Shown here: one piece after another, positions 1 to 64,000 of the stretch
How positions within the stretch are numbered: position 1 is the first letter of the stretch
Layout of the letters: the number at the start of each line of letters is the position of its first letter
DNA from: Sneathiellales bacterium
GTDB lineage: Bacteria; Pseudomonadota; Alphaproteobacteria; JANQFL01
NCBI GenBank assembly: GCA_028277845.1
Contig: JANQFL010000029.1
Location: 1 to 64,000 of the forward strand
Direction: 5' to 3'
Length of the DNA: 64,000 bases
Notes under the pieces: generated by a model
The model's input: only the letters and a program-made list of their open reading frames with translations
The model's database searches: none
What the model was told of the DNA's origin: nothing
Program-made: the position numbers and the translations under genes

Positions 1-2440
1 TGGCGCCGGTGTGCCAGTGCTCGAGGGTCCTTCCGGTGGTCAGCACCAGCGGGTAGTCGGCATCCGGCTGTTCGTCGGGCGGGATGATGGCGGCGGGCAC
101 GAATTTGCCCCGCTTGGAAGCGGTCGGAAAACCGTCGCCGAAAATCACTTCGTGGCCGGGTTCGTCCTTGGCGTCGCAGGGATAGGTGACGGCGTCCTCG
201 CGCTCGAGCCGCGCCCAGGTGATGTTGTCGAGCGACGCCATGGCGGAATGCATCTCGGCGAACACGTCGCTCGGGTGGGTGTAGGTCCAGCCCAGGCCCA
301 GGCGGTTGGCGATCTCCTGGATGATCCACCAGTCCTGACGGGTGTCTCCGGGCGGATCCAGAGCCTGGCGACCCAACTGCACCCGGCGGTCGGTGTTGGT
401 CACCGTGCCGTCCTTTTCGGGCCAGGCCGAGGCTGGCAGAACCACATCGGCGTACCGCGCGGTTTCGGTCAGGAACAGGTCCTGCACCACCAGGTGTTCC
501 AGCTTGGCCAGTCCGGCGCGGGCGTGATTGCCGTCGGGGTCGGACATGGCCGGGTTCTCGCCCATGACATAGACGCCCTTGATGGTGCCGGCGTGGATGG
601 CTTCGGTGATTTCGACCACCGTCAGCCCGGTCTCCGGGTCCAGCTTGGTCCCCCACAGGTCCTCGAACTTGGACCGGGCCGCGGCGTCGGTGACCGGCTG
701 GTAGTTGGGATAGACCATGGGGATGAGCCCGGCGTCGGAGGCGCCCTGCACGTTGTTCTGGCCGCGCAGCGGATGCAGGCCGGTGCCCGGGCGGCCCACA
801 TGGCCGGTCATCAGCGCCAGCGAAATGAGGCAGCGGCAGTTGTCCGTGCCGTGCACGTGCTGGCTCATACCCATGCCCCAGAAGATCATCGCCGCATCGG
901 CGCCGGCATAGGTGCGGGCCACCGTGCGTATGGTCTCGGCATCGACGCCGCAGACCGGTGCCATGGCCTCGGGCGTGTAGGCCTCCAAGTGTTCGGCCAG
1001 GGCGTCGAAGCCTTCGGTATAGCCTTCGATGTAATTCCGGTCGGTCAGGCCTTCCTCGACGATGACGTGCATCATGGCGTTGAGCAGGGCGACGTCGGAA
1101 CCGGGCTTCTGTTGGATGGCGTGAGTGGCATGGCGGCTCAACAACTGGCCGCGCGGATCGATGACAATGAGCGTCTTGCCGGCCTTGGCCGCGTTCTTGA
1201 AGAAGGTGGCCGCCACCGGATGGTTGACCGTCGGGTTGGCGCCGATGACGACGATCACATCGGCATTGGCCGCCTCGGCGAACGGCGCCGTCACCGCGCC
1301 CGAGCCGATGGTTTCCATCAGCGCCGCCACTGACGAGGCGTGGCACAGCCGGGTGCAGTGATCGACATTGTTGTTGCCGAAGCCGGTGCGCACCAGCTTC
1401 TGCACCAGATAGGCTTCCTCGTTGGAACCCTTGGCCGAGCCGAACCCGGCCAGGGCCCGGTCGCCGTCGCGCTCGCGGATCGTCTTGAGGCCGGCGGCGG
1501 CGCGGTCGAGGGCTTCCTCCCAGGTCGCCTCGCGGAAGTGGCTCAGCGGATCGGCCGGATCGAGGGATGCGATATCGTCGCGGGCGACGCCGTCCTTGCG
1601 GATCAACGGCTTGGTCAGCCGGTGCGGGTGGGCGACGTAGTCGAAGCCGAAGCGGCCCTTGACGCACAGCCGGCCCAGGTTCGCCGGGCCTTCGCGGCCC
1701 TCGACCCGCACCAGGGCGTTGTCCTTGACGTGGTAGGTCATCTGGCAGCCGACGCCGCAATAGGGGCAGACGCTGTCGACGGTCTTGTCGGCGTCGACGC
1801 GGATGGCATCATTGGCCGGCAGCAGGGCGCCGGTCGGACAGGCCTGGACGCATTCGCCGCAGGCGACACAGGTGCTGTTGCCCATGGGGTCGTCGAAATC
1901 GAAGACGATCTTGGCCTCGGCGCCGCGGCCGGCCATGCCGATGACGTCGTTGACCTGGATCTCGCGGCAGGCGCGGACGCACAGATTGCAGTGGATGCAG
2001 GCGTCCAGATTGACCGCCATGGCCGGATGACTGAGGTCGGCTTGCGGCGTTTCGCGGCGCGGAAAGCGGCTTTCCGCGACCCCGGTGACGTCGGCCATGG
2101 CCCAGAACTTGGATTCGGGATCGTGGGTGTCGGCGCGGACCGGTTGGTCGGATATCAGCAGTTCCATGACCATGCGCCGGGCCGTTGCGGCGCGGTCGGA
2201 TTGGCTCTTCACCACCATGCCGTCGGCCGGCTTGCGCATGCACGACGCGGCCAGGGTGCGCTCGCCCTCGATTTCGACCATGCAGGCGCGGCAGTTGCCG
2301 TCGGCCCGGTAGGTGGCGGCGGTGGAATAACACAGGTGCGGGATGGCCGTGCCGGAGCGCTGGGCCACCTGCCAGATGGTTTCGCCGGCGGACGCGGTAA
2401 CGGATCGGCCGTCCAGGGTGAAGATGACCAGATCGCTCAT
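1..2440 (-). CDS. fdsA: NAD-dependent formate dehydrogenase, molybdenum (alpha) subunit, 3' end outside window
   Basis: Oxidises formate to CO2 at a molybdenum bis-MGD centre and passes electrons through iron-sulfur clusters to the FdsB subunit for NAD+ reduction; cytoplasmic. The frame reads 813 codons without a stop to the left edge. A NuoG-like N-terminus carries a [2Fe-2S] set (CRACMVEI region), then two ferredoxin-type clusters (CIHCNLCVRAC, CVACGECVQACP), then the Mo domain opening with CPYCGVGC. The expected catalytic position is Cys366 in CTRLCHASS, so this is a cysteine rather than selenocysteine enzyme. The ATG overlaps the stop of the upstream fdsG-fdsB gene (ATGA), so the two are co-translated. 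fdsC/fdsD-type accessory genes, if present, would lie beyond position 1. Confidence 0.95.
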   Translation of the reverse strand, partial: MSDLVIFTLDGRSVTASAGETIWQVAQRSGTAIPHLCYSTAATYRADGNCRACMVEIEGERTLAASCMRKPADGMVVKSQSDRAATARRMVMELLISDQPVRADTHDPESKFWAMADVTGVAESRFPRRETPQADLSHPAMAVNLDACIHCNLCVRACREIQVNDVIGMAGRGAEAKIVFDFDDPMGNSTCVACGECVQACPTGALLPANDAIRVDADKTVDSVCPYCGVGCQMTYHVKDNALVRVEGREGPANLGRLCVKGRFGFDYVAHPHRLTKPLIRKDGVARDDIASLDPADPLSHFREATWEEALDRAAAGLKTIRERDGDRALAGFGSAKGSNEEAYLVQKLVRTGFGNNNVDHCTRLCHASSVAALMETIGSGAVTAPFAEAANADVIVVIGANPTVNHPVAATFFKNAAKAGKTLIVIDPRGQLLSRHATHAIQQKPGSDVALLNAMMHVIVEEGLTDRNYIEGYTEGFDALAEHLEAYTPEAMAPVCGVDAETIRTVARTYAGADAAMIFWGMGMSQHVHGTDNCRCLISLALMTGHVGRPGTGLHPLRGQNNVQGASDAGLIPMVYPNYQPVTDAAARSKFEDLWGTKLDPETGLTVVEITEAIHAGTIKGVYVMGENPAMSDPDGNHARAGLAKLEHLVVQDLFLTETARYADVVLPASAWPEKDGTVTNTDRRVQLGRQALDPPGDTRQDWWIIQEIANRLGLGWTYTHPSDVFAEMHSAMASLDNITWARLEREDAVTYPCDAKDEPGHEVIFGDGFPTASKRGKFVPAAIIPPDEQPDADYPLVLTTGRTLEHWHTGA

Positions 2441-4110
2441 TGCACATCCTCCGGAAAACGCTTGATCGCAGACAGCAGTGGGTTGGCGGCGGCCTGGCCG
2501 AGGCCGCAGATGGAGGCATCGGCCATGACGGCGGACAATTCCTCCAGCAAATCCGTGTCCCAAGCGGGCGCGTCCATCAAGGCCAGGGCCTTTTCGGTGC
2601 CGACCCGGCACGGCGTGCACTGGCCGCAGGATTCGTCGGCGAAGAAATGCATCAGGTTGCGGGCCACGGCCTTGGCGTCGTCCTGGTCGGACAAGACGAC
2701 GATGGCGGCGGAACCCAGCAGGCAGCCGTGTTCCTCCAAGGTGCCGAAATCGAGCGGCAAGTCGGCCATCGAGGCCGGCAGAATGCCGCCCGAGGCGCCG
2801 CCGGGCAGGTAGCCCTTGAAGGCGTGGCCGTCGGCCATGCCGCCGCAATGTTCGTCGATCAGTTCCTGCACCGTAATGCCGGCGGGGGCCAGCTTGACGC
2901 CCGGCTCCTTCACCCGGCCCGACACCGAGAAGCTGTGCAGTCCCTTGCGGCCGCGCCGGCCCTGGCCGGCGAACCAGTCGGCCCCGTTGTCCAGGATCGT
3001 CGGCACCCAGTAGAGGGTCTCGATGTTGTTGATCAGGGTCGGGCGGCCGAACAGGCCGACTTGCGAGGGAAACGGCGGCTTGTGGCGCGGCAGGCCGCGC
3101 TTGCCCTCGATGCTTTCCAGCATGGCCGATTCCTCGCCGCAGATATAGGCGCCGGCGCCGCGGCGGATGTAAACCGCCGGTATGACCAGCCCGGCGGCAC
3201 GGGCGGCGTCCAATTCGCGGGCCAGCATGTGGCGGATGGCCGGGTATTCGTCGCGGATATAGATGTAGACCTCGTCCGCCTCGACCGCCCAGGCGCCGAT
3301 CAGCGTGCCTTCGATGAAACGGTGGGGATCGGTCTCCAGATAGTGGCGGTCCTTGAAGGTACCCGGTTCGCCTTCGTCGCCGTTGACGGCCATCAGCCGC
3401 GGGCCGGGTTCCTGGCGCACGAAGCGCCATTTGCGCCCGGTCGGGAAGCCGGCCCCGCCCAGGCCGCGCAGGTCCGATTGATCCAGGGCATCGAGAACGG
3501 CGTCGACGGCGAGGGAGCCGTCCAGGCAGGCCCGCAGTTTGGCGTAGCCGCCGTCCGCCTGGTATGCGTCCAGGCCGATGATACCGGGGGCCGGTTCCTC
3601 GGTCGCGCCGGCCTCGACCGCCGCGGTCACGGTCTCGACGGTCGCGCCGCCCAGATGGTTGTGGCCGACCGCCGCGACCGGCGCCTGCTCGCACCGGCCC
3701 ATACACGGCGCGCGCACCACCCGGACTCCGTTTCCGGCGTATTGTTTCAGTGTTTTCAATAGGTTGTCTGAATCGGCCAGGGCGCACGACAGGCTGTCGC
3801 AGACCCGCACCGTCAGGCCCGGATGGCCGTCCGCGTCGGCAACCACATCGAAATGGGCATAGAACGTGGCGACCTCGAACACCTCGGCCATGGCCAGCTT
3901 CATCTCGTGCGCCAGGGCGGCGAGATGGCCATGCGACAGACAGCCGTACCGGTCCTGCAGCGCATGCAGGTATTCGATGAGCATATCGCGGCGCAACGGA
4001 CCCGCGCCGATCGTGTTTCTGACTTCGGACGCGGCTTCGGGTTCGACCTGGCGCCCTTTCGGGAAAGGCTTTGCACCGCGGATCTTGGCTTTGCCGGACA
4101 TCGCCGTCAT
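2437..4110 (-). CDS. fdsB: NAD-dependent formate dehydrogenase, fused FdsG-FdsB (NuoE-NuoF-like) subunit
   Basis: Diaphorase part of the formate dehydrogenase, moving electrons from the Mo-subunit to NAD+. Residues 1 to about 160 are a NuoE/FdsG thioredoxin-like [2Fe-2S] domain with the C-X4-C / C-X3-C pattern (Cys104, Cys109, Cys136, Cys140). The rest is NuoF/FdsB: FMN and NAD(H) motifs (GLGGAGFPTGRKW, GDEGEPGTFKDR, GAYICGEESA) and a C-terminal [4Fe-4S] site (SCGQCTPC with a later CGLGQ). In many bacteria these are two genes; here they are one 557-residue protein. The ATG at 4110 follows a GAGGA ribosome-binding site about 9 nt away. First gene of the visible operon. Confidence 0.95.
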   Translation of the reverse strand: MTAMSGKAKIRGAKPFPKGRQVEPEAASEVRNTIGAGPLRRDMLIEYLHALQDRYGCLSHGHLAALAHEMKLAMAEVFEVATFYAHFDVVADADGHPGLTVRVCDSLSCALADSDNLLKTLKQYAGNGVRVVRAPCMGRCEQAPVAAVGHNHLGGATVETVTAAVEAGATEEPAPGIIGLDAYQADGGYAKLRACLDGSLAVDAVLDALDQSDLRGLGGAGFPTGRKWRFVRQEPGPRLMAVNGDEGEPGTFKDRHYLETDPHRFIEGTLIGAWAVEADEVYIYIRDEYPAIRHMLARELDAARAAGLVIPAVYIRRGAGAYICGEESAMLESIEGKRGLPRHKPPFPSQVGLFGRPTLINNIETLYWVPTILDNGADWFAGQGRRGRKGLHSFSVSGRVKEPGVKLAPAGITVQELIDEHCGGMADGHAFKGYLPGGASGGILPASMADLPLDFGTLEEHGCLLGSAAIVVLSDQDDAKAVARNLMHFFADESCGQCTPCRVGTEKALALMDAPAWDTDLLEELSAVMADASICGLGQAAANPLLSAIKRFPEDVQ

Positions 4111-4199
4111 ACGTTTTGTTCCTCACCCCGCCGCCCGGCCGGGGCCGCGCGGCGCCATTTGACTGGTCGCCAGCTTTTTGCGCAGTTGTATACCAAGAA

Positions 4200-4382
4200 C
4201 TACGCGCCGGAATCGAAATTTATCGTGATGAGTTCAATCACGGCGGCATTGATCATTTGTTTACCAACATGCTCAAAATTGACCGTCACCCTGTTGCCAT
4301 CGACGGACTGGACCTGGCCGATCCCCCAGTCCGGCTGGTCGGGATGCCGTACCAATTCTCCCGGTGACAATGCGAAATTCAT
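4200..4382 (-). CDS. DUF3553 family small protein
   Basis: A 60-residue protein starting MNFALSPGELV, followed by HPDQPDWGIGQV and VTVNFEHVGKQMI. This matches the short all-beta DUF3553 family, which resembles nucleic-acid-binding SH3/CarD-like barrels, although no function is established. The frame is open upstream to 4469, but the family begins with the PGELV segment and a GGA lies about 8 nt before the ATG at 4382, so I chose that start. Divergent from chpT, with about 136 bp of shared upstream DNA. Confidence 0.75.
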   Translation of the reverse strand: MNFALSPGELVRHPDQPDWGIGQVQSVDGNRVTVNFEHVGKQMINAAVIELITINFDSGA

Positions 4383-4518
4383 GAGGGATTCCAGAGCTGT
4401 CGACGTGTCAGGGCTTGTTGATCCGCTGCGATGTACGCTATGGACCATTATTGCGCAACAATCCACCAAAGACGACGGTGTTGCGTCCCGTCGCGACCTA
4501 AAGCATCAGGAGTAACCG

Positions 4519-5148
4519 ATGGATGAGATGAAACTGGCGGCGTTGCTGTCCTCCCGGCTGTGCCATGACCTGATCGGCCCGGTCGGTGCCGTCAACAACG
4601 GGGTGGAATTGTTGGCCGACGAAGACGACGGCGCGATGCGTGACCAGGCCATGGACCTGGTCGCCAACAGCGCCCAGGAGGCCGGCCGGCGGTTGCAGTT
4701 CTATCGTATGGCGTTCGGCGCCGCGACGGGTATGGGCGCGGAAATCGGTCTCGGTGAAGCCCGCCGGGCGGCGGAAGGCCTGTTCCTGCAGGGCAAGGTG
4801 ACGCTGAACTGGCCGCCCGACGACGGCATTCCGGTCGACAAATCGATCGTCAAGTTGCTGCTGAACATGGTTCTGCTGACCGGCGGCGCCTTGGCCCGCG
4901 GCGGGAATTTGAACGTGCAGTTGACGCGCGAGGCAGGATCTCTACGTCTCCGCGTGGTCGCCGACGGTCCCAAGGCATCTTTTAGCGACGGTCATCGTGC
5001 GGTTCTGGCCGGCGAAGTCTCCGACGATCAGGTCGACGCCCATAACGTACAACCTTGGTATACCCTTCAATTAGCTGGGACTTTGGGTACGGCGGTCGAA
5101 TTCGACGACAGCCAGGTTGATCAGGTTGAGCTTTCCGCGGCGGTCTGA
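4519..5148 (+). CDS. chpT: Histidine phosphotransferase ChpT
   Basis: Phosphotransfer protein that relays phosphate from the hybrid kinase CckA to CtrA (and CpdR) in alphaproteobacteria; cytoplasmic. The 209-residue length is typical. The phospho-acceptor is expected at His16 in SSRLCHDLIGPVGAVNNG, a motif typical of ChpT, followed by a dimerisation helix pair and a degenerate kinase-like ATPase fold lacking ATP-binding boxes. An AGGAG site lies 6-10 nt before the ATG. It stands directly before the che operon and 6 kb from ctrA, linking phosphorelay and motility genes. cckA is not in this window. Confidence 0.93.
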   Translation: MDEMKLAALLSSRLCHDLIGPVGAVNNGVELLADEDDGAMRDQAMDLVANSAQEAGRRLQFYRMAFGAATGMGAEIGLGEARRAAEGLFLQGKVTLNWPPDDGIPVDKSIVKLLLNMVLLTGGALARGGNLNVQLTREAGSLRLRVVADGPKASFSDGHRAVLAGEVSDDQVDAHNVQPWYTLQLAGTLGTAVEFDDSQVDQVELSAAV

Positions 5149-5181
5149 CGGACCGTCGGCAACCCTTTATTAATATTACTC

Positions 5182-5197
5182 TTTACAGGTTTTTAAC
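5182..5197 (+). promoter_or_regulatory. Possible CtrA-binding site upstream of cheA (one mismatch)
   Basis: TTTA-N7-TTAAC lies about 100 nt before cheA. The CtrA consensus is TTAA-N7-TTAAC, so one base of the left half differs. The 148-bp chpT-cheA gap is locally AT-rich. Site function is inferred from the match and from ctrA nearby. Confidence 0.3.
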
Positions 5198-5296
5198 TTG
5201 TCTCGCTGATCTTCAGAGGGCCGATTTTATAAGTCGTGCGGTAACCCCCTAGCCCGTATTTCCGGGCTGTTAGTTACACGACAAGGACCGTGCCCG

Positions 5297-8044
5297 ATGG
5301 ACGATCTTCTAAGTGAATTTCTGACCGAGACGAATGAGAGTATCTCGGTCCTCGACAGCGAGTTGGTGAACCTGGAACAGAATCCGGACAATCCGGAGCT
5401 GATCGACAACATTTTCCGGCTCGTACACACAATCAAAGGAACCTGCGGATTTCTGGGCCTGCCCCGCTTGGAAGCGGTAGCGCATGCTTCGGAAAACGTC
5501 TTGGGCAAGTTCCGCGACCGGGAACTGGTCGTTACGCCGGAAGCGGTGACGCTGATCCTGGCGTCGTTCGACCAGATCAAGGACATCCTTGGCGTGCTGG
5601 AGGAAACCGAGGCGGAGCCGGAAGGCGACGACAAGGACCTCATCGAAAAGCTGAATGCCTTGGCTTCCGGGGGAGCCGCACCGGCGGCGAGCGCGGAAGC
5701 GCCGGCCGTGCCGGAGGAAACCGCCCCTGCCGAAGAGGCCGAGGACGCCAAAATCCCCGGCGAAGTCTCGCTCGACGAGCTTGAAGCCGCCTTTGCCGCC
5801 GCGAAAGGCCCGGAAGAACTGGCCGCCGAGGCCGGGGTGGATGAGGTCGTTGCCGAGGGCGAGCCCGTAGCGGACGCTCCGGCCCCCGTCGAGGCGCCTG
5901 TCGAGGCCGCCCAGGCCGCCGAGCCGGCTGCCGGCGGTGCCGCCAAGAGCGAAGGCCCCAAATCCAATCAGACCATTCGCGTCAACGTGGAATTGCTGGA
6001 AAACCTCATGACCATGGTCAGTGAGCTGGTGCTGAGCCGCAACCAGCTGCTGCAGATGATCCGTGGACGCGAGGACAGCGAGTTCACCGTTCCGCTGCAA
6101 CGTCTGAGCCATGTCACGACCGAGCTGCAGGAAGGCGTCATGAAGACGCGCATGCAGCCGATCGGCAATGCCTGGGCCAAGCTGCCGCGGATCGTGCGCG
6201 ATCTGTCGCACGAACTGAACAAGAAAATCGACCTGCAGATGAACGGCGCCGAGACCGAGCTTGACCGCCAGGTCCTCGAGCTGATCAAGGATCCGCTGAC
6301 CCATATGGTGCGGAATTCCGCCGATCACGGCCTGGAAGGCCCGCAGGAACGGTCCGCTGCCGGTAAATCCGAAACGGGCAAAGTGGTGCTCAACGCCTAT
6401 CACGAGGGCGGGCACATCAATATCGAGATTCTCGATGACGGCCGCGGCCTGCCGGTCGACAAGATCAAGGCCAAGGTGCTTGAGAAGGGCCTGGCGTCGG
6501 GTGCCGATCTCGAGGAAATGTCCGATCAACGCATCCTGCAATTCATCTTCAACCCCGGTTTCTCGACCGCCGAGAAGGTGACCGCCGTGTCCGGCCGTGG
6601 CGTCGGCATGGACGTGGTGCGCAGCAATATCGAAAAGATCGGCGGCACGGTGGATGTCAAGTCGGTGGAGGGTAAGGGCACGACCTTTACCATCAAGATC
6701 CCGCTGACCCTGGCGATCGTTTCGGCCCTGATCGTCGAATGCGCCAAGGAACGGTTCGCCATCCCGCAGCTCAGCGTTGTCGAACTGGTCCGTGCCAGCA
6801 AGGACGGCGAGCATAAGATCGAGCGCATCAACGGCACGCCGGTTCTGCGCCTGCGTGACCGCCTGCTGCCGCTGGTCTATCTCGACAAGGTGCTGGATCT
6901 GCGCGATGGCGCCGTCATGCCGGAACCGGTCGAAGGCGAAGAGGCCGAAGGCGTCTTCAACGAGGAAGAAGCCTTCATCGTCGTGTCGCAGATCGGCAGC
7001 CAGACCTTCGGTATTGTCGTCGATCAGGTCTTCGACACCGAGGAAATCGTGGTCAAGCCGGTCGCGCCGATCCTGCGCGACACCAAGATCTTCTCGGGCA
7101 ACACCATTCTCGGTGACGGCACGGTGATCATGATCCTCGATCCGAACGGCATTTCGAACATGCACGTCTCGTCGACCATCGGCGAGGATCTGAACGAAGC
7201 CGATGCCAAGCGTACGGCCTATGCCGACGACCTGGTGGCCTTGCTGGTCTTCCATGTCGGCAATCAGGAACCCAAGGCGGTGCCGTTGTCGCTGGTGGCC
7301 CGGCTCGAGGAAGTCGACGTCAACGACATCGAGCATTCCGACGGCCAGATGATGGTGCAGTACCGCGGCCGCCTGATGCCGCTGGTCAAGTTCGACTCGT
7401 CCTATCAGCTTCGCGAGGAAGGCCGCCAGCCCATGCTGGTGTTCGCCGACGGCGACCGGTCCATGGGCTTGGTGGTCGACGAGATCGTCGACATCGTCGA
7501 GGAATCCCTCGACATCGAACTGGTTTCCAAGCAACAGAGCCTGATCGGCAGTGCCGTGGTCGACGGCAAGGCGACGGAAATTATCGATGTCGCCTACTAT
7601 CTGACCAGTGCGCTGGGCGACTGGTTCGCCGAAGAAGGCAGCGCGTCGGGCGCCGAAGGCCGCAAGAACCGCATCCTGCTGGTCGACGACAGCCCGTTCT
7701 TCCGCAACATGCTGGTGCCGTTGCTGAACGTTGCCGGCTACCAGGTCACGACCGCCGACACGGCGGATGAAGCCCTGGAGATGCGGGAAGACGGTGAACA
7801 CTTCGATGTCATCATCAGCGACATCGAGATGCCGGGCATGAACGGTTTCGAGTTTGCCGAGGCGGTGAAGAACGACGGCCGCTGGGAGGAAACCCCGCTG
7901 GTGGCGTTGTCCTCTCACACCACGGCCCAGGACTTCGATCGTGGACGCCAGGCCGGCTTTGTCGACTATGTGTCCAAAACCAATCGCGATGCGCTGCTTG
8001 ATGTTCTGTCGCAGACGCTGACGGTTGCAGGAGGTGCAGCATGA
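5297..8044 (+). CDS. cheA: Hybrid chemotaxis histidine kinase CheA with C-terminal receiver
   Basis: Central kinase of chemotaxis, autophosphorylating in response to receptors and passing phosphate to CheY and CheB. Order of parts: Hpt domain (residues 1-105, phospho-His44 in LVHTIKGTCGF); acidic Ala/Pro-rich linker without an obvious P2 domain (about 105-225); dimerisation helices (225-290); HATPase (N-box around HMVRNSADHGLEG, then DDGRG and GRGVGMDVV); a CheW-like domain (475-620); a second CheW-like segment (about 645-760); and a receiver domain with phospho-Asp842 (IISDIEMPG). The AAGGA site fits the ATG. The duplicated CheW-like part and the fused receiver make it longer (915 residues) than classic CheA. 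Confidence 0.96.
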   Translation: MDDLLSEFLTETNESISVLDSELVNLEQNPDNPELIDNIFRLVHTIKGTCGFLGLPRLEAVAHASENVLGKFRDRELVVTPEAVTLILASFDQIKDILGVLEETEAEPEGDDKDLIEKLNALASGGAAPAASAEAPAVPEETAPAEEAEDAKIPGEVSLDELEAAFAAAKGPEELAAEAGVDEVVAEGEPVADAPAPVEAPVEAAQAAEPAAGGAAKSEGPKSNQTIRVNVELLENLMTMVSELVLSRNQLLQMIRGREDSEFTVPLQRLSHVTTELQEGVMKTRMQPIGNAWAKLPRIVRDLSHELNKKIDLQMNGAETELDRQVLELIKDPLTHMVRNSADHGLEGPQERSAAGKSETGKVVLNAYHEGGHINIEILDDGRGLPVDKIKAKVLEKGLASGADLEEMSDQRILQFIFNPGFSTAEKVTAVSGRGVGMDVVRSNIEKIGGTVDVKSVEGKGTTFTIKIPLTLAIVSALIVECAKERFAIPQLSVVELVRASKDGEHKIERINGTPVLRLRDRLLPLVYLDKVLDLRDGAVMPEPVEGEEAEGVFNEEEAFIVVSQIGSQTFGIVVDQVFDTEEIVVKPVAPILRDTKIFSGNTILGDGTVIMILDPNGISNMHVSSTIGEDLNEADAKRTAYADDLVALLVFHVGNQEPKAVPLSLVARLEEVDVNDIEHSDGQMMVQYRGRLMPLVKFDSSYQLREEGRQPMLVFADGDRSMGLVVDEIVDIVEESLDIELVSKQQSLIGSAVVDGKATEIIDVAYYLTSALGDWFAEEGSASGAEGRKNRILLVDDSPFFRNMLVPLLNVAGYQVTTADTADEALEMREDGEHFDVIISDIEMPGMNGFEFAEAVKNDGRWEETPLVALSSHTTAQDFDRGRQAGFVDYVSKTNRDALLDVLSQTLTVAGGAA

Positions 8045-8493
8045 GTGAGCTATCGGTCAACCAGGACTACGTAACGGTCACGATCGCGGATCAGCTGTTC
8101 GGTATTCCGGTTCTGTCGGTGCAGGACGTGCTGGGCCCGCAGCGGATTACCCACATCCCCAAAGCCCCGCCGGAAGTGGCCGGAGCCCTCAACCTGCGCG
8201 GCCGCATCGTCACCTCGATCGACGTGCGTTGCCGGCTCAATCTGCCGCCGCGCCCCGAAGAGGATAAGGGCATGAGTGTCGTGGTCGAACATCAGGGCGA
8301 GCCTTACAGCCTGATGATCGATTCCGTCGGCGAGGTGCTGAGCCTGCCGGAGGACCGCTTCGACAGGAACCCGGCGACACTGGATTCCCGTTGGCGTGAA
8401 ATCGCCGGCGGCATCTACCGGCTCGACGAAGAACTGCTTGTGGTTCTCGACGTCGACCGTCTGCTGGATTTCGGAATTTCGCAAGCGGCGTAA
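8041..8493 (+). CDS. cheW: Chemotaxis coupling protein CheW
   Basis: Adaptor that couples receptors to CheA in the signalling array. The 150-residue protein is a single CheW domain: QLFGIPVLSVQDVLG at the N-terminus, the conserved VAGALNLRGRIVTSIDVR stretch, and a DSVGEVLSLPED segment. Its ATG overlaps the cheA stop (ATGA), which indicates coupled translation. Confidence 0.95.
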   Translation: MSELSVNQDYVTVTIADQLFGIPVLSVQDVLGPQRITHIPKAPPEVAGALNLRGRIVTSIDVRCRLNLPPRPEEDKGMSVVVEHQGEPYSLMIDSVGEVLSLPEDRFDRNPATLDSRWREIAGGIYRLDEELLVVLDVDRLLDFGISQAA

Positions 8494-8553
8494 CGCGGGG
8501 CAGCCGCTGTAACGCGGCCCTCGCAGGCAATCGGTTTATACCGGAGTAAGACT

Positions 8554-8919
8554 ATGAAAAAGTGCCTCGTTGTCGACGACTCGAAAGTGATCCGCATGGT
8601 GGCCCGTCGGATCCTCGAGGAGCTCAATTTCGAAATTGAAGAGGCTGTCGACGGACAGGATGCACTCGACGCCTGCAACCGCACCATGCCGGATGCGGTG
8701 CTGCTCGACTGGAACATGCCGGTCAAATCGGGCATCGAGTTCCTGCGCGATCTGCGCAAGACCGATGGCGGCGGCGACCCGGTCGTCGTTTTCTGCACGA
8801 CGGAAAACGACATGTCGCACATTCGCGAAGCCATCGAGGCCGGCGCCAACGAGTACATCATGAAGCCTTTCGACCGTGAAATCATCGAAGCGAAATTTGC
8901 ACAAGTAGGCCTGCTCTAA
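8554..8919 (+). CDS. cheY: Chemotaxis response regulator CheY
   Basis: Single-domain receiver that, when phosphorylated by CheA, binds the flagellar switch. The 121-residue protein has the acidic pair VVDDS, phospho-Asp52 (AVLLDWNMP), the T/S position in CTTEN and the KPF lysine near the C-terminus. No output domain. It lies between cheW and cheB; the next gene starts immediately after its stop. Confidence 0.94.
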   Translation: MKKCLVVDDSKVIRMVARRILEELNFEIEEAVDGQDALDACNRTMPDAVLLDWNMPVKSGIEFLRDLRKTDGGGDPVVVFCTTENDMSHIREAIEAGANEYIMKPFDREIIEAKFAQVGLL

Positions 8920-10083
8920 GTGCTCGACAACTCAGCAAAAATAAAGACCCCCACGGCGTCGGCGGCGGGGAACGCACCCTACCGCGTGATGGTCGTCGAT
9001 GATTCGGCGGTCATCCGGGGCATGATTGCGACATGGCTGGGCGAAGACAGCCGTGTCGAAGTGGTGGGCACCGCACGCAACGGCAAGGTGGCGTTGGATG
9101 CTCTGCCGCGGGTCGGTGCCGAAGTGGTCGTTCTGGATATTGAAATGCCGGAAATGGACGGCTTGACGGCGCTCCCGAAGCTGCTGGACGCCGATCCGGA
9201 CCTCAAGGTCATCATGGCGTCGACACTGACCGCCCGTAACGCCGACATCAGCCTGAAGGCGCTGGCCAGCGGTGCGTCCGACTACATTCCGAAGCCGAGC
9301 TCGACCCGGGACCTGCAGGCCGCCGACGACTTCCGCCGCGAACTCGTTGACAAGGTCAAGGCGCTCGGCGACGTGCGCCGGCAGAAAACGGGAACCGTCC
9401 CGTCGGGGGACGCCGGTGCCCGTGCAGCGGCGCGGCAGGTCAAGACGAAGCCGCCGGCCATGGATCCGAAAAACGTGACGCTGCGCACCGCGTCTTCGTT
9501 GCCGCCGCAGGTTCTCGCCATCGGCAGTTCGACGGGCGGTCCGCAGGCTCTGTTCACGCTGTTCGGTTTCCTGAAAAACCGTATCAACCTGCCGATCGTC
9601 ATTACGCAGCACATGCCGCCGACTTTCACGACGATCCTGGCCGAACATCTGGAACGCATTGCCGGTATTCCCTGCAATGAAGCCAAGGACGGCGAACCCT
9701 TGAACAAGGGTCAGGTCTACATCGCTCCGGGCGATTACCACATGACGGTCGTCGAGAAGGACGGTGGGAAGGTTCTGTCCTTGAATCAGAATCCGCCGGT
9801 GAACTTCTGCCGGCCGGCCGTTGACCCGATGCTGGACAGTCTGTGCAAGGTCTACGGTGCACAGGTTTTGACCGTCATTCTGACAGGGATGGGACAGGAT
9901 GGCTTGAACGGCGGCAAGGCCGTGGTCGAGGCTGGCGGCACCGTCGTCGCCCAGGACGAAGCCACCAGCGTTGTCTGGGGTATGCCGGGGGCCGTTGCCA
10001 CGAATGGATTATGCAGTGCCGTACTGCCGCTCGAACAGATCGGCCAGAAGGTGCTCGATTTGATGTCAGGAGGGAGTCGATGA
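8920..10083 (+). CDS. cheB: Chemotaxis protein-glutamate methylesterase CheB
   Basis: Removes methyl groups from (and deamidates) receptor glutamates to reset sensitivity. Receiver domain at residues 20-140 with phospho-Asp73 (VVVLDIEMPEMDG), a linker, then the methylesterase domain with the Ser-His-Asp triad in GSSTGGPQAL, ITQHMPP and ILTGMGQDG. The start is a GTG touching the cheY stop (TAAGTG); no better ATG precedes the receiver core. Confidence 0.95.
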   Translation: MLDNSAKIKTPTASAAGNAPYRVMVVDDSAVIRGMIATWLGEDSRVEVVGTARNGKVALDALPRVGAEVVVLDIEMPEMDGLTALPKLLDADPDLKVIMASTLTARNADISLKALASGASDYIPKPSSTRDLQAADDFRRELVDKVKALGDVRRQKTGTVPSGDAGARAAARQVKTKPPAMDPKNVTLRTASSLPPQVLAIGSSTGGPQALFTLFGFLKNRINLPIVITQHMPPTFTTILAEHLERIAGIPCNEAKDGEPLNKGQVYIAPGDYHMTVVEKDGGKVLSLNQNPPVNFCRPAVDPMLDSLCKVYGAQVLTVILTGMGQDGLNGGKAVVEAGGTVVAQDEATSVVWGMPGAVATNGLCSAVLPLEQIGQKVLDLMSGGSR

Positions 10084-10889
10084 ACCAGACGGATTTTGAA
10101 CTGCTCAGTTCAATCCTCAAGGAACGGTCGGGTCTCGTACTGACGCCGGACAAAACCTACCTGCTGGAAAGTCGGCTGGTGCCGATCGCGCGCAAGCGCG
10201 GTATGGCCGGCCTGGAAGACCTGGTGTCGTCGATCCGCCAGTCCAAGGACGAAGCGGTGCTCTCGGACATCACCGAGGCGATGACGACCAACGAATCGTT
10301 CTTTTTCCGGGACCAGAAGCCGTTCGACGTTTTCGAGAAGGAAGTCCTGCCGAAGCTGCTGGAATCCCGCGCCGACAAAAAGACGTTGCGCATCTGGTGC
10401 GCCGCCGCGTCGACCGGACAGGAACCCTATTCGTTGGCTATAGTATTGAAGGAAAACGCGGCCAAGATGGCTGGCTGGCGGACGGAAATCGTCGCCACGG
10501 ACTTGTCCAACGAAGTGCTGGAAAAGGCCAAAAGCGGGCTCTATTCCCAGTTTGAGGTGCAGCGTGGCCTGCCGATCCAGTTCCTGGTCAAATACTTCAA
10601 TCAGGTCAACGAAATGTGGCAGATCGACGCCTCGATCCGCGGCATGGTGCAATACAAGCCTTTGAACCTGCTGGAGAATTTCGGCGGTATGGGCACCTTC
10701 GACGTGGTCTTCTGCCGCAACGTGCTGATCTATTTCGACCAGGATACCAAGGCCGAGGTGCTGGGGCGCACCGCCAAGATCATGCCATCGGACGGTATGT
10801 TGTTCCTGGGCGGCGCAGAGACGGTTTTGGGTGTGACGGACAAGTTCAAGCCGGTTGACGGCCTGCGGGGCGTATACGCCGTCGCCTGA
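10080..10889 (+). CDS. cheR: Chemotaxis protein methyltransferase CheR
   Basis: SAM-dependent methyltransferase that methylates receptor glutamates, opposing CheB. 269 residues: an N-terminal helical domain with FELLSSILKERSGL and TTNESFFFRD, then the SAM-binding domain (LRIWCAAASTGQEPYSLAI) and the FDVVFCRNVLIYFD motif. The ATG overlaps the cheB stop (ATGA) and follows AGGAGG. Last gene of the che operon, followed by a terminator. Confidence 0.95.
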   Translation: MNQTDFELLSSILKERSGLVLTPDKTYLLESRLVPIARKRGMAGLEDLVSSIRQSKDEAVLSDITEAMTTNESFFFRDQKPFDVFEKEVLPKLLESRADKKTLRIWCAAASTGQEPYSLAIVLKENAAKMAGWRTEIVATDLSNEVLEKAKSGLYSQFEVQRGLPIQFLVKYFNQVNEMWQIDASIRGMVQYKPLNLLENFGGMGTFDVVFCRNVLIYFDQDTKAEVLGRTAKIMPSDGMLFLGGAETVLGVTDKFKPVDGLRGVYAVA

Positions 10890-10912
10890 CGCATACGGAG
10901 TGAGGGGACCGG

Positions 10913-10953
10913 AAAAGGGCCTATCGCGGGATAGGCCCTTTTCTTTTTCTTTT
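10913..10953 (+). terminator. Rho-independent terminator of the che operon
   Basis: A perfect 13-bp stem (AAAAGGGCCTATC, 10913-10925, with its complement at 10930-10942), a GCGG loop and a T-rich tail through 10953, starting 24 bp after the cheR stop. Confidence 0.95.
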
Positions 10954-11000
10954 GGCCTGCCACATTCATTTGACTGTGTTGACCATGGCCACAAAAGCGA

Positions 11001-11025
11001 ACGGCCGCCCCAAAAGGGCGGCCGT
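11001..11025 (-). terminator. Probable terminator of ctrA
   Basis: A perfect 10-bp GC-rich inverted repeat (ACGGCCGCCC / GGGCGGCCGT) with a 5-nt loop, 33 bp beyond the ctrA stop on the minus strand. The T-run after it is weak (TCGCTTTTG). With the che terminator it separates the two convergent units. Confidence 0.7.
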
Positions 11026-11057
11026 GTCAGCTGTTGCGGTCCTAATCGGAAGCAGGC

Positions 11058-11780
11058 TTAGTCGCCGGTGGCAACCGCCTTCTCTTCCATCTCCGGAGCT
11101 TCTTCCTCGACGTCGCGCAGGACGTAGCCGCGGCCCCAGACGGTTTCGATGTAATTCTCGCCACCGGTGGCCGCCGCGAGTTTCTTGCGCAGCTTGCAGA
11201 TAAAGACGTCGATGATTTTCAGTTCCGGCTCGTCCATGCCACCGTAAAGGTGGTTCAGGAACATTTCCTTGGTCAGGGTCGTGCCCTTGCGCAACGACAG
11301 CAGCTCCAGCATGGCATATTCCTTGCCGGTGAGATGCAGCCGCTGGCCGGTTACCTCGACGCTGCGGGTGTCCAGGTTGACGGTCAGTTTGCCGGTCTTG
11401 ATGATCGACTGGGCGTGGCCCTTCGAACGCCGGACGATGGCATGGATCCGCGCCACCAACTCTTCCTTGTTGAATGGCTTGGTCAGGTAATCGTCGGCCC
11501 CGAAACCCAGGCCCTTCACCTTGTCGTCGGGCTCGTTCATGCCCGACAGGATCAGGATCGGCGTGTCGATCTTCGACAATCTGAGCTTCTTCAGCACGTC
11601 ATAGCCGTGCATGTCGGGAAGGTTCAGATCGAGAATGATAATGTCGTAGTCGTAAAGTTTGCCCAGGTCGAGGCCTTCCTCGCCCAGATCGGTCGAATAG
11701 ACGTTGAAGCCTTCGGCGCCCAGCATCAGTTCGATGCCCTTGGCCATCGCCGAATCGTCTTCAATGAGAAGTACGCGCAT
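11058..11780 (-). CDS. ctrA: Cell-cycle / motility response regulator CtrA
   Basis: OmpR-type master regulator binding TTAA-N7-TTAAC sites; in Rhodospirillales relatives it mainly controls motility. Receiver domain with acidic pair IEDDS and phospho-Asp51 ([19 protein letters not shown]), then a winged-helix domain including [27 protein letters not shown] and [10 protein letters not shown], characteristic of CtrA. The start at 11780 has GGAGGAA 8-14 nt upstream; an in-frame ATG five codons earlier is less likely. The 240-residue protein ends in an acidic tail terminating GD, without the Ala-Ala end that serves as ClpXP degron in Caulobacter CtrA. Confidence 0.97.
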
Positions 11781-11821
11781 AGTGTGTTCCTCCACTCGGC
11801 CGATATGGTTAACGATTTAAA

Positions 11822-11837
11822 TTAAGAATAGGTTAAC
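11822..11837. promoter_or_regulatory. CtrA-binding box between ctrA and fliI
   Basis: TTAAGAATAGGTTAAC matches TTAA-N7-TTAAC perfectly. It lies 42 bp upstream of the ctrA start and 149 bp upstream of fliI, in a 205-bp divergent intergenic region with several other TTAA half-sites. A GANTC methylation site (GATTC, 11867-11871) lies in the same gap, recalling the CcrM-sensitive ctrA promoter of Caulobacter. Autoregulation and control of fliI are inferred. Confidence 0.7.
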
Positions 11838-11985
11838 AGCAAGCCAAGCAATTAATGCCTTCGTCAGATTCTTTCATATTTATCAAGATTTTACCATTCG
11901 TTAAGCATATCACCTCAACATGTTGTGGCGGGTGACGGAGGCGCTGTCCACGGATTGGGGCTTCCGCGTGTGGTGGAGAAATTGA

Positions 11986-13347
11986 TTGCAATCCGTAATT
12001 GCCGAGATCGACGGGCTTTCCGAATATAGTTACTACGGCCGTGTCGCCGCGATCCAGGGATTGCTGGTTGAAGTCGGCGGTGTGCCGCATCGCCTGACCA
12101 TCGGTTCGCGATTGCGGCTGGAAACTCGGGCCCGTGCCGACACCATGTGCGAGGTCGTCGGTTTCCGCGACGGCAGGGCATTGGCCATGCCGTTCGGACA
12201 TCTGGACGGCATCGGTGTCGGCTGCAAGGCGCATATCGTCGAACAGGACCCGGTCATCTTTCCGGACGAAACCTGGCTCGGCCGCGTGGTCAACGCCGTC
12301 GGCGAACCCATCGACGGCGGACCGCCGCTGGCCAAGGGACCCATGCCCTATGCCTTGCGCGCCGCGCCGCCGCAGGCCCATGCCCGCAAGCGGGTCGCCG
12401 GCAAGCTGGATCTCGGCATCCGCGCCATGAACACCTTTTTGACCTGCTGCCGCGGCCAGCGCATGGGCATCTTTGCGGGCTCGGGCGTCGGCAAGTCGAT
12501 CCTTCTGTCCATGCTGGCCCGTTTCACGTCGTCGGATGTCAATATCATCGGCCTGGTCGGCGAGCGCGGCCGCGAGGTGCAGGAGTTCCTTGAGGACTAT
12601 CTTGGGCCGGAAGGCCGCGCCCGCAGCATCGTGGTCGTGGCCACGTCGGACGAATCGGCGCTCATGCGGCGCCAGGCGGCGCACCTGACGTTGACCCTGG
12701 CCGAATATTTCCGTGATCGGAACAACGACGTGCTGTGCATGATCGACAGCATCACCCGTTTCGCCATGGCGCAGCGCGAGATCGGCCTGTCGGGCGGCGA
12801 ACCGCCGGCCAGCAAGGGCTATACGCCGACTGTGTTCGCCGAACTGCCGAAGCTGCTGGAACGGGCGGGCCCCGGCACCGGTGACGGCAGTATTACCGGC
12901 CTGTTCACCGTTCTGGTGGAAGGCGACGATCACAACGAACCGGTGGCCGATGCGGTGCGGGGCATCCTGGACGGTCATATCGTGCTCGACCGGGCGATTG
13001 CGGAACGCGGCCGGTTCCCGGCCATCAACGTATTGAGATCGATTTCCCGGACCATGCCCGGTTGCAACAGCGAGGCGGAAAACCTGATCGTCAATCACGC
13101 CCGGCAACTCATGTCCGTCTATGACGATGTGGCTGAAATGGTCCGCCTCGGCGCTTATCGGACCGGCAGCGATCCCAAGGTGGACGAGGCTATCCACTAC
13201 AACGAATCCCTCGAGGCCTTTCTCGGTCAAAAAATGGACGAACGGGTCGGCCTTGAACAAGGCTATGAAGAACTCGAAGCGGTCTTTACCGCCCAGCAGG
13301 ATACCGCTGAACACCCGCCCGAAGCGGACGCCGGGGCCGCGGAGTAG
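11986..13347 (+). CDS. fliI: Flagellum-specific ATPase FliI
   Basis: ATPase of the flagellar type III export apparatus, related to F1-beta. Walker A is in GIFAGSGVGKSILLSM and Walker B near DVLCMIDSITRFAMAQREIGLSGGEPP; the typical family segment GYTPTVFAELPKLLERAG is present. 453 residues is the usual size. An in-frame stop at 11983 forces the start to be TTG at 11986 or later; GGAG about 9 nt before it supports TTG. Followed 18 bp later by fliJ and divergent from ctrA. Confidence 0.95.
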   Translation: MQSVIAEIDGLSEYSYYGRVAAIQGLLVEVGGVPHRLTIGSRLRLETRARADTMCEVVGFRDGRALAMPFGHLDGIGVGCKAHIVEQDPVIFPDETWLGRVVNAVGEPIDGGPPLAKGPMPYALRAAPPQAHARKRVAGKLDLGIRAMNTFLTCCRGQRMGIFAGSGVGKSILLSMLARFTSSDVNIIGLVGERGREVQEFLEDYLGPEGRARSIVVVATSDESALMRRQAAHLTLTLAEYFRDRNNDVLCMIDSITRFAMAQREIGLSGGEPPASKGYTPTVFAELPKLLERAGPGTGDGSITGLFTVLVEGDDHNEPVADAVRGILDGHIVLDRAIAERGRFPAINVLRSISRTMPGCNSEAENLIVNHARQLMSVYDDVAEMVRLGAYRTGSDPKVDEAIHYNESLEAFLGQKMDERVGLEQGYEELEAVFTAQQDTAEHPPEADAGAAE

Positions 13348-13365
13348 GTCCGAGGACGCCCGGAG

Positions 13366-13785
13366 ATGATGGGGCTCCAGACATTGATCCGTCTGCGCCA
13401 GCAGCAGATGGACGAGAAGCGCAAGGCGCTGGCCGACCTGCAGCGCGGCATGACGGCGCTGCACGACAGCGTCAAGCATCTTGAAGCCGAAGTCGCCCGT
13501 GAACAGGAAACCGCGCGGGACGACCCCGAAGCTTCGTATCTTTATGGCCGTTACGCCAATGCGGTGATCGCGCGGCGCGAGGAACTCGAAGCGTTGATGG
13601 TACAGCAGCAAGCCCTCATCGAAGATGCCCATGGCGAAGTCATGGCGGCGTTTCGTGAATTGAAGAAGTTGGAAGTGGTTCAGGAACGCCGCCACGAACA
13701 GGCACGGAAGGCCGAATTGACGGCCGAGCAAAAGGAACTCGACGAACTCGGCCTGGAAATGCACCGTCGCCGTGGCGGCCGGTAG
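13366..13785 (+). CDS. fliJ: Flagellar export chaperone/stalk protein FliJ
   Basis: A 139-residue, highly charged, almost entirely coiled-coil protein, as expected for FliJ, which sits in the FliI hexamer and links it to FlhA. Typical features are an N-terminal GLQTLIRLRQQQMDEKRKAL helix and long Glu/Arg-rich heptads. Identification rests on composition, length and position directly after fliI. Confidence 0.85.
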   Translation: MMGLQTLIRLRQQQMDEKRKALADLQRGMTALHDSVKHLEAEVAREQETARDDPEASYLYGRYANAVIARREELEALMVQQQALIEDAHGEVMAAFRELKKLEVVQERRHEQARKAELTAEQKELDELGLEMHRRRGGR

Positions 13786-13799
13786 CCGGATCTACGGAA

Positions 13800-14201
13800 T
13801 TAGAGCGGACGCAGCCGGGCCAGCAGGCCGGCGTTTTGCCAGTCGGGCTGCTGGTCGATCACCGTGACCCGATGGCCGCTGTCTTCATTGCTCACGGTCA
13901 CCTGCAGCCAGCGCGGCACGATCTCGTTGTTGAAATCACCCAGAATTATCGCCGCCAATTCTTCCGGCGCCGCCGCGGCGAATCCGTCCATATGCGACCA
14001 GTAGGACGCGCTCCCGTCTTCCAGCAGCACCTGCTTTCCGGGGACATACCGGATTTCCACATGACAATACGCCAGTGTTTTGGACAGCGTGACCAGGATG
14101 TCATGTTCCTGGCCGGTATTGCTGGCCGCCCGCAGCAACCGGCGCCGATCCTGATCGGGGTTCGGGGCAAGTTGCAGGTTAGACGACAACACCATCTCCA
14201 T
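13800..14201 (-). CDS. Hypothetical protein at the end of the flagellar operon
   Basis: 133 residues, not recognised. It has a leucine-rich N-terminus (LSSNLQLAPNPDQDRRRLL), a central beta-rich stretch with GKQVLLEDGSASYWSHMDGF, then AAIILGDFNNEIVPRWLQV. No signal peptide or membrane helix. It overlaps the end of the fliK-like gene by 23 bp, so it is the last gene of the fliF-to-flhG run and probably serves flagellum assembly. It converges on fliJ, the stops being 15 bp apart. Confidence 0.6.
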   Translation of the reverse strand: MEMVLSSNLQLAPNPDQDRRRLLRAASNTGQEHDILVTLSKTLAYCHVEIRYVPGKQVLLEDGSASYWSHMDGFAAAAPEELAAIILGDFNNEIVPRWLQVTVSNEDSGHRVTVIDQQPDWQNAGLLARLRPL

Positions 14202-15867
14202 GCTTTTCCTGTTGCACGACTTCCTCGAGCGGTTCCACCGGGAACTGGCCGCCGACCTGGAAGGCCAGGGTGCCGCTCCAGTCAGTGGCGTCGAGTCCTT
14301 CGTTGAACAAGGTCGACAGGTCTTGCTGCACGGTTTTCGCCAAGGGTTGCTTGGAGCGGACGAACAGGTTGAAGCGCTTGTCCTGCACCAGCCCGTCGAG
14401 CTGCATCGGTCCGAGGGACGATAGAACGAGATTGAGAACGAAGCGTGTGCTTTCCTCCTCGCCGTCCTGATCGCCGTCCTTGCGTCCGTGATGGCGGTAA
14501 AACAGCATCAACTGATGCAGGTCGTGACCGTCGTACAAGGGCAACAACAGGGTCCGCCAGTCGCCGCCGCCGGTTTCGCCCGCCAGTCGGCTCACCTGGC
14601 CAAAGTCGTCCTCGAGCCGCAAGAGCAGGTCGCGCCGTCCGGCGCGTTCCAGGGCCTGCAGAACGTTGTCGCCGAGCCATTGGCGGAAATTGCCGGCCTT
14701 CAGTGCCGAAAAGAAGAACAGCAGCGTGCTGGTCAGCCGCTTATTGGGCATGGGCATGGCCTTGGCGGCCATCTGCGCCGCCAGGGCCGGCTCGAGCGCG
14801 CGCAATACTTCGAAAGTTTCCTTCAAGTCCGGCCAACTGCGGTCATGGGACAGCAGACCGGCCAGGGTCGCCGGCGTGCGGGCGAGGGCTTCGCGGTGAA
14901 CGAACGGCGTCTGTTCGGCCGGCTGGGTGCGGCTGACGATCTCGGCCGTCAGAGCGGTGCCGGGCGGCAGGTTGGCGTTGGATTGCAAGGCCATAAGGCC
15001 CGCCGGGCTGCGGAACAGCAACTGCCCGCTTTGGCTTTTGCCGACGATCATGCCATTTAGTCGGGGCTGGCTTACCGTCGCCTGCTGCACCACGGTGTAT
15101 CCGGGAACGCCGGTGCCGGCCGCAGCGCGGGCACCGGGCGCGAATGCGGCCGACGGTGACGGTCCCGCGCCTGGCGTCGGCTGGGCGTCCGCCTTGGCCG
15201 CCGTGACAGGCGATCCAACGGTTCGGGCCCCGGAACCGATGGTTGAAACCCGCAGCAGGTAGGTTGGTCCGTCGGAATTGGCGGCGGTCGGCAACGGTTT
15301 GCCGGTCGCGCTGGCGATCAGTTTGGCGACCAGCGGCGACCCCGGCGCCAGCCGCGATGGCTGATCGGTGACCGGCTCTCCTCCGGCGATCGCACCGTAG
15401 GTGGTTTGTACCGAATGATTGCCGGTCCGTGCGGTGTGATCGGCCGCCGGTAGCGGCGGCGCCGCGCGCGTCAATTCGAGGGTGACCTGCAAAGGCGGAT
15501 GCAGGGGCTGCCCGTTGGCCGAGAGAATCGCCGCGCGCACACTCGTGCCGACGTTCAGGATCTGCAGCACGAGACGGGAATTGGGCGGCAGGGATTCGGT
15601 GTCGCTGACGATGACGAAGGATCCGTTGGCACTGCGGATGAGGGGAAATCCGTCCATGTCCTGCCCGGCAAGGCGGGCGTCGACGCGCATGCCTTCGGCC
15701 AACGGGGCGAGGGATGCGGACAGGCTCACCGCCGGGCGATGGTGCCCTTGCGGCGCCTGGTTTTGTTTCTGGGCGTCGTCCTGGGACGGCGCCGCGTTTT
15801 GCTGCTGGTTGCCGGACCCGCCGGAATTGGCCGGTGGTGGACCCGTTGTTGGGGTGACGCCGCTCAT
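14179..15867 (-). CDS. FliK-like (hook-length control-related) protein
   Basis: 562 residues. The N-terminal two thirds are low-complexity, rich in Pro, Ala, Gly and Gln. The C-terminal part carries a helical region (around FFFSALKAGNFRQWLGDN) and a FliK-C-like segment, LNLVLSSLGPMQLDGLV, followed by a beta-alpha pattern. That architecture fits hook-length control proteins. A more canonical fliK lies at 28962-30464, so this may be a paralogue with another export or ruler role. The start at 15867 overlaps the flhG stop (ATGA); the frame is open further upstream but that part lies inside flhG. Confidence 0.6.
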   Translation of the reverse strand: MSGVTPTTGPPPANSGGSGNQQQNAAPSQDDAQKQNQAPQGHHRPAVSLSASLAPLAEGMRVDARLAGQDMDGFPLIRSANGSFVIVSDTESLPPNSRLVLQILNVGTSVRAAILSANGQPLHPPLQVTLELTRAAPPLPAADHTARTGNHSVQTTYGAIAGGEPVTDQPSRLAPGSPLVAKLIASATGKPLPTAANSDGPTYLLRVSTIGSGARTVGSPVTAAKADAQPTPGAGPSPSAAFAPGARAAAGTGVPGYTVVQQATVSQPRLNGMIVGKSQSGQLLFRSPAGLMALQSNANLPPGTALTAEIVSRTQPAEQTPFVHREALARTPATLAGLLSHDRSWPDLKETFEVLRALEPALAAQMAAKAMPMPNKRLTSTLLFFFSALKAGNFRQWLGDNVLQALERAGRRDLLLRLEDDFGQVSRLAGETGGGDWRTLLLPLYDGHDLHQLMLFYRHHGRKDGDQDGEEESTRFVLNLVLSSLGPMQLDGLVQDKRFNLFVRSKQPLAKTVQQDLSTLFNEGLDATDWSGTLAFQVGGQFPVEPLEEVVQQEKHGDGVVV

Positions 15868-16655
15868 GGCCCACCTGCCAGTCTGTCGGCCAGGGCCGTG
15901 ATATCCGCCGCCGCATCCGACGTGGGATGGCGCTTGAGAATGGCGGTCTGATGCCGGATGGAGTCCTTGACCCGGTCGTCGGCGCGGATAACGCCGGCCA
16001 GCGGCGGCTTGAAACCGAGGAAATTGTCGCACGCCTTGATCAGGCGCTCGTAGGTCAGCTTGCCGTCCTTGTGGCTGTCCGCCATGTTGACGATCACCGC
16101 AAGCTGCTTGCCGCGGTTCTGACCGGCCATGACCTTGATGAACGCATAGGCGTCCGTCAGCGCCGTCGGTTCGTCGTTGGTGACCACTAGAATGCGGGCG
16201 CTGGCGGCCGCCAGGCTGCGCACCGCGGCGTCGATACCGGCGCCCAGGTCCAGAACGACCCGGTCATAGTCGCGCGACAGTGTCAGCAGATCGCTGCGCA
16301 AACCGAACAGCCGGGATTTCTCCAGATTGGCCAGCGAACCCGAACCCGACTTGCCGGCGATGACGTCGAAGCCGCCTTCGCCGAACGGCGTAATGACGTC
16401 GGTCAGCCGGCCGCGTCCGGAAATCACCGTGCCCAGATCATGCTCGGGCATCAGGCCGAGCTGGATGTCCACGTTGGCGAGGCCCAGGTCGCCGTCGAAC
16501 AGCAGCGCCTTCCTGCCCTTGAGCGATAGGGCATGAGTCAGCGAGATGGACAGCCAGGTCTTGCCGACGCCGCCCTTGCCGGACGCCACGGAGATCAGAT
16601 TACGGCCAGATGGTGCGGACGCGGGATGGGCTACTGAAGACGCTTGCACGGTCAT
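15864..16655 (-). CDS. flhG: Flagellar number regulator FlhG (MinD-like ATPase)
   Basis: MinD/ParA-family ATPase that restrains FlhF and limits flagellar number at the pole. 263 residues, with the deviant Walker A SVASGKGGVGKTWLS, the switch segment LLFDGDLGLANVDIQLG and the VLDLGAGID motif. Directly follows flhF (overlap of a few bases), the usual pairing. The N-terminus lacks an evident FlhF-activating DQAxxLR helix. Confidence 0.93.
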   Translation of the reverse strand: MTVQASSVAHPASAPSGRNLISVASGKGGVGKTWLSISLTHALSLKGRKALLFDGDLGLANVDIQLGLMPEHDLGTVISGRGRLTDVITPFGEGGFDVIAGKSGSGSLANLEKSRLFGLRSDLLTLSRDYDRVVLDLGAGIDAAVRSLAAASARILVVTNDEPTALTDAYAFIKVMAGQNRGKQLAVIVNMADSHKDGKLTYERLIKACDNFLGFKPPLAGVIRADDRVKDSIRHQTAILKRHPTSDAAADITALADRLAGGP

Positions 16656-17719
16656 GATTTGGCCTTACGCAGGTTGGATCGGGTGTCCGGGTTTGTCGGG
16701 TCGCGCAGCAACAGCCGGGCGAGGGAGACGGGGTTGAGGGCGCTGATCCCATGAGCCACGAAAGGCGTGACGCCGGCATCGCTGAAATTCAAATCTGTCG
16801 CTTCGACCGCCGTGACCAGGCCACCGAGACGGCGCGCCAGATCCAGCCGGGTCGCCAGCAGTCGTTTGGGCTTCAGGGTGGCGAACAGTTCGGCGATCTC
16901 GACCGATTCCACCGGATCGACGCCGGCCGGACACAACAGGACGGGTTCGATGTCGGCGCACTGGACAAACGCTTTCAGGTCTTCCAGTTCCTGCTGCTGA
17001 AACGGGTTGGTTCCGGGCGTATCGATGAACACGGCGGCGTCATCGGGCAGGACCCGGATCGCCTCGGCCAGCGCCTTCGGCTGGTCGACGGTGATCAGGA
17101 TAATGTTCATGAGCTTGGTAAAGCTCTCCAACTGCTCGATGGCGCCCGCCCGGACGGTATCCGTGGTGATGACGGCGAAGGGGTGTTTTTGCATGGCCGC
17201 CCGGGCCGCCAGTTTGGCCACGGTCACGGTTTTGCCGGCGCCGGGCAGGCCGACCATCATGACCGGACGGGCCGGCGCGGTGGGGATCGGGCTAAATCCG
17301 TAACACGTGTCGATCGCGCCGCCCAGGGCCAGGGCCGTGTCGTCGGTGTCCATGGAACCGGCCGTCTGGCACAGCCGTTCCGCCAAGGTCGGTGTCACCC
17401 CATGATAAATCAGCGACTGATAAATGAAGTCGGTGTCCAGGAACCCGGCATGGTCCGCGGCGGATTGCGGATCGTTGCCGGGCGCGTGTCCGTCGTTGGC
17501 CGCGCTTTCGTTGAATACCGGCGCGTGGGGCACGGATTCCGCCAATTGGGTGTCGCGCAGTTCCTGTCGCCTGTCGCTTTCCACCGCGGCGGTGATTTGC
17601 ACGCCGCGGCCGCGTTCGCCGGTGTAGGTGGACACGATGATGGCGTCCTCCCCAAGCGTGTCGCGGACTTGCTGCATGGCCTCCGCCATGGTGGGCGCCG
17701 TGAAATTTTTCAGTCGCAT
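16652..17719 (-). CDS. flhF: Flagellar biosynthesis GTPase FlhF
   Basis: SRP-type GTPase that places the flagellum at the pole. 355 residues: the N-terminus MRLKNFTAPTMAEAMQQV is typical of FlhF, followed by a variable B region and the NG domain with G1 loop VGLPGAGKTVTVAKLA, TTDTVRAGAIEQL, and FIDTPGTNPF (G3). Sits between flhA and flhG in a tight operon. Confidence 0.95.
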   Translation of the reverse strand: MRLKNFTAPTMAEAMQQVRDTLGEDAIIVSTYTGERGRGVQITAAVESDRRQELRDTQLAESVPHAPVFNESAANDGHAPGNDPQSAADHAGFLDTDFIYQSLIYHGVTPTLAERLCQTAGSMDTDDTALALGGAIDTCYGFSPIPTAPARPVMMVGLPGAGKTVTVAKLAARAAMQKHPFAVITTDTVRAGAIEQLESFTKLMNIILITVDQPKALAEAIRVLPDDAAVFIDTPGTNPFQQQELEDLKAFVQCADIEPVLLCPAGVDPVESVEIAELFATLKPKRLLATRLDLARRLGGLVTAVEATDLNFSDAGVTPFVAHGISALNPVSLARLLLRDPTNPDTRSNLRKAKS

Positions 17720-17732
17720 GCCCGGTCACCCC

Positions 17733-19835
17733 TCATATCTGCGCCACGGTGCGCAATTTGACCTTGGGGTGAATTTCGTTCTGCGACAGCACGACGGTGG
17801 CGGGCCGGAACCGTTCGATGATGGACCGAACGAACGGACGCACGCCCGGGCTGGTCAGCAGAACCGGGACCTCGCCCTGCTGGGCCAAGGTTTCGAAGGA
17901 TTCGCGCACGGCGGAAATAAAGTCCTGCAGCTTGCTCGGCGACATGCTGAGCTGGCGTTCGTCGCCCTGGCCGACGACGGCTTCGGCGAAGCTTTGTTCC
18001 CATTGCGGCGACAGGGCGACCAGCGGGATGTAACCCGCCGGCGAGACGCTGGAGTTGCTGATTTGGCGGGCCAGGCGGGAACGCACATGCTCGGTCACCT
18101 GGGAGATGTTCTGGGTATAGCCCACCGCCTCGACGACGCCTTCCAATATGGTCGGCAGGTCGCGGATGGAGACGCGCTCGCGCAGCAGGTTCTGCAGTAC
18201 CCGTTGGACGCCGCTGACCGACATCTGCTGCGGGATCAGGTCGGCGACCAGCTTCTGATGTTCGCTCGGCAGTTCGTCCAGCAGTTTCTGGGTTTCGGCA
18301 TAGGACAACAGTTCGGCCATGTTGTCCTTCAGCAGCTCGGTGATATGGGTCGTGATGACGGTCGGCGGGTCGACCACGGTATAACCCCGGAACGAGGCTT
18401 CCTCGCGCGCCGTTTCCTCGACCCACATGGCGGGTAACCTGAATGTCGGTTCGGTGGTGTTTTCTCCGGGCAGGGTGATGGGCTGGCCGCGCGGATCCAT
18501 GACCAGCAGATGCCCGAGCCGCAGGTCGCCCGACCCGGCTTCCACTTCCTTGACCCGCACCACATAGCCGTTGGACGGCAGTTGCATGTTGTCGAGGATG
18601 CGCACGGACGGCATGACGAAGCCCATGTCGCTGGCCAGCTGGCGCCGGAGCGCCTTGATCTGGTCGGTCAGGCCGTGGCCCTGGGTGTCGTTGATCATGG
18701 GCAGCAGGCCGTAGCCCAGTTCGAGCCGTAGGTCGTCGATGGCCAGGGCCGTCGAGATCGGTTCCTCGGCCGGCTGGGCCTCGAGCGCCTCCTGCTCCAG
18801 ACGCTCTTCCTCGACTTCCCGTTCGGTTTCCCGTCTGGTGACGAAGTAGGACAGGCTGCCGGCCACCGCCGCCATCATCAGGAACGGCAGCATGGGAATG
18901 CCCGGCAACAGGGCCAGCGCCACCAACGTGGCCGCGCTCAGACCCAAGGCCTTGGGGTAGCTCGACAGTTGACCGAACAGGGCCTTGTCGGCCGAACCCG
19001 CGACATTGGCCTTGGTCACCAGCAGGCCGGCCGCCGTGGACACGATCAGGGCCGGGATCTGCGACACCAGGCCGTCACCCACCGTCAGCAGAATGTAGCT
19101 GTTGGCGGCGTCGTTGAAGCTCATGTCGTTCTGGGCGACGCCGATGATGATGCCGCCGATGACGTTGATGAAGGTGATGATCAGGCCCGCCACCGCATCG
19201 CCACGGACGAACTTGGCGGCACCGTCCATGGAACCGAAGAACGTGCTTTCGTCTTCCAGGTCCTTGCGCCGGGTGCGGGCCTCCGCTTCGTCGATCAGGC
19301 CCGATGACAGGTCGGCGTCGATGGCCATCTGCTTGCCGGGCATGGCGTCCAGGGTGAAACGGGCCGCCACTTCGGCGATGCGCCCGGAACCCTTGGTGAT
19401 GACGACGAAGTTCACCGTCACCAGAATGGCGAACACGATGATGCCGATGACGAAATTGCCCTGCATGACGAACGCGCCGAAGGCCTCGATCACATGACCG
19501 GCGGCCGCCGGCCCTTCATGGCCGTGCGACAGAATCAGCCGGGTCGACGCCACGTTGAGCGACAGGCGCAACATGGTGGCGATCAGCAACAGGGTGGGAA
19601 ACGAACTGAATTCCAGGGGCTTGGCGATGAACAGGCACGTCATCATCACCAACACCGACAGGGTGATGGAGGTCGCCAGGGAGATGTCCAGCAGCCACGT
19701 GGGCAGCGGCAGGAACAGCACCACGAGGATGCACATGACGCCGATGGCCAGCGCGACGTCGCCGCGCTTCAGCAGCGTCGTCAGTCCGGCGAGCGGATCG
19801 CCCCCCTGCGCCTCGTCTGTTGAGGTCTCGCTCAT
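17733..19835 (-). CDS. flhA: Flagellar export gate protein FlhA
   Basis: Inner-membrane core of the flagellar type III export gate. 700 residues: an N-terminal membrane half with eight predicted helices (for example AIGVMCILVVLFLPLPTWLL) and the highly conserved FHIPEP-type loop region containing DAMPGKQMAIDADLSSGLID and ARTRRKDLEDESTFFG, then a cytoplasmic domain ending around VLSQNEIHPKVKLRTV. Reads flbD-flhA-flhF-flhG. Confidence 0.97.
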   Translation of the reverse strand: MSETSTDEAQGGDPLAGLTTLLKRGDVALAIGVMCILVVLFLPLPTWLLDISLATSITLSVLVMMTCLFIAKPLEFSSFPTLLLIATMLRLSLNVASTRLILSHGHEGPAAAGHVIEAFGAFVMQGNFVIGIIVFAILVTVNFVVITKGSGRIAEVAARFTLDAMPGKQMAIDADLSSGLIDEAEARTRRKDLEDESTFFGSMDGAAKFVRGDAVAGLIITFINVIGGIIIGVAQNDMSFNDAANSYILLTVGDGLVSQIPALIVSTAAGLLVTKANVAGSADKALFGQLSSYPKALGLSAATLVALALLPGIPMLPFLMMAAVAGSLSYFVTRRETEREVEEERLEQEALEAQPAEEPISTALAIDDLRLELGYGLLPMINDTQGHGLTDQIKALRRQLASDMGFVMPSVRILDNMQLPSNGYVVRVKEVEAGSGDLRLGHLLVMDPRGQPITLPGENTTEPTFRLPAMWVEETAREEASFRGYTVVDPPTVITTHITELLKDNMAELLSYAETQKLLDELPSEHQKLVADLIPQQMSVSGVQRVLQNLLRERVSIRDLPTILEGVVEAVGYTQNISQVTEHVRSRLARQISNSSVSPAGYIPLVALSPQWEQSFAEAVVGQGDERQLSMSPSKLQDFISAVRESFETLAQQGEVPVLLTSPGVRPFVRSIIERFRPATVVLSQNEIHPKVKLRTVAQI

Positions 19836-19853
19836 TTCGAGCTTATCCGGTCC

Positions 19854-21230
<1,377 letters not shown>

Positions 21231-21249
21231 TTTATTCTCCTTGGTCCGG

Positions 21250-22017
21250 CTAGTCGAAGTAGTGCAGTTTCTTTGCCGGGGGCAAAATCGTGTTGAGTAA
21301 CATTTCCAGCCGGCGCGGATTTTCCTGGCGGCCGATCGACGACGCGGCCATCAGATAAACCTCGTTAAGCAAACGCTCCTCGTCCGCATTGCGCTCGAGC
21401 TTCGAGGCGAGCGGCGAGAACACCATGTTGGCGAGGATGGCGCCGTAAAAGGTTGTCAGCAGGGCGACGGCCATGGCCGGCCCGATGCTGGACGGATCGT
21501 CCAGCGTGCCGAGCATCTGCACCAGGCCGATCAACGTGCCGATCAGACCCATGGCCGGCGCGACCTCCGCCGCCTTGCGTAGGATGCTGGCGCTTTTCAT
21601 ATGGCGGCTGGCCGTGGCCGCGGCTTCCGTGCGCAGGATCCGCTCGACCTCGTCGCCCGGCGTGCCGTCGATCACCATGGTCAGCGCCTTGGTCAGGAAT
21701 TTCTCGCCGGCGGCCGACTCCAGACCCTTCTGCAGGCCCAGAACACCTTCCTTGCGGGCGTGTTCGGCATAGCGCATGACGGCGTAGGCGGCGTCGCCCG
21801 GGTCCGTGGCATGGTTGAACAGGGTGCGGCCGATAATGGCCGGTGCACCCATGATTTCGCGCAAGCTGAAGCACACCATGGTCACCGCACCGGTGCCGAA
21901 TATGACGATGAGGACGGACGGCAGATTGAAGAACGCGCCCGGCGTGCCGCCCAGTATCAGGGCGAGCAGAACAAGGCCGAATGCGACGACAATGCCTATG
22001 AGGGTTGCCAGATCCAT
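21250..22017 (-). CDS. motA: Flagellar stator protein MotA (PomA type)
   Basis: Ion-channel stator subunit. 255 residues with four membrane helices: residues 1-25, 30-50, and the pair around APAMGLIGTLIGLVQML and AVALLTTFYGAILANMVFSPL. The cytoplasmic loop includes charged residues in RYAEHARKEGVLGLQKGLE, matching the FliG-contacting loop. The sequence resembles the PomA/MotA group more than E. coli MotA. No motB lies next to it, which is unusual. Confidence 0.92.
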   Translation of the reverse strand: MDLATLIGIVVAFGLVLLALILGGTPGAFFNLPSVLIVIFGTGAVTMVCFSLREIMGAPAIIGRTLFNHATDPGDAAYAVMRYAEHARKEGVLGLQKGLESAAGEKFLTKALTMVIDGTPGDEVERILRTEAAATASRHMKSASILRKAAEVAPAMGLIGTLIGLVQMLGTLDDPSSIGPAMAVALLTTFYGAILANMVFSPLASKLERNADEERLLNEVYLMAASSIGRQENPRRLEMLLNTILPPAKKLHYFD

Positions 22018-22067
22018 GGTTGTTGTTGTCTTCGTTGTCCCGATTTATCCGTTCACACCGCCGCGGG

Positions 22068-22466
22068 TCAGTACCGCTCGGCCTTGATGATTTCCGTCAT
22101 GGTGACGCCCAGGCGGTCTTCCACGACGACCACTTCACCGCGGGCCACCAGGCGGTTGTTGACATAGATGTCGATCGCCTCGCCGACCTTGCGGTCCAGC
22201 TCGACGACTGTGCCCTTGCCCAACTTCATCAGGTCGCTGACCTGAATGTGGGTCTTGCCCAGCACGGCGGATACGTTGACCGGAATGTCATAGACGGCTT
22301 CCAGGTCGGTTGCGGTCCGTACGCCGTCCAGGTCGTCCATCGGTACCTGATCGGCCGCTTCCGCATCGGCGCTGAAGTCCTCCGTGGCATCCGGCGCCTC
22401 TTCCGCGGACTCCGGCGTTTCCTCGGCCAGGTCCTCAAGTTCCAGTTCTTCTTCGTTTCCCTCCAT
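22068..22466 (-). CDS. fliN: Flagellar motor switch protein FliN
   Basis: C-ring switch component. 132 residues: a long acidic Glu/Asp/Ala-rich N-terminus (about 1-50), then the SpoA domain (PVNVSAVLGKTHIQVSDLMKLG, YVNNRLVARGEVVVVEDRLG). GGAGACCCTC precedes the ATG. Located between fliH and motA, and transcribed with fliF-fliG-fliH. Confidence 0.94.
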   Translation of the reverse strand: MEGNEEELELEDLAEETPESAEEAPDATEDFSADAEAADQVPMDDLDGVRTATDLEAVYDIPVNVSAVLGKTHIQVSDLMKLGKGTVVELDRKVGEAIDIYVNNRLVARGEVVVVEDRLGVTMTEIIKAERY

Positions 22467-22504
22467 GAGGGTCTCCTACTGTCTGTTCGGTTCCTGGAAC
22501 CGGG

Positions 22505-23389
22505 TTACGTCGTTTCGTTCGGGACGTCCATCTGGACGTCGGCATCCGTCTGTATCGTTTCCGTTTCGGCGGCCGGCTGCGGTTCCAACTCGGCGCCGGC
22601 ATCGGTCTGTATCGTTTCCGTTTCGGTGGCCGGCTGTGGTTCCAACTCCGCGCCGGCATCCGTCTGTATCGTTTCCGTATCGGCGGCTGGCTGTGGTTCC
22701 AACTCCGCGTCGGCATCCGGCCCCGCCTGCGGTTGGCCGCGGGCAAGACCGCCACTGACAAAACGGGTGATCGCGTCCTGAATTTGGGATTCAAGGGCGG
22801 CGGAATCCCGTTCGGCGCCGCCATCGGCCCACTCGACCCGGCAGTCGGCACCCTGCAGATCGTCGTCAGGCAACAAAATGACGCGGCCGCCGAAAGCGCT
22901 TCGTGCGGCGATGTCGTCGATGCGTGGCTTCAGGGTCTCGACCACCATCACGGACGCCCGGACGACAATCCGAGGCTCCTCGCGCAGGTCCGCAAGACAA
23001 TCGTTCACAAGGGCTTCGACTTCCATCGCCGGCTGGCGGGCGATCAAGGCCGGCGCGAGTTTGCGGGCGATGGTCACGGACATGTCCGCCGCGTCGCGCC
23101 GGATGGCCTGAAAGTCCTCGTCGTACCGCCTCATGATGTCGCCGATCGAAGCTTCGACCGACGTCAACGTGTTGGCAACGATTTGTTCGATTTCCGTACG
23201 GGCTTCGGCCAGTCCGGCCTGATGCCCTTCCGTCCGGGCCTGCGCGCACGCAGCCTGAAGCTGCGCCTCGTCGTAGGTCGGCGCGGCCTTTTTCTCGGCC
23301 TGCGCCTTTTCCTCGGCGGCGATGTCCTCCGGCGCGAACGAGCGCTCGAACAGGTATTTGGATGCGGACACCATGGTTTCGTCGGTCAT
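22505..23389 (-). CDS. fliH: Flagellar assembly protein FliH
   Basis: Regulator of the FliI ATPase that links it to the C-ring. 294 residues: an acidic, Ala/Glu-rich N-terminus, the coiled-coil section with repeated Ala/Glu heptads, and a V-ATPase E-subunit-like C-domain (about 120-215, including RKLAPALIARQPAMEVEALV). Residues 225-281 are three tandem copies of a 19-residue unit (consensus DAGAELEPQPAAETETIQT), a low-complexity acidic tail not needed by the fold. Its ATG overlaps the fliG stop (TGATG). Confidence 0.9.
   Translation of the reverse strand: MTDETMVSASKYLFERSFAPEDIAAEEKAQAEKKAAPTYDEAQLQAACAQARTEGHQAGLAEARTEIEQIVANTLTSVEASIGDIMRRYDEDFQAIRRDAADMSVTIARKLAPALIARQPAMEVEALVNDCLADLREEPRIVVRASVMVVETLKPRIDDIAARSAFGGRVILLPDDDLQGADCRVEWADGGAERDSAALESQIQDAITRFVSGGLARGQPQAGPDADAELEPQPAADTETIQTDAGAELEPQPATETETIQTDAGAELEPQPAAETETIQTDADVQMDVPNETT
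22547..22717. repeat. Three tandem 57-bp repeats inside fliH
   Basis: Three in-frame copies of a 57-bp unit encode the 19-residue acidic Pro/Glu/Thr repeat near the FliH C-terminus. Copies are nearly identical at DNA level (shared phrase GTCTGTATCGTTTCCGT on the plus strand), implying recent duplication and probable copy-number variation between strains. Confidence 0.9.
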
Positions 23390-24411
23390 CAGTAAATGAG
23401 CTCGTCTTCGCCCTTGTTGTCGGACAGGACGATGTCGCCGCCGGCGGCCAGGTCTTTGGCCGCGGTGACCATCTCCATCTGGCTTTCGTCCACGTCGCGC
23501 AGGCGGACCGGGCCCATGGCCTCCATATCCTCGCGCAGGATGCGGGCGGCGCGTTCGGACATATTGCTGAAGAACAGGTCGCGCAGCGTGTCGGACGCCC
23601 CCTTGAGGGCGAGCGCCAACCGGTCCTTGTCGACGGCGCGCAGCAATGTCTGAACGCCGCTCGGATCCAGCTTGATCAGATCCTCGAAAGTAAACATCAG
23701 GGCCTTGATGCGTTCGGCGGATTCGCGGTTGCGTTCCTCCAAGGCGTTGAGGAAGCGGGATTCGGCGTTGCGGTCCAGGTTGTTGAAGATTTCGGCAATC
23801 AGTTCATGGCTGTCGCGCCGGTTGGTGCGCGCCAGGTTGGACATGAATTCGATGCGCAGGGTCTGCTCGACCTTATCGAGCACTTCCTTTTGCACAGCCT
23901 CCATACGCAGCATGCGCAGGACGACTTCCATGGCGAAGTCTTCGGGCAGTTCGGCCAGCACGCGGGCGGCGTGCTCCGGCTTGATCTTGGAGACGACGAC
24001 CGCAACCGTCTGCGGGTATTCGTTCTTCAGGTAGTTGGCGAGAACGGTCTCGTTGACGTTGCCCAGCTTGTCCCACATGGTGCGGCCGGCCGGACCGCGG
24101 ATTTCCTCCATGATGGAATCGACACGCTCGGGCGGCAGGGCGTTCATCAACATGCGTTCCGTGCTGTCGAACGAACCGACCAGTGACCCGGTTGTCGTGA
24201 TCAGCGCGGCGAATTCGTTGAACAGCTCTTCCATGACATCGGAGCTGACATTGCCCAACTGCGCCATGGTCTGTGAAATCTCGCGGATTTCGTCGTCCTC
24301 GAGCTGCTCCCAAAGGATCGTGCTTTGATCTTCGCCGACGGCCAGCATCATGATCGCCGCCTTCTGGGCGCCGGTCAGATGCTTGATATCCGTGATATTG
24401 ACGTTACCCAT
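23389..24411 (-). CDS. fliG: Flagellar motor switch protein FliG
   Basis: Rotor protein that couples the MS ring to the C ring and receives torque from MotA. 340 residues with the N-terminal FliF-binding domain ([17 protein letters not shown]), the middle domain, and the C-terminal torque domain with charged residues ([38 protein letters not shown]). Second gene of the fliF operon. Confidence 0.97.
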
Positions 24412-24430
24412 GATTTACGGATCCGCTTCC

Positions 24431-26104
24431 TTAGGCGTCCTGGTAGAGCCAGTTGCGCATGATGGCGACGGTTTCGTCCGGATGTTTGGTCACCAGCTCG
24501 GCGATCCGTTTGGTCGGCGAGGTGCGCACCTGGCCTTCGATGCGGTCGACGTCCAGTCCGTCCTGGCCGCCGCCTTCGCTGGTCAGGTTCTCCACCGGCA
24601 CCCCATCGGGGCCGATCTCGCCGGCAATCATGCCGTCCGGTCCCGGCAGAACGCCGGCCGTGGCATCGGTCAGCTGTTTGGTCGATGCGGCGACGGCATC
24701 CGCGGCGATCGTCAGGCCACGCGAGACCAGGGGCCGCACCACCAACAGCAGGACCAGCACGCCGACCACCGTCAACACCAGCATTTCGGCAACGCGGAAG
24801 TAATCGTTCTTGGTCAAGCCGAGGAAGGAGGCGTCCTCATCCTCGTCGCCGAATTCGTTGAGCGGAACGAATTCCATATTAACGATTTCGATGGTATCGC
24901 CACGGTCTTCGTCAAATCCGATGACGGACTGGACCAGAGACTGCAATTGCTCGACTTCGTCTTCGCTCCGCGGGGCGTAGGTCCGTTCGCCGTTTTCATC
25001 CTCGCCGACGATGCCGTTGACCAGCACGGCAACCGAAATGCGTTTGACGGCGCCGGCTTCGTGGACCTCGGTTTTCGTCGTCTTGGAGATCTCGAAGTTG
25101 GTGGTTTCTTCCAGGCGTGAATTGGAGGACAGGGACCCCGGACCGGCGCTGGCATCGGCGCCTTCCGGCAGATTGCCCGCGACCGTGACCGGTTGCTCGC
25201 CTTCGCTTTCACTCGATTGCGCCTTTTCCTCGACGGCCTGGCTGGAACGGACGACCTGGCCGTCGGGGTCGAACAGCTCGGCGTTCGTGGTCGAGCGCTC
25301 CATGTCGAGTTCGATGGTCACCTCGGCGCGGACATTGCCCAGTCCGACGCGGTTTTGCAGCAGTTCCTCGATGGCCGACTTGTAACGCCGCTGCAGGGCT
25401 ATGCGTTTTTCTTCCAGCGTCGACATAGCCTGGGTTTCGCCGCCTTCCTGACTGCGGGCCAATAGCGAACCGCGGCCGTCGACGATGGATATGGCGCCGG
25501 TCTTCAAGCCGGGTACGGCGGCCGCCACCAAATGCCGGATGGACAGAACCTGTTCCTTGTCCAGCCGCGACCCACCCTGCATTTTGAGAATGATCGATGC
25601 GGTGGGTTCTTCCTTTTGCCGGGTGAACACTTCACGCTTGGGCAACACCAGATGCACTCGGGCGCCGGCGACACGGTCTATGGTCCGGATGGTGCGCGCC
25701 AGTTCCCCTTCCAGCGCCCTGAGACGGTTGATGTTCTGAACGAAACTGGTGGTGCCCAGGGATTGGCTGCGATCGAACAATTCGTATCCCAACGAGCCGC
25801 CCGCCGGCAGGCCTTCCTGGGCCAGCGTGACGCGGGTTTTCAGGACCTGCGACGACGCGACATAGATCTCCGAGCCGTTGTTGCGCAGTTCGTAGGGGAC
25901 GTTCATGCCGTCAAGGCGGCTGGCAATCTGCCCCGAGTCCTGTAGGTCAAGACCGCTGTAGAGCAGCTCCATATTGGGTGCTGAAAGACGGGTTGTGACA
26001 AAGAAAAAGAAGCCGATCAGCGCGGCCGCGACGCCAAGCATGAGTGCCAGCTTCGATGGTCCCATGCCACGGAATATCTGGACAAGTCCGCCCACGTGTT
26101 TCAC
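24431..26104 (-). CDS. fliF: Flagellar MS-ring protein FliF
   Basis: Forms the MS ring in the inner membrane. 557 residues: first membrane helix at about 18-40 (KLALMLGVAAALIGFFFFVT), periplasmic ring-building domains including MELLYSGLDLQDSGQIASRL and RTIRTIDRVAGARVHLVLP, a second helix at about 440-462, and a C-terminal FliG-binding tail. The start is GTG with GGAACGAG just before it. First gene of the eleven-gene minus-strand run. Confidence 0.96.
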   Translation of the reverse strand: MKHVGGLVQIFRGMGPSKLALMLGVAAALIGFFFFVTTRLSAPNMELLYSGLDLQDSGQIASRLDGMNVPYELRNNGSEIYVASSQVLKTRVTLAQEGLPAGGSLGYELFDRSQSLGTTSFVQNINRLRALEGELARTIRTIDRVAGARVHLVLPKREVFTRQKEEPTASIILKMQGGSRLDKEQVLSIRHLVAAAVPGLKTGAISIVDGRGSLLARSQEGGETQAMSTLEEKRIALQRRYKSAIEELLQNRVGLGNVRAEVTIELDMERSTTNAELFDPDGQVVRSSQAVEEKAQSSESEGEQPVTVAGNLPEGADASAGPGSLSSNSRLEETTNFEISKTTKTEVHEAGAVKRISVAVLVNGIVGEDENGERTYAPRSEDEVEQLQSLVQSVIGFDEDRGDTIEIVNMEFVPLNEFGDEDEDASFLGLTKNDYFRVAEMLVLTVVGVLVLLLVVRPLVSRGLTIAADAVAASTKQLTDATAGVLPGPDGMIAGEIGPDGVPVENLTSEGGGQDGLDVDRIEGQVRTSPTKRIAELVTKHPDETVAIMRNWLYQDA

Positions 26105-26183
26105 CTCGTTCCGTTTGCCACTTCCCTCGGAGACGCATTGAACGCGCCGCCTCCTTGATGGTCATCACGGTGACAGGTGCTGG

Positions 26184-26199
26184 TGAATAACTGGTTAAC
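26184..26199. promoter_or_regulatory. Candidate CtrA-binding site upstream of fliF (one mismatch)
   Basis: TGAATAACTGGTTAAC is TGAA-N7-TTAAC, one base from consensus, 80 bp upstream of fliF. In Caulobacter fliF is a CtrA-activated early flagellar promoter, so the location is apt; binding is not shown. Confidence 0.45.
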
Positions 26200-26267
26200 T
26201 TGCGGCAAATATTGCCTACTTGGGAACCGGTGGCGGGTTCAAGCAGGTGCCGTTGCGAAGCGGCGGG

Positions 26268-26305
26268 AAAAAAAGACCGCCCTCCGGAAGATCCGAAAGG
26301 CGGTC
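26268..26305 (-). terminator. Rho-independent terminator of sciP
   Basis: On the minus strand, GACCGCC and GGCGGTC (26299-26305 and 26275-26281) form a 7-bp stem, followed by seven Ts (26268-26274). It lies 76 bp after the sciP stop and isolates sciP from the fliF operon. Confidence 0.85.
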
Positions 26306-26381
26306 CGACTTAAAAATGAATTGTCTAAAAAGGAATTCGCTGCAAATACCTGATCGTGCGGACGTTGTCGCGTCCGGCCCA

Positions 26382-26690
26382 TCAGTCGTCGCCGAGAGGC
26401 GACATTTCAGGGCGGTAATCTTGGATGCGCGTCGCGCGGAGTCCGGGCATACCGTGGTTGTCAATGGCGTTCTGCCAGGCCATGAATTCTTCGACGGACA
26501 ACGTGTAGCGGCGGCATGCGTCCTCAAGGCTGATCAAGCCGCCGCGGACAGCCGCGACGACTTCAGCCTTGCGCCGAATGACCCAACGCTTCGTATTTGG
26601 CGGTGGGAGGTCTTGATGCGTCATCGGGCGCCCCCCGGGGCCGATAATGCAGGTGACCTGTTTTTGGTCATGGTCTGGCATAACACTCAT
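26382..26690 (-). CDS. sciP: CtrA inhibitory protein SciP (DUF1153)
   Basis: Small helix-turn-helix protein that binds CtrA and blocks its activation of target promoters. 102 residues; the hallmark is LPPPNTKRWVIRRKAEVVAAVRGG (split here as LPPPNTKRWV and IRRKAEVVAAVRGG), then the HTH around ISLEDACRRYTLSVEEFMAW. ACGAGG lies 5 nt before the ATG at 26690. Located between flgE and fliF, in the same window as ctrA and chpT. Confidence 0.92.
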   Translation of the reverse strand: MSVMPDHDQKQVTCIIGPGGRPMTHQDLPPPNTKRWVIRRKAEVVAAVRGGLISLEDACRRYTLSVEEFMAWQNAIDNHGMPGLRATRIQDYRPEMSPLGDD

Positions 26691-26774
26691 TGCCTCGTTG
26701 TACTCGTGACGAGGGAGACCGTAGCAATCCGGTTTTAAAAAATGGCTAAGGAATGTGGTTAATCAGGGGTAAAG

Positions 26775-26807
26775 CCGGGGGTCAGGGAGACGGTCTGAAA
26801 CCCCCGG
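26775..26807 (-). terminator. Probable terminator after flgE
   Basis: Inverted repeat CCGGGGGT / ACCCCCGG (26775-26782 and 26800-26807), beginning 14 bp beyond the flgE stop on the minus strand. Only a short T-run follows (TTTACCCC), so termination may be partial. Confidence 0.6.
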
Positions 26808-26820
26808 TTTCCCAACATTT

Positions 26821-28191
26821 TTATCGTTTCAACCTGATCAGCTCTTCAAGCATCTGATCGGATGTGGTGATAATTTTGCCGCTCGCGGAATAAGCGCGTT
26901 GGGTGACGATCATGTCGGAGAATTCGCGCGCCAGGTCAACGGTCGACCCCTCCAGAGAGGCCGGCGCCACCGTTCCGGAGCCACCGATACCGGCTTCCAG
27001 CAGATTGAACTGGCCGCTGGCCTCGGTCTCGATATAGGCGTTACCGTTCTGGTTGCCCAGACCGTTGGCGTTCGAGAACGTCGCAACGGGCAGCTTGTAG
27101 ATGTCGGTACTGGTGCCATTGTCGAACAGCGCCGTGACGACGCCCTTCTCGCTTACCTTCACGCCCTTCAGGTCACCGAAGATGTTGCCGTCGACGATGG
27201 CCGAGGTCAGGTTGGAGGCCGTGTCGAACTGGGTCAGGCCGTCGTTCGAGTTGTCGGTTCCCAGATCCAGGTTGATCGAGTTGTTGGCCAGGCCGAGGCT
27301 TGACGCCCAGGTCACGGTCAGCGGGAAGTTGACGCCCGAGGGGGTAATACCCGAACCGCCGCCATCGACCAGTGCGGTGGCGCCAATGTCATAGGTGCCA
27401 TCGGTGTTGAAGGCAACGGTGCCCGAGGCAACCACGCCGTCGGGATGCGCTGTGGCGTCGGCGTCCGTATCCGGCTCGATGTAAACTTCCACATACCACT
27501 GGTTGGCGGTGGCGCTCTTCAGATAACCGAACGTCATCGTGCGGTTGCCGCCTTGCGAATCGACGATCTTCACGCTGCGTTCGAAGTCCGGGGTAATGGT
27601 GCCGTCCGCCAAGTCGCCGGCGGTGTAGGAACCGATGCTGCTGTTGACCGTCTGCGAGGCCTGCAGGTTGGCGGCCAAGGCGATCGACGTGGTCGGCGAC
27701 GCGGTGCCGGTCAGGCCGGTGATATTAACCGTTTCCAGCACCGTCAGATCGCTGCGGTTGGAGGGAATGTTGCCGCTCGAATCGATGGGCCAGCCTTGCA
27801 GGTAGTAGCCGCCGGCGTTTTTCAGGTCGCCGTTTTCGTCGGGCACGAACGAGCCGGCCCGCGTGTACATGTAGGTCCCGTTGGTCGCGGTCGGGTTGGC
27901 CAAGGCGTTGACGACGAAGAAGCCGTCGCCGTTGATCGCCAGGTCGGTCGGCGACGACGACGATTGCAGCAGGCCCTGCTTGTCGATCTGGGCGAACGGG
28001 GCGGACGAGACACCGCCGGGCGAATAGGCGGAGACGGTCGCGGATTCCGTCACCAGTGTGGAAAACTTGGCACGGGTTTCCTTGTAGCCGATCGTATTCA
28101 CGTTCGAGATGTTGTCGGCGATGATTCCCATGGCCTGGGACTGCGCCGACAGGCCCGAAACGCCTGATAGCATTGCACCATATAAACTCAT
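26821..28191 (-). CDS. flgE: Flagellar hook protein FlgE
   Basis: Structural subunit of the hook. 456 residues with the rod/hook N-terminal motif (MSLYGAMLSGVSGLSAQSQAM, then ADNISNVNTIGYKETRA), a Thr/Ser/Gly/Asn-rich variable centre, and the C-terminal helix VDLAREFSDMIVTQRAYSAS and KIITTSDQMLEELIRL. AAGGAG precedes the ATG. Last gene of the fliK-flgD-flgE unit. Confidence 0.96.
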   Translation of the reverse strand: MSLYGAMLSGVSGLSAQSQAMGIIADNISNVNTIGYKETRAKFSTLVTESATVSAYSPGGVSSAPFAQIDKQGLLQSSSSPTDLAINGDGFFVVNALANPTATNGTYMYTRAGSFVPDENGDLKNAGGYYLQGWPIDSSGNIPSNRSDLTVLETVNITGLTGTASPTTSIALAANLQASQTVNSSIGSYTAGDLADGTITPDFERSVKIVDSQGGNRTMTFGYLKSATANQWYVEVYIEPDTDADATAHPDGVVASGTVAFNTDGTYDIGATALVDGGGSGITPSGVNFPLTVTWASSLGLANNSINLDLGTDNSNDGLTQFDTASNLTSAIVDGNIFGDLKGVKVSEKGVVTALFDNGTSTDIYKLPVATFSNANGLGNQNGNAYIETEASGQFNLLEAGIGGSGTVAPASLEGSTVDLAREFSDMIVTQRAYSASGKIITTSDQMLEELIRLKR

Positions 28192-28274
28192 TGATACGTC
28201 TCCTTATTACGGTCTTCTGTTGGCAATCCGTCGAAATGCAATTCCGGACGCTCCATTTTGGTGCGCATGCCGGC

Positions 28275-28952
28275 CTAGTTTTCGGCCGTTTGATCAGGAA
28301 TCTTCAGTTTCATGACTTTCGACACGGGCACCTTGACGTCGCCCAGTGCCAGGACCTGGACACCGTCCGCCGATTCGACGCCGGTGACCATTCCCGAGAT
28401 CATTGTCGAGGTGGACAGTCTCTCGCCGGCCGCATCCTTGGCGATGACCTCAATCTTGTAGAGGCCGTCACTCAGTTGATTGCCGCTGGTGTCCTTGCCG
28501 TCCCAATTGAAGGTGTGGGTACCCTCGGATGTCTCGCCGCCGCCGGCAAAGACGACATTGCCGTTGCTGTCCGAGATGTTGAGGACCACGGATTCCGTGT
28601 TGGCGGGGATCTCGTACATCCAGGCGGCGGCGCCGTCCTGCAGCACGGTTTCGTCTCCAACCGCTTCGATTTCCTTGCCGAGGTAGTTGACGATACCGGT
28701 TGCCTGCGTGGCCTGTTGCAGGCCGATCAGGTTTTCCAGGTTCATGTTGGTGGCGATCGACTGTTCGACTTCGCTGAACGCGACCAGCTGCTGCGTGAAC
28801 TCCGACGAATCCATCGGGTTGAGCGGATCCTGGTTCTTCATCTGCGTGGTCAGCAGTTTGAGGAACGTATCCATATTGTCGGCCAGGCCGGATGCGGCAT
28901 TGGACGTCGCTTCGCTGGTACCCGTGGTTCCGGTGGTTGCATCAATAAGCAT
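28275..28952 (-). CDS. flgD: Flagellar hook cap / assembly protein FlgD
   Basis: Scaffold that caps the growing hook. 225 residues: the N-terminal FlgD signature FLKLLTTQMKNQDPLNPMDSSEFTQQL (spanning residues about 31-57), then tudor-like and FnIII-like domains (FNWDGKDTSGNQLSDGLY). AAGGATCC just before the ATG. Sits between fliK and flgE. Confidence 0.95.
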   Translation of the reverse strand: MLIDATTGTTGTSEATSNAASGLADNMDTFLKLLTTQMKNQDPLNPMDSSEFTQQLVAFSEVEQSIATNMNLENLIGLQQATQATGIVNYLGKEIEAVGDETVLQDGAAAWMYEIPANTESVVLNISDSNGNVVFAGGGETSEGTHTFNWDGKDTSGNQLSDGLYKIEVIAKDAAGERLSTSTMISGMVTGVESADGVQVLALGDVKVPVSKVMKLKIPDQTAEN

Positions 28953-28961
28953 GGCGGATCC

Positions 28962-30464
28962 TTAAACCCGAATATCGAGTGCGCTGTTACTGGTCATGGT
29001 TCGCGAATTCGCCGCGTCGGCGATCAGGTCGTCTTCGGCCGCTGTGTCCTTGCCTGAGCCGTCGGCACCGGCATTTTCTGCGGATTTCTGCTCTTCCTGG
29101 CGGTCACCCCGCAAGTTGAAGTCGAGGCTGTCGGAATCGGTCTTCAGGCCGGCCTGCTGCAAGGCACGCTCGAGCGCCCGGTGATCGCGTTGCAGAAGAT
29201 CCAGGGTATCCTGGCGGTCGGCGCTGACGGTGGCACTGACACGACCATCAGCCGAGACTTCCAGTTTGACGTCAACGCGGCCCAGGTCCTGGGGTTCCAG
29301 TTGAATGCTGATCCGGTCGACGCCCTGGCGTACGGCCGAGGCGATTTTGACGGCCACTTGATCACTGGCCGGCGTCGGAGCACTCAGATTGGCCTTTTGC
29401 ACGGTCAATTTTGCGGTCGTGGCGTCCACCTGTGTCGCCGATTGGGTCAGTCCGGACAGCGGCGCGGGATCTCCCGCGGCCATGAGGCTGCCGGGCATTT
29501 CAGTGCCGGTCGGCAACATCCCTGTAAACGCGGGCGGCGTCGCGGGTGCGGCACCGGGCTTGGCTTGAGCGGCCTTGGCGGCGCTATTCAGCACCTGCAT
29601 GCCGTTGTCGGTGGCCGGACCGGCACCGGATTTCGGCTTCGCCAGAAGACCTTCGGTGTTGATGGACTGTTTCGAACCCTTGGCACTCGGCACCCAGGCA
29701 TTGTCCTTGCCCCGTACCGGGCGTTTTTCAGCCGTCGGATCAATACTGTCCGTCAGCGGCTGCTTGGCGTTGAGAGCCGCCATGGCGTTGACCACCGGTT
29801 CTTTCGGGGCGGCTTTGGCCGACGTGTCGGCCTGGAGCTTGTTGTTCGGCGCCGTGTTGTCCGTCTTGCTACCGGCCTTCATTTGTGCCGGGGCGGCAGT
29901 CTTCGACGCAGCCAACGCCGCCGTGGCCTTGTCGACCGCCGGAATGGCCGCCTTTGATTTCGTTTCGCCAGTGACAACCGGCTGTTCTGTCTTTTGCTGC
30001 ATCATGCCGGCAATGGCGGTGGCCTTGGCAGATGAATCAACGGTTGGAGCAGGATCGTTTTGCACCGCCGCCTCGGCAACTTGACCGTTGGCCGGGTTGT
30101 CGGTTGTGTCCTTCACGGCGTCTGCGGTCTTGTTGGCCGCTTCGTTCACCGGTTCGCGATCGTTGGTCTCATCTACCGCCACGTCGGTTTGCTCGGCACG
30201 GTGTTCGGTGTCGCCTCGAGTATTTTCATCATGCTGTCGGCGCGAGTCGTGTTCCGTCCGGCGCTCATCGTCTTCCGGGCGCCGATGGTTGTCTTCTTTG
30301 TCATTGTGATCATCCGCCGCTGAGCGGGTTTCCGGCTCGGTGTTTTGCGAACGGTCGATGGCTTCGCGGACGTAGTCGGAAAATTCCTCGCCGGTCTCCG
30401 CCCGTCCGATCATCACTTCGGGAAGCGGTTTGTTTTGAACTTCAAATGCGGCAATGACATTCAT
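28962..30464 (-). CDS. fliK: Flagellar hook-length control protein FliK
   Basis: Molecular ruler that sets hook length and switches export to filament substrates. 500 residues: long disordered Ala/Lys/Thr/Asp-rich N-terminal part, then the FliK C-terminal domain (IQLEPQDLGRVDVKLEVS, LQRDHRALERALQQAG). The open frame continues to 30656, but a sigma-54 promoter at 30499-30515 would put transcription start near 30488, so ATG at 30464 is the right start. Genes flgD and flgE follow in the same operon. Confidence 0.9.
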   Translation of the reverse strand: MNVIAAFEVQNKPLPEVMIGRAETGEEFSDYVREAIDRSQNTEPETRSAADDHNDKEDNHRRPEDDERRTEHDSRRQHDENTRGDTEHRAEQTDVAVDETNDREPVNEAANKTADAVKDTTDNPANGQVAEAAVQNDPAPTVDSSAKATAIAGMMQQKTEQPVVTGETKSKAAIPAVDKATAALAASKTAAPAQMKAGSKTDNTAPNNKLQADTSAKAAPKEPVVNAMAALNAKQPLTDSIDPTAEKRPVRGKDNAWVPSAKGSKQSINTEGLLAKPKSGAGPATDNGMQVLNSAAKAAQAKPGAAPATPPAFTGMLPTGTEMPGSLMAAGDPAPLSGLTQSATQVDATTAKLTVQKANLSAPTPASDQVAVKIASAVRQGVDRISIQLEPQDLGRVDVKLEVSADGRVSATVSADRQDTLDLLQRDHRALERALQQAGLKTDSDSLDFNLRGDRQEEQKSAENAGADGSGKDTAAEDDLIADAANSRTMTSNSALDIRV

Positions 30465-30498
30465 GATGTAACTCGTGCTGAAAATCCGAAACAACACA

Positions 30499-30515
30499 AG
30501 CAAGCATCGGGCCAG
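30499..30515 (-). promoter_or_regulatory. Sigma-54 promoter of fliK-flgD-flgE
   Basis: CTGGCCCGATGCTTGCT on the minus strand has GG-N10-GC spacing and differs at one constrained base from YTGGCACGNNNNTTGCW. The predicted start is about 25 nt before the fliK ATG. FlbD, encoded in this window, is the likely activator. Confidence 0.8.
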
Positions 30516-30697
30516 TTTTCGGTTTCCGGACAGTGTGTTGAAAGTAAAGAGGTTTTTCCCGTTTCTGCGCTTGGTCTTGCCGTCCGCGGATCGCTGTTCC
30601 GGTAATTCTTGCCCGGCATTCGGGATGGTTTTTTCCGAGTGCTGCAAAAGCTGCACGGCGCCGCCAATCAGAGAATATTGAGAAATCGTTGCGGCCG

Positions 30698-30712
30698 TTA
30701 AGGATTGATTAA
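30698..30712. promoter_or_regulatory. CtrA-binding box upstream of the Sel1 gene
   Basis: TTAAGGATTGATTAA is a perfect TTAA-N7-TTAA; read on the minus strand it is followed by C (TTAAC). It lies 86 bp before the Sel1-repeat start and 234 bp upstream of fliK, in a 334-bp divergent gap. It probably controls the Sel1 gene, since fliK has its own sigma-54 promoter. Confidence 0.65.
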
Positions 30713-30798
30713 GTATACGGTCGCTAACGTGTTACGGGAGCCTGCAGGTACGGGCCTGCGCTCACGTGATTCTTTTTGATGTGTCAAGGAAGAGACCA

Positions 30799-31488
30799 AT
30801 GACTGCTCTGGAAGTCGCAGCAGAAGCCTACGACCGAGGGGATTATGCCCAGGCCATTGAGAACTGGGAACAGGCCGCCGAAAACGGTGATGGCGAAGCC
30901 GAATACCAGATCGGCTTGATGCATGCCAACGGTACCGGTGTGGGCCAGGATTTCGAAAAGGCCCATGACTATTTCATGGCTTCGGCCAAGAAGGGCCACA
31001 CCGAATCCGAATACAGTCTCGGCGTGATCTACAGTGTCGGCCTGGGGGTCGAGCGCGATGCCGCCGAGGGCGCTTACTGGTACACGAAAGCCGCGGACAA
31101 GGGCAATTCCCTGGCCATGTGCAACCTGGCCGGCCTGTACGAATCCGGCGACGGCGTAACGCGGGATTACCTCAAGGCGTTCGAGCTGTATTCCAAGGCC
31201 GCGGAACTCGGGCATGTGGTGGCCGTGTTCAATCTCGGCGTGATGTGCGAGAACGGCGTTGGTCTGACCCAGGACTATGCCAATGCCGCCAAGTTCTACG
31301 AAACGGCCGCCCAGGCCGGCTTGGCGGCGGCGCAATACAATCTCGGCGTGCTGCTGACCGAGGGCAAGGGCGTCGAGCAGGACGTCGAAAAAGCCCGCTA
31401 CTGGTTCACCAGAGCCATCGAGCAGGGCAACGAGCTGGCCCAGAAGAATATGGAACTTCTGGCCCAGGAAGCGGCCGAAGAACAATGA
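30799..31488 (+). CDS. Sel1-like repeat protein
   Basis: 229 residues made almost wholly of about five to six Sel1-type helical repeats of 36 residues (for example AEYQIGLMHANGTGV, SLGVIYSVGLGVERDAAEG, YNLGVLLTEGKGVEQDVEKA). Such proteins act as protein-protein scaffolds. No signal peptide, so probably cytoplasmic. An AAGGA site precedes the ATG at 30799; an upstream GTG at 30766 is less likely. A perfect CtrA box upstream and flagellar neighbours suggest a role in motility or cell-cycle control (inference). Confidence 0.85.
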   Translation: MTALEVAAEAYDRGDYAQAIENWEQAAENGDGEAEYQIGLMHANGTGVGQDFEKAHDYFMASAKKGHTESEYSLGVIYSVGLGVERDAAEGAYWYTKAADKGNSLAMCNLAGLYESGDGVTRDYLKAFELYSKAAELGHVVAVFNLGVMCENGVGLTQDYANAAKFYETAAQAGLAAAQYNLGVLLTEGKGVEQDVEKARYWFTRAIEQGNELAQKNMELLAQEAAEEQ

Positions 31489-31543
31489 CCGGTCCGCACC
31501 GCTCCTCTGCGGGCGGTGTGTTCGGTACTTCTCGAAAACCTTG

Positions 31544-31572
31544 AAAGACGCGCGAAACCAGCGCGTCTTTTT
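31544..31572 (+). terminator. Rho-independent terminator of the Sel1 gene
   Basis: A 10-bp perfect stem AAAGACGCGC / GCGCGTCTTT (31544-31553, 31561-31570) with a 7-nt loop and a short T-run, 56 bp after the Sel1 stop. Confidence 0.85.
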
Positions 31573-31632
31573 ATGTTTCGGCCGCCGGCGAACCGGTTTG
31601 TGAGCCGGGCCGGGTTCCACGCATCCGACGGT

Positions 31633-31649
31633 TTGGCATCGCCATTGCA
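31633..31649 (+). promoter_or_regulatory. Sigma-54 promoter of the small ORF-flgK-flgL operon
   Basis: TTGGCATCGCCATTGCA keeps GG-N10-GC spacing with a near-consensus TTGCA -12 element. Predicted transcription start near 31660, about 28 nt before the small ORF. Expected to depend on FlbD. Confidence 0.8.
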
Positions 31650-31687
31650 TTGTCAAGGGCAGGTCAACGAGTAGATGCAATCGAACC

Positions 31688-31894
31688 ATGCCCAGGTATT
31701 TACGCAAAGCCTTTGAAGAAATCGCGGAATTCCGCAACGATTCGATCATCGTGGCGCCCGGTTCCGGTGCCCAGGGTGAAGGCCGTGGCAGCCTGCCGTT
31801 AGGCATCTCTTGCCTGGGTCTGGGCAAGCCCGATGACGATCAGGCAATTCCTGCCCCCTGGATTATTGCCGCTGCCGCCGAGGGGCTGTCATGA
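31688..31894 (+). CDS. Small conserved-context protein upstream of flgK
   Basis: 68 residues starting MPRYLRKAFEEIAEFRND, not recognised. It lies just after a sigma-54 promoter and its TGA overlaps the flgK ATG (ATGA), so it should be co-translated with flgK under late flagellar control. The N-terminus is a charged helix, the centre is Gly-rich (SGAQGEGRGSLPLG) and the C-terminus hydrophobic (PAPWIIAAAAEGLS). A chaperone or assembly factor for hook-associated proteins is a guess. Confidence 0.55.
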   Translation: MPRYLRKAFEEIAEFRNDSIIVAPGSGAQGEGRGSLPLGISCLGLGKPDDDQAIPAPWIIAAAAEGLS

Positions 31895-34041
31895 GTATCG
31901 ACGCCGTACTGCGGTCCGCCGTCAGCGGGCTGAACACCAGCCAAGCGGCGTTGCGGACGACGGCGGACAACATCGCCAACGTCAATACGCCCGGTTATGC
32001 GCGCAAGATCGTCCAACAGGAAACCTCGGTCCTGCAGGGCGAGACCGCCGGCGTCAAGCTGGCGACCATTCAGCGGGTGATCGACGAATTCGTCCGCAAG
32101 TCCCTGCAGTCGGCGACGTCCCAATCCGAGCGCTACTCCGCCATGGCCAACGCCCATAGCCAGGTCAGCATGCTGCTGGGCGATCCCAACGACAATACCT
32201 CGCTGACCGGTCGCATCGATCAGATATTCACCGGTTTCGCCAACTTGGCCGGCGAACCGGATTCGTCGGTTCGCCGTACCGGCATGATCAACGACCTGAC
32301 CAACCTGGCCACCGAGGTGTCGCGGTTGTCGAGTGAAATCCAGATCCTGCGCGGCGACATCGACAAGAAGATCAACGAGTCGGTCAACACCATCAACGAT
32401 GCGTTGGCCCGGGTGAAGGAACTGAACGAACAGATCCAGTTCGAAACTCTCAACGGCAATGCCGGTAACGGACTGCTCGACCAGCGCGACAAGGCCATCG
32501 CCGAGATCGCCGAGAACATCGACATTCGGCTGTCCGATCTGTCCAATGGCGCCGTCGCTATTCACACCACCAATGGCATCACGCTGCTCGACCATTCCCT
32601 GCGCAAGCTGGTCAATACGCCGGCCGGCACGGTATCGTCTGCGTCCACGTTCAATCAGATCACGGTCAATCTGGTTGATCCCTCGGGTTCTGTTTCCTCG
32701 ACCGGCACGGCGCTGGATGCCCGCATTCAAGGCGGCCAACTGCGCGGCCTGCTCGACATGCGTGACAGCGTGCTGCCCGACATGGCCCTGCAGATTGGCG
32801 AGTTGAGCGGCAACGTCATCGACCGCCTCAACGCCGTGCACAACGACAACTCGGCGGTGCCGCCGCTCAACAGCATGACCGGCCACAATACGGGCCTGGC
32901 CGGCACGGACGTGCACGGGTTTACGGGCGAAGTCACCATGGCGCTGCTCGATTCCAGCCAGGAAATCACGACCCAGGTCGACATCGATTTCGACGCCGGC
33001 ACCTACAGCGTCAACGGCGGCGCCGCGACCGCCTTCAGCGGCGGCACCATCGCCGACGTGGTCGGCGATCTGAATACGGCGTTCGGCGCCGGCGCGACGG
33101 TGTCGTTCAGTACAGGCGCGTTGACGTTTTCCGCCGCCGGTGCCAATGACGGCGTCGCCTTCCAGCAAGGTACGACGCCCTCCGATCGCGGCGGCCGCGG
33201 CTTCTCCCACTTTTTCGGCATGAACGACCTGTTGTCGGCGGGCGCGAACTCGCACTACGACACGGGTTTCGCCACAACGACGGCGCACGGCTTCGGCTCT
33301 TCCGGCATCACCACGATCGAACTGCGTGGCCCCGACAACGATGTCGTCCTGACCTACAGTCTCGACTTCAGCGCCGTCGGCGGTAGCGCCATGAGCGATG
33401 TGCTGTCCGACTTGAACACCGGCTTCAGCGGCTATGCCACCTGGTCGCTCGACAGCAACGGCGCCCTGGTGGCGACGCCATCGAGCAGCTATTCGGAATA
33501 CAAGCTCAACGTCACCTCCGACTCCACCGACCGGGCGTCGACCGGCGTCAACTTCTCTCAGTTCTTTGGGGTCGGCGACCGCTACCGCACCGACGCGTCC
33601 AACAGTGTCACCGTGCGGTCCGATATCGTGTCCGACCCGGCCAAGTTGGCGTTGGCCGACCTCGATACGTCGGCCGCCACCGGCGTGCCTTCGTTGACGG
33701 TGGCCGATGGCCGTGGCGCCATCGCCTTCCAGGACCTGGTTTCGACCAACATCTCGTTTACCGCCACCAACGAACTCGCCGCCGTGACCACGACGATGGG
33801 CAACTACGCGTCGCAGGTCCTCGCCCGGGCCGCCGTCAATCACGACCAGGCGGTCAAACTGGAAGGGGATCGTGAGGCCCTGACCAAGGAACTGGAAACC
33901 CGCAACGACCAGATCAGCGGCGTCAACATGGACGAGGAACTGTCCAATATGGTGGTCTACCAGAACGCCTACAACGCCAGCGCCCGGCTGATATCGACGG
34001 CACGGGAAATGTTCAACACGCTGATTCAGATCGTCAACTAA
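31891..34041 (+). CDS. flgK: Flagellar hook-associated protein 1, FlgK
   Basis: Junction protein between hook and filament. 716 residues: the N-terminal rod-type motif (LRTTADNIANVNTPGYARK), a coiled-coil segment, a variable middle, and the C-terminal heptads ending SNMVVYQNAYNASARLISTA. The middle contains two related segments (GFSHFFGMNDLL and NFSQFFGVGDRYR, each preceded by a DLNT-type block), suggesting an internal duplication. Followed 22 bp later by flgL. Confidence 0.95.
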   Translation: MSIDAVLRSAVSGLNTSQAALRTTADNIANVNTPGYARKIVQQETSVLQGETAGVKLATIQRVIDEFVRKSLQSATSQSERYSAMANAHSQVSMLLGDPNDNTSLTGRIDQIFTGFANLAGEPDSSVRRTGMINDLTNLATEVSRLSSEIQILRGDIDKKINESVNTINDALARVKELNEQIQFETLNGNAGNGLLDQRDKAIAEIAENIDIRLSDLSNGAVAIHTTNGITLLDHSLRKLVNTPAGTVSSASTFNQITVNLVDPSGSVSSTGTALDARIQGGQLRGLLDMRDSVLPDMALQIGELSGNVIDRLNAVHNDNSAVPPLNSMTGHNTGLAGTDVHGFTGEVTMALLDSSQEITTQVDIDFDAGTYSVNGGAATAFSGGTIADVVGDLNTAFGAGATVSFSTGALTFSAAGANDGVAFQQGTTPSDRGGRGFSHFFGMNDLLSAGANSHYDTGFATTTAHGFGSSGITTIELRGPDNDVVLTYSLDFSAVGGSAMSDVLSDLNTGFSGYATWSLDSNGALVATPSSSYSEYKLNVTSDSTDRASTGVNFSQFFGVGDRYRTDASNSVTVRSDIVSDPAKLALADLDTSAATGVPSLTVADGRGAIAFQDLVSTNISFTATNELAAVTTTMGNYASQVLARAAVNHDQAVKLEGDREALTKELETRNDQISGVNMDEELSNMVVYQNAYNASARLISTAREMFNTLIQIVN

Positions 34042-34063
34042 CCGCGTTAGCTAGGACTTCGTC

Positions 34064-35020
34064 ATGTCACGGATCGGAACATTCGGCCACAATCAGGCGC
34101 TTCTCAATCAACTGCTGATCAACCGGGACCGTCTGGGCACGCTGCAGCAGCAGGTGGCCTCGGGCAAGGTCGCCAACAACTATCAGGGCTATGCCCGTGA
34201 CATTGCCGCGTTGATGGGCACAAAGTCGGTGGCCATGCGCAACGACGATCAGTTGAAGTCCAATACCGAACTGGAGCTCAAACTCAATCATTACGACACC
34301 AATCTGCGCGCCCTGGAGACCGTCGCCGGCGAACTGCGTCAGCAAGTGCTGAACACCATCGCCGGTAATTCCGCCACGGGCATGATCGACACCATGGACA
34401 ATCTGCTCGGCCAGACCATCAGCCTGCTCAACAGCCAGCTCGGCGGGCGTTTTGTCTTTTCCGGTACGCGCACCGACACCATGCCGGTCAACATCACCGA
34501 CCGGACCGACCTGCTGGCCCTGGCGGCGACCGCCGACGCCTTTGACAACAACGACATCAAGGCCCAGGCCAAGGTCGATCAGAACACCACCATGACCTTC
34601 GGCCATCTGGCGGACGATGTCGGCGAACCGCTGCTCGAGGCGTTCCGCCGCATCATGCAGTTCAATGCCGGCACCATACCCACCGGTGCCGGCGCCTACG
34701 CCCCGGCTGGCACGTTTTCCAATCCGCTGACCGAGAACCAGCGCCAGTTCCTGCACAGCGAGCTGGCCGGGCTTGAAGCCGTGGTCACCGGCCTGAACGA
34801 CATCGTCGCCCAGAACGGCATCAACATGCGCAATGTGGAAACGGTGACGGAACGCCTGAATTCGGAAAAAATCTTCATCTCCAAATTCATCGCCGATATC
34901 GAGGATGTCGACATGGGCGAAGCGGTGGCCAACCTGCGTAACGAGGAAACCGCGGTCGAGGCCTCGCTCAATGTCGTGGCCCGGCTCAACAACCTGTCGC
35001 TTCTCGACTTCCTCGCCTAG
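34064..35020 (+). CDS. flgL: Flagellar hook-associated protein 3, FlgL
   Basis: Second junction protein, flagellin-like. 318 residues: N-terminal helix with QVASGKVANNYQGYA, a hypervariable centre, and a C-terminal helix with VANLRNEETAVEASLNVVAR and LNNLSLLDFLA. Also has the family segment LNSQLGGRFVFSGTRTD. Last gene of the operon. Confidence 0.94.
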   Translation: MSRIGTFGHNQALLNQLLINRDRLGTLQQQVASGKVANNYQGYARDIAALMGTKSVAMRNDDQLKSNTELELKLNHYDTNLRALETVAGELRQQVLNTIAGNSATGMIDTMDNLLGQTISLLNSQLGGRFVFSGTRTDTMPVNITDRTDLLALAATADAFDNNDIKAQAKVDQNTTMTFGHLADDVGEPLLEAFRRIMQFNAGTIPTGAGAYAPAGTFSNPLTENQRQFLHSELAGLEAVVTGLNDIVAQNGINMRNVETVTERLNSEKIFISKFIADIEDVDMGEAVANLRNEETAVEASLNVVARLNNLSLLDFLA

Positions 35021-35077
35021 CCGGAGTTTCTCCCACCTCAATTCACGCTTGAGGACCACCCAACCCAGCACGCCTCT

Positions 35078-35121
35078 CCCCCGGTCCGAACCCGGCATCC
35101 CAGCACGCAACGGACCGGGGG
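35078..35121. repeat. GC-rich inverted repeat between flgL and the epimerase gene
   Basis: Perfect 11-bp arms CCCCCGGTCCG (35078-35088) and CGGACCGGGGG (35111-35121) with a 22-nt loop, 58 bp after flgL. No T-run follows. Its C-run resembles the long inverted repeat at 36244-36320 on the other side of the epimerase gene. Could act as an mRNA 3'-end hairpin for flgL. The remaining flgL-epimerase gap shows nothing else. Confidence 0.6.
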
Positions 35122-35207
35122 GGACGGTGGGGTGGACCAAAATTCCGGCAGCGCGCCGACACGGCCTGGTGTAGAACACGGCGGATTACAGACCAGAAGG
35201 GTACGAC

Positions 35208-36209
35208 ATGAGCACTTCTCTCGACATCGTCACCGGCGGCGCCGGCTTCATCGGCAGTCATTTGGTGGATGCCCTGTTGGCCGCCGGCCGCAGGGTCCGG
35301 GTGATCGACAATTTCGTCTCCGGCGGGCCGCACAATCTGGCCCATCTCGAAGGGAACGGGAATGTCGACGTGCTGCAGCACGACATCCGCGACCGCGACG
35401 GCACCATCAAGGCCTTCGCGGGGGCGGAGCGGGTCTTTCATTTGGCGGCGCTGGCCGACATCGTGCCGTCGGTACAGAACCCGGAGGCCTATTTCGACAC
35501 CAACGTCACCGGCACCTTCAACGTGCTGCAGGCGGCGCGCCAGGCCGGCGCCAAACGCTTCGTCTATGCCGCGTCGTCGTCGTGCTACGGCATACCCGAC
35601 GACTACCCGACCCTGGAGAGCGCCGAGATCCGGCCGCAATACCCTTACGCTCTGACCAAATATCTCGGCGAGGAACTGGTCATGCACTGGGCCCAGCTCT
35701 ATGACCTGCCGGCGGTGTCGTTGCGCTTCTTCAACGTTTACGGCACCCGCTCGCGCACCTCGGGCGCCTATGGCGCCGTGTTCGGCGTCTTCCTCGGCCA
35801 GTTGCTGGCCGGCGAGCCCCTCAGCATCGTCGGCGACGGCGAGCAGACCCGCGACTTCACCTTCGTCACCGACGTGGCGGCGGCGGTCAAGGCGGCCGCC
35901 GACAGCGACGTCGCCGGCGAAATCTACAATGTGGGCACCGGCAAGGCGGTCAGCGTCAACCGGCTGGTCGAACTGATCGGCGCCGAAAGGACCGTCAACA
36001 TTCCCAAGCGGCCGGGCGAGCCCGACAGCACCATGGCGGAGATCTCCCGCATCACCCGCGACCTCGACTGGGCGCCGAAAATTCCCATCGAGGACGGCGT
36101 CGCAATCATGCTCGACAATATCGACTACTGGCGCGACGCCCCGGTCTGGACCGTCGACAAGATCACCGACGCCACCAAGGACTGGTTTACGTATCTCGGA
36201 AGCGAATAA
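35208..36209 (+). CDS. NAD-dependent epimerase/dehydratase (UDP-glucose 4-epimerase-like)
   Basis: Extended short-chain dehydrogenase acting on nucleotide sugars, probably for surface polysaccharide or flagellin glycosylation. 333 residues: Rossmann motif GGAGFIGSHL at the N-terminus, catalytic Ser in YAASSSCYG, YxxxK in YPYALTKYLGEE (about 145), and sugar-binding segments FFNVYGTRSR and DGEQTRDFTFVTDVA. Exact substrate cannot be told from sequence. It stands alone between two hairpins, after the flgK-flgL operon. Confidence 0.88.
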   Translation: MSTSLDIVTGGAGFIGSHLVDALLAAGRRVRVIDNFVSGGPHNLAHLEGNGNVDVLQHDIRDRDGTIKAFAGAERVFHLAALADIVPSVQNPEAYFDTNVTGTFNVLQAARQAGAKRFVYAASSSCYGIPDDYPTLESAEIRPQYPYALTKYLGEELVMHWAQLYDLPAVSLRFFNVYGTRSRTSGAYGAVFGVFLGQLLAGEPLSIVGDGEQTRDFTFVTDVAAAVKAAADSDVAGEIYNVGTGKAVSVNRLVELIGAERTVNIPKRPGEPDSTMAEISRITRDLDWAPKIPIEDGVAIMLDNIDYWRDAPVWTVDKITDATKDWFTYLGSE

Positions 36210-36243
36210 GCCGCTTCGCTTTCCCTAATTCGCAGTGTTGCCG

Positions 36244-36320
36244 AGGCCGGCCCGCTCCCCCGTCCCAACCACCCCCAGGGTACACTCATGGGTGGTTGGG
36301 ACGGGGGAGCGGGCCGGCCT
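36244..36320. repeat. Perfect 31-bp inverted repeat upstream of mnmA
   Basis: Arms at 36244-36274 and 36290-36320 are exact reverse complements (31 of 31), separated by 15 nt. The arms are GC-rich (for example GGCCCGCTCCCCCGTCCC). No T-run follows. The right arm ends 66 bp before the mnmA ATG, so the mRNA would carry a very stable hairpin if transcription starts upstream. It may be a bidirectional terminator or a small mobile palindrome. Confidence 0.9.
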
Positions 36321-36386
36321 GGCCGCTTTCGCGGACTAAGAATCACACCGGGTTGCCCCCCATCAATTCCTGCCTATATTGCCGCC

Positions 36387-37529
36387 ATGGGCATTCTCGA
36401 TCATCCCCACGACCCGGCCGAGACCCGGATCGTCGTCGCCATGTCGGGCGGCGTTGATTCGTCGGTTACGGCTGCGCTCTACAAGGAGCAGGGCTACGAC
36501 GTGGTCGGCGTCACCCTGCAGCTCTATGACCACGGCGCCGCCGTCGGCCGCAAGGGCGCCTGTTGCGCCGGTGTGGACATCCACGACGCCCGCCGGGTGG
36601 CGGAATCCCTGGGCATTCCCCATTATGTGCTGGACTACGAGCGGCGCTTCCGGGCCGCGGTGATCGACGACTTCGTCGACAGTTACCTGGCCGGCGAGAC
36701 ACCGATCCCCTGCATCCGCTGCAACGAAACGGTCAAGTTCACCGACCTGCTCGACACCGCCCGCGATCTCGGCGCCGCCGCCCTGGCCACCGGGCACTAC
36801 GTGCGGCGGGTGTGGGGGCCGGAGGGTGCGGAGCTCCATGCCGGCACCGATCCCAAGCGCGACCAGAGTTACTTCCTGTTCGCCACCACGTCGGAGCAGC
36901 TGGATTTCCTACTGTTCCCCCTGGGTGATCGGGACAAGACGGAAACACGGGCCATGGCCGAACGGTTCGGCCTGAAAGTCGCGTCCAAGCCCGACAGCCA
37001 GGACATCTGTTTCGTGCCCGATGGGCGCTACGCCGGCGTGATCGAGAAGCTGCGCCCGGGCGCCGCCGACCCCGGTGACATCGTCGACCTCTCGGGGCGG
37101 GTGCTCGGCCGGCACAACGGTATCATCCATTACACCATCGGCCAGCGCCGCGGTCTCGGCCTGGGCGGCGATGCCGCAACCGAAACCGACGCCGAACCGC
37201 GCTATGTGCTGCGCGTCGATCCGGACAAGCGCCATGTGGTGGTCGGCCCGCGCGAGGCTCTACTGTGTTCAACGATTCATCTGCGCCACGTCAACTGGCT
37301 CGGCGGCTCGCCGGCACCGGCGGACGGCATCGCCGTGGACGTGAAAGTGCGCTCCACCCAGCCGGCCCGCGCCGCCCGTTTCATCCCCGCCGCTGGGAAC
37401 ACCGGTACGGTCATTTTCGACGATCCGGAGGCCGGCGTCGCACCGGGCCAAGCCTGCGTGTTCTACCAGAACGGCCGCGTCCTCGGCGGCGGCTGGATCA
37501 CGGTGGCCGAGAGCGCCCTGGCGGCGTGA
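36387..37529 (+). CDS. mnmA: tRNA-specific 2-thiouridylase MnmA
   Basis: Thiolates U34 of tRNA-Lys, -Glu and -Gln using ATP and a relayed persulfide. 380 residues: PP-loop ATPase motif [17 protein letters not shown], the Cys pair region ([12 protein letters not shown] and [13 protein letters not shown]), GHYVRR, and [10 protein letters not shown] with the catalytic cysteine. The frame is open further upstream through the inverted repeat, but the ATG at 36387 (MGILDH) fits the family start. Confidence 0.95.
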
Positions 37530-37538
37530 CGACGGCGT

Positions 37539-38546
37539 TTACTTCAGATTGGACGGAGAAATACCGAACACCCGTTTGAAGGCGGTGGCGAAATTGGCGG
37601 GGCTGTTGTAGCCGGCCAGATGGGCCGCCTGGGCGATGGTCAGGCCGTCCCGTTCCATGGCGTCGCGGGCGACGCCCAGACGGCGTTCGCGCACATAGTC
37701 CATGACGGTCAGGTCGTAGACCGCCTTGAACCGATCCTGCAAGTTGGTCACGCCCAGTCCCAGTTCCTTGGCGATGCCCGCCAGGGTCAGGGAGCGGTGC
37801 AGATTCCGCTCCAGATAGTCGCGAATGTGCTGCGCGGAGATCTGCCCCGCCGGCACGTCCGGCATTCCCGGCCCCTCATTGATGCCCGGCAACAGGGATT
37901 CCAGCGCCTCGCCCATGATGTCCAGGGCCCGGCTTTCCACGTGGATGTTGCGCAGTATTTTGAGGCCGTCGGGCGGATCGATGATTTGCTCGGCCAGGAC
38001 CAAGGCCCGTTTCGACGGCTGCCAACACCGGATCTGGACCGGCCCATTGAGAAAAGTTGAAATGGCGGCGTCTCCGGGCCCGTCCGCCAATTGCCGGACC
38101 AGCCAGTCGGGCGAGATGGAGATGTTGACCTTGCGCACCCGCATGTCTTTCTTGACTTCGCGCATCCACAATGAAGGGTTGCGAACGCACCAGAGATAGC
38201 CCGCCGGCGCCTCGCGCCCATCCAGGGCGAACCGCATGCCATCGATGCTGCCTTCAACCCGCCCGGCCAGGATCAGGGATATGGTGACGGCCGGGTCCAG
38301 GACCGCTTGCGCCGTGTAGTCGCGGACCTCGATGGTATCGGTGGCGTGGATATTCAGACTGGACTGAAACGCATTGTTGAGCATGCGCCCCCTGAGAATG
38401 GTGCGGTTTTGCTCAGGCCGCTTGGGTGTGCAACCGGGATTGGCCGGCTGCGGCCCCGCCAACGCGATCAAGGTGTTTTCCTTGATGCGTTCTTCGTAGA
38501 TCACCTGCCGTTTCTGGCGGCGGTGCCATGCGCCCCGATGTGGCAT
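37539..38546 (-). CDS. AraC-family regulator, PchR-like
   Basis: Likely activator of the adjacent siderophore/iron uptake genes, as PchR-type regulators respond to a siderophore ligand. Effector domain at about residues 65-220 (TISLILAGRVEGSIDG, MRVRKVNISISPDWLVRQL) and a double HTH domain at the C-terminus (LTLAGIAKELGLGVTNLQDR, IAQAAHLAGYNSPANFATAF). 335 residues from 38546; an internal ATG at 38384 (MLNNAF) gives 281 and may be the true start, since the first 50 residues look poorly conserved in kind. Divergent from the TonB-dependent receptor. Confidence 0.88.
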   Translation of the reverse strand: MPHRGAWHRRQKRQVIYEERIKENTLIALAGPQPANPGCTPKRPEQNRTILRGRMLNNAFQSSLNIHATDTIEVRDYTAQAVLDPAVTISLILAGRVEGSIDGMRFALDGREAPAGYLWCVRNPSLWMREVKKDMRVRKVNISISPDWLVRQLADGPGDAAISTFLNGPVQIRCWQPSKRALVLAEQIIDPPDGLKILRNIHVESRALDIMGEALESLLPGINEGPGMPDVPAGQISAQHIRDYLERNLHRSLTLAGIAKELGLGVTNLQDRFKAVYDLTVMDYVRERRLGVARDAMERDGLTIAQAAHLAGYNSPANFATAFKRVFGISPSNLK

Positions 38547-38700
38547 CCGGCGTCCTCGTCAGGTCCGCGCCCGTTCGGCGCGCAACGGTTTTAGCCCCAA
38601 AATCCGCGATTCCAACGGCCCGCGCCGCCACGACATCTTTCGCAAACATCTCCGGTGATTTCGCAAAGGCATTCGGACTCACAGTTCAATTTGAAGCGCT

Positions 38701-38719
38701 GATATTAATAATCATTCTC
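38701..38719 (+). promoter_or_regulatory. Fur-like box before the TonB-dependent receptor
   Basis: GATATTAATAATCATTCTC matches 16 of 19 bases of the classical Fur box GATAATGATAATCATTATC and lies 34 bp before the receptor ATG. This implies iron repression of the receptor and following transport genes. The rest of the divergent gap (38547-38752) shows no other clear element. Confidence 0.75.
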
Positions 38720-38752
38720 AAATTGTAAAGAATCGTGTATTCGGGGATCAAC

Positions 38753-40768
38753 ATGTCGTCAGTCGCTTCACGGGCCGTATCCACGGCTTTTTCGTTCAGG
38801 AAAGTCACATATCGGTCGGTCCTGATGGCCAGCGTGGCGGCCATATCCATCGCACCGGCCGCCTGGGCGGACGATACCGGCAAGGACAAGAAAGACCCGA
38901 TCGTGCTCGAACCCATCTCCATCGACGCCAAGGCCGACGTCATCACGGGCGGCGTGCAACTGGACAATGAAACGATCGAGCGCATCAATCCGGTCGACGT
39001 CAAGGACCTGTTCCGCCAGGAACCGGGCGTCACGGTCTCCTCGCCCATTCCCATGGCCCAGAAGGTCTACGTCAACGGCATCGAGGACACCAAGCTGACG
39101 GTCGACGTGGACGGCGCGCGCCAGGTGACCAAGACCTTCCACCATATCGGCACGGCGGTGATCGATCCGGGACTGCTGAAAGCGGTCAAGGTGGAAACCG
39201 GCGTGGCGCCGGCCGACGCGGGACCGGAGGCGCTGGCGGGCACCATATCATACGAGACCAAGGACGGGCGGGACATCGTCCAGCCCGGCAATACCTTCGG
39301 CGGCTGGGGCAAGCTCAGTTTCAACACCAATACGGAAGGCTTCACCGAGACCGTCGCTTTGGCCGCCCGGCATGAGATGGTCGACGCCCTGCTGTACGGC
39401 ACGCACGCCAACGGCAACAGTTATACGGACGGTGACGGCAACACGGTCGACGGGACCGCACCGGAACTGGAGAGCGCGCTGGTCAAGTTCGGCATCACCG
39501 GCAATAGCGGCTACCGCCTCAAGGTCACCGCCAACTACCTGCAGGACGCCGGTGTGCGGCCGGTGCGGCCCAACTTCGGCGGTTCGTCGATCCCGACGAA
39601 CGTTCCGCAATTTGTCGATTATGAGAAAAAATCGGCGACCATTTCCTTCGGTGACGAAACGCCGGGCGACTGGTTCAATCCGAAACTGAGCGTCAGCTAT
39701 ACCAACGCGACGCTGGATGCGGAAATCAAGAACACGCCGATCGGCGAAGGCATCGTCGCGGACATCACATCGATCAACGGCAAGGCCTCCAACACCTTCA
39801 CCTTCGGTCTGGGCACCGTCACGGCGGGCGTGGATTTCTACATCGACGAAGGTACCGGCGGTAAGAAATCCGACGCAAACTATACCGAGCAGGTGTCCGA
39901 CGTCGGTGCGTTCGCCCAAGCCCGCCTGTCTCTGACCGACAGTGCCCGGGTCTCGTTCGGCGGCCGCATCGACCGTAACCGGCTGGAAGGCAACGAGGGC
40001 ACCGTACTGACGAACACCGGACTTAGCGGCAACGTCAACGGCGAATACGACATCACCTCATGGCTGATGGCCTATGCCGGCGCCGGCACGGCCTGGGGCG
40101 GCATTCCCATGACCGAGATCGGCATTCAGAATTACTGGAGCACCTTCGGCATTACCTGGAATTACGACAACCTGACACCATCGCGTTCCTTCAACTACAA
40201 GGTCGGTGCCGTGGTCGAATTCGATGATTTCACGTTCGACGGCAATGTCTACTGGACCAAAATCGACGATTCCCACGACGTGTCCAGCAGCAACAGGGCC
40301 GATAGCCACGACGTGGTGTCCAAGGGCGTCAACGCCTCCGCCCAATACAATTGGACCAACGGCTTCGTCCGCGGCACCTACACCCTGTCCCACGTCCGGG
40401 TGAACGGCACGGTACCGACCAGCACCGTGGCCTATCAAGGTATTTTAATCGGCGACATGTTCTCGGCCGAGGTCGGCCAGGCCTGGCCGGACTGGGGCCT
40501 GCGCGCCGGCGCCACCGGTGAGGCCGCCTTGGAAAACGACGACCCGCAGGAAAACGGCTTCGAGCCCCTGCCGAGTTATGTAGTGGCCAACCTCTACGGC
40601 GAATGGCAACCGCCGCAGGTCCCCGGCCTGTCCGTGCGTGTCGATGTCAAAAATATCTTCGACCGAGCTTACGCGGACCGGGCCAATGTGGGTTACGACA
40701 GTTCCCGCTACATCGCCTACAACGACCCGGGTCGCAGCTTCGTCATCACGGCAAAATATGCGTTCTAA
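38753..40768 (+). CDS. TonB-dependent outer-membrane receptor (iron/siderophore type)
   Basis: Beta-barrel receptor importing an iron complex. 671 residues: a signal peptide of about 38 residues ending AAWA, plug domain (QLDNETIERINPVDVKDLFR, PIPMAQKVYVNGIED, EALAGTISYETKDG), then the barrel, ending in a C-terminal Phe (FVITAKYAF). ATG at 38753 has GGGGATC upstream; an in-frame GTG at 38735 is also possible. The Fur-like box, following ABC transporter and ExbBD-TonB genes support iron uptake. The precise ligand is unknown. Confidence 0.93.
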   Translation: MSSVASRAVSTAFSFRKVTYRSVLMASVAAISIAPAAWADDTGKDKKDPIVLEPISIDAKADVITGGVQLDNETIERINPVDVKDLFRQEPGVTVSSPIPMAQKVYVNGIEDTKLTVDVDGARQVTKTFHHIGTAVIDPGLLKAVKVETGVAPADAGPEALAGTISYETKDGRDIVQPGNTFGGWGKLSFNTNTEGFTETVALAARHEMVDALLYGTHANGNSYTDGDGNTVDGTAPELESALVKFGITGNSGYRLKVTANYLQDAGVRPVRPNFGGSSIPTNVPQFVDYEKKSATISFGDETPGDWFNPKLSVSYTNATLDAEIKNTPIGEGIVADITSINGKASNTFTFGLGTVTAGVDFYIDEGTGGKKSDANYTEQVSDVGAFAQARLSLTDSARVSFGGRIDRNRLEGNEGTVLTNTGLSGNVNGEYDITSWLMAYAGAGTAWGGIPMTEIGIQNYWSTFGITWNYDNLTPSRSFNYKVGAVVEFDDFTFDGNVYWTKIDDSHDVSSSNRADSHDVVSKGVNASAQYNWTNGFVRGTYTLSHVRVNGTVPTSTVAYQGILIGDMFSAEVGQAWPDWGLRAGATGEAALENDDPQENGFEPLPSYVVANLYGEWQPPQVPGLSVRVDVKNIFDRAYADRANVGYDSSRYIAYNDPGRSFVITAKYAF

Positions 40769-41954
40769 GAAAGCGCTACAGTCCCGTTGCAAGTGGGCCC
40801 TCCGCAAGGAAGGCCCACTTGGCCGTTTTTGGCCGGCGCTGCTCGCCGTGTCGTGGTTCCTAACGGGAACCGCCGCCGCAAAGGATCAGGTCAACGTGAC
40901 CGACTTGGCCGGGCGGCAGGTATCCGTATCGGTGCCGGTCGACACGATGGTTCTCGGTGAAGGGCGTTTCCTGCCGTCCATTGCCATTCTCGATCGCGAC
41001 GATCCGACCAAGCGGATTGCCGGCATGATGGGCGAGTTCAAGAAGTACGACCCCGCCGGGTATGCCCAGTACCGCCGGCACTTTCCGCACATCGACAAGA
41101 TCCCGTTGATCGGCTCGAGCGGCGCGGCGTCGTTCAGCGTCGAGAAGGCGTTCACCGTGAAACCGGACGTGGCCGTGTTCGGCCTGTCCAGCGGTCACGG
41201 CCCGAGCGATCGCAACAAGGCGATCCTGGACCAGTTCCACGCCGCCGGCATCCCTGTGGTGATCATCGACTTCCGCATCGATCCGCTGGTCAACACGCCG
41301 AAAAGCCTGCGGTTGCTGGCCAAACTCATGGGCCGCCAGGCGGAAGCCGAGCAGTTCATCGCCTTCTATGACCGACAACTGGGTCTTGTTAAGAACCGGC
41401 TCGAGGATGTGACCGACCGGCCGACCGTGTTCATGGAAAGCCGCGTCGGCCTGAAGCCCCACTGCTGCGAGGCCATCGGCCAGGCCATGATGGGCCGATT
41501 CATCGATTGGGCCGGCGGCCGCAACGCCTTCGCCGATCTGATTCCCGGCACCCACGGCACGGTCAACGTGGAACACTTGCTGGTGAATCAACCCGATTTC
41601 TATATCGGCACCGCCATCGGGTCTTCTGCGACGGCCAAACGGTTTCCGCGTTTCATCGCATTGGGCGCCAGCACGGATGCCGATACGGCCCGCGCATCGT
41701 TCCGGCGAACGACGGCACGCATCGGCCTGGCCCAACTGGAGGCCATTCGCTCGGGCCGCGCCTACGCCATATGGCACCACTTTTACAACAGCCCCATGAA
41801 CGTTGCGGCGGTTCAAGCCATTGCCAAGTGGCTGCACCCAAAAAAATTCAAAGACATCGACCCGCGTCAGACCATTGAAACGTATTTCGAACGGTTTCAA
41901 CCGTTTCCCATCGATGGCGTCTACTGGACGGGGCTTGACGACATGAGGGAGTGA
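40758..41954 (+). CDS. Periplasmic iron-complex binding protein (FepB/BtuF-like)
   Basis: Substrate-binding component of the ABC transporter encoded next. 398 residues: a long basic signal-peptide region with hydrophobic FWPALLAVSWFLTGTAAA, then the class III binding fold (VNVTDLAGRQVSVSVPVDTM; PDVAVFGLSSGHGPSDRN; GIPVVIIDFRIDPL) common to FecB/BtuF proteins. ATG at 40758 overlaps the receptor stop by 11 bp. The C-terminus has WLHPKKFKDIDPRQTIETYF, typical of the family. Confidence 0.9.
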   Translation: MRSKKALQSRCKWALRKEGPLGRFWPALLAVSWFLTGTAAAKDQVNVTDLAGRQVSVSVPVDTMVLGEGRFLPSIAILDRDDPTKRIAGMMGEFKKYDPAGYAQYRRHFPHIDKIPLIGSSGAASFSVEKAFTVKPDVAVFGLSSGHGPSDRNKAILDQFHAAGIPVVIIDFRIDPLVNTPKSLRLLAKLMGRQAEAEQFIAFYDRQLGLVKNRLEDVTDRPTVFMESRVGLKPHCCEAIGQAMMGRFIDWAGGRNAFADLIPGTHGTVNVEHLLVNQPDFYIGTAIGSSATAKRFPRFIALGASTDADTARASFRRTTARIGLAQLEAIRSGRAYAIWHHFYNSPMNVAAVQAIAKWLHPKKFKDIDPRQTIETYFERFQPFPIDGVYWTGLDDMRE

Positions 41955-41956
41955 CC

Positions 41957-43027
41957 ATGGCGCATTCGCCATCGCTTCCGTCACCGTCTGGCTCCCTCGC
42001 CCGCCAGTACCGCAGTTTCGTCATGCGCCGCGTGATCTGGCTGGCCGTGCTGCTGACGGCCCTCGCCGGGACGGTCATCATCAACATCATGACCGGGCCG
42101 GCCGAATTGGCGTTCGGGCAGGTGATCCGCGGGATACTCGACCCCGCATCCCTGTCCGCCGGCGACGACATCATCGTATGGCAGGTCCGACTGCCTTACG
42201 CGTTGCTGGCCGTGTGTGTCGGCGCCTGCCTCGGCCTGGCCGGGGCGGAAATGCAGACCGTGCTGAACAATCCGCTGGCCAGCCCTTCGACCCTGGGCGT
42301 GATGTATGCGGCGACGCTGGGCGCGTCCCTGGCCATCGTGTTCAATATCGACGTCCTCGGTATTCCGCAGAATTATCTGGTGCCGGTGTGCGCCTTCATC
42401 GGCGCCGTCGCGTCGGTATTGCTCATCGTCGGCCTGTCACGGACCTTCGGGGCAACGGTGGACACAGTGATTCTGTTCGGCATCGCTCTGGTCTTCGCCT
42501 TGCAGGCGCTGATCTCGCTCATACAGTTCGTCGCCGACTCCGACAGCCTGCAGCAAATCGTGTTCTGGACCATGGGAAGTCTGGCCCGCGCCACATGGGA
42601 GAAGCTGGCCATCGTCGCCGGAGTCTTCGCCCTGTGCGTCCCCTTCGCCATTCGCCAGGTTTGGAAAATGACGGCCCTGCGCGGCGGCGACGAATACGCC
42701 CGCAGTTTCGGCATCTCCGTCGAGCGGTTGCGCCTGACCGTGCTGCTGCGGGTCAGCGTCATGACCGCGGTCGCCGTGGCCTTCACCGGTGTCATCGGTT
42801 TCGTCGGCCTGGTCGGCCCCCACATCGCCCGCCTGGCCTTCGGCGAGGATCACCGGTTTTACCTGCCTGGCGCCGCCCTGGCCGGCGGCTTCATCCTGGC
42901 CGGCGCCTCCGTGCTCAGCAAATCCTTGGTGCCGGGCATTCTCATTCCCGACGGCATCGTCACCGCGCTGATCGGCATTCCGCTGTTCCTCGTTCTGCTG
43001 ATCAAACAAAAACGGCGGGCGGCATGA
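41957..43027 (+). CDS. FecCD-type iron-complex ABC permease
   Basis: Membrane channel of the siderophore transporter. 356 residues with about ten hydrophobic helices, family motifs VRLPYALLAVCVGACLGLAG, LNNPLASPSTLGVMYAATLG, FTGVIGFVGLVGPHIARL and a final GIPLFLVLLIK. AGGGAG precedes the ATG at 41957; an overlapping GTG at 41951 is an alternative. Only one permease gene is present, so it should form a homodimer. Confidence 0.94.
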   Translation: MAHSPSLPSPSGSLARQYRSFVMRRVIWLAVLLTALAGTVIINIMTGPAELAFGQVIRGILDPASLSAGDDIIVWQVRLPYALLAVCVGACLGLAGAEMQTVLNNPLASPSTLGVMYAATLGASLAIVFNIDVLGIPQNYLVPVCAFIGAVASVLLIVGLSRTFGATVDTVILFGIALVFALQALISLIQFVADSDSLQQIVFWTMGSLARATWEKLAIVAGVFALCVPFAIRQVWKMTALRGGDEYARSFGISVERLRLTVLLRVSVMTAVAVAFTGVIGFVGLVGPHIARLAFGEDHRFYLPGAALAGGFILAGASVLSKSLVPGILIPDGIVTALIGIPLFLVLLIKQKRRAA

Positions 43028-43839
43028 CGGATCTGTTCATCGACAATCTCTCCCTGTCCTACGGCAACACCGTCGTCTTGCGGGGCATCACGGTGCCAGC
43101 CTTGCCGCCGCGTGCGCTGGTCGGTGTGCTCGGGCCCAACGGCGCCGGCAAGTCCACGTTCCTGCGCGCCCTGGCCGGCCTCGGTGGGTATACGGGATCA
43201 GCCACTCTGGACGGAGAAGACCTGGGCACCATGCCGTTCCACCGCCGCACCGGCAAGATCGGCTATCTGCCCCAGTCCCTGCCGCAAGGCACCACACTGA
43301 TCGCCTACGAGGCGGTCATCAGCGCCTGCCGCGCGGTTCGGCCCGATCTGCCGCGGCCGGCCATCGAGACCATGGTGGAGGACATCTTCGACCTGTTGTC
43401 GATCAGGCACCTGGCCTTCAAAGCCCTGAACACGCTGTCGGGCGGACAGCGCCAGATGGTCGGCCTGGCCCAGGTCGTCGTGCGCAAGCCGGCCTTGCTG
43501 TTGCTCGATGAGCCGACCAGCGCCCTGGACCTGCGCTGGCAGATCAACGTGTTCGAGGTGGTCCGTTCCGTGCAGGACCAGCAGGACGGCATCTGCCTGA
43601 TGGCCATGCACGATCTCAATCTGGCGCTCCGCCATTGCGACCATGTCCTGCTGTTCGGACAGGGCCGGGTCATATCCTGCGGCGCGCCCAACCGGGCGAT
43701 CACGCCCGAACATCTGCGCAACGCGTACCAGATCGACGGCCGGGTCGAGGTCAGTTCGACCGGCATCCCGTTCGTCATTCCGAACGGCATTGCGCGCGAA
43801 CTTACCCGCGATTCGGATCAAGGAACCATAAACACATGA
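43024..43839 (+). CDS. Iron-complex ABC transporter ATP-binding protein
   Basis: Energises the transporter. 271 residues with Walker A GPNGAGKSTFLRALAG, Q-loop GYLPQSLPQG, signature LSGGQRQMVGLAQ, Walker B LLLLDEPTSALD and the switch His in AMHDLNLALRHC. ATG overlaps the permease stop (ATGA). FepC/FhuC type. Confidence 0.95.
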   Translation: MTDLFIDNLSLSYGNTVVLRGITVPALPPRALVGVLGPNGAGKSTFLRALAGLGGYTGSATLDGEDLGTMPFHRRTGKIGYLPQSLPQGTTLIAYEAVISACRAVRPDLPRPAIETMVEDIFDLLSIRHLAFKALNTLSGGQRQMVGLAQVVVRKPALLLLDEPTSALDLRWQINVFEVVRSVQDQQDGICLMAMHDLNLALRHCDHVLLFGQGRVISCGAPNRAITPEHLRNAYQIDGRVEVSSTGIPFVIPNGIARELTRDSDQGTINT

Positions 43840-44153
43840 TTGCCGCGACTTCGACGGTGCACACGCCGCACGCCAGTAAATACCTGCAACAACTTTGCAA
43901 GCATTTCGCCCACAAGGTGACGGTGGAATACGACGCCCGCAAAGGGCGCGCCGATCTGCCCCCGGGGCCATGCGCCATGACGGCGGAAGACGGCAGCCTA
44001 TCGTTTCATTGCCGCGCCAAGGACGAACAGGGCTTGCAGGTTATGCAGGCCATCATCCAAAGCCATCTGGTGAAATTCGCCTGGCGCGAAGACCTCGTCA
44101 TGACCTGGGAACCATGCGCGGAAGCGAAAGGAGTCGAAGGCGGCGATGCCTGA
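43836..44153 (+). CDS. DUF2218 domain protein
   Basis: 105 residues: HASKYLQQLCKHFAHKVTVEY then LPPGPCAMTAEDGSLSFHC and LVKFAWREDLVMTWEP. This fits the DUF2218 family, small alpha/beta proteins common in siderophore/iron transport loci; function unknown. ATG overlaps the ATPase stop and the gene overlaps exbB by 8 bp, so it belongs to the transport operon. Confidence 0.8.
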   Translation: MIAATSTVHTPHASKYLQQLCKHFAHKVTVEYDARKGRADLPPGPCAMTAEDGSLSFHCRAKDEQGLQVMQAIIQSHLVKFAWREDLVMTWEPCAEAKGVEGGDA

Positions 44154-44838
44154 ACCCACCCCATCCATGCTCGAGAGATTGCTGGAATTGCTCGAGGCCG
44201 GCGGGCCGGTAGTCTATCTGCTGATCGGCTTGTCCGTGATCGTTTTGACCATCACGCTCGTCAAACTCTGGCAGTTTCATTTGACCGGCGTCTTCCGCAA
44301 AGCGGTGTCGCGCCAGGCTGTGGCCCTATACCGTGGCGGAGACAGTCAGGCCGCCCTGGCCCTCGCTGGCGAATGCAAAAGCATCCGCGCCAGCTTGGTG
44401 GCCAAGTCCATCCGCGGCCGCATGCAGTCCGACTCCGCGCCCGGGGCGATACACGAGGAGGTCATGCGTGACGCCGCCGACCGGCTCGATACCCTGCATG
44501 GGCATCTGCGCATTCTCGAAATCATCGGATCCATGGCGCCGTTGCTCGGCCTGTTCGGCACCGTGCTCGGCATGATCGATGCTTTCCAGCAGTTGGAGAA
44601 TTCCGGCAACCAGGTCGATCCGTCGATCCTGTCGGGCGGCATCTGGCTCGCCCTGTTGACGACGGCGGTGGGGCTCGCCGTGGCAATGCCGACGGTCGCC
44701 GTGCTGAGTTTCTTCGAACGCCGCCTGGAACGCCTGGCTCACGACCTGGACAATCTGGTATCGCAGATATTCCTGGACGATTTCGACCGCGGCACCGTGC
44801 AGGCCCTGCCCGATGCAGACGCTCGCCGAAGCGCATAA
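44146..44838 (+). CDS. exbB: TonB-system proton channel protein ExbB
   Basis: Inner-membrane pentameric channel energising TonB. 230 residues, three helices: first at about 20-42 (GPVVYLLIGLSVIVLTITLV), then the pair in EIIGSMAPLLGLFGTVLGMI and GGIWLALLTTAVGLAVAMPT. The family motif GTVLGMIDAFQ is intact. The gene overlaps exbD by 26 bp. Confidence 0.95.
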   Translation: MPEPTPSMLERLLELLEAGGPVVYLLIGLSVIVLTITLVKLWQFHLTGVFRKAVSRQAVALYRGGDSQAALALAGECKSIRASLVAKSIRGRMQSDSAPGAIHEEVMRDAADRLDTLHGHLRILEIIGSMAPLLGLFGTVLGMIDAFQQLENSGNQVDPSILSGGIWLALLTTAVGLAVAMPTVAVLSFFERRLERLAHDLDNLVSQIFLDDFDRGTVQALPDADARRSA

Positions 44839-45229
44839 CCGCAAGCGCCGCGGGCGCACCATCGGACTGACGCCCCTGATCGACGTCGTCTTCATCCTGC
44901 TTATTTTCTTCATGTTGGCGTCCAGCTTCCAGAAGACCCGCACGATCGATATGACGCCGCCGACAAAGGACCGCGCGGCGGCGGCCGCATCGCACAACCG
45001 GTCCGTCACGGTAACGGTTCTGGGTGGCGGGCGTTACGACGTCGGCGGCACGGTGGTCGCGGTCGAGCGGCTAGACGAAGCATTGGCCGACACCGGGAAC
45101 CGCTGGATACTGATCAGGACCACCCGTGCCGCCGTTGTCCAGGACGTGGTGCTGCTGCTCGACTTGACCAAGCGCATCACGCCGCTGGGCATCAAACTTG
45201 TGCCGTTCGCGCAAGGCGGGAAACAATGA
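44813..45229 (+). CDS. exbD: Biopolymer transport protein ExbD (first copy)
   Basis: Proton-path partner of ExbB. 138 residues with one membrane helix, GLTPLIDVVFILLIFFMLAS, carrying the essential Asp (Asp24), and a periplasmic domain. Starts inside the exbB 3' end. It keeps all features of a functional ExbD, in contrast to the next gene. Confidence 0.93.
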   Translation: MQTLAEAHNRKRRGRTIGLTPLIDVVFILLIFFMLASSFQKTRTIDMTPPTKDRAAAAASHNRSVTVTVLGGGRYDVGGTVVAVERLDEALADTGNRWILIRTTRAAVVQDVVLLLDLTKRITPLGIKLVPFAQGGKQ

Positions 45230-45648
45230 AACGGCCGCTGACAGAACGTTTCGCCAATCGGTGCAAGACCGGGGAGCAACAAACCCTGCCGCTGATCAAC
45301 GTCGTGTTCCTGATGCTGATCTTTTTCATGATCGCCGGCCGACTGACGGCGACCGACCCGTTCCCGACCGACCCGGCGGTGTCGGTCAGTACCAAAACGG
45401 ACGATCCGGACGTGGCCATCATCCATATGGCACCCGACGGTGCGCTGGCGTTTCAATACGACCTGGTCGCCCCGGCCGATCTGCTGCCGAAGGTGCGGGC
45501 GTTTCTCGTGGAAAGACCCGGCGGCACGTTGCGTCTCAAAGTGGACGGGCGGCACAACGCCGGTCAGGTTCTGCTGCTGCTCACACGCCTGCGGGAAACG
45601 GGTGTCGAAACGGTCTCGCTGGTCACCACTCTTGAGTCGCGGCAATGA
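45226..45648 (+). CDS. Second ExbD-like protein with Asn replacing the membrane Asp
   Basis: 140 residues with the ExbD/TolR layout: one helix TLPLINVVFLMLIFFMIAG and a periplasmic domain (LKVDGRHNAGQVLLLL). The position of the proton-carrying Asp is Asn25 (codon AAC, 45298-45300), so it should not carry protons itself. It starts at the overlap with the first exbD and ends at tonB (4-bp overlap). A structural partner in a mixed ExbD dimer is one explanation (inference). Confidence 0.88.
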   Translation: MKRPLTERFANRCKTGEQQTLPLINVVFLMLIFFMIAGRLTATDPFPTDPAVSVSTKTDDPDVAIIHMAPDGALAFQYDLVAPADLLPKVRAFLVERPGGTLRLKVDGRHNAGQVLLLLTRLRETGVETVSLVTTLESRQ

Positions 45649-46826
45649 CCATCCGCGCCCATCACTGGATGGCCGCCGGCTTGCTGGCCGCCTGCCTGCA
45701 CGGAGCGCTCGCCGTCGGTCTGCTGTACCGGCACGAGGAACGGCAGGGCGCCCGGCAGGCCGGCGTCGGCGGTCTGGAGATTTCCATCAGCATGGTCTCG
45801 GCGGCGGCCGGGACCGACGGCGCAACCGGTATCTCCGACGATGCAGGTCCCCGACCGGCGAAGCCCATAGAGCCGGCCAACGTAAGTCCGGTCATTCCGC
45901 CGATACCGGACACCTCGTTGCCCGCGACGCTTCCGGAGCCCCTGACCGATCCCCAGGATGCCGTACCACCGGAACCGGTCGACATGACGTCGCTCGCGGC
46001 CAGCCTGAATCCGGTCCTGGAAGCACGCCGGGTATTCGCACCGGGACCACCGCCGCCCGCCGACCCCGTCCTGGAGCGATTACCGGATACCAACCTTACC
46101 GTACCGACGCCAATACCGGACGTGGCCCAACCCCAGCCCATGACCGAACCATCGTCCACGACGCCGGTCGAGCCGGACCCGGTTCAGACTCCGGTCTCGG
46201 TTTCCACGCCCGTCCTTCGGGCGGTGGTCGTGCCAAGCCCACCGCCCGAACTGGCGGCACCCGTGCCGGTGCCGCGGAAGAAACCGGTGCTTCCGAAACC
46301 GTGGCCCGTAACGGCACCGCCGTCGCCGCCGCCCGTCGCTACGGTACCGTCGGAACCGCGGACGAAGCCGGCCGATTCTAACCGGGTCGTATCGCATGCG
46401 CCGGCCGATCCGACGGCGACCGATCCGACCGAAGGGGCGGCGGCAATACAAAGCCGGGGCCGTGCGGCGGCCGGGATCCAGGCCAGCCGTTCGGACGCCG
46501 CGACTCGCGCCGGCGGCGGCCGTAACGTCGGTACGGTCAAACCCGACTACGTAACCAAACTGCGCCGCTGGCTGGAGCGCCACAAAACCTACCCGCGCAA
46601 GGCCAAGCGCCGGCGCCAGCAGGGCGTCGTCCTGCTCGCGTTCAGTATCAATCGCGATGGCATCGTGCTCGATTCGCGCATTGAAAAAGGCTCGGGCCAC
46701 GACCTGCTCGACCGCGAAACGACCCGCATGCTGGAACGGGCACAGCCGCTCCCGAGATTCCCGGCGGAATTTACGGGCAACGTCATTGAACTGATTGTTC
46801 CCATTCGGTTTTCCTTGTCCAGATAA
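45645..46826 (+). CDS. tonB: Energy transducer TonB
   Basis: Links ExbBD energy to outer-membrane receptors. 393 residues: an N-terminal membrane anchor (MAAGLLAACLHGALAVGLL), a very long Pro/Ala/Thr-rich spacer that would span the periplasm, and the C-terminal TonB domain (RHKTYPRKAKRRRQQGVVLL, GHDLLDRETTRMLERAQPLP). The length is well above E. coli TonB (239). Last gene of the operon, converging on the carboxylase gene 38 bp away. Confidence 0.95.
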   Translation: MTIRAHHWMAAGLLAACLHGALAVGLLYRHEERQGARQAGVGGLEISISMVSAAAGTDGATGISDDAGPRPAKPIEPANVSPVIPPIPDTSLPATLPEPLTDPQDAVPPEPVDMTSLAASLNPVLEARRVFAPGPPPPADPVLERLPDTNLTVPTPIPDVAQPQPMTEPSSTTPVEPDPVQTPVSVSTPVLRAVVVPSPPPELAAPVPVPRKKPVLPKPWPVTAPPSPPPVATVPSEPRTKPADSNRVVSHAPADPTATDPTEGAAAIQSRGRAAAGIQASRSDAATRAGGGRNVGTVKPDYVTKLRRWLERHKTYPRKAKRRRQQGVVLLAFSINRDGIVLDSRIEKGSGHDLLDRETTRMLERAQPLPRFPAEFTGNVIELIVPIRFSLSR

Positions 46827-46864
46827 GGAGTTCGGCTGCCCTGGCGGCGTGACGGCACGGTGCG

Positions 46865-48898
46865 TCAGTCGGCCGGTGAAGTGCCGCCGTCCGGTTCGGT
46901 GTGTTCCAGAATGGTCATCAGGTGATCGTCGCTGGCGACCTGGGCGCCGACGGCGGTGTGCACGCTTTCGACCATACCCGATACGGATGCGGTAATTTCG
47001 TGCTGCATCTTCATGGCTTCGAGGATCACGAGCCGTTGGCCCTTTTGCACCGTGTCTCCGGTGCCGACACAAACATCGCGCACCACGCCATGCATGGGTG
47101 CCGCGACACGACCCCCGCCAACCTCGTCTTCGCGTGACGCCATGACCACGAGGCGGTTTTGATACAGGCCGTCCTCGCCTTCGGCGGACAGCCACAATCG
47201 GGCCCGTTCCAATGCCTTGAAACGGATGTCGAGTCGGTTTCCGTCGACCACGACCGTTGCGGCCTCGTCCGTCCACCGTTCGATGCCGATCCGTAACGCC
47301 GTTTGATCGGCAACCACGTCGAAGCGGTCCTTGCCGAGTGGACGGACTGCCATCGTGATTGTTTCGCCGTCGACCTGGTACGCATACCGCACGACAGGAA
47401 CGTAACCGCTGCTCCACTGCGCAAGGTCGCCGGAACACGTCACGGCCGCGGCGAGTGACGCCCGGCAGTCGTAGACGTAGCGCAGGACCGATGCCACCGC
47501 CGCGTTGCGCAGGCGCGTTTTCTGTCCGCCATCATCATCTGCCGCACCCGAATGATCTGGCGTGTCGCCGATGAAAGAGGTGGTGGCATCGCCGGCGCAA
47601 AAGACATCGTGTTCGAGGCACTGGATCAGGAAGGCTTTGTTGACCGTCGGGCCGAACAGCACCGTGTCCTTCAGCGCACGCACAAGCCGCCGCCGGGCGA
47701 TATCCCGGGTCGGGCCGTGGGCGACGATCTTGGCGACCATGGCGTCATAGTAGGCGCTGACGTCGAGGCCGGAGGCAATACCGTCGTCGACGCGGATGCC
47801 GGCACCGGACGGCGGACGCCACATGTCGATCGTACCGGTTGCCGGCAGGAAATCCTGCGCCGGGTCTTCGGCGTAGAGCCGGGCTTCGATGGCATGTCCG
47901 CGCATTCCGACGTCCGCTTGCCCGATCGCCAAAGCCTCGCCCTGGGCAACGCGGATTTGCCACGCCACCAGGTCCAGACCGGTAACCAGTTCCGTCACCG
48001 GATGTTCGACCTGCAGGCGTGTGTTCATTTCCAGGAAATAGAAATTCCGCTCCGCATCGAGCAGGAACTCGACGGTACCCGCGCCGACATAATCGATCGC
48101 GGCGGCCACATCGATGGCCGCTTTGCCCATGCGTTGGCGCAGGTCCGGCGTCATCACCGGGCAGGGGGATTCCTCGATGACCTTTTGATGCCGCCGCTGC
48201 ACCGAACAGTCGCGCTCGCCCAAATGCACGACATTGCCGTGGCGATCGGCGAGGATCTGAATTTCCACGTGACGCGGACCGGCCACCGCCCTCTCGAGAA
48301 TAAGTTCGCCCGATCCGAAGGCGTTGACGGCCTCCGAGCGTGCCCGCTCGATGGCGGTGGGCAGGTCGGCCGCCGTCTCGACCAGCCGCATGCCGCGTCC
48401 GCCACCGCCTGCCGCCGCCTTGACCATGAGCGGAAAACCCACGCGTTCGCCTTCGGCGATCAGGCGGTTGTCGGACTGATCCTCATCTTCATAGCCCGGG
48501 ATGCAGGACACGTTCGCCGCCGCCATGCGCCGCTTGGCCGCCGCCTTGTTGCCCATCAGGACGATGGCGTCGGCCGAGGGGCCGATGAAGATGATCCCGG
48601 CGTCGGCGCAGGCGTTGGCGAAGGCGTCGTTTTCCGACAGAAACCCGTATCCCGGATGAATGGCGTCCGCGCCCGTCTTTCGCGCCGCCGCGATGATCCG
48701 GCCGATGTTCAGATATGAGTCCGAAACCGGTGGCGGACCGATGCAGACGGCATCATCGGCTTGGCGAACGTGGGGCGCCCCGGCGTCCGCCTCGGAATAG
48801 ACGGCGACGCTGCGCAGACCCATCTCCCTCACCGTACGGACGACTCGGCAGGCGATTTCGCCCCGGTTTGCGATGAGGATGCGGTTGATGGTTTTCAT
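46865..48898 (-). CDS. Biotin-dependent acyl-CoA carboxylase, alpha subunit (biotin carboxylase + BCCP)
   Basis: Carboxylates biotin with ATP and bicarbonate and holds the biotin. 677 residues: biotin carboxylase domain (RILIANRGEIACRVVRT; ATP-grasp segment MVKAAAGGGGRGMRLV), the middle carboxylase domain and a C-terminal biotinyl domain with the biotin lysine in LEAMKMQHEI. Start at 48898 chosen at the canonical MKTINRIL. With the beta subunit and AtuA-like gene upstream it is probably geranyl-CoA (AtuF) or methylcrotonyl-CoA (LiuD) type; sequence alone does not settle this. Confidence 0.93.
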   Translation of the reverse strand: MKTINRILIANRGEIACRVVRTVREMGLRSVAVYSEADAGAPHVRQADDAVCIGPPPVSDSYLNIGRIIAAARKTGADAIHPGYGFLSENDAFANACADAGIIFIGPSADAIVLMGNKAAAKRRMAAANVSCIPGYEDEDQSDNRLIAEGERVGFPLMVKAAAGGGGRGMRLVETAADLPTAIERARSEAVNAFGSGELILERAVAGPRHVEIQILADRHGNVVHLGERDCSVQRRHQKVIEESPCPVMTPDLRQRMGKAAIDVAAAIDYVGAGTVEFLLDAERNFYFLEMNTRLQVEHPVTELVTGLDLVAWQIRVAQGEALAIGQADVGMRGHAIEARLYAEDPAQDFLPATGTIDMWRPPSGAGIRVDDGIASGLDVSAYYDAMVAKIVAHGPTRDIARRRLVRALKDTVLFGPTVNKAFLIQCLEHDVFCAGDATTSFIGDTPDHSGAADDDGGQKTRLRNAAVASVLRYVYDCRASLAAAVTCSGDLAQWSSGYVPVVRYAYQVDGETITMAVRPLGKDRFDVVADQTALRIGIERWTDEAATVVVDGNRLDIRFKALERARLWLSAEGEDGLYQNRLVVMASREDEVGGGRVAAPMHGVVRDVCVGTGDTVQKGQRLVILEAMKMQHEITASVSGMVESVHTAVGAQVASDDHLMTILEHTEPDGGTSPAD

Positions 48899-48936
48899 GG
48901 CTTCAATTGCCGATCTTCTACGCGGCGCGCGCCGTA

Positions 48937-50571
48937 TTACATGCGGGCGATGCCGAAGCTGTTGGGTTGCAGGGTGCGATGTTCGGCCTCGAGACAGGTA
49001 TCCAGCAAAAACGCGAGAACGTTCCTGGTATCGCGCGGGTCGATCACGCCCTGATCCAGCACCCGTCCCGAGGTGTAGAAGGCATCGGACTGGCTGTCGA
49101 AATGGGCGGCGATCTGTTTTTCCTGGGCCGCCAATACCTGTTCGTCGACACCGGTGCCCCGCCGCGCCGCGCCGGCGCGGGCGACATGGCTCATGGTCCG
49201 GGCGGCCTGTTCGCCGCCCATGACGCCGGTCCTGGCGTTCGGCCAGGACAGCAGGAAATCCGGTTGGAAGCCAAATCCGGACATGCCGTAGTTGCCGGCC
49301 CCGAAACTGGCGCCGATATACAGCGCGATGCGGGGCACGCGCACATTGGCGACCGCCTGGATCATTTTCGATCCGTGCTTGATCATGCCGGCCTGTTCGT
49401 AATCGGTCCCGACCATGTAGCCGGTGGTGTTGTTGAGGAAGACGAGAGGGTGCCTGGCCTGGTCGCACAGCTGCATGAACTGCGCGCCCTTGGTCGCCCC
49501 ATCCGGATCGATCGGGCCGTTATTGCCGATGACGCCACAGCGATGTCCGTGCACCGAACCCTGGAGGCACACGGTCGCCGATCCGTAAAGCGGCTTGAAC
49601 TCCTCGAACACCGAGCCGTCGGTAAACCGGGCCACGACCTCGCGCACGTCGTAGGGCTTCTGGTGATCGACCGGCACCAGGCCGGCCAGTTCGTCCGGGC
49701 TGTGGACGGGCGGCGCGATGTCATTGCCATGACGCTGGTGTTCGGGGATGCGGCAGTGGGCGTTCCAGTCCAGCCCGCCGACCAGGTCGCGGACGATGAG
49801 CAGGGCATGGGCATCGTCCTCCGCCAGATACTCGACCAGGCCCGATTTGCTGGCGTGCATCTCCGCGCCGCCCAGTTCTTCCTCGTCGGCGACTTCGCCG
49901 GTAGCCGCCTGGAGCAGTGCGGCGCCGGCCAGGGCGGCCCGGCCCCGGCCCTTGACCGCGACCACATAATCGCTCATGCCCGGCATGTAGGCGCCGCCCG
50001 CGGTTGACGGGCCGTGCAGCACGGCGATGGTCGGGATGCCGGCGGCGCTCAAGCGGGCGAGGCGGTAATACCACCCGCCGGCCCGGGCCCAGCTTTCAAC
50101 CTCGTATTTCAACAAATTGGCACCGGCGCTTTCGACCAGATGCACGAACGGCAGTTTCTTGTCGAGCGCCAGATCCATGCAGCGCAGCAGCTTATCCATG
50201 GTCATCTTGGACGCCGCGCCGGCATCGATGCCGCTGTCGTCGACGAGCACCAGGCACCGCACGCCGCCCACGAAGCCGATGCCGCTGAGACAACTGGCGC
50301 CGGGGACACTGGTGTCCGGGTCGGTGTCGTCGACCAGGTAGTTGGCCAGGCCGAACAATTCGAGGAACGGCATGCCCGGGTCGAGCAGCCGGTTCAGCCG
50401 CTCCCGCGGCGTCAGCTGGCCGCGTTCCTCGAAACGGGCCCGGCGCTTCTCCGATAGCGCCTCGGCCCGTGCGGCGAGGCCATGCAGCTTTTCGACCAGG
50501 GCCAGCATGTCGGCCCGGTTGCGTGCGAAGGCTTCGGACCGGGTATCGAGCCGGGAGCGGAATTCGGGCAT
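48937..50571 (-). CDS. Biotin-dependent acyl-CoA carboxylase, beta (carboxyltransferase) subunit
   Basis: Transfers CO2 from biotin to the acyl-CoA. 544 residues of MCC/geranyl-CoA carboxylase beta type: RFEERGQLTPRERLNRLLD near the start, oxyanion-type segments HGPSTAGGAYMPGMSDY and GASFGAGNYGMSGFGFQ, and the C-terminal region ending with the PRDTRNVLAFLLD motif. Start at 50571 (MPEFRSRLD) overlaps the stop of the AtuA-like gene by one base (TAATG). Could be AtuC or LiuB. Confidence 0.92.
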   Translation of the reverse strand: MPEFRSRLDTRSEAFARNRADMLALVEKLHGLAARAEALSEKRRARFEERGQLTPRERLNRLLDPGMPFLELFGLANYLVDDTDPDTSVPGASCLSGIGFVGGVRCLVLVDDSGIDAGAASKMTMDKLLRCMDLALDKKLPFVHLVESAGANLLKYEVESWARAGGWYYRLARLSAAGIPTIAVLHGPSTAGGAYMPGMSDYVVAVKGRGRAALAGAALLQAATGEVADEEELGGAEMHASKSGLVEYLAEDDAHALLIVRDLVGGLDWNAHCRIPEHQRHGNDIAPPVHSPDELAGLVPVDHQKPYDVREVVARFTDGSVFEEFKPLYGSATVCLQGSVHGHRCGVIGNNGPIDPDGATKGAQFMQLCDQARHPLVFLNNTTGYMVGTDYEQAGMIKHGSKMIQAVANVRVPRIALYIGASFGAGNYGMSGFGFQPDFLLSWPNARTGVMGGEQAARTMSHVARAGAARRGTGVDEQVLAAQEKQIAAHFDSQSDAFYTSGRVLDQGVIDPRDTRNVLAFLLDTCLEAEHRTLQPNSFGIARM

Positions 50572-52364
50572 TAGAGCGATGCCGCCAGGTCGGCGGGCAC
50601 GGCGATCGTTTCGTCCAGCAGAATTTGGCCGAAGGCCTTGCCTTGCGGGTCGTTGCGCAAGGACGCGACGCCGCCGCCACCCAGTGCGTTGTCGAGCACG
50701 AAATTGATCGCCCACGGTCCCGGCAGCAGGTAACGTGTCACGCCGCCTTTCAGGAAATGACTGAAACGGCGCGCGACGGTTTCCTCGGTCAGGGCCGCCC
50801 AGATCCATGGCAGATATTCGGGGCGCCGGGCGATGACGCCGATGTTGGCCTTGTCGCCCTTGTCGCCGCTGCGGGCGTACGCCAGTGCGATCAGAGGAAC
50901 CTCGGTCATGGCCGTATCGTGCGTGTCCGTGCCGGGCGTCTCCGGCCTGACGATGGTGCCACGGTCAAGCGGCGCGCCCGCAACCACCGGAACCGTAACC
51001 GGCTGGTCATCCACTTCGACCTGAACAGGCACCTGTTCTTTCGCCAGCAGGAACGAAAACAGTCGTACCACCGGCGACGGTTTCGGCCGGCCGGCGTTGA
51101 AGATGGACAATCCGGGCGGCGTCGCCAGGGCGAGTCCGGAAATGGTCTTGATTAGCAATCCCATGGCGCGGGCGTCGGCGTGTTTGGCGGCGATCTTCAA
51201 CACCACCTCGCGGGCCTCGATGTTGCGCCGGTGGTCGCCATACTGATCTCCGGGACCGAGCACCTCGACCGAGGTCTCGGTAAAGCCGGGTGCGCCCGCC
51301 TTCTCGAGGTCGGCGCCGGCCCTCTGGAACACCGCGTCGGCGAAACGGCGGGCTTTGTCTTCGGCTTCAAAGCCACAGAAACTCAGCAGCATGCCGGCGC
51401 GGTAGCCGTCCATGAACGTGGCGCACACCTTGTAGCTTTCGGTGGCCGGGGCGCCTTTCGCGCCCGATACCCGGACCCGGTCATTGCCCTGCTGATCGAT
51501 CGTAACGGCGGAGAAGTCACACACCACATCGGGCAGGACGTAGGCCTGCGGGTCGTCGATTTCGTACAGCAATTGTTCGGCCACGGTGCCGCAACTGACC
51601 CGGCCGCCGGTGCCGGCGGGTTTGGTCAGGATCATGGCGCCGTCGCGGTCGACCTCGGCGATGGGATAGCCGATATCGTGGATCGTATCGGCGACGTCCC
51701 GCCAATCGGTGAAGTTGCCACCCGTGACTTGCGGGCCGCATTCCAGCAAATGCCCGGCGAGGCTGCCGGCGGCCAGCAGATCCCATTGATCGGGCCGCCA
51801 ATCGAACGCGTGCATGCAGGCCGCGAGCGACAACGCGCTGTCGGCGCAACGGCCGGTGATCACGATGTCGGCGCCGTTGCGCAACGCCGCCACCACCGGC
51901 AGCGCCCCCAGATAGGCGTTGATGCTGGCCAGGTCGTCCGCGGCCGGAAAGGCGTCGCCCGAGAACATTTCCCGCGGCGCCAGCGCCGCGAGGTCCTGCT
52001 TACGGGCAATCAGATCGTCGCCGCTGACGACACCGACGGAGAGATCGAGGCCGGCCTGTTCGATGACATCCCGTAGCGCTTGGGTACAGGCGGCGGGATT
52101 GACACCGCCGGCATTGGACAACACCTTGACCCCGTCCCGGGCGATGGCCTTCAGGTTGGGCGTCATGGCTTCGGACACGAAGTCCGTGGCGTAACCCAGC
52201 TTGGCATCCCTGGCACGGGCACGGGCCATGATCGACATGGTGATTTCGGCCAGATAATCGTAGACCAGATAGTCCATGCGGCCGTCCGCCAGAAGCTGGG
52301 CCGTGGCCATGACCGCTTCGCCCCAATAGCCGCTGGCGCCGCCGATGCGGATGGTGCCGCTCAT
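50571..52364 (-). CDS. AtuA-like protein (DUF1446 with C-terminal AtuA-like domain)
   Basis: 597 residues; MSGTIRIGGASGYWGEAVMA and VKVLSNAGGVNPAACTQAL match the AtuA/DUF1446 family of acyclic terpene utilisation clusters, whose exact reaction is unknown. The last 110 residues carry ARSGDKGDKANIGVIARR, the second domain of the family. Adjacent acyl-CoA dehydrogenase and carboxylase genes suggest catabolism of a branched or isoprenoid acyl-CoA. ATG overlaps the dehydrogenase stop (ATGA). Confidence 0.85.
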   Translation of the reverse strand: MSGTIRIGGASGYWGEAVMATAQLLADGRMDYLVYDYLAEITMSIMARARARDAKLGYATDFVSEAMTPNLKAIARDGVKVLSNAGGVNPAACTQALRDVIEQAGLDLSVGVVSGDDLIARKQDLAALAPREMFSGDAFPAADDLASINAYLGALPVVAALRNGADIVITGRCADSALSLAACMHAFDWRPDQWDLLAAGSLAGHLLECGPQVTGGNFTDWRDVADTIHDIGYPIAEVDRDGAMILTKPAGTGGRVSCGTVAEQLLYEIDDPQAYVLPDVVCDFSAVTIDQQGNDRVRVSGAKGAPATESYKVCATFMDGYRAGMLLSFCGFEAEDKARRFADAVFQRAGADLEKAGAPGFTETSVEVLGPGDQYGDHRRNIEAREVVLKIAAKHADARAMGLLIKTISGLALATPPGLSIFNAGRPKPSPVVRLFSFLLAKEQVPVQVEVDDQPVTVPVVAGAPLDRGTIVRPETPGTDTHDTAMTEVPLIALAYARSGDKGDKANIGVIARRPEYLPWIWAALTEETVARRFSHFLKGGVTRYLLPGPWAINFVLDNALGGGGVASLRNDPQGKAFGQILLDETIAVPADLAASL

Positions 52365-53524
52365 GGCCGGGCCGCCAGGTCGGTTGCGCCGCGCATGCGC
52401 TTGGCGATGATCGACAACATAACTTCGTCGGCGCCGCCGCCGATCGAGGCCGCCCGGCTGTCACGGAACCGCCGGGCGACGTTGGTTTCTTCCATGTATC
52501 CCATACCGCCCCAAAACTGCATGCATGTGTCGTAGGTCTCCCGCATCAGGCGGGTCGCCTTGAGTTTACACATGGACGCCAACATGGTCATGTCGTGTCC
52601 TTCGACATATTGGTCGACGGTTTTCCAGATCAGGGCGCGCAACGCTTCGGTCTCGGTCTGCAACTCGGCCAGACGGTACTGGACGGCCTGCTGTTCCCAC
52701 ACCGTGGAGCCGAAAATCTTGCGCTGGGCGGTGTACTCCACGGTTTCGGCGATGCTTGCGTGGACCTGTCCCAGGGCATAGAAGGCGAGGTACATGCGCT
52801 CCTCCTGGAACTGGTCCATCTGGTAAGTGAAACCCTGGCCTTCGGCGCCGATGCGGTAGCGCTGAGGTACGCGCACGTCCTCGAAATAGAGCTCCGCCGT
52901 GTCCGATGCATGCATGCCGATTTTCCGCAAGACCCGTCCGACCGAGAAGCCGGGGGTGTCGGTGGGCACGCAGATCAGCGACTTGTTCCTGTGCACCGGG
53001 CCGTCTCCGGTATTGACCAGAAGGCACAGCCAATCCGCCTGGGCGCCGTTTGTGATCCAGGTTTTCGAGCCGTTGATGATGTAATCGTCACCGTCCTTGC
53101 GGGCGGTGGTGCGGATCGCCGATACATCCGACCCGGCGCCCGGTTCACTGACCGCGATCGCGGCGACGCGGTCGCCGGAAATGGTGGGGGCGAGAAATTC
53201 CCGGCACAGTTCGTCCGAGCCGAATTTGGCCAGTGCCGGCGTCGCCATCTGGGTTTGCACGGCGATGGCCGTGGCCACGCCGGCGCAGTGGATTTGACCG
53301 AGCGCTTCGAGAAATACGGCGGCATAGGAAAAATCCAGGCCCAACCCGCCATAGGCTTCCGGCTTGTCGACACCCAGATAACCCAGCCCGGCCAGTTTCT
53401 TGAACACCTCATGGGCCGGGAACGGCGGATTGTCCGCCCAGGTCAGGATGTGGGGGTTGATCTCGTCGTCGATGAAGCGCTGCAGCCCGCGGCTCATCTC
53501 GTGATGTTCTGGCGTCGGTTTCAT
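52361..53524 (-). CDS. Acyl-CoA dehydrogenase (citronellyl-/isovaleryl-CoA type)
   Basis: FAD enzyme oxidising a branched acyl-CoA to the enoyl-CoA, likely first step of the operon's pathway. 387 residues: AVSEPGAGSDVSAIRTTARK and YIINGSKTWITNGAQAD are the family FAD/substrate motifs, with DTAELYFEDVRVP and QFWGGMGYMEETNVARRFRD near the C-terminus. ATG at 53524 has AGGGA 8 nt upstream; ATG at 53557 would add 11 residues. First gene of the operon. Confidence 0.92.
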   Translation of the reverse strand: MKPTPEHHEMSRGLQRFIDDEINPHILTWADNPPFPAHEVFKKLAGLGYLGVDKPEAYGGLGLDFSYAAVFLEALGQIHCAGVATAIAVQTQMATPALAKFGSDELCREFLAPTISGDRVAAIAVSEPGAGSDVSAIRTTARKDGDDYIINGSKTWITNGAQADWLCLLVNTGDGPVHRNKSLICVPTDTPGFSVGRVLRKIGMHASDTAELYFEDVRVPQRYRIGAEGQGFTYQMDQFQEERMYLAFYALGQVHASIAETVEYTAQRKIFGSTVWEQQAVQYRLAELQTETEALRALIWKTVDQYVEGHDMTMLASMCKLKATRLMRETYDTCMQFWGGMGYMEETNVARRFRDSRAASIGGGADEVMLSIIAKRMRGATDLAARP

Positions 53525-53576
53525 GTCCGGTCCCTGTGTTTCGCTGATCCCGATCATGAAACGTCCGGCGGGAAGG

Positions 53577-53616
53577 CAAAATGATAATTTTGGCCCTTTA
53601 CATGATATTTTCGGCC
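53577..53616. promoter_or_regulatory. Operator-like repeats between the acyl-CoA operon and its AraC regulator
   Basis: ATGATAATTTTGGCC (53581-53595) and ATGATATTTTCGGCC (53602-53616) match at 13 of 15 positions with a 21-bp repeat distance, two helical turns, typical of AraC-type operators. A 6-bp palindrome CAAAAT/ATTTTG with a GATA centre overlaps the first copy. Lies in the 108-bp divergent gap. Confidence 0.6.
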
Positions 53617-53632
53617 ATCTTATTGTGCAGGC

Positions 53633-54667
53633 ATGGAACCTTTGGTGTCGATCACCTATATCCGCAACCTGGTCGAAGCCATGGGCGAGCAAGGCGTTGA
53701 GGCCGGTGCCCTGCTGCAGGGCACCGGGGTGTCGCCGATGCTTTTGCTGGATCCGGACAATCACATCACCCGCCAGGCCTGCCACAAGGTTTTGGCGCGG
53801 GCCTTTGCCCTGAACACACAGCCGGGCTTTTCGCTGCTCTATGCCGGCCGCACCGGCCCTTCCCAGCATGGCTTTCTTGGTCATGCGATGATGTGTGCCC
53901 AGACGGTACGGGAATCTTTGAAACTCCTCGAACGCTTTGCCGAAACCCGCGGCATCCCCATCGACTACCGCCTCGCCGAGGAGGGCCATGCGGCCCGGCT
54001 GACCATGGAACTGACCATCCCGGTCGGCCATTTGCGGCGCGAGTACCTGGAATGGGGGTTGATGATCGCCCTGTCGGCCTGGTCCTTCAGCGACCAGGCC
54101 AACGCGCCCAGACCGACGGCCATCGAATTGGAGTTCGACCGGCCCGATTACGTCTCCGTCTACCGCCGGTTCTTCATCTGCCCGGTGCGGTTCAACGGCG
54201 CCCGGAACGCCGTGTTCTTCGATGCCGCCATACTCGACCGGCCCCTGACCAACTCCAACGCCGCCATCCGGGCCTTCTGCGAGCAGCGCTGCGAACTGAT
54301 CCTCTCGGAACTCTCCACCGGCGGCACCATGAGCGACCGGGTGCGGACCCTGTTGATCAACAGCCCGCCGCCGTTTCCCGACGCGCCGCAGATCGCCAGG
54401 ACGCTGATGGTCAGCGACCGCGTTCTGCGCCGTCGCTTGAACGAAGAAGGCGCCGGTTTCCGCGGTCTGGTCCAGGAGGTGCGCGAGCGGCTGGCGCGGC
54501 GCTACATGCGGGACGCGACACTGACGGTCAAGGAGGTTTCGCGCCTGCTCGGTTACACCGAACCGCCGGCCTTCAGCCGCGCCTTCAAGAAATGGACCGG
54601 CCTGAGCCCCGACCGTTATCGGCAGCACCATCACGACGCCATTCCCGAAGTCACCCGAAGGGCCTGA
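53633..54667 (+). CDS. AraC-family regulator (arabinose-binding-like N-domain, OruR type)
   Basis: Likely activator of the divergent acyl-CoA operon. 344 residues: N-terminal AraC ligand-type domain found in OruR-like regulators (VSITYIRNLVEAMGEQGV, PGFSLLYAGRTGPSQHGFLG) and a C-terminal double HTH (LMVSDRVLRRRLNEEGAGF, TVKEVSRLLGYTEPPAFSRA, FKKWTGLSPDRYRQ). The direct repeats upstream fit its binding site. Followed by the tRNA gene 113 bp later. Confidence 0.9.
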   Translation: MEPLVSITYIRNLVEAMGEQGVEAGALLQGTGVSPMLLLDPDNHITRQACHKVLARAFALNTQPGFSLLYAGRTGPSQHGFLGHAMMCAQTVRESLKLLERFAETRGIPIDYRLAEEGHAARLTMELTIPVGHLRREYLEWGLMIALSAWSFSDQANAPRPTAIELEFDRPDYVSVYRRFFICPVRFNGARNAVFFDAAILDRPLTNSNAAIRAFCEQRCELILSELSTGGTMSDRVRTLLINSPPPFPDAPQIARTLMVSDRVLRRRLNEEGAGFRGLVQEVRERLARRYMRDATLTVKEVSRLLGYTEPPAFSRAFKKWTGLSPDRYRQHHHDAIPEVTRRA

Positions 54668-54780
54668 TTTACCGCAAAATCCGGCCGTTTTTCCCCATGT
54701 GCGCGGCGCCTGTCCCAATCCATCCCCTCCACCGCTTGACAAGCCCCCACGGCCCCGCCTATATCCCAGGTCTTCCTTGG

Positions 54781-54857
54781 GGCGGAGTAGCTCAGCTGGT
54801 TAGAGCAGCGGAATCATAATCCGCGTGTCGGGGGTTCAAGTCCCTCCTCCGCTACCA
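54781..54857 (+). tRNA. tRNA-Met (CAT), elongator type
   Basis: A full cloverleaf of 77 nt with encoded CCA: acceptor GGCGGAG/CTCCGCT (G1-U72 wobble), D arm GCTC/GAGC, anticodon stem GCGGA/TCCGC around loop ATCATAA, T arm GGGGG/CCCTC with TTCAAGT. The anticodon is CAT. Looks like elongator tRNA-Met; a lysidine-modified tRNA-Ile2 is the alternative. Its 3' end borders the island-like region. Confidence 0.95.
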
Positions 54858-55537
54858 ACTTAAGTAATTGAAATCGTTGAAGTATTTGTCACATGGCGCT
54901 GGTGTTCAGGTGGGCCAATCTATTTCGTTGGAGTTCGCAGATGTCTGCGAGATTCTCACGGTCCCACAAGTCCGTATCTTCCTTGGCGTATGAATAGTGC
55001 ATACGTTTGTCGTTTGTTCTGTATGTCATGCTGCGCCAGCCACGCTGAACTTGCGCTGAATTCACCGCGGCTCAAACGCTTTAGCAATCGTTCGCGTGTA
55101 TGGTTAACAATACAGTCTTAGATGTCTTCATTTTTGGACGTTCTGGTTGCTCAACCATAGTCACCCAGTTCTCATTTTCATCGTGCCGAGTGCGTCCCAC
55201 CGGATAAAGTGCGATTCCCTTTTCGAGGCCGTGTCCGAATGGAACGCGAATAGTAACACTCAGTGCGAACAGCCTGCACCCAGGCCACACTTCTTGCTGC
55301 CGGTGGATTGGCAAACCGTGTTGAAAAGCGATTGATTGCCAAGGCAACGTTCCTATTCTCCGTCGCTCGGGACGTGTCCTGGCGTGAAATGCTCAAAATC
55401 AATACGCCGCAAGTCGCAGCGTTGGATTCCCTGTAGAAACACAACATTCCCGTGCTTTGTCGTCTAGAAGTAGCAGGACGAAGCCATTGATGGGCGCTCC
55501 GACGAGAGCCCGTAGGTCAATTTGAGCATTAGTTTTC
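54858..55537. other. Gene-poor region after the tRNA
   Basis: About 680 bp without a supportable gene. Base composition is more AT-rich than the core genes. An 88-codon minus-strand frame (55081-55347) has no recognisable domain or good ribosome-binding site. No repeat of the tRNA 3' end and no integrase was seen in the window. It may be the remnant edge of an integrated element. Confidence 0.5.
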
Positions 55538-55566
55538 TTGGATTCGTTTACGCTTATAAATATAAT
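55538..55566 (+). promoter_or_regulatory. Sigma-70-type promoter of the island operon
   Basis: TTGGAT (55538-55543), a 17-bp spacer and TATAAT (55561-55566): the -10 is perfect, the -35 is 3 of 6. Start of transcription near 55573, upstream of ATG candidates at 55585 and 55621. The surrounding AT-richness contrasts with the high-GC genome. Confidence 0.55.
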
Positions 55567-55620
55567 GGAATTCAATTAAAAATAATGGCTTCCTGCCATA
55601 AATCAAAAAACGGGCGCGTC

Positions 55621-58047
55621 ATGCGGGATATCATCGTCAATTACGGATTTGACAAGCCGAAATCAAATATCTACGGTAGTTTAATTGCCATAGATATAAA
55701 TCGTCACATGGTGGTCAATCCTCCGCGGCTGCCTTTGTTCAGACGAAGATGTCGATATGTATCGATAAAAAGCGGCGTCACGAGCGAGCGCGATATCACG
55801 CGTATTGCGGTTCAGGACATTAAGGGGCGCACGCTGGCGATCGTCATTTCTTATCAAGTCCGCTGTGAACCGGGTAATGAGCCGTCGACCGCTTTGGCGC
55901 TAGCCGGAAACGGCGACGAACCGCAGGAAGCATTCGAACGCCTTCTAGAAAGTTGGGTGTGCGAATTTGCCGATTCCTACGACGATGGCCGGCAGGACTT
56001 TATCGACAATTTCGAATATGCCCGCGAAGGCATGGGCCGTTATCTCAAGGAAAAGGCTCAGTCGACTGTCGGTCTGGATCTTAATCTCGATCTCATTGCC
56101 GAGGGCGAATCAGACGTCGACACGATTCAGATCTCCGATTTCGTGGTCAGCGCGCGACCACACGACGGCGACGAGAACATCGACTTTCGCATTGCGGTGG
56201 ACTTGGAAGTCGCGGACGGCGGCCGCATCAAGGCGGTCGTCGGGCGGCAGGGGCAAAAGGAATTCGAAGAAATCATACGCCGCGTCGTACGTGAAACGAT
56301 CCGGCGTTCGGACTTGGATGACCTGTATTTCAATTTCGACAGCAAAGTCAGGCCGGGTCTGCGGCGAACTATCGATGACGCGGTCGCACCGGAAGGGCGT
56401 CATCTCGCATCCTTCAGTGTCCGGCGTGACAATGTCGATCAGACACCGAAACAGGTGGTCGAAATTGACATGCCGTTGAAGATTCCGCTGCGGGAAGCGC
56501 CGGCGACCGTTGCCGTCACCCATCGGATGCGCCTCAACCTGAACAGCATTACGAATTTCCGCCTGCTGAACATACCGCCAAAAGAGTTCAAGGATTGGGT
56601 CGAAGAGCGTTTGACGGACGCCAGCCGCAACGTCCTGTTCAACAAGGCTTTCGCGGACTTGGTCAAGGATTTCGACCTTGATGAGGCGGCGGTCGGGCAG
56701 GCGATCAATAAGACGATGGCCGAGGCCGGTTACGACGTGAAGATGTACATGATCCTGCCGGAGCTGGAAGCCGTTCGGCTACAGAAGGACGGATTTGAAT
56801 TTGCGATAAAGGGTGATTTCTCGACAAGTGATCCACGCGTGAGTGCAGGCGTCAACATTGCGGTGCGCGGACGCATACCGGATCTGGCCGCCGATGCCAT
56901 CCAGCGCCGGCTCAAACCGCCAAGCGCGGTAGCGGGCACCTCGGGAGTAGATACCTCCCTCTCGCAGGAGATCGTGCGCGCCGCCACAAATGCGGTTCAG
57001 TGGTCGATCCATCGGCTTCGCCCAGACCTGTTCTACCGCTACTTCGACGTGCCATATGCCTCCCGCGAAATCGAACAAGACGACTCTGCTCCAAAGATCC
57101 CTCTCCTGGAAGGCGACACCGTCAACGCGTTTCTAAGACGCGAAGTAGAGGCGGCCCTTCGCAAAGAGTTTGCGGCAGGCAATATCGAGGTGCTGCCTCG
57201 AATCGACCAGAACGATCTGACGCGCCGAATCGTTCAGTTGTGTCAAGGGCAGCGCACGCTGGAGATTGACGTCGTGCCGGTGGCGGACGGCGGCGACGCG
57301 TATCCGGTCACGTTTCAAGTCCGATACAAGATCGACGGTCTGGTCGAAAACGGGTGGTCCGCGTTTCAGAGCAACGCCGGATTTGCCGAACAGACCGAGT
57401 CGGGTGACATCGACATCTCACGCGAAGTAGCGGAAATCACTGGAGCCTTGGAACAGACCGTTCGGGACAAGTTACGCGTGGTTCCCGCGGCGGCTCTCCA
57501 TTACCGTGACTACGCCACCAAGAAAAAGATCGACGCTCTGATCGAAAGCGACATCAAGGACTGCGCGGCGTCCGGGTTTGGCCTCAATATTCAAGTGATC
57601 AGCATCGGCCGTGAGATGACCGACGAGGAAGCCTATCGGTCGAACTATCGCGGCGAAGCCATCCAGGAAACGGAGGAACTGAATAGCCACAACCGGGACA
57701 TGATCCGTCAAAGTCAGGTGGCAAGTCAGAGACAGCTGCATGAAATGTCGGAGCAAATTCAGAAACTCCGCGAAGAGCGCACGGGTTTGTTGGCGAGTGT
57801 CATGGCCGCGGAAGAAGAAGACCGCATCGAAATGCTGGACGAGGAGATCAAGTCACTCGAGGCGGAGAGAAAACGGCTAGTGAGCAAGGTGCGTAACACG
57901 CTACCGGTCAAACCCAACACACAGTCCTCGGACGCCGAATTTGATTTCGACAGCATGAAAGGCAACGGCGCGCCAAAAATCGAACCGCCCCCTCCAACGG
58001 ACGACATCACGCCGGCGGTGGAGGTGCAGCCGGAAGACGATGATTAG
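55621..58047 (+). CDS. Large tandem SPFH/band-7-like repeat protein with C-terminal coiled coil
   Basis: 808 residues from ATG 55621 (ATG 55585 and TTG 55522 are in frame; the promoter at 55538-55566 makes the TTG unlikely). Four to five related alpha/beta units follow one another, at about 70-180, 187-275, 295-380, 410-540 and 560-665. Each has a beta strand of the type DFRIAVDLEV or YPVTFQVRYKID, long charged helices (FEEIIRRVVRETIRRSDLDD) and a closing strand such as HLASFSVRRD. This resembles SPFH/PHB (stomatin-flotillin) units. A coiled coil at about 690-760 and an acidic Pro-rich tail follow. No membrane helix. Function unknown; scaffold role inferred. Confidence 0.7.
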   Translation: MRDIIVNYGFDKPKSNIYGSLIAIDINRHMVVNPPRLPLFRRRCRYVSIKSGVTSERDITRIAVQDIKGRTLAIVISYQVRCEPGNEPSTALALAGNGDEPQEAFERLLESWVCEFADSYDDGRQDFIDNFEYAREGMGRYLKEKAQSTVGLDLNLDLIAEGESDVDTIQISDFVVSARPHDGDENIDFRIAVDLEVADGGRIKAVVGRQGQKEFEEIIRRVVRETIRRSDLDDLYFNFDSKVRPGLRRTIDDAVAPEGRHLASFSVRRDNVDQTPKQVVEIDMPLKIPLREAPATVAVTHRMRLNLNSITNFRLLNIPPKEFKDWVEERLTDASRNVLFNKAFADLVKDFDLDEAAVGQAINKTMAEAGYDVKMYMILPELEAVRLQKDGFEFAIKGDFSTSDPRVSAGVNIAVRGRIPDLAADAIQRRLKPPSAVAGTSGVDTSLSQEIVRAATNAVQWSIHRLRPDLFYRYFDVPYASREIEQDDSAPKIPLLEGDTVNAFLRREVEAALRKEFAAGNIEVLPRIDQNDLTRRIVQLCQGQRTLEIDVVPVADGGDAYPVTFQVRYKIDGLVENGWSAFQSNAGFAEQTESGDIDISREVAEITGALEQTVRDKLRVVPAAALHYRDYATKKKIDALIESDIKDCAASGFGLNIQVISIGREMTDEEAYRSNYRGEAIQETEELNSHNRDMIRQSQVASQRQLHEMSEQIQKLREERTGLLASVMAAEEEDRIEMLDEEIKSLEAERKRLVSKVRNTLPVKPNTQSSDAEFDFDSMKGNGAPKIEPPPPTDDITPAVEVQPEDDD

Positions 58048-58101
58048 ACACATTAAGACGCGGCCGACAGACATTTGGACAAAGAGACGGGAGACATCTC
58101 G

Positions 58102-58467
58102 ATGAGCGAAGTCGAAATTCTTGTTAAGGCGATTTTCAGTTGGGTCGGACAAAAAGGGGTGTATCGGCTGCTCGAAATCTTCAAGCGAAAAAACGTGAAG
58201 ATTGAAGACGACAAGGAGTTGGTGGAATCGATTGAAGCGGCCAAACAGGGCGTGACGAGCGAAGCACTCGTGCAAAAAGTCGTCACTGTTCTCCGTGAAA
58301 ACGACCTGCTTTCCGATCCGGATGTACAGACGTTGTTGCAGGAGGCCAAGACGGCTGAGAAAGAGGCGGGTGGAATCAACATACATACAAAGACCCAGCA
58401 CGCCGGCAATGTCGCCGGAAAAATCGATACTGTAAATCAGACGTTTAACTTTGACAGAAAGAGCTGA
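58102..58467 (+). CDS. Small unrecognised protein with a C-terminal motif shared with the next gene
   Basis: 121 residues from ATG 58102 (GGGAG about 9 nt upstream; a TTG at 58075 is in frame). Helical, charged body (MSEVEILVKAIFSWVGQKGV; ELVESIEAAKQGVTSEALVQ) and a C-terminal 16-residue motif GNVAGKIDTVNQTFNF (residues 102-117), close to a motif in the following protein. Small helical proteins with a C-terminal signalling motif beside a large partner with the same motif are known in amyloid-motif signalling pairs; here that is an inference. Second gene of the island operon, 54 bp after the first. Confidence 0.7.
   Translation: MSEVEILVKAIFSWVGQKGVYRLLEIFKRKNVKIEDDKELVESIEAAKQGVTSEALVQKVVTVLRENDLLSDPDVQTLLQEAKTAEKEAGGINIHTKTQHAGNVAGKIDTVNQTFNFDRKS
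58405..58452 (+). repeat. Shared motif, copy 1 (C-terminus of the 121-residue protein)
   Basis: Encodes GNVAGKIDTVNQTFNF. Ten of 16 residues (G, N, V, A, K, I, V, Q, F and F among them, with N before the last F) are retained in copy 2 at 59094-59141. Confidence 0.8.
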
Positions 58468-58538
58468 CACGGGGTAGCGCGACGGGTTCGGGGCCGTAGG
58501 CTCAACGTCAAAACGGTCGGCACGGCAAGGAACGCCCG

Positions 58539-61500
58539 ATGAATGACGAGGAGATTGAAAAACCCAACGGGGCGCCAGCGGATAATGTGTCTGGAGAGCC
58601 CTCACCTTCGCCATCTTCAAGTACTGAAGCGCCGCGCGATGAAAGCGCGGAGGGGCAAGCGCCCATTGACCCGGATACCGCACCGTCATCAACCGAACCC
58701 GGCCCCCCGATCAATGCCAGCCCTCACGATGACGACGAGATAACCGATCAATCATCAACAGGCGTTCAACCGGATACGGCGGTAGAAACCGGTTCTGAGG
58801 CGTTGCATCGGAACGATGAGCAAGAACCGGTCGAGGCGCCTGATCAATCGGGTACGCCAACAGATCGTGGAAGTGGCGATCAGGACGAAGGCCAAACGCG
58901 ACGGCCGCGAGCTGGTGAAGAAGCGACCTCGCACGCCGGCAAGAAGACGAGGGCGGACGATGGTCTGAAAGATTCGCCGGATCTCGGCAATTCCAACGGC
59001 GACGGCGAACATAAGAAAACGCGTAACGACGATCTTCAGGAAGGCAACGAACAGCGAAGAAAAACGACCGTAAACGCCGACGCTGAAATCGTTGGCAATG
59101 TCGCCGAGAAAATCGAAAAGGTAAGTCAGAGATTCAACTTCAATTTTCCCGGTTCGGACGGGGCGGACAAGCAAAGATACGGAAATTTGCGTCCGATAGA
59201 GTTATCGGGCATGGGGCTGCAACTCTCCATATTCGGGGGGAGCGATGTCGCAACGAGTCTACAGTCGGACCGGTACTGTATCGTCGTCGGGCTCGACGAG
59301 GAGTATCGCAACGCGGCGGCCAAGGCATTGGTTCGGCCACTGCTCGAGAACGGCTACGAGCTCAGAATGTACGACCCGCCCAGATTGGACGCCGATCAAG
59401 GGGCGGACCGGGATTACAGCTTTGAACCGCTTGAAGTTACCCTACGAGACCAGGCCGACACGCCGACCGTGGTGTGCATGGAAGTTGAGAGCGGTGCCCC
59501 TTTCCCCGAATTCCTGAAAACCGGTTTTCGCAGAGCAAATCTATCGCGCTGTTTAATTGATGGTCCGTGCGGTGACGGGGGCGCGCAAGGGCATTGCCTT
59601 GTGGTTCTGTTTAAACTCGCCGATTGGCGTGAGGCGCATCGGGGCAGACGTACCGGTGATATGAAGGTTCCCGCCTGGACCGTCGATTGGCTGCGCCCAC
59701 GATTAAGAATGCTTTCGCCGGATTTAGCGGAAATCTCCCAAATTGCCGACCGCATCGACGCCCAACGCAGAGACGGTCTGTGGCAACGCGATGACGAAGC
59801 CTTCCATAACCAGATTGTCGAACTGTTGGAGCGTGCGAGTGCCGGTCCAAATCCGATACGGGTGGTAAAGGACGAACTCGCGGCGCGTGACGAGCTAACA
59901 CCCGAACCTGTGACGGGTTCCGTATTGCCTGAAGATCCCTTGGGTCTTGTCCTGGTTTTCTCGGCCGCCTTTTTTCCCGACATCTCCATCAGCAATTTTC
60001 GCGAAATCGCCGACCACTTGATCCCGGTTGCATTGGATTTGTCCCATCCGTCATCAAAGGCATCGGCCGGTTCGGATACGGCCGGCACCGGCGAATTCGC
60101 CGACACAAGACAAGACGCCGCCAAGGATGCGAATACTTCGAAAAGCCATGGCGAACTCGACGAAGACGAGGCGTCCTGGAGAAACTGGAAGAGCCGGCCG
60201 GACGATGCGCTGTCCCGCTACAACTTGGCGTCGGTTCGGGCATCGGATTCCGTCGTATCCATCGGGTTCGAGAAGGGATTGGACGCCGAAGACCAGCGCA
60301 ACGCGATGGTCAACCAACGCCCCTTGATCGTGGAGAAGTTCATCCGTGAAATGGTGGAATCGGATCTGTTGCGCCGGCTGGATCCTTCTCGCTCGGTCAT
60401 CGGCGCGTCGATCCGCTTGATTTTCCACTCTGCGGTCCTGGGCCTGCTGTCCGATGAGAACCTTGCACGCGAGTTGGGCACGCTGTTGAACCGCTTTGTT
60501 CCTCGCAGAGACGTTGACGAGGAAGAGGATGCCGACCCGTCCGGTCAGCAAGAAACGGTGGCTGGACAACGCGCGTCTCAACGGAGCGGACCTCCATCGC
60601 AGATGGATAGTCTTCGCGGACGTGCCGCAGTCAGCGAAATCGCGGCTGTATTCAACGAGACGACACAGGAGGATCTCGAGCGGTATTGGCACATCTTGTC
60701 GCTTACTTTCAAGGCGCAGTTCGATCCGGGCGGCTTTGGTGGTGGCTTGCGTCAATTGCTGGATAAACGTCGTGATCGCGGTCACGTGATCGTTCGCTAT
60801 GTATGTTATGGGCTTGGACGGAAATTCGGCTATTTCAACGGGGTAGATCTCGGTTCCTGGCTCAAGCGAATTTGCTCCGAAGCGGATTTGTATCATGGGA
60901 ATTGGATTGGTTGGCGCCTGTCCGAAGATATCTTCGATCAGCCGGAAGATGCCTTTCGGATTCTTGAGATGCTCTATCAGTGGCTGCCGGAAAACGACGT
61001 GAATACCGCCAACCCACCACGGGCAGCCGTGGTTGCGACAGGCATATTCATGCGTGTTCTCACACGCTCGAACAAGGATGGCGCAAGCATCAAGGCGGTA
61101 AGCGATCTGTCGTGGCACCCGCTGTTCGGCACAATCAACTCCGATCCGAAAGAGTTCGCCAACCACATCCACCTCATCGCCGTCTGGCTGTTGCACCCCT
61201 GCGTCGACGTCGTTGAATTTGAGGAGAATGCATATAATGAACAGTATGCCCAACAGGAAGGTCAACTCGACATCACCCCCCGCGCCATCGGTATCGCCCG
61301 GCTCGGCGTGGTGCTGTTGGGTCAAAACAGGAAAGAGGTCAATAAGGAAGGGGCGCGGATCTGGGACGGGATCGTTACGGAAATCGGCACATTACTCGCC
61401 AACGATCGTCCGGACCTAGAACTTCACATGGAAATGGCCCATCTGATTGACGAGCTTGATCGGAACGTTCGGATTGTCGACGACATTGCGCGCTTTGTTG

Positions 61501-61634
61501 CCCGTAAGGGCCAAAGCCTTGCGCAATTAAAGGCAATACGCCGGCAATTCATGGCGATGGGTCGTATTAGCCGCCGCTTCTTGCGCGCACTTCCGCGCCG
61601 GCGATCAGGCCGGCGTGCACCGTCAAACCGCTAG
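58539..61634 (+). CDS. Large unrecognised protein with acidic disordered N-terminus and shared motif
   Basis: 1031 residues. Residues 1-180 are acidic, Pro/Ser/Thr/Asp-rich and disordered. At 186-201 lies GNVAEKIEKVSQRFNF, near-identical to the C-terminal motif of the preceding protein. Residues 215-330 look alpha/beta; IVVGLDEEYRNAAAKALVRP (248-267) sits where a P-loop would be but has no GKS/T. The second half is helical, including RYVCYGLGRKFGYFNG and a Trp-rich section. A strongly basic end (RRFLRALPRRRSGRRAPSNR) closes it. No family recognised; a degenerate STAND-like or other conflict-system receptor is possible. It ends 12 bp into the convergent lipoprotein gene. Confidence 0.7.
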   Translation: MNDEEIEKPNGAPADNVSGEPSPSPSSSTEAPRDESAEGQAPIDPDTAPSSTEPGPPINASPHDDDEITDQSSTGVQPDTAVETGSEALHRNDEQEPVEAPDQSGTPTDRGSGDQDEGQTRRPRAGEEATSHAGKKTRADDGLKDSPDLGNSNGDGEHKKTRNDDLQEGNEQRRKTTVNADAEIVGNVAEKIEKVSQRFNFNFPGSDGADKQRYGNLRPIELSGMGLQLSIFGGSDVATSLQSDRYCIVVGLDEEYRNAAAKALVRPLLENGYELRMYDPPRLDADQGADRDYSFEPLEVTLRDQADTPTVVCMEVESGAPFPEFLKTGFRRANLSRCLIDGPCGDGGAQGHCLVVLFKLADWREAHRGRRTGDMKVPAWTVDWLRPRLRMLSPDLAEISQIADRIDAQRRDGLWQRDDEAFHNQIVELLERASAGPNPIRVVKDELAARDELTPEPVTGSVLPEDPLGLVLVFSAAFFPDISISNFREIADHLIPVALDLSHPSSKASAGSDTAGTGEFADTRQDAAKDANTSKSHGELDEDEASWRNWKSRPDDALSRYNLASVRASDSVVSIGFEKGLDAEDQRNAMVNQRPLIVEKFIREMVESDLLRRLDPSRSVIGASIRLIFHSAVLGLLSDENLARELGTLLNRFVPRRDVDEEEDADPSGQQETVAGQRASQRSGPPSQMDSLRGRAAVSEIAAVFNETTQEDLERYWHILSLTFKAQFDPGGFGGGLRQLLDKRRDRGHVIVRYVCYGLGRKFGYFNGVDLGSWLKRICSEADLYHGNWIGWRLSEDIFDQPEDAFRILEMLYQWLPENDVNTANPPRAAVVATGIFMRVLTRSNKDGASIKAVSDLSWHPLFGTINSDPKEFANHIHLIAVWLLHPCVDVVEFEENAYNEQYAQQEGQLDITPRAIGIARLGVVLLGQNRKEVNKEGARIWDGIVTEIGTLLANDRPDLELHMEMAHLIDELDRNVRIVDDIARFVARKGQSLAQLKAIRRQFMAMGRISRRFLRALPRRRSGRRAPSNR
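59094..59141 (+). repeat. Shared motif, copy 2 (residues 186-201 of the large protein)
   Basis: Encodes GNVAEKIEKVSQRFNF, following the disordered region. See copy 1 at 58405-58452; the two DNA copies also agree in much of AAAATCGA and CAGA phrasing but are diverged at third positions. Confidence 0.8.
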
Positions 61635-62756
61635 CAGCACATCGATCGTTTCCGCTTTTTCTTCCAGGAAGGCGAAGTCGGATTCCTGCTGTGCCTTTAG
61701 TTCCGCCTGCTTCGTGACATAGTGTTGGACAGGCGGTGCATTGGTCGGCAGGTCGGCCTCGGTCACCTTTGGCCGTCTGGTGGGCGCGTCGGGTTTTGTC
61801 GGTTGCTCTTCCGCCTGTACCGCCACTTCCGGGCCTTTGAGCAGCGTGCGGTAAACAAACCCGTCCTTGCCGGAGAACCGGACGCGGTACCAATCCGCCG
61901 GTTGTGAACCGTCGGCAATCACAGTCACGGTTTTGCCTTTCGGGATCAAACCCAAGACATCCGACCGTACCGAAGGTGCGCGGCGAACATTGGAATTCTT
62001 GAGAGCGACAAAAAGTCCGGTATCTGCGGTTTCCGTTTTCGGTTGCGATTCCGTTTGGGCGGGCGGGGGCGTCCACAGAGTGGGTTCATACCGGCCGGCC
62101 GCACCCAGCATCGTATCCTTGTTCACATCACGTGCCACGGCGGATGCATCCACATAAGCCGTGCCGCGTTCGTCGACCTTGCCGAATATCTCCTGCACCA
62201 AGCTGTTGTCATTTCGAATGGCTGTGCGAATGGCCTCCAGTTTCGTCTTGCCCGTGGCCTTGTCGATAAGGCCGGCCTGCAGGTCGTCGGCTAGGCGATC
62301 AAGCTGGTCTTGCCGGCAGTCATTGAGCTGCCGAAGCGATTTTCCCAGTGCGGTCATTCTGTAGTTGTCCCGTGTAATGTCGGAGTTTATGGATCCGATA
62401 AGTTCCTGACGCGATTTAGCGCGCGCGGCTTTGGCGCGTAGGTACCCGGCGCCGAGGCCCGCCGTTAGCCCGGCCAGACCGCCGATCACCGCCGCCTCTC
62501 CGCGCTTTTTACCGCCGAACAGGAGACCGGCGCCTGCTCCGATAAGGGCACCAACGACGGCCGATTCCACGATTTTTTCGTTGAAGTGCTCCTGAGACTG
62601 GAAGATCGGCTCGCGATATGCCTGACACACGTCTCCGGCAACCGTATATTTGTTGCGCAAACCCGTTGCAGTGACACACCCGGTTAACACCAGGCTCACA
62701 CCGACCAGTCCGGCGACGACCCGCGTTCCCAGTTTGGCTGTCCTTTTTCCCGGCAT
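61623..62756 (-). CDS. Lipoprotein with glycine zipper and SH3-like domain
   Basis: 377 residues: signal peptide with lipobox VLTGC (Cys27), a glycine-zipper membrane segment at about 66-105 (VGALIGAGAGLLFGGKKRGE, GLAGLTAGLGAGYL), a helical region, and an SH3b domain at about 250-310 (NVRRAPSVRSDVLGLIPKGK, WYRVRFSGKDGFVYRTLL), which can bind peptidoglycan or peptides. The C-terminal tail is Pro-rich. Starts 14 bp after the FGE-like gene and converges on the large plus-strand gene, overlapping its end by 12 bp. Confidence 0.85.
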   Translation of the reverse strand: MPGKRTAKLGTRVVAGLVGVSLVLTGCVTATGLRNKYTVAGDVCQAYREPIFQSQEHFNEKIVESAVVGALIGAGAGLLFGGKKRGEAAVIGGLAGLTAGLGAGYLRAKAARAKSRQELIGSINSDITRDNYRMTALGKSLRQLNDCRQDQLDRLADDLQAGLIDKATGKTKLEAIRTAIRNDNSLVQEIFGKVDERGTAYVDASAVARDVNKDTMLGAAGRYEPTLWTPPPAQTESQPKTETADTGLFVALKNSNVRRAPSVRSDVLGLIPKGKTVTVIADGSQPADWYRVRFSGKDGFVYRTLLKGPEVAVQAEEQPTKPDAPTRRPKVTEADLPTNAPPVQHYVTKQAELKAQQESDFAFLEEKAETIDVLLAV

Positions 62757-62770
62757 ATCCTTTCTCCCCG

Positions 62771-64000
62771 TCAGAGTTCCCGAAATCCCATGCTTCGAAT
62801 AAGGTGCCTAAAACGGCGCTGCCGTAGCCGCCGTACCACATCCACCTGAGAAAGCCACTGCCGGCTTTCGTTCTCGGACACCACGCCCCGCGCATGTTTT
62901 GCCTTAGCCACATGTTCGACAAGCGAGGCCTCGAATGTCTTGAAGAGCGTCAGGTCATTTGCACCCAACAAATCGGTGACGGTACGGGCAGCGCCAACGA
63001 CGATTTCTTCGTTTCTTTTTGAAAGGTCGATAACGATATCGACATAGAATCCGAAATTCGCCTTTTGGTACCGTGCCAATTCGCGTAGCCCGGCATCGGC
63101 CTTGTCGATGCGTTGCTGCAATTCAGTGCGTCGCGGATCGCGGTGCGGCAGTTTATCCAACCGCTTGTGAAATTCATCGATATTGGCGAGAGCCGCGTAA
63201 ATCTGGCGTCCGATGGTCCGAACGCTGAAGTTGGTCATCAAGGCTGCGCGTACACGTTCCCGCACGAAAGCGCGTGTCGCCGACTGCAGTTCGGCCGTAC
63301 TTTTTTCGAACTGCTGGGCAATGACGGACAGGCGGTCTTTTATGGAAACGTCCACATTCGGCCCTTGTTCCGCGCCGACCAGATTCAAGAGCTGATCCAG
63401 TTCCTGTGCGATTGTCTCCCGTGTGTCCTGGTCCGGGACGTCCGTGGTCGCGAGAATCTGTGTGCGCGCGTCGCGCAGTGCTGTTTCCCGTTCCTTGTTC
63501 TTGAATCCGGTTTTCCATTGTTCTTCGGCGCTCATGGCCCAGGCAAAAACCGGTGCCGATACGATCAACCTAAGGCCGGCGTTATGGACCGCCGTTTCGC
63601 CATCTAAATTGAACAGAGGGGCTTCCCTGCGCATTCCGACGCCGACCAGCCGCTCATTGTTCGAGATTCCACCGCGCAGGACCATGCCTCCGGCCTGCCC
63701 TTGGAGCCCATCGGGTCTGGTCATGCGGAAGGGGTCGAGAACGATCTCCTCCGCGTTGCCAACCATGTCGTAAAGGCCCAGGGTATTCGGCAGCTTGAGG
63801 CCCACTTCGTGAATTTGTTTGTCGCCGAAACTTGCAATCTCAGCAGCGTTGTGTGGCTCGCGAAGGGCTCCGGTTTCAGGGTCTCGCACCATGTAGAGTG
63901 CGCGAGACCTTTCAGCTTCGCTGATTTGCTCGGCGCCGCCGCGCGCGGCATATTCCCATTCCGCATCGGTCGGCAATCGAATATAGCCGGGCGAGCCCTG
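62771..64000 (-). CDS. Formylglycine-generating-enzyme-like (SUMF1 fold) protein, 5' end outside window
   Basis: The frame is open through the right edge; 409 residues are visible. The start of the visible part, LPTDAEWEYAARGG, then NTLGLYDMVGNAEEIVLDPF, GGMVLRGGISNN and HNAGLRLIVSA match the FGE-sulfatase fold. The visible part has no cysteine at all, so the copper-binding pair used for Cys-to-formylglycine conversion is missing; a non-catalytic binding role is likely. Past about residue 150 of the visible part comes a charged helical domain of about 250 residues unlike FGE. Upstream partner of the lipoprotein gene. Confidence 0.8.
   Translation of the reverse strand, partial: QGSPGYIRLPTDAEWEYAARGGAEQISEAERSRALYMVRDPETGALREPHNAAEIASFGDKQIHEVGLKLPNTLGLYDMVGNAEEIVLDPFRMTRPDGLQGQAGGMVLRGGISNNERLVGVGMRREAPLFNLDGETAVHNAGLRLIVSAPVFAWAMSAEEQWKTGFKNKERETALRDARTQILATTDVPDQDTRETIAQELDQLLNLVGAEQGPNVDVSIKDRLSVIAQQFEKSTAELQSATRAFVRERVRAALMTNFSVRTIGRQIYAALANIDEFHKRLDKLPHRDPRRTELQQRIDKADAGLRELARYQKANFGFYVDIVIDLSKRNEEIVVGAARTVTDLLGANDLTLFKTFEASLVEHVAKAKHARGVVSENESRQWLSQVDVVRRLRQRRFRHLIRSMGFREL

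Follow-up and report, generated by a model that had tools for sequence, protein, structure and literature searches.

The tRNA-Met island and its two convergent operons

The window analysed here is a stretch of 64,000 nt that forms positions 1 to 64,000 of contig JANQFL010000029.1 from a Sneathiellales bacterium; the features under study and their locations are given in Table 1. Towards the end of the window, the 3' end of a tRNA-Met gene carries 46 bp that recur exactly further along the contig. The two repeats enclose an island of 15 kb with nine sizeable genes, and the GC content falls at the island boundary. No recognisable integrase was found among the island ORFs. The repeat is found again at positions 76955-76977 of the contig, where it is exact over 23 bp and imperfect over a longer stretch, which suggests that a second element lies behind the first as two tandem islands. 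Among the genes of this second element are one for a universal-stress-like protein and one resembling cation-transporting P-type ATPases, again with no integrase recognised.

Table 1. Location of the island features (window positions unless the contig is named).
Feature	Position	Strand	Basis
tRNA-Met 3' end, island boundary	54813..54858	+	Exact 46-bp repeat at contig 70163-70208
P0003, up to 841 aa, SPFH/Band_7-like, predicted C-terminal coiled coil, opens the operon	55522..58047	+	Band_7 match
GNGAPKIE, a possible motif half-copy towards the P0003 C-terminus	57961..57984	+	6/8 identical to copy 2; marginal
P0001, 121 aa, five-helix domain (model) and motif tail, proposed small effector or partner	58102..58467	+	Single-sequence AlphaFold2
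Motif copy 1, GNVAGKIDTVNQTFNF	58405..58452	+	P0001 tail, residues 102-117 of 121; read directly
P0002, 1031 aa, proposed scaffold or receptor: disordered N-terminus, motif, large region	58539..61634	+	ORF, family and Walker A searches
Motif copy 2, GNVAEKIEKVSQRFNF	59094..59141	+	P0002 residues 186-201 of 1031, after the disordered N-terminus; read directly
TagQ-like lipoprotein, 377 aa, glycine zipper and SH3 domain	61623..62756	-	NCBIfam VI_TagQ, SH3_3
FGE-sulfatase (TagR-like) protein, 685 aa	62771..64000, to contig 64828 beyond the window	-	FGE-sulfatase, E=1e-16

Three of the island genes occur in the order P0003-P0001-P0002 on the same strand. Convergent to them is a second operon that encodes a 270-aa protein with a transmembrane (TM) segment and a Sel1-like tail, a VWA protein, an ABC ATPase, an FtsX permease, an FGE-sulfatase protein and a TagQ-like lipoprotein.

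P0003 reaches its full length from a TTG start, with ATG codons at 55585 or 55621 as other possible starts. Its similarity to Band_7 (E=6.4e-5) scores 23.5 bits, just under the cut-off of 23.6, and its C-terminal coiled coil is predicted from weak family matches. A PADLOC match to PbeC (1.7e-6), which falls in the C-terminal part that includes this coiled coil, was set aside. For P0001, which would have 130 aa if an alternative upstream TTG were used, one single-sequence AlphaFold2 model shows helices at residues 3-15, 17-29, 38-48, 54-66 and 73-88 (pLDDT about 72-90) followed by a tail (residues 91-121) that is disordered in the model and contains the motif described below. P0001 matched no Pfam, NCBIfam or PADLOC family, and a fold search with the model gave a best E of 9. 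In P0002, the more than 800 residues that follow the motif contain no known domain (Pfam, NCBIfam, PADLOC) and no Walker A motif; its structure model, with a mean pLDDT of 36, is too poor for a fold search.

No convincing relative of P0002 was found in 58 and a further 385 genomes, in a contig scan of 84,980 species or in viral contigs, plasmids and phages; weak matches among the 385 genomes covered 37-87 residues at 14-17 bits. Likewise, the searches run with P0003 and P0001 returned nothing convincing. The contig scans require near-exact matches of 8 residues and therefore miss all but close relatives.

A 16-residue motif common to adjacent genes

The first-pass annotation of this DNA had reported that P0001 and P0002 have a 16-residue motif in common, and this was confirmed, with 11/16 residues and 38/48 nucleotides identical between the two copies. 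The position described for it in the small protein, at the C-terminus, holds insofar as the motif lies in the tail, but four residues (DRKS) come after it. Its placement in the large protein, behind a disordered N-terminus, was borne out: the N-terminal part ahead of the motif (about 185 residues) is 90% disorder-promoting and 8% hydrophobic, both values being those obtained for the preceding 183 residues.

Several comparisons bear on whether such a similarity could be fortuitous. None of 5,000 shuffles of P0001 matched P0002 at more than 9/16 residues, and the real pair ranks at the top of the 1,953 pairs formed by 63 chosen ORFs of the contig, while the other 61 adjacent ORF pairs of the contig reach at most 8/16. 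A gapped local alignment of the two proteins has a score of 60, corresponding to a Gumbel p of ca. 8e-4 for a single pair. Identical codons encode 9 of the 11 shared residues, whereas local codon usage in the three genes predicts 4.7 (p = 0.009), so that common DNA ancestry of the two copies is likelier than convergence. The DNA flanking them shows no similarity. A duplication is thus likely; most simply, one of the genes received a short segment from the other, and the G/N/V/A/I/Q/F positions have been maintained by selection since then.

A chance similarity, or an idle duplication devoid of function, would be compatible with the occurrence of a single pair in a single genome with no relatives showing conservation, and the gapped p value, once multiplied by the 62 adjacent pairs, is alone only ca. 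0.05. This explanation is nevertheless very unlikely given that the ungapped identity was never reached by shuffling and is the highest of all pairs, in adjacent genes moreover, that the codon agreement is above expectation and that the G/N/V/A/I/Q/F positions were kept while others changed.

No third full copy of the motif was found in the 5.39-Mb genome. Applied to 385 other genomes of this class, a motif profile performed at chance level: its 8 matches (E 0.018-0.1) fall in unrelated or broken frames. P0003 has a possible half-copy towards its C-terminus, and among 150 shuffles of this protein one scored equally well. If the half-copy is counted, the motif may be present throughout the three-gene operon.

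Comparison with Bell/NLR pairs and modes of motif pairing

Amyloid signalling in bacteria is known for NLR-type receptors, mainly of filamentous actinobacteria and cyanobacteria (PMC7889193), and bacterial amyloid signalling sequences (BASS) occur in Bell/NLR gene pairs (PMC7889193, PMC8086366). Controls were collected by a scan of 84,980 species that yielded 21 Bell-type loci (L074-L094), mostly cyanobacterial and including two from Chloroflexota. This search was seeded with a generic consensus of the helical domain that contained no motif; conclusions rest on the database sequences that were found. The small proteins of the control loci match the Pfam family HetE-N, and in most of these loci the large protein encoded next shows the small protein's C-terminal motif again, close to its N-terminus.

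P0001 and P0002 are similar to a signalling-amyloid pair in how the motif is placed, how far it is shared and what its composition is. As in Bell/NLR pairs, the two genes are adjacent, the smaller one encoding a helical protein whose tail contains the motif and the larger one a protein that has it on the N-terminal side. The degree of sharing is the same, control pairs having scores of 41-67 and 6-10/16 identities against 60 and 11/16 for P0001/P0002. Using a composition score that was trained on the control motifs and ranked against background windows, the P0001 copy fell at the 99.97th percentile and the P0002 copy at the 99.42nd, similar to the controls when one family was left out at a time (92.5-99.97). 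In contrast, an hhalign comparison with the control Bell alignment gave no match.

The two members of the pair nonetheless differ from their Bell/NLR counterparts. P0001 has no match to the Bell family HetE-N (PF20701) in Pfam at E<=1, and hhalign returned a probability of 2.6%; these two results rule out that it is a plain Bell protein. Its length, its number of helices and a faint HMM similarity to Bell/HetE-N (8.1 bits, a value reached by 8 of 2,000 shuffles) leave room for a relation that may be remote. Regarding P0002, the reading as an NLR-like partner is not supported by the data, since this protein has neither a Walker A motif (P-loop) nor a match to the NACHT, NB-ARC or STAND families. 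The motif of P0002 starts at residue 186, after 185 disordered residues, whereas the matches of the controls lie within about the first 60 residues, and the operon has an extra SPFH-like gene. The host is also a proteobacterium, unlike the filamentous actinobacteria and cyanobacteria named for BASS (PMC7889193). Hence, the BASS-beside-NLR arrangement initially proposed is partly supported: adjacency, layout, sharing, composition and the modelled helix-plus-tail anatomy of P0001 agree with it, while an NLR, a Bell domain and a motif at the N-terminus find no support. Because there is no HetE-N match and no NLR NTPase, and because the motif is far from the N-terminus, the pair was not filed as a BASS pair, though it may work like one.

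In 372 genomes of the class, Bell proteins gave no convincing match, the one noted being of 25 residues at E=0.004. Two loci met in the searches deserve a separate mention. The Paraburkholderia plasmid NZ_AP023181.1 (L072, 7881-8246) encodes a small Bell-like protein that ends in a C-terminal motif; the start of its helical domain appears altered, and no NLR-like gene is evident beside it. In Ktedonobacter (L094, 6275-8104 and 8710-11448), two consecutive large genes begin with a motif near-identical to that in the tail of the preceding Bell protein.

The beta-compatible alternation of Val, Ile and Phe that had been described is not a simple one, but V3/I7 and V10/F14/F16 form two registers that would fit a beta-arch. 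Taken alone, assembly of the motifs in a beta or amyloid-type manner is possible but doubtful. The spacing of V3, I7, V10 and F14 (4-3-4) also fits an amphipathic helix, and the motif could pair P0001 with P0002 in this form or as a short coiled coil. The P0002 copy has a mean helix propensity of 1.06 against 1.01 for beta and appears helical in the model, whose confidence is very low; its E, K and R residues are helix-compatible, which was counted against the explanation favoured below. The P0001 copy, however, has many G, N, T and D residues and is unsuited to a helix (helix 0.94, beta 1.10), it is disordered in the model, and 16 residues would make a short coiled coil, so that helical pairing is quite unlikely.

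The motif could alternatively be a docking element, both copies of which bind a common third partner, for instance P0003 or the TM protein of the envelope operon, with no mutual templating. Shared short linear motifs usually indicate a common binder, both copies are situated in flexible regions, and a third gene of the operon, P0003, is co-directional. The amyloid-like composition and the Bell/NLR-like layout speak against docking, and the possible half-copy in P0003 weakly favours self-pairing instead. Overall, docking is considered rather doubtful.

The Tag/VWA envelope module and a putative output on the island

The convergent operon brings together homologues of TagQ, TagR, TagS and TagT, as indicated by TagQ-like, FGE-sulfatase, FtsX and ABC_tran matches, that of the lipoprotein to VI_TagQ (E=2.3e-15) being below the curated cut-off. 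In Pseudomonas aeruginosa, TagQRST senses outer-membrane damage and starts the H1 type VI system (PMC11881912). The island resembles the TagQRST-PpkA pathway in that a TagQ-like lipoprotein, an FGE-domain (TagR-like) protein, an FtsX-like permease and an ABC ATPase occur in one operon, together with the VWA protein. It differs from it in that no kinase was recognised among the island ORFs and TssM, of type VI secretion, had no match in the genome; P0003-P0001-P0002 are carried instead.

Of 385 genomes of the class, about 20 encode a near full-length relative of the VWA protein, and the genes around it are often the same Tag-like ones. In the loci of this class that were examined further (L041, L043, L049-L054, L059, L096-L103), the VWA/Tag module adjoins SrfB and SrfC, a tubulin-like gene (Tubulin_2), or the TssM/TagF/PP2C/kinase genes of type VI secretion. 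A SrfABC-Tag neighbourhood has also been noted in host-associated Deltaproteobacteria (PMC3608642). SrfB had no match in the present genome, though the control genomes gave none either. The SrfB/SrfC and tubulin-like operons thus have the same VWA/Tag module as the island but wholly different cytosolic genes. Relatives of P0001-P0003 were present in none of the 21 other Tag loci that were read, ruling out that the operon is part of every Tag locus. The VWA/TagTSRQ-like envelope module is apparently an exchangeable sensor front end. Since it stands beside varied outputs elsewhere and TssM had no match here, the island seems to combine this front end with another cytosolic output, one not described so far.

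Further parallels exist with the effector-associated domain (EAD) and inactive STAND systems (PMC7159879, PMC8195603), in which one adaptor is copied onto a core and an adjacent protein, and in which a large core without an active P-loop has a VWA and an FGE-type protein nearby. The adaptor of EAD systems is a folded domain rather than a motif of 16 residues; in contrast to inactive STAND systems, no MoxR partner was recognised among the island ORFs and P0002 matches no STAND family.

The best explanation for the whole, which is put forward tentatively, is an envelope-damage response located on a tRNA-Met island, with P0001 and P0002 joined by a homotypic motif. From the joint mobility of the two convergent operons we infer their joint action, and the coupling of the halves, the direction of the signal, the action of P0001 and every other functional step below are proposed on the same conditional footing. 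P0003-P0001-P0002 would constitute the cytosolic output half and the TagQ/TagR/TagS/TagT/VWA-like operon the other half. Envelope damage would be relayed by the TagQ/TagR/TagS/TagT/VWA-like proteins and the TM protein to a cytosolic P0003/P0002 complex, and activation or clustering of P0002, with the SPFH-like P0003, would expose the motifs on a long flexible tether. The motif of P0002 could then recruit and template that in the tail of P0001, whose predicted five-helix domain would oligomerise and act, for example on the membrane. The observed basis of this proposal is the motif pair with its placement and likely duplication, the helix-plus-tail anatomy seen in one model, and the island flanked by an exact repeat. 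Counting against it are that the searches found no convincing relatives of the three proteins, that P0001 matches no Bell family and P0002 no NLR family, that the two operons are convergent, and that the operon is absent from the 21 other Tag loci.

This arrangement suggests that the island may be a new cell-envelope alarm working via motif-to-motif assembly. In a more specific version, a non-NLR scaffold (P0002, acting with the SPFH-like P0003) would respond to envelope damage sensed by the TagQRST/VWA-like module and template the motif, then prion-like, of a small effector with a helical domain. This version would represent amyloid-type signalling outside the NLR world in a Gram-negative proteobacterium, and is regarded as unlikely. 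If true, the occurrence of such a motif pair without an NLR, on an island with an envelope-damage sensor, would mean that a sensor of quite another kind can be connected to amyloid-type wiring. The TagQRST/VWA module would then look like an interchangeable front end serving at least four outputs that differ from one another.
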